Origin: a virus
Length of the DNA: 21,693 nt
Virus record (IMG/VR): IMGVR_UViG_3300034374_007114
Location: 1-21,693 of that record
Reading direction: 5' to 3' (one strand)
Below are positions 1-21,693 of the stretch, piece by piece; position 1 is the stretch's first letter, and every line of letters starts with the position of its first letter. A program made the position numbers and the translations under genes. The notes beneath the pieces are model-generated. The model was not told the origin of the DNA, ran no database searches, and worked only from the letters and a program-made list of their open reading frames with translations.

Positions 1-74
1 TGCGGCGTAGGAAAAAACTCGGATTTTAGAGTCGCATGTCTATGCGGTTTGGTGGTGTCAGCGATTTGGCGACG

Positions 75-297
75 GTCATGCGTTGTTATTGGCGGTCATT
101 GGGCATCATTTTGGTTCGCTGAGCATCATTTGTTCTTAGTTGATTCATTTTGGTTCAATGATGTTCATTTGCGTCGCATGACAATCATTTGGTCGCTATG
201 AAGTTTTTTGATAATCATTTGCATCAGCGATTGTCATTTTGCGTCTATGACTATCATTTTGGTTCAATGATTATCTAAAGGTCATACGCAATCATTT
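75..297. repeat. Degenerate ~20-bp repeat array, non-coding
   Basis: The core TCATT(T) recurs with its first T near positions 96, 106, 126, 145, 165, 185, 215, 234, 254 and 292, a spacing close to 20 bp with two half-period slips. Each unit also tends to carry ATGA or a variant about 10 bp later, so units look like short imperfect palindromes of the form TCATT-N7-AATGA; the copies at 145-161 and 254-270 are the clearest. No open frame crosses the array and the period is not a multiple of three, so it is not a coding repeat. It lies downstream of all the leftward genes. Positions 1-74 hold nothing I recognise and may be a more diverged continuation. Possible roles are an iteron-type origin, operator sites or a packaging-end region; none is proven. 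Confidence 0.75.
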
Positions 298-597
298 AAG
301 GTCGCGGTTACCTCGGGAACTGTTGCATGACCTGTGTGCAGCGAGCAGAGGGCTTTGAGGGTCGCCAGCGATTATGTGGTCTGCAGTCCAGGGGTCATCT
401 GCCCGTGCGGTTCCACCACATATCCAGCAGTGAGTAGCCGTAGCCCTTACCAGCGCAGCGCGTTTCGGATAATCACCCTTGTAATGCTGACGGCGTGGTT
501 CACGATGTTTCAGGTCATACATTCGTTGGCACTTATTACATCTACTACCGCGTGGCGTAAGCCCTCCACAATTTAAGCAAGGTTTATTCAGCGGCAT
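292..597 (-). CDS. HNH endonuclease
   Basis: This 101-residue protein has the layout of a small phage HNH nuclease. An N-terminal zinc-knuckle-like pair of Cys couples (C7/C10 and C20/C23) is followed by the nuclease core: CWIC at 57-60, the D73-H74 catalytic pair in ADHI, and H88 with C91-N92 in HRSCN. Known members cut or nick double-stranded DNA with one divalent metal; in many tailed phages they sit beside the packaging genes and assist terminase. Here it is the last gene of the leftward series, next to the repeat array, so a packaging link is possible but terminase is not in the window. Its ATG lies 14 bases inside the end of the gene before it, which suggests coupled translation. It could instead be a free-standing homing-type HNH protein. 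Confidence 0.88.
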   Translation of the reverse strand: MPLNKPCLNCGGLTPRGSRCNKCQRMYDLKHREPRRQHYKGDYPKRAALVRATATHCWICGGTARADDPWTADHIIAGDPQSPLLAAHRSCNSSRGNRDLK

Positions 598-769
598 TGG
601 TGTCGTTTATCGGTTGCCAGATTGAGTTACTGAAACCGCGCACTATTCCATCTTGATTGCAATAGACCCATGTGGGCGAGTCTGGGTCGCAGTTGCATCC
701 GCTAATACGACGCGGTTCGTGATGAACAAAGTATTTACAGGTCAAACATAGTGCAACGAGACGACTCAT
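584..769 (-). CDS. Small Cys-rich protein, unknown function
   Basis: This 61-residue protein is not recognised. It begins MSRLVALCLTCKYF and has C8, C11, C25, C27 and C37, with several His between them, a pattern that suggests bound zinc. Its ATG shares four bases (ATGA) with the stop of the preceding glycosyltransferase gene, and its 3' end overlaps the HNH gene, so it sits inside one translationally coupled string. The position suggests a role with the modification/HNH genes, but no function can be assigned. Confidence 0.65.
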   Translation of the reverse strand: MSRLVALCLTCKYFVHHEPRRISGCNCDPDSPTWVYCNQDGIVRGFSNSIWQPINDTNAAE

Positions 770-1620
770 ATTTTCTGGTGTTTCTGGTTGATGATTTTAG
801 GTACGGTGTTTTCCCATTTGATTTGATGATGAAGGCGTGGATTAGTAGGGCCCATCTGTCTTACCTTTACGCACGACGGAGCCATCATTACCGTATACAT
901 GGACTTCATATATGTGCCTGTGTCCAAATACATTTCAGTCATACCACCAGCGAGTGATTGAGTAATGGCTGGCACCAAACATAGTTCATTTAAAGTAAAT
1001 ATCTTTTCGCCACGAATACCATTCATCACATAGGTATTCACATCGTCATTCATGCGACCCACGAAAGTAAGCGGTCGTTCAGTTCTAAATATCCATGAGT
1101 TCATCGCCTTACGGTTAATGAATTCTCGTTTGCGTATTTTGCTTCCGCCGATATGGTCACCGCCCTGCGACATCGCCACCGTAACCGCATCGCTCGCTTC
1201 CATAAAGTCAATCAACGCCTCAAATAATGCATCCAGTTTTTTCGTAGGTATTCCACGCAACACACCATTCTCAAGTTTCCGATAACCGAACCATTGATAG
1301 TCGTCATCTAACTGAATGTGATAATCCAAACCGAGGTCACGCGCAATATCAAATGCAGCGTTACGGGCGAACACCGTCGCCCTTCTATCCGTGCGCGTAT
1401 CAGCGATATCAAAAGTTTTTCCGATAGCCGCTTTATCAAACATCACCACATTCTCTTCACCGAACACTTTGCGATAGTCGTCGCCCGTCTTATCTTCGTT
1501 GTCAATCACGATAACGACGCGACCCGTGTACCCATATTTTCGTAGCGTGTTATAAGTCAGAACATTGTGTGGTCTGCCATGCGTCAGAATGAACGCGGCA
1601 TAGTTGTATTTACTCGTCAT
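766..1620 (-). CDS. TET-associated-type DNA glycosyltransferase (probable)
   Basis: The 284-residue protein starts with a nucleotide-sugar-binding-like segment (AAFILTHGRP, residues 8-17, then VVIVIDNED around 35-43) and has an acidic DDD at 105-107 in YHIQLDDDYQWF, the usual metal/sugar-nucleotide site of GT-A fold enzymes. An RN pair at 86-87 precedes it. This arrangement resembles the TET/JBP-associated glycosyltransferases that comparative genomics links to phage DNA base hypermodification, where they would add a sugar to an oxidised or otherwise modified base. The immediately upstream ParB-like gene is a recurrent partner of that family. I chose the ATG at 1620 (MTSKYNY), overlapping the ParB stop by 11 bases, over the longer 1671 start, which would overlap by 62. 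No TET/JBP oxygenase was seen in the window. A glycosyltransferase acting on another substrate remains possible. Confidence 0.72.
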   Translation of the reverse strand: MTSKYNYAAFILTHGRPHNVLTYNTLRKYGYTGRVVIVIDNEDKTGDDYRKVFGEENVVMFDKAAIGKTFDIADTRTDRRATVFARNAAFDIARDLGLDYHIQLDDDYQWFGYRKLENGVLRGIPTKKLDALFEALIDFMEASDAVTVAMSQGGDHIGGSKIRKREFINRKAMNSWIFRTERPLTFVGRMNDDVNTYVMNGIRGEKIFTLNELCLVPAITQSLAGGMTEMYLDTGTYMKSMYTVMMAPSCVKVRQMGPTNPRLHHQIKWENTVPKIINQKHQKI

Positions 1621-2392
1621 CTTCGGAGTCTCGCAATTCGGAAATTGTTTTAGCGAATACTGCGAAACCATTTGCTATCGCATCTCCAATGTCAATAATT
1701 ACGAGTGCCGACTGTTCCATCAGCCGTTGCACCTCTGGAGACATATGCGGATAGAACTCGGCAATCTTTTGATAATTAAACACAATGTGTCGTGTAGCCG
1801 CTGTCGTAAGGAAGTTTCGTATTTCGTCCGACATATCTGTTTTGCGGATAGCCTCAAGCAGTTCATCTGTTTTCGTTGTGTCAAACAATTCTGTCGTAAC
1901 AGGTTCTTCTCCAACGATTTCGTATTGTGGGATTTTTGTTGCCTGACTATAGGTAACTGAGTCGGCACTACCCGTATCAAACTCCAATGATTTAATCAGG
2001 TCATCCAAGTCGTTACCCGAATACAGCGTCTTTTCTAGTCCTGCATCGCTCGCGCTTAATTCTTTTAGCAAGTCAATAAGTGCGCTGTCGTCATATGATG
2101 CCAAGTCATTTGTGCGGTTATCGGCAAGCAGAATTCGTACCGCTTGGTCGTCATCACAATCAACATAAGTTGCTGCGATTTCGTTCCAGCCAAGAGATTT
2201 TGCAGCCTGAAAAGTGTGATTGCCTGCAAGAATTTGATTCGTTGACCGCTGCACCACTATCGGTCTGTATTGACCATGTGCTTTTAGTGATTCGGCAATT
2301 GCGCCGATATCGCCTTGCCGTACATTCTTTGGATGTACGCGAAACTGGCTAATTGGTTGTGCAAGTGACAACAACGATTCTCTGATTTGCAT
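1610..2392 (-). CDS. ParB-like nuclease domain protein
   Basis: Residues about 10-110 form a ParB/Srx-type domain: VHPKNVRQGDIGAIAESL, then GQYRPIVVQ, then ILAGNHTFQAAKSLGW, followed by DDDQAVRILLADNRTNDLASYD. The classical GERRxxA box appears as GNHTFQAA, as in many phage ParB-like proteins. The C-terminal half (about 150-260) is a separate conserved-looking region ending in RLMEQSALVIIDIGDAIANG. In phages such proteins occur beside DNA methylases and base-modifying enzymes and may bind, nick or use nucleotides near the modified site; classical ParB works in plasmid partition with ParA, and no ParA is present here. It overlaps the glycosyltransferase gene, so the two are probably made together. 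The ParB-domain call is firm; the job is inferred. Confidence 0.85.
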   Translation of the reverse strand: MQIRESLLSLAQPISQFRVHPKNVRQGDIGAIAESLKAHGQYRPIVVQRSTNQILAGNHTFQAAKSLGWNEIAATYVDCDDDQAVRILLADNRTNDLASYDDSALIDLLKELSASDAGLEKTLYSGNDLDDLIKSLEFDTGSADSVTYSQATKIPQYEIVGEEPVTTELFDTTKTDELLEAIRKTDMSDEIRNFLTTAATRHIVFNYQKIAEFYPHMSPEVQRLMEQSALVIIDIGDAIANGFAVFAKTISELRDSEDDE

Positions 2393-2418
2393 GGAATAAC
2401 CTCCGCCAGAAGGTTAGC

Positions 2419-3156
2419 CTACATTTCTGAGAACCTACGACCATTGATTTTCTTATTGAAATGGCGAATGTTATTGGCTGGGATACCCACCCTGTTCGTC
2501 GGCAGCATTATTGCTAACAAATCCGATGCCGACTGGCTTTTATATCCAGCAGCGACTATTGCTTCCTCGCTTGGGAATACATCCGCGTGGCGTTGAACGC
2601 CGATTAAATTATCTTCCAAACCGCCTGTGGAGAACAGATAGCGAAAGTTAATGGGGAATTCGGGGTGTGTCATAAATAATGAAACTTCTTTTGTATAGGC
2701 GTAAAACAAAACATCTGGAGTTTGTTCTGCAATAGATATCCATAGATGTAAATACCAGTCCTCAAAGAAGTCTCCAGCGTCATGTATCCGAACTGCCTTA
2801 CCGCCTGTGTTAATCCATTTTCTTAAATACGGGTCTAACAATTCCATTTGTGCACCTTCAGGAAGTTTCCGCGCAACACCATCGGGTCTGAATTTGCGTG
2901 CTTTTAATTCGTCACACATCATCTTCTCAAATTCGTAGGGCCCATTTAACACCAATTCCAAATTGCGCCGATGTGCTTCCTTCACTTTCGGGAATAGATA
3001 TGTTCCATTTCGTGCATAACAAACTTTTGCACACGCACCAGCCTGTGGGCAAGTCACAAATAATTCGTTATTAGATAGGCGTGTGTACCACGCAGGAATT
3101 GTCCAGTTCCAAATACCGTGTGGCTTTAATTCGCTATTCTGAGTTAGTAACGCCAT
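2419..3156 (-). CDS. Gp88-family phage protein, possible Fe-S enzyme
   Basis: The 245-residue protein matches by eye the phage 'gene product 88' family. Early hallmarks are HGIWNWTIPAW and a cysteine cluster at C36, C42 and C46 (CPQAGACAKVCYARNG), followed in the middle by RIHDAGDFFEDWYLHLW (from residue 123) and FYAYTKE. Three closely spaced Cys followed by YA and a later GDF/W block recall DUF5131-type proteins related to radical SAM enzymes, so an iron-sulfur cofactor is plausible, but this is inference. It comes 26 bases before the ParB-like gene, so it may belong to the putative DNA-modification cluster. The ATG lies 23 bases inside the end of the small zinc-ribbon gene. Confidence 0.7.
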   Translation of the reverse strand: MALLTQNSELKPHGIWNWTIPAWYTRLSNNELFVTCPQAGACAKVCYARNGTYLFPKVKEAHRRNLELVLNGPYEFEKMMCDELKARKFRPDGVARKLPEGAQMELLDPYLRKWINTGGKAVRIHDAGDFFEDWYLHLWISIAEQTPDVLFYAYTKEVSLFMTHPEFPINFRYLFSTGGLEDNLIGVQRHADVFPSEEAIVAAGYKSQSASDLLAIMLPTNRVGIPANNIRHFNKKINGRRFSEM

Positions 3157-3292
3157 GTGACTTCATTTCTATTGTTTTAGTGCTGTGCACATTTGGATTA
3201 CGACAAGTTGGTGGGAATGTAGTGCGAACAAATAAATTAACTTTTTGCCCACATTTCGGACAGTACCAGCGTTCCTTAATCTTCGGTCTCAC
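3134..3292 (-). CDS. Small zinc-ribbon-like protein (GTG start)
   Basis: This 52-residue frame opens with GTG after an AGGA about six bases upstream and reads RPKIKERWYCPKCGQKV..., with a CPKC knuckle at residues 11-14 and a lone C30 followed by H36. A single knuckle with one more Cys and a His suggests one bound zinc. It overlaps the 3' end of the tiny membrane-protein gene upstream and the 5' end of the Gp88 gene downstream, as in a coupled string. The function is unknown. Confidence rests on the Cys pattern, ribosome site and tiling, not on homology. Confidence 0.6.
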   Translation of the reverse strand: MRPKIKERWYCPKCGQKVNLFVRTTFPPTCRNPNVHSTKTIEMKSHGVTNSE

Positions 3293-3371
3293 TCAATCCT
3301 CGCAAGGCAAGTCCAATCATCACACCAGCGAGAACAACAATCATTACTGCTAAGAAAGCATCCAATATCAT
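3276..3371 (-). CDS. 31-residue single-span membrane protein
   Basis: This very short frame starts at an ATG sharing four bases (ATGA) with the stop of the coiled-coil gene before it. It encodes MILDAFLAVMIVVLAGV followed by MIGLALRGLSETED. Residues 2-24 are almost wholly hydrophobic, enough for one membrane span, and the tail is charged, a shape seen in phage micro-proteins that act on host membranes. Its end overlaps the GTG start of the zinc-ribbon gene by 17 bases. No homology is recognised; the support is the exact stop-start overlap and the clean amphipathic layout. Confidence 0.55.
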   Translation of the reverse strand: MILDAFLAVMIVVLAGVMIGLALRGLSETED

Positions 3372-3601
3372 AGTTCCACGCCTTGCTGAATATGGATACG
3401 CAAGCGTTCTACCTCTGCGCCTAAAGTCTTAATCTGTTTGATGTACGAATCCACCAAGATTTGTTTCTCGTTCAATTCGGCTTCCAATAATGCGGCAAGC
3501 GTTCTAGCGTTTTCTCGTTCCTCGCGCAGCCGTTCATTAGATGTTTCTAGGTCGCGTGTCCGCGCCTGCCATTCAATAAGTTCTGCTGTGTAATCACTCA
3601 T
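3368..3601 (-). CDS. Coiled-coil protein, unknown function
   Basis: The 77-residue product is helical almost throughout, with leucine-spaced, charge-rich heptads from about residue 8 to 72 (LETSNERLREERENARTLAA, then LLEAELNEKQ and IKTLGAEVERLRIHI). It has no Cys or obvious catalytic residues. The ATG overlaps the stop of the 44-residue gene before it (ATGA), and its own stop overlaps the next start the same way, so it is the middle of a four-gene coupled chain. It may be an oligomerising or adaptor protein; function is not known. Confidence 0.65.
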   Translation of the reverse strand: MSDYTAELIEWQARTRDLETSNERLREERENARTLAALLEAELNEKQILVDSYIKQIKTLGAEVERLRIHIQQGVEL

Positions 3602-3732
3602 TGTTTCTTTTCCCTCCGTTTGATTTCGTTCTTTAATCTGTCAATTGTTTTTAGTAATAGTTCTTCGTCTGCCTTGCCGACATACATTCTTTCCAAAAAT
3701 CTTATCGCAGTTCTTAAATCATTGGTAGTCAT
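3598..3732 (-). CDS. Small basic helical protein, unknown function
   Basis: This 44-residue protein reads MTTNDLRTAIRFLERMYVG and continues with a Lys/Arg-rich tail (LKNEIKRREKKQ). An AAGGG lies about five bases before the ATG, and the stop overlaps the next start as ATGA. It is the first gene after the 3750-3781 hairpin and so may open a new transcript or follow a processed one. Not recognised; the basic tail may bind nucleic acid. Confidence 0.55.
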   Translation of the reverse strand: MTTNDLRTAIRFLERMYVGKADEELLLKTIDRLKNEIKRREKKQ

Positions 3733-3749
3733 ATTGCCCTTTAAGTAAT

Positions 3750-3781
3750 AGCCCCACCGCCTGCGGAACGACGATGGGGCT
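3750..3781 (-). terminator. Hairpin after DUF932 gene, possible terminator
   Basis: A perfect 7-bp stem (AGCCCCA paired with TGGGGCT) encloses an 18-base loop that can form extra CCG/CGG pairs. It lies 13 bases past the DUF932 stop on the transcribed strand. No run of U follows, so it is not a textbook intrinsic terminator; it may be an RNA-processing or stability element instead. Confidence 0.45.
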
Positions 3782-3794
3782 ACGACCTTAATTG

Positions 3795-4805
3795 TTATCG
3801 GACAAGTGTTAGAAGTTTGTTGACCGCTTCCCTGTCCTTCGTTTCTGTTACTCCCGTGAGTGTATCCATCATGTTTCGCTCTGCGCGAATCGTGCTGCCA
3901 CGAGTCGGACGGAGATGCTGACGGAAAGTATTAACTGATTGGATAACGCCGAAGCCTGTATTCTTCCAAGGGCTAACACGAGGGTCGTTGTTCCACAGGT
4001 TCATGTAGGCTGCACGGTCAGCCTCAATTTTAGTTAAACCTGTTTTTGGTGTTTCGGTGTTAACTGGTGGCAATATCCTGTCTACGAAGTTAGAGAATTG
4101 TGTATCAGTTACTTTGATGTCAAGTAACTGCTTAATCTCTTTTGTAAACGATTCGCCCAATTGGAATACGATGCGAAGAGCATCACGCGCTTGTGACAAA
4201 ACCATCTGACTGTTTGCCGTATGGCGCACACGATATTCTTGCCCATCCTCGCTTAGTGCTGCTGCTCGCGTGTTATCACATACAACGATGGTTACGACTC
4301 GCTTGTATGTGGTTGCGATGCTGCCGTTAAACGAGGTTGTTGCAAGCAAGTGAGGACGAAATTCAACGCCAGAAACTTGCATATTCTCTGGCATCTCAAT
4401 CTGTACCCACGCAACTGCACCGCCCTTAAGTAATCCAGCGGAACCGATTGCCAATTCACTATCGTCAATCAGGTCAGAGACCTTGCCGAGCAACGCTTCG
4501 TCGTACTGGTGTGGAACATACGAGGAACTGGGAACACCCAGAACTTCGTAGGTATCGTCACGAACAATTGCCATTCGGTTAGGTACTTGAGTTGCTTCGT
4601 GACCTTCACGATGTACCCACATGGGAACTGCTTGTGCTTTCCAGTTAAACAAACGCCGACGCACATCCTCAATTGGAATTGCACCTGCGTAGTGATTTGC
4701 TTCTGCACCTTGGTCGGATGCTTTATAGTGCCACGCTTCTCCGCGTTGCTCTGTGAACCCAATCAGAACATTCTGATTGAGCCATTCGGATGTTTCGGTA
4801 CTCAC
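3795..4805 (-). CDS. DUF932 / phage-plasmid-like protein (TIGR03299 type)
   Basis: The 336-residue protein has the look of the DUF932 family: EQRGEAWHY near the N-terminus, YEVLGVPSSSYVPHQYDEAL, WVQIEMPENM, TSFNGSIATTYKRVVTIVVCDNT in the middle and TGFGVIQSVNTFRQH near the end. The length is usual for the family. These proteins are frequent in phages and plasmids; their biochemical role is not settled. The start is GTG, set by a strong AGGAGG and a GTGA overlap with the stop of the 62-residue membrane-protein gene. A hairpin follows the stop. Confidence 0.82.
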   Translation of the reverse strand: MSTETSEWLNQNVLIGFTEQRGEAWHYKASDQGAEANHYAGAIPIEDVRRRLFNWKAQAVPMWVHREGHEATQVPNRMAIVRDDTYEVLGVPSSSYVPHQYDEALLGKVSDLIDDSELAIGSAGLLKGGAVAWVQIEMPENMQVSGVEFRPHLLATTSFNGSIATTYKRVVTIVVCDNTRAAALSEDGQEYRVRHTANSQMVLSQARDALRIVFQLGESFTKEIKQLLDIKVTDTQFSNFVDRILPPVNTETPKTGLTKIEADRAAYMNLWNNDPRVSPWKNTGFGVIQSVNTFRQHLRPTRGSTIRAERNMMDTLTGVTETKDREAVNKLLTLVR

Positions 4806-4990
4806 TTATTTCCTCCTGTTGTTGTTGTTGTTTCTCGTAGCCTTGTGGCTGCGACCCTATGACGGCGGTGGGCTGCTGCCCGTCGCTCATATTCTGCTTT
4901 CGTTGCGGATACGCCGAGGTAGTAGCCGATTGATGTATGTACAAACATCATCAGCACTAAACCTACGCCTACCCAATCAATCCCACTCAT
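4802..4990 (-). CDS. Small membrane protein with basic tail
   Basis: The 62-residue product begins MSGIDWVGVGLVLMMFVHTS, giving one hydrophobic span at about residues 6-27, and ends in a basic, Thr-rich tail. The tail is encoded by a CAACAACAACAGGAGG stretch that doubles as the ribosome site for the DUF932 gene, so its final residues (TTTTTGGNK) may be shaped by that signal. Its stop and the GTG start of DUF932 share four bases. Function unknown. Confidence 0.65.
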   Translation of the reverse strand: MSGIDWVGVGLVLMMFVHTSIGYYLGVSATKAEYERRAAAHRRHRVAATRLRETTTTTGGNK

Positions 4991-5012
4991 TATTTTTATC
5001 CTCCTTATTTAA

Positions 5013-5351
5013 TCAGTTTGACTTAGTGATTTTATTTTCGTCTATCCACTTTTGGAAAATACGACGCATGCGATAAGTGTCTTGGCGTTCTTTCTTACTC
5101 ATGAACTCGTACTCCAATGCTTCTTCAATGCGGTCAAGCACATCCATAATTACTTCATCAATGATTGCAGTAATTTCTTCATCGGTTGCTTTAACTTCAT
5201 ACCAAACTGAATTGCGATATCGTTGCGATTTTGCATCGCATGTTTTATTTATGAATGCAATGGCTTCATCCGATAAACCAATTTCTTCTGCACAGTCACT
5301 CATGTAAGTGATATCTGCGTAGACCATTTCGTGAAGTTTAAGTGTTTTCAT
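5013..5351 (-). CDS. Hypothetical acidic protein
   Basis: The 112-residue protein is largely helical and acidic (ITAIIDEVIMDVLDRIEEAL), with a basic stretch after residue 83 (SKKERQDTYRMRRIFQKW). No family is recognised. The ATG has a strong GAGGAGG site and lies about 40 bases downstream of a putative promoter at 5391-5420, so it probably heads a transcript that continues into the DUF932 gene. Confidence 0.65.
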   Translation of the reverse strand: MKTLKLHEMVYADITYMSDCAEEIGLSDEAIAFINKTCDAKSQRYRNSVWYEVKATDEEITAIIDEVIMDVLDRIEEALEYEFMSKKERQDTYRMRRIFQKWIDENKITKSN

Positions 5352-5390
5352 TTTCCTTCTCCTCCTCGGTTCCCTTAAACCGATATTCCT

Positions 5391-5420
5391 ATCTTACTAC
5401 CCCTAATAGAAAATTGCCAA
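5391..5420 (-). promoter_or_regulatory. Putative sigma70-like promoter
   Basis: On the transcribed strand TTGGCA (5420-5415; five of six consensus bases) is followed after 18 bases by TAAGAT (5396-5391; four of six). It lies in the 72-base gap just past the zinc-finger gene and points at the ATG at 5351, leaving a leader of roughly 30 bases with a GAGGAGG site. It is one of the longer gaps between the small genes. The call is by motif only. Confidence 0.35.
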
Positions 5421-5423
5421 TAT

Positions 5424-5669
5424 TCATTTGACGGCGGTTTTAGGGCCCTTTTGAATTATGTATGGATGAACCCAACCACAAGCGCATGTGTTCTGATATC
5501 TGGGAATCTCCCCAGCACAACGCCAGCATGATGTGGGTCGCAATGTTCGCTCTCCACGTTTCACGAAACCTCTGTCGTGTTCCGTTACCCAATGACTCAT
5601 CTTGTCGTTAATCGTTGCAAATTTCTTATCGCAACGATTGCAGTCATACTTCAGTTTCGGCGTTGCCAT
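5424..5669 (-). CDS. C2H2 zinc-finger protein with second Cys knuckle
   Basis: From the ATG at 5669 the protein has 81 residues. A classical finger is visible at C10-x2-C13-x12-H26-x4-H31 (CNRCDKKF ... HWVTEH), and a second zinc site at C48-x2-C51 and C62-x-C64 (CWRCAGEIP ... CACGW). Such small phage proteins may bind nucleic acid or host proteins; the target is unknown. A longer reading begins at 5780, but AGGAGG nine bases before 5669 and the modest 26-base overlap with the preceding gene favour the short form. Confidence 0.7.
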   Translation of the reverse strand: MATPKLKYDCNRCDKKFATINDKMSHWVTEHDRGFVKRGERTLRPTSCWRCAGEIPRYQNTCACGWVHPYIIQKGPKTAVK

Positions 5670-5868
5670 TTCGTGTGTCCTCCTGTGTTTCATTATTCCA
5701 TCCTCTTGGTTTGCGCTGACGACAGTTTGGGCAAATGTCTTGGTTGCGACTGAATGCCCAGCCATCTTCTTTTGCTTCACGACGAGCCTGACCGATGGAG
5801 CCGAGATAATTATCCATTTCGGTACTGCACTTGTCGCAACTAATACTTACTTGAACTATTGCACTCAT
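5644..5868 (-). CDS. Double CxxC zinc-binding-like protein
   Basis: The 74-residue product has two CxxC pairs, C11/C14 (CDKC) and C46/C49 (CPNC), spaced by a helical, charged segment with DGWAF, which suggests a single zinc-ribbon fold. Its AAGGAG site is well placed, immediately after the stop of the 5879 gene. It overlaps the C2H2 gene by 26 bases, so two zinc-type proteins are made side by side. The specific function is unknown. Confidence 0.65.
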   Translation of the reverse strand: MSAIVQVSISCDKCSTEMDNYLGSIGQARREAKEDGWAFSRNQDICPNCRQRKPRGWNNETQEDTRNGNAETEV

Positions 5869-5878
5869 TGTTTTCTCC

Positions 5879-6145
5879 TTATTCTTGTGAATCGGCGTAC
5901 TGTTGCATGAACGCCAATTCTATTTTTCGTACTGATTTTAATACTGCGGTGACCTGTTCAATTTCGTCAGTCAGTCGCACATTCATTCCGTCCATCATTT
6001 TCAGGCGATTAAGTGCCAGACCTAGATGTTCTCGGATGTAATCGTATTCTTTATGACGTAATGCCATGTCATGGCGTGTGTCGGCATCATCAACTGATTT
6101 GATGATTGCACTTACTTCTATGTTGTGTGCTGTTTTCGTATTCAT
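5879..6145 (-). CDS. Hypothetical helical protein
   Basis: The 88-residue protein (from MNTKTAHNIE) is predicted helical, with a mixed-charge central part (MALRHKEYDYIREHLGLALN) and a C-terminal heptad-like segment (LTDEIEQVTAVLKSVRKIEL). No family is recognised. An upstream in-frame ATG at 6160 overlaps the ribosome site AAGGGATG, so 6145, just after the preceding TAA, is the better start. Confidence 0.6.
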   Translation of the reverse strand: MNTKTAHNIEVSAIIKSVDDADTRHDMALRHKEYDYIREHLGLALNRLKMMDGMNVRLTDEIEQVTAVLKSVRKIELAFMQQYADSQE

Positions 6146-6146
6146 A

Positions 6147-6302
6147 TTACATCCCTTCATTTAGTACTGCGTTGATGAAACGGTTGCGGTCAAAACGAGG
6201 ATTATCATCCTCAAATATTTTGATTAGCCCTTCCATTAATGCTACTGGTTCTGTGCATTCGCACAGCAATTTTGCAATTGCTTCGTAGTGTTTTTTGGTC
6301 AT
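6147..6302 (-). CDS. Small conserved-type phage protein
   Basis: This 51-residue protein begins MTKKHYEAIAKLLCE and ends with DDNPRFDRNRFINAVLNEG. The C-terminal DNPRFDRxRF motif recurs in small phage proteins I have seen, always without known function. A very strong AGGAGG lies upstream within the repeated leader at 6307-6336. The stop (TAA) is followed directly by the ATG of the next gene. It is acidic in the middle and likely all helical. Confidence 0.65.
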   Translation of the reverse strand: MTKKHYEAIAKLLCECTEPVALMEGLIKIFEDDNPRFDRNRFINAVLNEGM

Positions 6303-6306
6303 TTGG

Positions 6307-6336
6307 TTTTCCTCCTGTTGTTGTTTATTTTACTTA
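6307..6336 (-). promoter_or_regulatory. Repeated translation leader, copy 1
   Basis: This 30-base element is identical to the one at 7173-7202 and shares 28 bases with 7490-7517. It contains the stop codon of the gene before it, an AT-rich stretch, ACAACAACA and AGGAGG, and ends a few bases before the ATG at 6302. It seems to be a portable ribosome-loading leader. CAA-rich leaders are known to help translation in other bacteria; that role here is inferred. Confidence 0.7.
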
Positions 6337-6536
6337 GTGTTTTCGCGTGCTGCGATGAATCGCTGTTCTATCGTGTATTCCAAACCTGCCGCAGATGCGG
6401 CGAGTTGCTGTGCGGCTGTGTATGCATTAGCCCAATTCCCTTCGGCTACTGCTTGACGCAACCAGCGCATCTGTGCATTTACATCTGCCATTTCTTCGCG
6501 GATTGCTTTCTTGGTGTGTTTCGTTGCCATGTTCAC
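6330..6536 (-). CDS. Small Ala-rich helical protein
   Basis: The 68-residue product is helical and alanine-rich (ANAYTAAQQLAASAAGLEYT), with basic ends. The GTG at 6536 overlaps the preceding stop as GTGA; an ATG six bases later (6530) is an alternative that removes two residues. No family or function is recognised. The stop codon sits inside the repeated leader that serves the next gene. Confidence 0.6.
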   Translation of the reverse strand: MNMATKHTKKAIREEMADVNAQMRWLRQAVAEGNWANAYTAAQQLAASAAGLEYTIEQRFIAARENTK

Positions 6537-7168
6537 GCACCAGCCTTTTCGGTCATGCGTGCCTTGTCTGCAGGACGCACAAGTTCGGTCAGCGTTTCAA
6601 CAAGTTCGGTCAGCGTTTCAATGCTGATTCTGACTTCGCGATTGTATGAACCATAAACAGAACTTACGCTTCGTCGGTCACCAAAGCCAAGTTCGGTAAT
6701 GCGCTCATTCAAATAGTTGATGCGGTTTCCGTGATTGATTGCGGCTTGCTTATCTCGCTCATCGGCTTGCTTTTGACGCTCAGCCGCTAATTTCCGTGCA
6801 ACGATTGCTGCGTTGTAGAAATCCACGAACGATTGTGTCTCATTGACGCATCGCTTAAGACGAGCAAGTGGCACATTCTCTTTGCTGATACCTCCGTAGT
6901 GGTCTATTTGGTCTACGAAATTTGTCACCGCTTTTTCAGAGTATGCGCTTGGCGAAGAAGATTTTTCCCCGTCAGCGTGAATTGCATTGACATACACAAT
7001 GGTGACTGATGGTGCGGTGCGACGATATGAAACTTTGGCTGGCTGATTTTTTTCTTCATCGGTCAGCAGTCGTGCATATCGTTTCCAATTGCTTTGCCCT
7101 CGTGCAACCTCAAAGATTGCGCAAGTGTCATACTTGCTTGTTGCTTTAGTGATATCTACCATTTTCAT
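6533..7168 (-). CDS. Hypothetical protein with coiled-coil and internal duplication
   Basis: The 211-residue protein is not recognised. The N-terminal half looks globular (SYRRTAPSVTIVYVNAIHAD), and residues about 110-165 form a charged helical stretch rich in Lys, Gln and Glu (KLAAERQKQADERDKQAA). Near the C-terminus ETLTELV occurs twice in a row, from a 21-bp tandem duplication. The ATG at 7168 is well served by GGAGG eight bases upstream in the second repeated leader. The stop overlaps the next start as GTGA. Confidence 0.65.
   Translation of the reverse strand: MKMVDITKATSKYDTCAIFEVARGQSNWKRYARLLTDEEKNQPAKVSYRRTAPSVTIVYVNAIHADGEKSSSPSAYSEKAVTNFVDQIDHYGGISKENVPLARLKRCVNETQSFVDFYNAAIVARKLAAERQKQADERDKQAAINHGNRINYLNERITELGFGDRRSVSSVYGSYNREVRISIETLTELVETLTELVRPADKARMTEKAGA
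6580..6621. repeat. 21-bp perfect tandem duplication
   Basis: The unit occupying 6580-6600 is repeated exactly at 6601-6621. It is in frame and doubles the peptide ETLTELV near the end of the 211-residue protein, so it lengthens the protein without breaking it. The perfect match suggests a recent event. Confidence 0.9.
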
Positions 7169-7172
7169 TTGA

Positions 7173-7202
7173 TTTTCCTCCTGTTGTTGTTTATTTTACT
7201 TA
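7173..7202 (-). promoter_or_regulatory. Repeated translation leader, copy 2
   Basis: This copy is identical over 30 bases to 6307-6336. It starts with the TAA stop of the 95-residue gene and ends just before the ATG at 7168, carrying ACAACAACAGGAGG. The identity of non-coding spacer sequence between unrelated genes suggests duplication or selection on the leader itself. Confidence 0.7.
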
Positions 7203-7487
7203 CCATTTGCCGATAGTGATAACGAATGAGTTGTAAGGTTCAATGATGATGTTGTGGCTCAGTTTGTAGTAACGCTTCTGGCTGTGAAGCCAGTCGCAGA
7301 ATCCGAGTGTCCATTCGTATTCTCCAGACTCCCAGATAATCTCTTCTGAATCGGTGCTGCGTCCCCATTTGTATTCGTTGTCGGGGATGAAAGGTGCGTC
7401 GTCTTTGTTGTCAAAGATTTCGCTGCCGTAATAATCATTCATCGCCTTTAGCACTTTTCGTGCTTCGGACTTCGTTACCTTTGCCAT
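7200..7487 (-). CDS. Hypothetical aromatic-rich protein
   Basis: From the ATG at 7487 the protein has 95 residues: MAKVTKSEARKVLKAMNDYY, then an acidic and tryptophan-rich part (EEIIWESGEYEWTLGFCDWL), then a beta-like tail (LSHNIIIEPYNSFVITIGKW). The longer reading from 7586 would overlap the gene before it and lacks a ribosome site, whereas AGGAGG precedes 7487. It is not recognised; the size and acidity fit a host-interacting protein but that is a guess. Confidence 0.65.
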   Translation of the reverse strand: MAKVTKSEARKVLKAMNDYYGSEIFDNKDDAPFIPDNEYKWGRSTDSEEIIWESGEYEWTLGFCDWLHSQKRYYKLSHNIIIEPYNSFVITIGKW

Positions 7488-7489
7488 TG

Positions 7490-7517
7490 TTTTCCTCCTG
7501 TTGTTGTTTATTTTACT
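7490..7517 (-). promoter_or_regulatory. Repeated translation leader, copy 3
   Basis: Twenty-eight bases match copies 1 and 2 exactly; only the upstream edge differs because the preceding gene ends TAG rather than TAA. It carries ACAACAACAGGAGG and serves the ATG at 7487. A shorter relative (AATAAACAGGAGGAAAACA) precedes the 7956 gene. Confidence 0.7.
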
Positions 7518-7518
7518 A

Positions 7519-7956
7519 CTACTTGACGAATACTTCGTTATTTGCAATCTGAAGTAGCGCAAAAACTGTGTCTTGGTCAAGGTCAATCAAGAATGCAACA
7601 TCGTTAATCTTCTCAATAATGTGCTTTTCTTTAGCGATGTATTCATTCACTCGGCTGCCACCCAAGTACGCGCTATAGCCTGCTTTCATGTTTTCCATAT
7701 GAGTAATCAAGCGATTCAAGTCGCTGATTTCTTTCTCTGCTGATTCTTTAATGTCCTGTCGGACCTCTCTAAACTCACGAAGGCTGTGAATCAGAAGATT
7801 AAAAACCCTTTCCTCTGTGCTGTCCAGTTTGGTCTTGCGAACGACCTCCCCAAATTGCCAGATGCCCATGACTTTTCGTGCTTGGTCTGATGCCCAGTCA
7901 TGAAAGTCCGTGTATTCCTTTATTGCTTCTGTGATTGTTTTGTTTAGGTTTGCCAT
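7519..7956 (-). CDS. Hypothetical helical protein
   Basis: The 145-residue protein is predicted almost entirely helical (MANLNKTITEAIKEYTDFHD near the start; REVRQDIKESAEKEISDLNR in the middle; DVAFLIDLDQDTVFALLQIA near the end). No motif or family is recognised. It is the first gene after the hairpin-rich gap at 7957-8220 and has an AGGAGG site, so it probably heads the run of small genes. It is a candidate early or host-interaction protein by position only. Confidence 0.65.
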   Translation of the reverse strand: MANLNKTITEAIKEYTDFHDWASDQARKVMGIWQFGEVVRKTKLDSTEERVFNLLIHSLREFREVRQDIKESAEKEISDLNRLITHMENMKAGYSAYLGGSRVNEYIAKEKHIIEKINDVAFLIDLDQDTVFALLQIANNEVFVK

Positions 7957-8220
7957 TGTTTTCCTCCTGTTTATTGGTTGGGGTGGTTCCCCGACCTGTT
8001 AAAAACCACCTTACAACCTATATCCGAAAAATCCCAATAGTGCTTGGTGGTTTTTGCCCCTAGAACGACCTATCTATGCGGTTCTAGGGCTTTCTCAAAA
8101 ATATTTTGGAAAAACCCTTCCTAGCAGGCGTTCCTTTGCGAAAAAACAGGTAGCCGCATCAACCCACCACGAATCGCAGTTGCACGCAACACGCAGCAAC
8201 ACAACGCGACTCACGAGAAC
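7957..8220 (-). promoter_or_regulatory. Non-coding region with three inverted repeats
   Basis: This 264-base gap holds no credible gene. It contains inverted repeats CCCTAGAAC/GTTCTAGGG (8058-8066 and 8081-8089), AAAAACCACC/GGTGGTTTTT (8001-8010 and 8046-8055), and a GGGG/CCCC hairpin with flanking pairs (7976-7996) just before the ribosome site of the 7956 gene. The GGTGGTT core is shared by the last two, so alternative pairings are possible. It probably separates two transcription units; no clear -35/-10 pair was found and none of the hairpins has a following U run on the transcribed strand. Confidence 0.55.
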
Positions 8221-8679
8221 CTATTGCAAACTCCAAGGTCTCCAACTGTTGCCGTAACGATAAATCAACAACGCAGCATAAAGATTTACTTTAGGTTTGT
8301 ACAAATCTTTGCACGAACGCAACACACCGAAATGTTGCAGATATCCATTCGGATAATAACGAGAACCGCGACACCAAAAACCATTGATTTGAGTCAAACC
8401 ATGTGAACCACCGTTCGGGTCACCCTTGAAATATGCATTAGCGAGACAACGCGACTCGCGCCATATCACATAGTCAAGTTTAGGCAACAAGTCTGATGAC
8501 CAACCAACAAACTTTGCCAACGCCCACCATTCAGGACAACGCGCCGATGCTGGCACAACCAAATCAACAACCGCCGAAACGCTATCCGTGCGTGGCGGCG
8601 GCGGCGGCAACGCAGACCCAGAAACAGGAACACACCAAATACAAACTGTGGCTATGAAAAGACGAATGAAGCGAGTCAT
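8221..8679 (-). CDS. Secreted lytic-transglycosylase-like (SLT) protein
   Basis: The 152-residue protein starts with a Sec-type signal: basic MTRFIR, a hydrophobic core FIATVCIWCVPV, and SGSA before a Pro-rich linker (likely cut near residue 23). The mature part resembles an SLT/lysozyme-like domain: VIWRESRC with the probable catalytic E75, then GGSHGLTQIN (90-99) and a C-terminal LLIYRYGNSWRPW. Such enzymes cleave the MurNAc-GlcNAc bond of peptidoglycan. The phage also has an unrelated M15 endolysin, so this exported enzyme may help release, alter the wall late in infection, or limit superinfection. Its ATG overlaps the stop of a possible 16-residue leader ORF. Confidence 0.78.
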   Translation of the reverse strand: MTRFIRLFIATVCIWCVPVSGSALPPPPPRTDSVSAVVDLVVPASARCPEWWALAKFVGWSSDLLPKLDYVIWRESRCLANAYFKGDPNGGSHGLTQINGFWCRGSRYYPNGYLQHFGVLRSCKDLYKPKVNLYAALLIYRYGNSWRPWSLQ

Positions 8680-8726
8680 GCGAAGAAACCTTGTCGCGTC
8701 ACGAGCAACAAATAAGGTGCTCTCAT
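8676..8726 (-). CDS. Possible 16-residue leader ORF
   Basis: Directly after the preceding gene a strong AAGGAGGG is followed by an ATG opening MRAPYLLLVTRQGFFA, which ends in a TGA sharing four bases (ATGA) with the start of the secreted SLT protein. The SLT start itself has only a weak AAGG about ten bases upstream. The layout fits translational coupling, in which ribosomes finishing the leader re-initiate on the wall enzyme. No homology can be judged at this length. Confidence 0.4.
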   Translation of the reverse strand: MRAPYLLLVTRQGFFA

Positions 8727-8738
8727 CTTAGCCCTCCT

Positions 8739-9191
8739 TTATGTTTCAGTAATCAATGCCACCAGTTCGCTGAACTCATCTAAATCTACTAACACAATTC
8801 CGCGACTCGTACCGTCTGCCATCGCAACCATCAAAAAAGGTCTGATATCGCCAATTGCTTTAGCAGCATCAGATTGTGCTTTCGCATCACGAAATCGTGT
8901 AGCAATCGGACCAACTTGTGCACCTGCTTTTATTTCTACTCGGAACGCGCCACCCCAATTCTCTTCATGCCTTGTTAGATGTCCTGTTAAACCAAGTTTT
9001 CGTCTAGCACGACGCGCTTTGCTATCGCCCTTTGCACGATTTCGTTTACCGCGGGCCCTAGGGTCTCCGCATCCACGCACACGACGCTTACCATCACGCC
9101 CCTCACGCCCAAGTAATCCATACAACGGACACTTATCCTTCACAGAACATTTATCTTTATCGCCTTGACATTCACCTTTACGCTCATCCAT
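8739..9191 (-). CDS. PD-(D/E)XK-like protein, possible resolvase
   Basis: From the ATG at 9191 (AAAGGAAAAG site) the product has 150 residues. C8, C15 and C21 precede a long basic stretch (RARGKRNRAKGDSKARRARR), then FRVEIKAGAQVGPIATRF, where E85-I-K87 looks like the E-x-K of the PD-(D/E)XK nuclease fold, as in archaeal-type Holliday junction resolvases. The basic stretch would suit DNA binding. Proteins of this look are common in actinobacteriophages and usually unnamed. A longer open frame reaches 9344 but has no ribosome site. The fold is inferred from one motif. Confidence 0.6.
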   Translation of the reverse strand: MDERKGECQGDKDKCSVKDKCPLYGLLGREGRDGKRRVRGCGDPRARGKRNRAKGDSKARRARRKLGLTGHLTRHEENWGGAFRVEIKAGAQVGPIATRFRDAKAQSDAAKAIGDIRPFLMVAMADGTSRGIVLVDLDEFSELVALITET

Positions 9192-9451
9192 AACTTTTCC
9201 TTTCGTTATCTTCGTCGCGCGCGCGCCAACGAAATATCCAACAACAACATTTAGTCTTTCACAAACAGCGACACCACCCCCAGGGCATCCACCCGTCCGA
9301 TTCTCGCTCGGTTCACACCAGCCTGCACCCATTGATTTGTGCACAGGGCTTTCCCTGCCTTTCTAACGGGCGAACTAATGACTGTTAATCACCGAGGATT
9401 TTCACCTGCATCCGTTCTTACGCGACGGACGACGACACCTTGCGGCGTGTT
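9192..9451 (-). other. Gene gap without recognised content
   Basis: This 260-base interval lies between the helicase-loader-like gene and the E-x-K protein. An open frame from the latter extends into it (to 9344), but its candidate starts lack ribosome sites and its composition (Gly, Cys and Pro rich) is unlike the rest of the protein. No convincing promoter pair, hairpin or RNA gene was found. Confidence 0.5.
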
Positions 9452-9850
9452 CTATTCAGTTGTTATCGGGGAACAAATACAGCGCACTACATAGTGGTAG
9501 TCCTGCGTTAATTCCGTACCATCATCTAGTTTTTTTACAACTATTTTTCGGCGTACACGCTGACCATTTTCGTCGGTCGGTATTATCCATAGAACGCCAT
9601 TACAAATTTCGCACTTTCTATCCGAACGCACAAACAATCGGTAATAAAAATTGTGCACTTCCTTCAGTTTCGGAAAGAAATTACATTCGGCAACAATCTT
9701 TTTCGTTAGTGCGCGACCCTGTTCTACGCTCATCGCAACGATTACATCGTCATGCGACCACGCATCAACAACATTCTCGCGGTAGACATCATTCGTCGGG
9801 AACGCACCAGCGATACGATTCACCATCGCCCTCACATTTTCAGGTGTCAT
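9452..9850 (-). CDS. Zinc-binding protein, possible helicase loader
   Basis: The 132-residue protein has a helical N-terminal half (MTPENVRAMVNRIAGAFP, WSHDDVIVAMSVEQGRAL, FPKLKEVHNFYY) whose spacing of Trp, acidic turn and Pro-Lys resembles the N-terminal domain of phage replisome organisers/helicase loaders of the G40P/gp59 type. The C-terminal half has CEIC at 80-83 and CIC near 124-126, a probable zinc ribbon. Its place among recombination and replication genes fits such a role, but the likeness is weak and a DNA-binding protein of another kind is possible. The start overlaps the preceding stop by four bases. Confidence 0.5.
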   Translation of the reverse strand: MTPENVRAMVNRIAGAFPTNDVYRENVVDAWSHDDVIVAMSVEQGRALTKKIVAECNFFPKLKEVHNFYYRLFVRSDRKCEICNGVLWIIPTDENGQRVRRKIVVKKLDDGTELTQDYHYVVRCICSPITTE

Positions 9851-10323
9851 CGGGCTTTAATCCAATCCACCAACTCAACAAACGCACGTAACACACGCTT
9901 CGGTGCCATAAGAAACACATCCTCCATCTGTCTCTGTTTGTCGTACTTTACATCCTGCCACCACAAAGCCACAGACGACACAGGAACGACGACAATCGCA
10001 CCCGTGCGTTGTGACACCATGCAATATGCCACAGGTTTCCTAACCTTGTTAGCGAAACCATGCGCCGTATCTACAATCAAATTATCTGCAGGATAATCCC
10101 TTGGATTATTACCGAACACACGCGATGACGATTTAACTTCCAACACCCCTGCAGTCGTAATCACATCCTTTTCGTACAGCGTGAACCTGTGCCTATCGGC
10201 TACAGATTTAGCGAATTCCAATGGTTGTAATTCTGCTATCACATCATATTTAGCCAATTCGTCTACTACATAACCTGCATATTGGTGACCTAAACGAAAC
10301 GACGCTTCATAATCAAAACTCAT
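9847..10323 (-). CDS. PD-(D/E)XK nuclease-like protein
   Basis: The 158-residue protein (from MSFDYEASFRLGHQYAGYVV) carries YEKDVITTAGVLEVKSSSR, in which D53 and E62-V-K64 match the core of restriction-endonuclease-like folds, with E22 as a possible first acidic residue. It may act as a nuclease in phage recombination or host DNA breakdown. The start at 10323 gives an 11-base overlap with the WhiB gene; an ATG at 10353 would overlap by 41 and has no ribosome site. The fold call depends on these few residues. Confidence 0.6.
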   Translation of the reverse strand: MSFDYEASFRLGHQYAGYVVDELAKYDVIAELQPLEFAKSVADRHRFTLYEKDVITTAGVLEVKSSSRVFGNNPRDYPADNLIVDTAHGFANKVRKPVAYCMVSQRTGAIVVVPVSSVALWWQDVKYDKQRQMEDVFLMAPKRVLRAFVELVDWIKAR

Positions 10324-10597
10324 CCCACGAGTCGCTTTCCCATAATGCTGCATTCAAATGAACACGCCGTTTTGAACGACGCTCGTTTGGTGTTAAGCCA
10401 CCGAATAAGCCGTATCGGTCTCCAGTCGGAATATTTAACTCCGACAACTTTAAGCATTCAGCCGTTACTGGACACACTTCACAAAACTGTTTGCCTTCCT
10501 TGTATGGCGAACCTGTTTGGAAACGCGAAGGAAAGAATAAGTCAATTGGTGCACCCAAACATGCTGCTCGTTTACGCCACGATTCGTTGCCAGTCAT
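10313..10597 (-). CDS. WhiB-family transcription regulator
   Basis: The 94-residue product has the full WhiB layout: W7-x-x-R-A-A-C13, then a 4-Cys iron-sulfur site with C39-x2-C42-x5-C48 in FCEVCPVTAEC, then a glycine turn GLFGGLT (63-69; usually G[VI]WGG), and a basic tail ERRSKRR for DNA contact. WhiB proteins bind a [4Fe-4S] cluster and the primary sigma factor in Actinobacteria. A phage WhiB, as in mycobacteriophage TM4, can interfere with host WhiB2 and cell division. It follows the ERF-like gene with no ribosome site of its own, so coupled translation is likely. This is the best marker of an actinobacterial host. Confidence 0.93.
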   Translation of the reverse strand: MTGNESWRKRAACLGAPIDLFFPSRFQTGSPYKEGKQFCEVCPVTAECLKLSELNIPTGDRYGLFGGLTPNERRSKRRVHLNAALWESDSWDEF

Positions 10598-10600
10598 TTA

Positions 10601-11224
10601 TTATTGCGCTTTCATTAGTGCGTTTATGACTGTGCTCGCATCTCGTTTGGTTAGCGTTGCGATATCTTCCACAGTTTTATTTAGCACCTCCGATGAAAAC
10701 GCCACTACATCTTGCGACTTTTCCGATGCCAATTTATTCAACAGTTTTAATTGTGCTTCGGTCACCGTGATACTGGTTACCGATACGCGCTCTTTTATCT
10801 GTTGCGCCTTATTATTTGCATCGTTAATCATCTGTTCGCGTGTTCGTTGCGTTGGGTGATTAATTGCATTTGGCTGTGGCTCGCCTTGTTGACGTACAAC
10901 TTTTTGCATTTCTTCACGCGACGGACGAGGCGCAGACTTGCTTTGGAACTTAAAATTAGCAAGTGCCCTTCCGATTGCCGAAGTTTCTGCATTTTCTACA
11001 TGACTTGTCCTGTTGACTGGGCTGGCATCACGCAGTTCTTCCGCGTAACCAGTTGACACAGGTTTTTCGTCGGCAGCATCCTTGTAAATCTCAGCAGCGA
11101 AAAGAATCTTGTTCTCGTCGTAGTGATAAATATTTGTGTGAATGCGACCGTTTGGGTATTCTTCCCAGAACTTAGCCAATCGTGTTTCTACTGTTTCGTA
11201 ATTTGATAAATCAAACCTAGACAT
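10601..11224 (-). CDS. ERF-like single-strand annealing protein
   Basis: The 207-residue protein has FWEEYPNGRIHTNIYHYDEN (19-38) and the motif HVENAETSAIGRALANF (75-91), a signature of ERF-type recombinases, which anneal complementary single strands. The C-terminal part, after a Gln/Pro-rich linker (120-130), has a separate helical segment (NKTVEDIATLTKRDASTVIN). The upstream neighbour is a YqaJ-type exonuclease, the usual partner that makes the single strands. The ATG follows an AGGAGG site and a 54-base gap. It is shorter and more diverged than model ERF, so the family call is likely, not certain. Confidence 0.65.
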   Translation of the reverse strand: MSRFDLSNYETVETRLAKFWEEYPNGRIHTNIYHYDENKILFAAEIYKDAADEKPVSTGYAEELRDASPVNRTSHVENAETSAIGRALANFKFQSKSAPRPSREEMQKVVRQQGEPQPNAINHPTQRTREQMINDANNKAQQIKERVSVTSITVTEAQLKLLNKLASEKSQDVVAFSSEVLNKTVEDIATLTKRDASTVINALMKAQ

Positions 11225-11278
11225 AATTCCTCCTAGTAATAGTTAATGAATAAAAACTTCGTATTACTGATGTTTGTG

Positions 11279-12226
11279 TTACAACCTCCCTTTAATGTTT
11301 TTTGTTCTCATCACGCGAAACGGTGCGCCTTCCTTTTCGTATTCCAAAACCAGTTCTGGATGGTCGCGCTTTAATCCAGCAATATCAAGTTTCTTTCGTC
11401 CTGACTGCTGTTTCCATGTCACAACTGGCTGCTCTTCATAAATGCCTATGGTTGCATTACGCAGCAAATCGGCAATACGGTCCTCGGCTTGCGACTTCAA
11501 CAATTCACCTTCTGCAATAAGTTCTTTTGCTTCTACTAATTGCTGTAGCCAATGCATATCGCTGGTCTGCAATTCCACAATTTCTTCTGTTGGTTGGAAC
11601 AACTTGCTAATTGTAGAAGCGGTCATCATTCCATCATCAACTTCCGAAGGGTCGTGATTGTCAATCGCTTTACCAAGTCGTTCAGCCGACTCAACCAGCA
11701 TGTTCACCCACTCATTATTGTCGGGCAGTTTATGGATGCTGATGTTTTGGTCAATATCAAGTACAGAGAAGTACACAACCGCACCAGTTACATACGCTTG
11801 CGCGTATCCTTGCCACAACCATTCACGCGGTAAATCTGATGCATCACGCACACGATAGCGAGCGGTTGTTTTAGCCTCAACAACAATGTTTGGTTGCATC
11901 GGACAATCAACGCCATCCAGCGTTACGGTAAATCTGCCTTTACGATAAACAACATTTGGTGTTTCTATTGGCAGACCCAATGCTAAACCTGCTTCCGAAA
12001 CCAGAATCGGCTCAATTAGATTGCCCTTCCGAAAAGTTGGTGTTTCCACTCCGACCTCTGGTGTGCCGAGTTTTTTTGCCATTAATTCTGAACGAGATGT
12101 GTATGGCGAGTCACCCATAATGCTTGCTGCTTCGGATGCACCAAAAGTAACTTTTTCTTCTTCGTCACGGTGACGGTCCATTAACCAACCGAGTGTTCCG
12201 TGCGGTTTCTTCGGTAATACTTTCAT
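11279..12226 (-). CDS. YqaJ-like viral recombinase (exonuclease)
   Basis: The 315-residue protein shows the lambda-exonuclease/YqaJ fold: FGASEAASIMGDSPY (28-42), RKGNLIEP with E72, TLDGVD with D104, then E117-A-K119 in VVEAKTT, and REWLWQGYAQAYVTG. These supply the acidic and Lys residues of the metal site of a 5'-3' exonuclease that acts before single-strand annealing. The C-terminal part (from about 230) has a helical segment (LVEAKELIAEGELLKSQAED) and a tail. The ATG at 12226 is chosen because AGGAGG is six bases upstream; a longer reading from 12262 has no such site. It pairs with the ERF-like gene downstream. Confidence 0.85.
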   Translation of the reverse strand: MKVLPKKPHGTLGWLMDRHRDEEEKVTFGASEAASIMGDSPYTSRSELMAKKLGTPEVGVETPTFRKGNLIEPILVSEAGLALGLPIETPNVVYRKGRFTVTLDGVDCPMQPNIVVEAKTTARYRVRDASDLPREWLWQGYAQAYVTGAVVYFSVLDIDQNISIHKLPDNNEWVNMLVESAERLGKAIDNHDPSEVDDGMMTASTISKLFQPTEEIVELQTSDMHWLQQLVEAKELIAEGELLKSQAEDRIADLLRNATIGIYEEQPVVTWKQQSGRKKLDIAGLKRDHPELVLEYEKEGAPFRVMRTKNIKGRL

Positions 12227-12366
12227 GTTTCCTCCTGTGTATGTGTTGTGACAACTATACAAAGACCCTGTAACACGGTTGGGTATTTGGTGGGAGTCTC
12301 CCCCGTATCGCAGGAGGTTCGTTACGAGGGAGACTCAACCGACGCAGCGGAGAAGGGGACGCTGCG
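12227..12366 (-). promoter_or_regulatory. Two hairpins and an operator-like palindrome
   Basis: Right after the TAA of the 83-residue gene, ACGCAGCG/CGCTGCGT (12342-12349 and 12360-12367) makes an 8-bp stem with a 10-base loop, followed by GAGTCTCCC/GGGAGACTC (12294-12302 and 12328-12336), a 9-bp stem. Closer to the exonuclease start lies GTTGTGACAAC (12245-12255), a near-perfect palindrome touching TATAGT (12259-12254), a possible -10 box without a visible -35. The gap may end one transcript and start the recombination operon. No U run follows either hairpin. Confidence 0.45.
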
Positions 12367-12618
12367 TTATGAGACTACAATAATCCGCAGTACCATTCCA
12401 ACAGGCACGACAAGTATGCCGTCATAATCTTCTTCGCTATTTTGTGATTGGGCGATAACTACATAGCCTTGTTTTGCTTGTGGAAGTAGCCAACCGACTG
12501 ATTTACAGATAACACCTTCTTCGTTAATCTTTTCGCCGTCCACCCAACTTTGGTCAATGCTGTATGCATCCATCCATTCCACGATTACGGGTGTGATGCT
12601 GTTAGGTAGGTCAAGCAT
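12367..12618 (-). CDS. Hypothetical small beta-rich protein
   Basis: The 83-residue product (MLDLPNSITPVIVEWMDAYS...) ends in a hydrophobic beta-like tail (GILVVPVGMVLRIIVVS) and has GVICKSVGWLLPQAKQGYVV in the middle. It resembles small proteins found beside phage recombination genes but has no known role. The ATG overlaps the preceding TAA (TAATG) and has AAGAAGG upstream; a TTG six bases earlier is less likely. Two hairpins follow the stop. Confidence 0.65.
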   Translation of the reverse strand: MLDLPNSITPVIVEWMDAYSIDQSWVDGEKINEEGVICKSVGWLLPQAKQGYVVIAQSQNSEEDYDGILVVPVGMVLRIIVVS

Positions 12619-13664
12619 TACCAACCTTCTTTCTTTCGTTCTTGACAGAATATGGGAGCCTGAAAAGTAATGCCGTGTTCGGGTGTGATAATTGCCATCG
12701 CCTGTTGGGGAACTTCCATACCGAAGTTGTTAATAAATGCGTACTCGTCCACGCCTTTCATGCTTCCATTAACAATTAGCGAAGGACTAGGTAAATATTG
12801 ATGCCAATGTCCGAGCCACAGCGTAGAAAAGTTTTGACCTGTCGCTAAATATCGTTGTGCTTTTCGTGCACGCAACCTCATAATCGGTGGATAAATACCG
12901 CCGATACCGCCACCGCCCGTCGCTTGGTCGCCGTGCGTAACAAGTTGACCGTGCCCATACACATTAAAGAATGCATCTGAACCTTCTGGAATCGTAAAAG
13001 TTATGTATTTATTCTTAGCAAAGTGGCGTTCTAGTTCTTTTGCAAGTAGCCAATCAAAGTTTGTGCGTGCGCGTAACTTCATCCGCGGCTTTCGTGTAGT
13101 GCGCCCATGATTACCGACAACAGATACGACATGAACTTTCCCAAACTCCTTGTGAACCATATCTATTGCTGCAGCCAGTTGTTCCGACCAGAACAAAAAC
13201 GACCCGAACATGGTGTCGGCATTAGTTTCTGTTAATTCCTCATGGATATCACCAGAGAAAATATCGCCACCCAGAATAAGAACACAACCGTCATACTTCA
13301 TCCCAGCCAAATAATGGCGTGTCATTTTTACAAAATTATTAGCCCATGAACGCAGACGAATTACTGCAATACTTCTGCTGTAAGCATTTAATCCATCCAC
13401 TTCGGCTGGATTAACCACTTCGTCTAAATGTAAATCGGACAACATGGCAACTGGTGTAACAGATTTTGCTTTAGGTGCAGATGGCGACAACCATTCAGGC
13501 GGTTCAATATCCGATTGCTCAATTTTCTCTATGAAATTAAGGGCCCTTTCGGCAAGGTCCAAACGCTCTTGTAAGTTCTGCACAAGATGCAGGGCTGCAT
13601 CGCGTTCCTTCCGAAGTTTATTGTCGGCAGTTTTCGCTGCTGCAAATTCCTCATTTAGCGACAT
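12618..13664 (-). CDS. Calcineurin-like metallophosphoesterase
   Basis: The 348-residue protein starts with a coiled-coil (LRKERDAALHLVQNLQERLD) and then carries every motif of the family: SDLHLDE (76-82), GGD (132-134), GNHGR (184-188), THGD (243-246) and GHWH (285-288). These bind two metals and hydrolyse phosphoesters; phage members near recombination genes resemble SbcD/Mre11-type nucleases, which process DNA ends. No SbcC-like ATPase is next to it, so the substrate is uncertain. A GTG start at 13700 is possible, but the ATG at 13664 (overlap of 14 bases with the preceding stop) looks better placed. Confidence 0.85.
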   Translation of the reverse strand: MSLNEEFAAAKTADNKLRKERDAALHLVQNLQERLDLAERALNFIEKIEQSDIEPPEWLSPSAPKAKSVTPVAMLSDLHLDEVVNPAEVDGLNAYSRSIAVIRLRSWANNFVKMTRHYLAGMKYDGCVLILGGDIFSGDIHEELTETNADTMFGSFLFWSEQLAAAIDMVHKEFGKVHVVSVVGNHGRTTRKPRMKLRARTNFDWLLAKELERHFAKNKYITFTIPEGSDAFFNVYGHGQLVTHGDQATGGGGIGGIYPPIMRLRARKAQRYLATGQNFSTLWLGHWHQYLPSPSLIVNGSMKGVDEYAFINNFGMEVPQQAMAIITPEHGITFQAPIFCQERKKEGW

Positions 13665-13884
13665 TGTTGCGCTGCCTGTGAGCCCGAATAGCGTTTTCAC
13701 TTATTGGTAAATTGCGTCGTATCATAACTTTCACAATTGCAGATGCAGAAATCGTTGCATCATTTAATGCGTTAAGAAAATCTGCGTTGTCCTCGTCATT
13801 AAGTTGCTCACAAATCTCCGCAACTCGCGTCACATAAATACGAGAATTACGCGCCTCGTTTATTTCGTTCTTCAGTTTCCCCAT
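13651..13884 (-). CDS. Small putative DNA-binding protein
   Basis: The 77-residue protein ends with a run like a helix-turn-helix (ATISASAIVKVMIRRNLPIS, then ENAIRAHRQRNN), basic at its end. Similar small proteins occur in actinobacteriophages, mostly unnamed. It has a strong AGGAGG site and overlaps the membrane-protein gene before it by 38 bases. It could be a regulator; the helix-turn-helix reading is by eye. Confidence 0.5.
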   Translation of the reverse strand: MGKLKNEINEARNSRIYVTRVAEICEQLNDEDNADFLNALNDATISASAIVKVMIRRNLPISENAIRAHRQRNNVAK

Positions 13885-14107
13885 GTAGTCCTCCTTGGTG
13901 CCATGACAAGTGATTACTTAGTTCGTCTTTTACCCTGTCTAACTTAGTCTCTGTTCGTATCGCAACACCGTATAGGTGTTTTAGTTGACTTTGCACAACA
14001 TTGTGGTCTTGTTTATTTTCTTTACGCAAATTCTGAATAACGGCGACAATAATTGCTCCGACTGCTGTGATAACGGCAACGATAATTATTGCGAAACTGT
14101 TATCCAT
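13847..14107 (-). CDS. DUF2746-like membrane/coiled-coil protein
   Basis: The 86-residue protein begins MDNSFAIIIVAVITAVGAII, giving one membrane span (about 4-25), then a charged helical part with IRTETKLDRVKDELSNHLSWH. This matches the shape of DUF2746 proteins found by actinobacteriophage lysis genes, sometimes called holin or spanin-like. It follows the endolysin and the other holin-like gene, so it is probably part of the lysis set. The ATG at 14107 is preferred over a TTG at 14119 because GGAAAAT lies in front of it. Confidence 0.6.
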   Translation of the reverse strand: MDNSFAIIIVAVITAVGAIIVAVIQNLRKENKQDHNVVQSQLKHLYGVAIRTETKLDRVKDELSNHLSWHQGGLHGETEERNKRGA

Positions 14108-14137
14108 TTCATTTTCCAATTCAGGTTATGTAATCAA

Positions 14138-14677
14138 CTAGTTAAGTCTATCGCCTGCAATATAACGAATATGCCATGGCTCATCCTGCAATTCCCACGA
14201 CCAACCTAGCGACGGTGCAACAGCACGCAAAAACCTAAGCCCTCGGCGTGGACACCCCTTTGGTTTCGTCATAATAGAAACGGTACGACCATTCACACGC
14301 AAAGCACAGTCCACCGCCAGCCCCCACCCATGATTGCTTGTTTCGGGCGTAGCCACAGGCGCGCCATCATGCAAATACCATGTTTCACCATTCCAAGTGC
14401 GCGTTACTTGTTTTGTGCGTCGCGCATCAGGATATTTACGCATACGCAAAAAGAACAAATGTTCCTGCTGACTCACCGAACGATAGTCACCAATCTGAAC
14501 TAACACCAAACCTTCTTTGGCTGCCTCACATTGTAATTTTTGCCACGCCTTTGCTGCAAGATGATGCAATCGCCCAGACGGTAAAATATCCGTCAACAAT
14601 TCTGGTGGCAACTTTCCATTCTTTACGCCACGCAAATCTGCAGGCATAGTAATTGGAACAATAGGTAATTTACGCAT
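14138..14677 (-). CDS. Peptidase M15 (VanY-like) endolysin
   Basis: The 179-residue protein shows the zinc peptidase M15 pattern: SNHGWGLAVD near 114-123 supplies a His and an Asp, and DEPWHIRYI near 165-172 the second His and the catalytic Glu. GDYRSVSQQEHL at 63-74 is the usual upstream segment. Family members cut the peptide stems of peptidoglycan (L-Ala-D-Glu or D-Ala-D-Ala bonds). It is compact, with no separate wall-binding domain. The start at 14677 overlaps the holin stop by eight bases. It is the obvious lysis enzyme, next to a holin-like gene. Confidence 0.88.
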   Translation of the reverse strand: MRKLPIVPITMPADLRGVKNGKLPPELLTDILPSGRLHHLAAKAWQKLQCEAAKEGLVLVQIGDYRSVSQQEHLFFLRMRKYPDARRTKQVTRTWNGETWYLHDGAPVATPETSNHGWGLAVDCALRVNGRTVSIMTKPKGCPRRGLRFLRAVAPSLGWSWELQDEPWHIRYIAGDRLN

Positions 14678-14900
14678 CCGAACCGCGACCGAAAGCGTGG
14701 TCATTCGGGTTAATCCAACGCAACACAGGCGGAATCAAAGCAGCAACAAACGCTTTTGCTACATCATCCCAAGTCCATTCCAAAGTTGCCATAACAGCAA
14801 TAACAGCACCTAACGCTGAGCGCAGATACGACAAACACATTTGCCACTGCTGTTGAGTAATCCCAACCTTTACAGGTTGTTTCTTTTTAGATGTTGCCAT
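14670..14900 (-). CDS. Holin-like membrane protein
   Basis: The 76-residue product has a basic start (MATSKKKQPVK), a hydrophobic segment LRSALGAVIAVMATLEW (about 26-42) and a second, weaker one, DVAKAFVAALIPPVLRWINP (46-65), with a polar end. Size, two-span topology and the place directly before the M15 endolysin fit a holin that opens the membrane at lysis. The conserved-looking PPVLRWINP motif recurs in actinobacteriophage holin-like proteins. No functional motif can prove it. Confidence 0.7.
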   Translation of the reverse strand: MATSKKKQPVKVGITQQQWQMCLSYLRSALGAVIAVMATLEWTWDDVAKAFVAALIPPVLRWINPNDHAFGRGSDA

Positions 14901-15261
14901 CAGTTGTCACTTCCTTCCAACTTGTAGTGTCCTCATCCCAATAATAAAACTTTCCATCCGTAGGATACGAAACAGGTGGTTCCCATTGGCAGGTGGCTTC
15001 ATTGAGAACCCACGAAGCAAAAGGTTGCGGCGGAATAAACGCATCACGAGCCGCATCAAATATGTAGCCGATGCCAGCATAGTTTTTGCGGAACGTTGCG
15101 TTGAAACTTGTTTGCTTCCAGTTAGAACCTAACCCCAAACCTGCAAGGAAGTCAATACCCTGTTGTTCGTTATCTGGTGCTGGGTCTGGTGCATCATCGT
15201 CGGATACCGAAAGAACCCTCAGTACTACATTGTTTTCGTCTAGTTCTGCAAAATATGCCAT
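14887..15261 (-). CDS. Marine-phage-type small structural-associated protein
   Basis: The 124-residue product begins MAYFAELDENNVVLRVLSVS, an N-terminus I recognise from hypothetical proteins of marine cyano- and pelagiphages, where it sits near tail fibre genes. It has a negative stretch (SDDDAPDPAPDNEQQG), an FRKNYAGIGYIFDAARDAF core and a Trp-rich C-terminus (TCQWEPPVSYPTDGKFYYWD). The role is unknown, probably tail-related given its place after the fibre genes. It overlaps the holin gene by 14 bases. Confidence 0.65.
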   Translation of the reverse strand: MAYFAELDENNVVLRVLSVSDDDAPDPAPDNEQQGIDFLAGLGLGSNWKQTSFNATFRKNYAGIGYIFDAARDAFIPPQPFASWVLNEATCQWEPPVSYPTDGKFYYWDEDTTSWKEVTTDGNI

Positions 15262-15271
15262 AATAATCTCC

Positions 15272-16177
15272 TTACGCTACTACGAGTGAGCCTGTGTCGT
15301 TGAAGGTGTGGATTGTGTAGATGCCCGAGGTAGTGATAGTTCCACCAGTAACAGTAAACGGATTATTTGCCGTGACATAACGAATGATTACGACACCCTT
15401 ACCGCCAGCACCACCAGTAGCGCCACCACCGCCACCACCACCACCACCCGTGTTTGCTGTACCAGCAAACCCAGACTGCTGGCCACCGCTGTATGCGCCA
15501 CCATTACCGCCACCACCGTCACCGCCAGTGCGATAGGTCGCACTTGTACCGCCACCAGCACCACCGCCAGCACGAGTAACCGATGAACCAGTTATGGACG
15601 AAGCAAGACCGTCGCCACCAAAACCAGCAGAATCCGTGTTTCCCGCTTCGGTTGCTCCACCCCCGCCACCGCCGTAGAAAGTTGGCGAGACACCGTAGCC
15701 ATCGCCACCGCCAAACCCTTGATTCGCTGTTCCCGCAGCAAGACCTTGTGAACCGCCCGTGTTCGGACCAGCACCACCGCCACCCGACCCACCAGTTTGA
15801 GCAGCAAGATTAGATGCGCCACGCCCGCCACCAGTTGAAGTAATAGTCGTAATGTCTGAACCAGACAATGAAGTATTTGTTCCACTTGTGTTTGCAGAAC
15901 CACCGCCGCCAACCGCGACTGTGTATGTGTTCGGTGTCAAAGTAATGGTTGCTTCGGCTGAGGAGTTCCTTCCAGAACTTTCACCGCTTACCGAAGAACG
16001 ATAACCCCCCGCACCGCCACCACCACCGTTGTAACTTGTGCCAGAACCAGAACCACCACCGCCACCACCAGCGATAACCAAGTATTCAACACCAGCAATT
16101 TCATAAACGGGTTCAGTCCAAGCATTACCGAACCATTGACCAACAAGAGTACTGGGGCGAGTGCGTGCGCCTTTCAT
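15272..16177 (-). CDS. Glycine-rich tail fibre/adhesin paralogue 2
   Basis: The 301-residue protein opens RPSTLVGQWFGNA (7-19), then VEYLVIAGGGGGG, then a long Gly/Ser/Thr/Asn region (about 35-270) with dozens of GGG runs, and ends in GGKGVVIIRY and TVTGGTITTSG with a hydrophobic YTIHTFNDTGSLVVA. This is the composition of phage receptor-binding glycine-rich domains, such as the polyglycine sandwich of T-even gp38. It is a close paralogue of the preceding gene; the two share both ends, and the ATG overlaps the preceding stop (ATGA). The Gly-rich core is the part that would vary between phages and set host range. Confidence 0.72.
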   Translation of the reverse strand: MKGARTRPSTLVGQWFGNAWTEPVYEIAGVEYLVIAGGGGGGSGSGTSYNGGGGGAGGYRSSVSGESSGRNSSAEATITLTPNTYTVAVGGGGSANTSGTNTSLSGSDITTITSTGGGRGASNLAAQTGGSGGGGAGPNTGGSQGLAAGTANQGFGGGDGYGVSPTFYGGGGGGATEAGNTDSAGFGGDGLASSITGSSVTRAGGGAGGGTSATYRTGGDGGGGNGGAYSGGQQSGFAGTANTGGGGGGGGGATGGAGGKGVVIIRYVTANNPFTVTGGTITTSGIYTIHTFNDTGSLVVA

Positions 16178-17070
16178 GCGATCACCAAACTACCTGTGTC
16201 ATTGAACGTATGAATCGTGTAGTTCCCAGAAGTTGTAATGGTGCCACCCGTAACTGATGTAATCCGAGCATTTGCCAAATCTGCGGTCAGGTAACGAACG
16301 ATTACAACACCCTTGCCACCCGCTCCGCCTGCACGATTGACGGCATTGTTGTCAAACAGTCCACCGCCACCACCGCCACCGGTGTTTGCTGTGCCTGCGC
16401 CAGCGTTAGAGGTGAAGGCCTTTGCGCCTGCACCGCCTCCGCCTGTTCCAGCAGTTCCACCATTTCCGCCATCCTTGCCCGAACATCCGCCACCGCCACC
16501 ACCACGGGTAACAGAAGAACCTGTGATGCTTGATGCCGAACCTGCACCACCAGCACCACCGTTGCTTTGGTCTGTCGCACCAGAAGCATTACCGCCAACA
16601 CCGCCAGCACCACCACCGCCACCACCAGGATGATTCCCAGCAGTTCCACCATCACCACCAGCATTGCCTTGACCTGATGTGCCAGCCGCACCATCACCAG
16701 CAGGACCACCACCGCCACCAGAACCACCTGTTGAACCGTTGTTTGTGTTGCGACCACCACCGCCACCACCCGTTGAGGTGACTGTTGAGAATGATGAGTT
16801 TGAACCGTTGGCTCCATTTGTGCCAGAGCCGACTGCCCCACCACCACCTACGGTGGCTGTGTAACTTCCTGGACTCAATACGAGGGTTGATGTTTGGTAT
16901 CCACCGCCACCACCGCCGCCACCGCCAACATCGCCAGCGGGACCAGCGCCGCCGCCGCCACCAGCAATGACTAGGTATTCAACTGATAGCGGTGCCGAAC
17001 CCAAAGCGTTACCAAACCATTGACCCACCAGAGTTGATGGGCGTTCACGCTGACCGTAACGCAAAGTCAT
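16174..17070 (-). CDS. Glycine-rich tail fibre/adhesin paralogue 1
   Basis: The 298-residue protein has the same start (RPSTLVGQWFGNA, 11-23), the VEYLVIAGGGGG segment, and the same ending (GGKGVVIVRY, TVTGGTITTSG, YTIHTFNDTGSLVIA) as the following gene, with a Gly-rich middle that differs in detail. The pair probably arose by tandem duplication. It is expected on the virion tail tip, binding the host surface. Proline-rich open frames on the opposite strand are only the complement of its GGX codons. Confidence 0.72.
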   Translation of the reverse strand: MTLRYGQRERPSTLVGQWFGNALGSAPLSVEYLVIAGGGGGAGPAGDVGGGGGGGGGYQTSTLVLSPGSYTATVGGGGAVGSGTNGANGSNSSFSTVTSTGGGGGGRNTNNGSTGGSGGGGGPAGDGAAGTSGQGNAGGDGGTAGNHPGGGGGGAGGVGGNASGATDQSNGGAGGAGSASSITGSSVTRGGGGGGCSGKDGGNGGTAGTGGGGAGAKAFTSNAGAGTANTGGGGGGGLFDNNAVNRAGGAGGKGVVIVRYLTADLANARITSVTGGTITTSGNYTIHTFNDTGSLVIA

Positions 17071-17079
17071 CAGTCAACC

Positions 17080-17445
17080 TCAGACAGTAATCTGATTGAC
17101 ATACCCGTGAATCGTCACCACATTAGCAGTCGCACAAAACGCCTTCACCTCAAGAGCCGCCGAAGCATTACCCTTGATAAGAAGCCCAGGGGCTACAAGA
17201 ACCAAACCCGACTCGGCAGCAATCGTCAATTCAATCAAGTCATCAGGTGAAGTCGTACCACCCCACTCAACCGTCAACTTACGGGCAGTCGTATCCGAGT
17301 TCACGGCATACAACCAAATCTCGTCGTAGGTTGTTGCGGTTGATGAACCAGTATGAATCGTCGTACCAGGTGTAGCCGTAGCCGCAACCTTGATAGCACG
17401 ACCATCAGTAGAGCCAGACAGTTTGACTTTCGTAAATGTTGCCAT
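17080..17445 (-). CDS. Hypothetical virion protein
   Basis: The 121-residue protein is beta-rich and of low charge (MATFTKVKLSGSTDGRAIKV, LTVEWGGTTSPDDLIELTIA, GLLIKGNASAALEVKAF), the look of a small tail or capsid-decoration protein. No specific family is recognised. It lies between other structural-type genes in the tail operon, which supports a virion role. Confidence 0.6.
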   Translation of the reverse strand: MATFTKVKLSGSTDGRAIKVAATATPGTTIHTGSSTATTYDEIWLYAVNSDTTARKLTVEWGGTTSPDDLIELTIAAESGLVLVAPGLLIKGNASAALEVKAFCATANVVTIHGYVNQITV

Positions 17446-17455
17446 TAGTTATCTC

Positions 17456-17722
17456 CTAACTAAATACCTGAACTTGAAGAATATCTGCACCGCCAGCAAT
17501 CGCAATCCATTCCGAACCATCATAAACCTGCATCTGGTCAATATCCATAAGATAACTAACCATTCCCTCAGCAAGTGTCGGTTCACCAGCACCACCGAAC
17601 GCTGCTGTACGAGCCGCTTCGTCAGCGAAACGCATCACCGCTTGGTCCATTAAATATGTGTTGACCTGCGCGGCGGTAAGAATATCGCCACTTACAAAGA
17701 GTTTTGCACCTGCACCTGCCAT
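17456..17722 (-). CDS. Small virion-associated protein
   Basis: The 88-residue product starts MAGAGAKLFVSGDILTAAQV and contains FADEAARTAAFGGAGEPTLA and a VYDGSEWIAIAG ending. This 'ADEAARTAAF ... GM ... YDGSxW' pattern recurs in small phage structural proteins I have seen near tail genes, with no defined function. It is placed directly after the minor tail protein gene. Confidence 0.65.
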   Translation of the reverse strand: MAGAGAKLFVSGDILTAAQVNTYLMDQAVMRFADEAARTAAFGGAGEPTLAEGMVSYLMDIDQMQVYDGSEWIAIAGGADILQVQVFS

Positions 17723-17729
17723 AGTTACT

Positions 17730-19634
17730 TTATGTTAGCGCATTAAGTGCATCTAATACACCATAGACAGCATCATCTAACTCAAATGGGAATAACACAT
17801 AGGCATCTGCCATGGCTATTTCCAATAAGTGGACATTTGGGGTAATTCTGTGGGACAAGCGTTCTACGGTCTGATACTTAGTAATCGTGGTTGGACTGCC
17901 TGTTTCATAGTTGCGTTCCACCGTAATCGTGTCACCCAACTCCAATTGGTTAAGAAGGGCCCTATCCCCTGATACCTGTGCCGAAACATTAAGTAACATA
18001 TTCTCAAACCGATACGCTGGCTGGGAATACAAGGAAAGTAGTTGTTCTGCAAGGGTAAGCGCGGCAGCATCCGTTGACAATAACAAATCAGTAAGTGATA
18101 GAGAAGTAATACCGAACTCAGTTTGACTACTCACATCATCAGCAATCTGCGTGGTACCTCCAATTATCGTTGTCAATACCTTATTGTAAAGAAACTCCTG
18201 CCCAAACATAATGCTTAAATCCTGATATTTAATACCAGAACCTTGCGCATCACTAAATGCTGCAGCAGGAGTAGCAAACGCAGCAGACGTTCTGTCCCGA
18301 AATATCAGGTCGCCATTCCGTGCAACAAAAAAGAAACCTTGTTCGGCATCCGCAATCTGTTGAGCATAAGTTAAAGCATTAGTGTTGCCGTCAATTTGAT
18401 ATGCGCCAAGTGTTGCAGTACCAGAACTTATATTGGTTGTTCCCTGATAGTCAATTTCTGGTAATGCCAAAAGATAATTAAGTCGTGCACCAGACAACTG
18501 TTCCGATGGTGTCCTATCTTGGTCCGTATAAGTATTTGCCAACAACACAAAGTCATCGGCAGCAGTAACCGTTACATCCGAAATGTCTGTGTTCTTTCCA
18601 GTCCGATATGACAAATCAATGTCTGTAATTCGTCCAATAAAAATCTCGTCACTACCGAGTTTTATAGTTACCTTGCGACGCGGCGTAACACCAGACCGTC
18701 CCGTGCTTGTATCCCAATATGGGGAACTTTGATTTGTTGGGTCAAATCGCCTGTCATTATTCAGCAAAGTAATTGACGAAATGCCTGCAGAAAATTGCGA
18801 CAATTGGTCTTGTCTCCCACGATTAACAGTTAATTGTTGAACCAACGCCGACACATCATCGCCTTGTAATGCGCCTTCTAAGTAGTAACTATCCAACACG
18901 CTTCCATCAGTAGGTTCACTACCAGCACTTATTTCGGTTCCTATCAACCCCCAAGTGCCTGATGATGTGCTTGCGTTAGCCGTTCCCGACCACGACAACG
19001 CACCGTCTTGTATGTACCCTGTCCACGAGTCGCTGTACGAACCGTCAAAGTAAGGGCGAAGCGTTGATGTTTGTTCTACTATCGCACCGTCTACGTACCA
19101 CAATTTAGCGTTGGCGGTAGTTTCTTCTATTGCCCAATCCATGCCAACGGTATTTGCTATTGGTGTATCTGCGAATGATAAGCGCACCCAACCGTCAGTA
19201 TCACTAACGGTAGTAGCCGAACTAATTTGGCTTTGTTGATTTGTCCCGACTGCCGTATATTCTCGGGTGCGAATACGCAGTGAACACGACGGCTGACCTG
19301 CCGGTACTTTGACGTATGCGCTGAACTGATACGTAAGACCTGGCGTTACGGGTATCCGATTTGCTGCGGTATTGGCGTACTGAACTCTGCCAATGACGAC
19401 AGCGTTCTTGTTTACCGCTAGGCAAGCGGAACCTATGTATGCGTCAGTGGTTATTCGTGTAATAGTTGCCGATACCCCGTACCAGTTGGTCGTGTTTGTC
19501 TCAAACGATGGATTGGTGACAAGGTTTGTGCGTGTCACCTTCGTGGAATAATCACCAAGCGTGAAACGATAAATGGGGAAACCAAGTTCCATCAGAACAG
19601 TAAGTTCTTCTCCAGAAGCAAGCGTTGTTGGCAT
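17730..19634 (-). CDS. Minor tail protein with carbohydrate-binding-like domain
   Basis: The 634-residue protein begins with a short tail-type stretch, then a jelly-roll-like domain (about 36-200): TNLVTNPSFETNTTNW, ITTDAYIGSACLAV, IPVTPGLTYQFSAYVKVPAG, ending DGSYSDSWTGYIQ. This matches the CBM4/9-like modules common in actinobacteriophage tails. From about 250 follows a baseplate-type region (SITLLNNDRRFDPTNQSSPY, VTIKLGSDEIFIGRITDIDL, VTAADDFVLLANTY). It probably sits at the tail tip, with the sugar-binding part touching the host surface. The ATG overlaps the tape measure stop (TAATG). Confidence 0.75.
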   Translation of the reverse strand: MPTTLASGEELTVLMELGFPIYRFTLGDYSTKVTRTNLVTNPSFETNTTNWYGVSATITRITTDAYIGSACLAVNKNAVVIGRVQYANTAANRIPVTPGLTYQFSAYVKVPAGQPSCSLRIRTREYTAVGTNQQSQISSATTVSDTDGWVRLSFADTPIANTVGMDWAIEETTANAKLWYVDGAIVEQTSTLRPYFDGSYSDSWTGYIQDGALSWSGTANASTSSGTWGLIGTEISAGSEPTDGSVLDSYYLEGALQGDDVSALVQQLTVNRGRQDQLSQFSAGISSITLLNNDRRFDPTNQSSPYWDTSTGRSGVTPRRKVTIKLGSDEIFIGRITDIDLSYRTGKNTDISDVTVTAADDFVLLANTYTDQDRTPSEQLSGARLNYLLALPEIDYQGTTNISSGTATLGAYQIDGNTNALTYAQQIADAEQGFFFVARNGDLIFRDRTSAAFATPAAAFSDAQGSGIKYQDLSIMFGQEFLYNKVLTTIIGGTTQIADDVSSQTEFGITSLSLTDLLLSTDAAALTLAEQLLSLYSQPAYRFENMLLNVSAQVSGDRALLNQLELGDTITVERNYETGSPTTITKYQTVERLSHRITPNVHLLEIAMADAYVLFPFELDDAVYGVLDALNALT

Positions 19635-21693
19635 TAGAGAAACGCCGTGTATTGAGAAGTAATCGGCACATAACCATTCGTGCGTTCATACTGTTTCAGC
19701 ACATTTACGATATCCGATGCAACTGCCTGTCCGTCAGTTCCCATACCAGCATTGATAACAACATTGATATTTGCACGCTCAGTATCCGTTATCTGCCCTG
19801 CGTATAGGGAATCAACGAATTGAGCCACATCAGGCAAGATAACTTGACCATCGCCAGACGGCGCAATAGTTGTTGGCGTTGTAACGGTTGGAACCACCAC
19901 CTGTCCTGCATCATATTTAAGTTTTGCTCGTGCTGCTAACAATTTTCCATATTCTTTTTCTAGAGAATTAAGTTCTCGTTGAGCCTCACCAACCTCATAA
20001 ATAGCGTCACGCTCTCGTTCTTGCGCCTGAACAACGCGGTCAATTGCATCCTCCTGAGCCTTCTTCGCGGCATTAAGTTGGTCTAAAACAGTCTTATATG
20101 CATCGCTGCCTTCTTTTGCCCCATTGGTTGCTTCATCAAGAGCCTGTTGTGCGCGAGCCAATTCACGAGTGGCATCACGCTCACGGTCAGTCGCATCTTT
20201 AACAGACAACTTTGCTTGCGCTAAAGCAATTTCTGCTTCACGAATTTTCGTCGCATTTGTTTCAGGGTCTTGACGCTCCTTTGCTAAATCTTCTTCGGCT
20301 TTCTGAACCGCGAAAATTGCTTCCTCAATACCATAAGCCGAACGCTCAACATCGCGTTGTGCCACATCCAAATCTTCCTGTGCAGTACGCGCCTGCTTAC
20401 TATCTTTTCCATAACCATTAACAACTAAATTAAATTGGTCTTGCGCTTTTACTAGCGCATCGTTTGCTTCCTGCAAATTCTTCTGGGCATCAGCGGTCGC
20501 TTTTGTTGCATCACGCAACGAGCGTTGCGCCTGTGTTTGAGAACGCAATGCCTCCGTAAACTTACGCAATTTTTCCTGAGTAGTCTCAACTGCTTTACCC
20601 ACCGAACCAGATTTTTTGTCGCCAGTAATCAACGCGAGATTTGCATTTGCCGCTGCTAATTCATCGGTAGCCGACTTTAACGCCACCAAATCTTTATGTT
20701 CGGCTTTTCTTAGTCGCGCAAGATTTTGTTCTGCAAACTTTACTGCGTTTTGAGCATCGGCAAGTGTGTAAACCTTTTGTGGGTCAAATGCTATGCCCAC
20801 TTTGTTTCCGAAACCAGCCAGCCGACTTTCAGCATCAACAATTGCATTGTAAACATTGTAAATTGCTGGTACGGAGTCGTTAGCGGCTTCACCTATACGA
20901 CCAAATGAGACATAACCGATTTCGCCAACTTCCCCAAGGTCAATTCCAATAAACTTCAGAGCCTTACTTATCAGATTGTTGGCAGTAATAAATGAGTTAA
21001 TAAACTGAATGACCGAGTTGACAATTTTTTCAAGGGCCCAAATAACAGCATTAGCAACCTTGTTCACGACATCCCGAAAGCCCTCAAATTTTATGTACGC
21101 TGCAGCAAGCGCCGTGATTAAAGTTAAAGCCAACGCGACTGCCCTACCCCAAGGCGTGTTTAATAGTGCAGTATTAAAAAGGTTGATAGAAATTGTTGCA
21201 GCAATAGCAGTTGCTCGTAATGCCACAAATGCTGCGGTTACTACATAAATCGTGTTGCCCAATGTACCCATATTGCCAATGGCATTCATTATTTCGCCAG
21301 CCGTATAGCGAAGTGCGGCACCTAAACCTTCCTGACCCACAATACGATTAAGTTCACGAATAAAATTAGTCAACGCTTCAATTTTTGGTGCGAGTGCCTG
21401 ACCAACAGAAATCGCGGTATCAACAATCGCGTTTTTTGCCAATTTAAGTTGCGACTGCAATGATTCCAGTTGCTTCTTCGCAATATCTTCCGTCGTGCCA
21501 CCAGCCAAACGCAACTGTGTCTCATAAGTTTTAATCGCATCAGATGTTCCCAACAATGCCAGAATGGTTGCAACAGACCTGTCGGCAAATCCTAACTGCA
21601 AGAGTGTTGCTTTTTTGGTTTCATCAGATGCTCCACTTAGAGCATTTTCAAGGTCTGCAACGATGTCTGCCATATTTCGCAGGTTCCCATCGC
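19634..21693 (-). CDS. Tape measure protein, C-terminal part (5' end outside window)
   Basis: The frame stays open to the window edge, so the start is not seen; the first internal ATG is at 21673. The visible part has GNLRNMADIVADLENAL, a helical phage tape measure pattern, hydrophobic segments NTIYVVTAAFVALRATAIAA and RAVALALTLITALAAAYI, and then a very long coiled-coil (about 300-600 from 21673) rich in Ala, Gln, Glu and Lys. Tape measures set tail length and cross the host membrane at infection. It is followed without a gap by the minor tail protein, the usual order. Full length cannot be judged. Confidence 0.88.
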   Translation of the reverse strand, partial: DGNLRNMADIVADLENALSGASDETKKATLLQLGFADRSVATILALLGTSDAIKTYETQLRLAGGTTEDIAKKQLESLQSQLKLAKNAIVDTAISVGQALAPKIEALTNFIRELNRIVGQEGLGAALRYTAGEIMNAIGNMGTLGNTIYVVTAAFVALRATAIAATISINLFNTALLNTPWGRAVALALTLITALAAAYIKFEGFRDVVNKVANAVIWALEKIVNSVIQFINSFITANNLISKALKFIGIDLGEVGEIGYVSFGRIGEAANDSVPAIYNVYNAIVDAESRLAGFGNKVGIAFDPQKVYTLADAQNAVKFAEQNLARLRKAEHKDLVALKSATDELAAANANLALITGDKKSGSVGKAVETTQEKLRKFTEALRSQTQAQRSLRDATKATADAQKNLQEANDALVKAQDQFNLVVNGYGKDSKQARTAQEDLDVAQRDVERSAYGIEEAIFAVQKAEEDLAKERQDPETNATKIREAEIALAQAKLSVKDATDRERDATRELARAQQALDEATNGAKEGSDAYKTVLDQLNAAKKAQEDAIDRVVQAQERERDAIYEVGEAQRELNSLEKEYGKLLAARAKLKYDAGQVVVPTVTTPTTIAPSGDGQVILPDVAQFVDSLYAGQITDTERANINVVINAGMGTDGQAVASDIVNVLKQYERTNGYVPITSQYTAFL

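Follow-up and report, generated by a model that had tools for sequence, protein, structure and literature searches.

The ParB-like gene and the adjacent TAGT-family glycosyltransferase gene described here probably form a self-contained cassette for DNA base glycosylation, a reading to which we assign a probability of about 0.7. The cassette occupies a slot for interchangeable DNA-modification enzymes, and no enzyme that would place a chemical handle on the base is visible with it. Its components are the glycosyltransferase and the C-terminal domain (CTD) of the ParB-like protein. A role for the locus in DNA modification is well supported by comparison with related loci.

Results

The cassette was studied in an incomplete virus record of 21,693 bases (IMG/VR IMGVR_UViG_3300034374_007114), referred to as the window, in which all genes discussed lie on the minus strand (Table 1). 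Family matches to WhiB and to a YqaJ/RecE-like exonuclease, together with a tape measure protein recognised from its sequence, mark the virus as a tailed phage, and its host was probably an actinobacterium. Two successive glycine-rich proteins with similar ends (15272-17070) appear to have arisen by tandem duplication of a gene for a tail or structural protein. A DUF932 protein is encoded upstream of GP88 (3795-4805), a position that is kept in several relatives.

Table 1. Features of the slot and its flanks in the window.
Feature	Position	Strand	Basis
TAGT-family glycosyltransferase, 284 aa	766..1620	-	PF20691, phrog_842, motifs, start site; frame open to 1671 (301 aa)
CTD, helical domain at the C-terminus of the ParB-like protein, residues ~146-260	1610..1957	-	Distribution across TAGT loci; core of the AF2 model
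ParB_N domain of the ParB-like protein, residues 1-139	1976..2392	-	PF02195
ParB-like gene, whole	1610-2392	-	PF02195, E 2e-8 over residues 21-92 only
GP88-family protein, upstream neighbour of the slot	2419..3156	-	PF17338, E 3e-39; AF2 model
Small HNH protein, downstream flank of the slot	292..597	-	phrog_338, E 1e-5
61-aa Cys-containing ORF between TAGT and HNH	584..769	-	No family match; weak relatives at few loci only

The earlier note on this DNA, made from the letters alone, had proposed a Gp88 gene, a ParB-like gene and a glycosyltransferase gene in this region, and curated profiles recovered all three as placed. The glycosyltransferase is a true member of the TAGT family (PF20691 profile search, E 1.8e-35, 123 bits against a curated cut-off of 27.5; phrog_842, E 2e-69). 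Alignment with 31 homologues showed that the DD pair (D123/D124 in the 301-aa numbering), R103 and the MN[DE]D, TQ..GG.T and RxHH motifs are invariant or nearly so, and that the acidic metal/donor motif (DDD/EDD) is intact and invariant. A PDB sequence search with the TAGT alignment returned no significant match. The start of the protein is best placed at the ATG at 1620, as the earlier note had it, because homologues begin there and because the resulting ATG...TAA overlap with the ParB stop is 11 nt. This overlap is a coupling-type arrangement.

The ParB-like protein belongs to the ParB/Srx superfamily by its ParB_N domain, which scored 34.7 bits against PF02195 (cut-off 26.3). Its ParB_N is 59-72% identical to those of ParBs carrying TET, methyltransferase (MTase), Mom or Dpd cassettes, the closest (72%) being a TET-cassette ParB. 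The genomic context of this gene is DNA modification. When the proteins encoded before TAGT genes were aligned, ParB_N was variable and sometimes missing, while the C-terminal ~100 residues were always kept, with the consensus YSxxxxxPxYE...RHxVFNYxKIAEYYAHxxxExQxLMExSALVIID. The AF2 model of the CTD has a core pLDDT of 94-98 and no recognisable active site; structure searches with it gave nothing below E 0.05 in Foldseek, only Z scores of 3 or less in VIA and no PDB match. A metal site considered at H72/E96/D104 (numbering of locus L100) was rejected because L107 and L119 have Leu in place of H72. One ParB-CTD gene (MG913376.1, 29645-30418, L086) is labelled an adenine-specific methyltransferase, likely a misannotation.

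The association of ParB with TAGT, which the earlier note had pointed out in the window, recurs far beyond chance in a neighborhood survey of about 280 loci. A partner gene lies upstream of TAGT at 76 of 80 viral loci, the remaining four being cut off upstream, and the ParB-TAGT pair was found at 38 of 39 bacterial-genome loci, where the exception is a partial, 33%-identical match at a contig end. The specific partner, overlooked in that note, is the CTD. Across the loci compared, the steady partner of this TAGT branch is this ~100-residue domain rather than ParB_N. The CTD is present at essentially every TAGT locus with sufficient upstream sequence. Among 155 ParB_N-containing ORFs, a count that includes contigs fetched more than once (distinct N-domain sequences: 99 TAGT and 26 others), 109 carry the CTD and all 109 have a TAGT downstream. 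The other 46 are linked to other cassettes, with the exception of two split reading frames that have the CTD in the next ORF. The CTD is absent from the approximately 30 ParBs linked to TET, methyltransferase, Mom or DpdA.

When the CTD alone was taken as the starting point of an independent search, each of the 80 loci obtained had a TAGT. Most of these loci were without a detectable ParB_N, although ParB_N was sought with only two queries here and divergent copies may have escaped detection. Among GenBank phages, the CTD was found in 28 records, each of which also encodes a TAGT; a haloarchaeal virus and Vibrio phages of 191-195 kb are among them. The CTD stands alone, without ParB_N, in many phages. 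In contrast, T6-like TAGTs in Aeromonas phages, which share 24-26% identity with the window protein, lack the CTD. Natural negative controls are provided by three phages with a decayed TAGT. In Lactobacillus phage Ld17, a sister of c5 (L235, 75-833), no ParB gene precedes the TAGT, whose sequence is shortened by an internal deletion and ends in a divergent, apparently frameshifted C-terminus; phages LL-Ku and Ld25A show only partial TAGT matches, and a search for the CTD gave no match in these three records. Together these results lead to the conclusion that the CTD is an obligate partner of this TAGT branch and that the pairing holds in both directions.

Loci with the layout GP88 - ParB_N - X - HNH - TerS - TerL differ in the content of X. 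In place of the TAGT, X was found to be Tet_JBP with a divergent TAGT-like glycosyltransferase and a P4H-type oxygenase (L129), a C5-methyltransferase (L157), a Mom-like GNAT (L172), methyltransferases fused to ParB, with an N6/N4 MTase-ParB fusion identified (L146, L147, L174), DpdA-like, DUF6884, QueC and PTPS/QueD genes (L145), or QueC, QueD, QueE and FolE-like genes recognised partly by eye (L176). The glycosyltransferases of TET loci are only very divergent TAGT-like proteins (PF20691, E 5e-4 to 0.09). Two TET cassettes carry a MobA-like nucleotidyltransferase (NTP transferase) and an APH-like kinase in place of the glycosyltransferase (L138, 4498-5948; L142, 7438-9196, the latter also with a small HAD-like protein), which suggests another hypermodification. 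An ABC ATPase and a GNAT, fused or adjacent, fill the ParB slot in two further loci (L158, 5467-6597, a fusion, phrog_11143; L155, 2763-4023) and are a candidate Mom-like modification.

The flanks of these loci are closely related. The downstream HNH gene is kept in TAGT, TET, C5-MTase and GNAT loci and is followed in relatives by TerS and TerL. Comparison of a TAGT locus (L005) with a TET locus (L169) gave 83% identity for HNH and 92% for TerL, and 92% for GP88 when the GP88 of the sister phage L003 served as query; the corresponding values for GP88 and HNH were 90% and 89% against the C5-MTase locus L157, and 89% and 91% against the ABC-GNAT locus L158. The interior between the flanks gave no match in any of the three comparisons. 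Furthermore, a tree of ParB_N interleaves the cassette types and calls for at least 17 cassette changes where the minimum possible is 6, although it was built on a short alignment and has many open forks. We therefore read the window's locus as an interchangeable DNA-modification slot, because relatives with 83-92% identical flanks hold TET/JBP, C5-MTase, Mom-like or DpdA/Que genes there. TAGT with CTD and TET are alternatives at this locus. Exchange of this kind is defined by location, which leaves sameness of substrate unproven, and many of the records are fragments.

The position of the pair also bears on the possibility that the TAGT acts on an acceptor other than DNA, such as terminase, the capsid or some component of the host, with the fusion to ParB being incidental. 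GT-A enzymes of the GT2-like group act on many acceptors, a breadth that would allow this, and at most ParB_N-containing loci the pair adjoins terminase and head genes. However, every cassette exchanged at the slot acts on DNA bases, and where the CTD occurs without ParB_N, the neighbors of the pair are DNA polymerase A and clamp-like genes rather than structural genes (terminase is also among these neighbors). We regard a non-DNA acceptor as very unlikely and DNA as the probable substrate.

Several accessory genes accompany CTD-TAGT pairs. One large clade has a histidine phosphatase-cytidylyltransferase fusion between ParB and TAGT (L024, 5676-6662, and about 50 similar loci), in which the cytidylyltransferase is closest to glycerol-3-phosphate cytidylyltransferase (TagD-like). 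A TagD-like cytidylyltransferase without the histidine phosphatase is found at other loci, and the window's own clade is without a cytidylyltransferase. The fusion could possibly supply a CDP-activated donor for DNA modification. A radical SAM protein with a Cys-rich C-terminus adjoins CTD and TAGT or lies between them at seven loci in phages and prophages (L236, 6205-7167; L301, 4203-5180; L241, 3381-4361; L251, L099, L093 and L260), its copies being about 50-63% identical. A class I SAM methyltransferase occurs beside CTD/TAGT at six loci (L113, 5883-6719, and five more). In a 115 kb phage (L071, 8240-13209), there are five successive TAGT-family genes, the first of them divergent, with a lone TagD-like cytidylyltransferase among them. 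Such genes (cytidylyltransferase, radical SAM, methyltransferase and several TAGT copies) would fit donor synthesis and product tailoring.

The earlier note had seen no TET/JBP oxygenase in the window and had suggested that one might lie beyond its edge. We likewise found no TET/JBP among the window ORFs scanned. A near-identical record with a 100% identical TAGT (L002) also ends near that gene, and other relatives, consisting of 30-149 kb records and complete genomes, were used for the search beyond the edge; viral contigs among these may be fragments. PF12851 (TET/JBP) was absent from all 53 TAGT records and from 28 more (0/23 and 0/5 CTD-TAGT or related records), so that the TET/JBP association that gives the family its name does not extend to the window's type in these records. 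PF00303 (thymidylate synthase/hydroxymethylase) was found in 0 of 23 and 1 of 29 relatives, the sole match being the 195 kb Vibrio phage Va1, and the only PF00145 (C5-methyltransferase) match in CTD-TAGT records was a fragment in L010. PF13640 (2OG oxygenase) matched none of 32 CTD-TAGT records and was ruled out as the handle maker. The radical SAM family PF04055 was rejected as a general handle maker, since only 8 of 32 CTD-TAGT records match and few of the matches adjoin TAGT. The positive controls T6 (including PF00303), Nigel, all five TET-cassette records, L157 and L129 were matched. A TET partner outside the window is thus unlikely.

A classical two-step route would have the handle made on the base by an enzyme of an unrecognised family, whose gene lies elsewhere in the phage genome or in the host, and then glycosylated by the TAGT. 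T6 TAGT works in this way (PMC13216743) and adjoins a hydroxymethylase-type gene, the window record is incomplete, and the radical SAM/SPASM enzyme at seven CTD-TAGT loci could serve as such an enzyme. Nevertheless, almost every larger or complete CTD-TAGT record is without a match to PF12851, PF00303, PF00145 or PF13640, and the complete genomes of 32-65 kb (c5, 32 kb; jlb1; NTR1; HHTV-2) lack all four families. The T-even-type arrangement, with a pyrimidine hydroxymethylase in the same genome, was not found in 28 of 29 and 23 of 23 relatives. This absence appears too consistent for chance loss, and we consider a two-step route unlikely.

In the window, GP88 abuts the slot, and the earlier note had offered it as a member of a hypermodification cluster and as a candidate enzyme. 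The protein is a GP88-family member (PF17338, 135.7 bits against a cut-off of 24.4), and the Cys cluster that had been noticed, C36, C42 and C46 (C-x5-C-x3-C), is invariant in 48 relatives. The best VIA matches of its AF2 model (pLDDT 92) are mostly radical SAM proteins, with viperin at the top (Z 6.1) and SkfB, NifB, TYW1 and CteB at Z 5.0-5.4, which is suggestive only of a radical-SAM-like fold. GP88 might on this basis be the missing radical-SAM-like enzyme that functionalises the base for glycosylation by the TAGT. Yet all of these Z scores are below 8, Foldseek gave nothing significant with the model (none below E 0.05), a PDB sequence search gave no significant match, and neither a PF04055 match nor a CX3CX2C motif was found. 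GP88 is present at only 5 of 80 TAGT loci, where it is confined to close relatives of the window, and at 57 of 80 GP88 loci ParB, TAGT and TET are all absent from the stretch examined. It adjoins TAGT, TET, MTase and GNAT cassettes alike. GP88 was therefore rejected as a TAGT partner, and we give almost no weight to its acting as the functionalising enzyme. Its adjacency to TAGT is real in close relatives, and the ParB-TAGT part of the proposed cluster stands as a modification slot by exchange; GP88 is a neighbor of that slot, not a TAGT-specific member.

Discussion

TAGT of T6 adds glucose to glucosylated 5hmC, and a GT-A fold has been published for it; solitary TAGTs occur in 288 of 753 phage genomes encoding such glycosyltransferases, and their function is open (PMC13216743). 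The founding TAGT, the beta-glucosyl-HMC-alpha-glucosyltransferase of T-even phages (T6/T2), is likewise phage-encoded and shares PF20691 and the GT-A type acidic motif with the window protein. In contrast to the T6 enzyme, which acts on alpha-glucosyl-5hmC, the window type comes with an obligate ParB-CTD partner and with no handle enzyme in view.

A ParB-like gene beside a modification enzyme is not unique to this cassette. DpdB, a ParB-superfamily, ParB-like ATPase, assists DpdA (PMC12839542), and Dpd and phage 7-deazaguanine systems (PMC12839542, PMC6392294) similarly combine a ParB-superfamily protein with a DNA base-modifying enzyme; DpdA and Que cassettes occur in the same slot as that of the window. 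These systems differ in that catalysis is by a transglycosylase instead of a glycosyltransferase, and the CTD is absent. CmoX carboxymethylcytosine loci likewise have a ParBc protein (PF02195) recurrently beside a DNA-modification enzyme, but the enzyme is another one and no TAGT is present (PMC12783734). Phage TET/JBP loci, including gp1-gp4 of mycobacteriophage Nigel, also show a ParB-like gene, a modification gene and terminase, with an orthologous ParB_N. The order in Nigel is gp1, TET, P-loop kinase and terminase, and gp1 aligns with the ParBs studied here while having no Pfam match. Loci of the L129 type share flanks with the window phages; they differ in holding Tet_JBP with the divergent TAGT-like glycosyltransferase, and their ParB lacks the CTD. 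Phage loci combining TET/JBP and a glycosyltransferase were reportedly described by Iyer et al. in 2013. Our literature search found no paper linking this TAGT to ParB.

Based on these comparisons, we propose the following model. ParB_N would be the adaptor common to all cassettes, perhaps through DNA loading or an NTP switch, which loads or licenses the complex on DNA in a manner comparable to DpdB. The CTD would be the TAGT-specific coupling or substrate-presenting subunit, which may dock the TAGT or present the base. The TAGT would then take a sugar, or a group resembling one, from a nucleotide donor and attach it to DNA, late in infection and next to packaging. Because no handle made by TET or a hydroxymethylase is visible, the acceptor could be a canonical base itself or one that the CTD helps to make. 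This most specific form, in which the sugar is placed directly on a canonical base (e.g. on an exocyclic amine) or the CTD helps create the acceptor, is tentative, and we rate it at slightly less than an even chance. The founding TAGT requires its substrate base to be hydroxylated and glucosylated beforehand, so that activity on a canonical base would be without precedent in the family.

If this most specific form is correct, a single cassette would carry out DNA glycosylation independently of TET and hydroxymethylase. Its carriers would range from a Haloarcula virus to gut, Lactobacillus, enteric and aquatic phages, and some variants would build their own donor, a CDP-activated group made by a TagD-like enzyme. 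One branch of the solitary TAGTs thereby gains an obligate partner domain and a slot that puts them on a par with known base-modification enzymes, and the pair offers a clear two-protein system for testing. Additionally, the phage "ParB-like partition proteins" found beside terminase may be recast as the common adaptor of many DNA-modification cassettes, a role that would explain their recurrent misannotation as partition proteins, nucleases or adenine methyltransferases.
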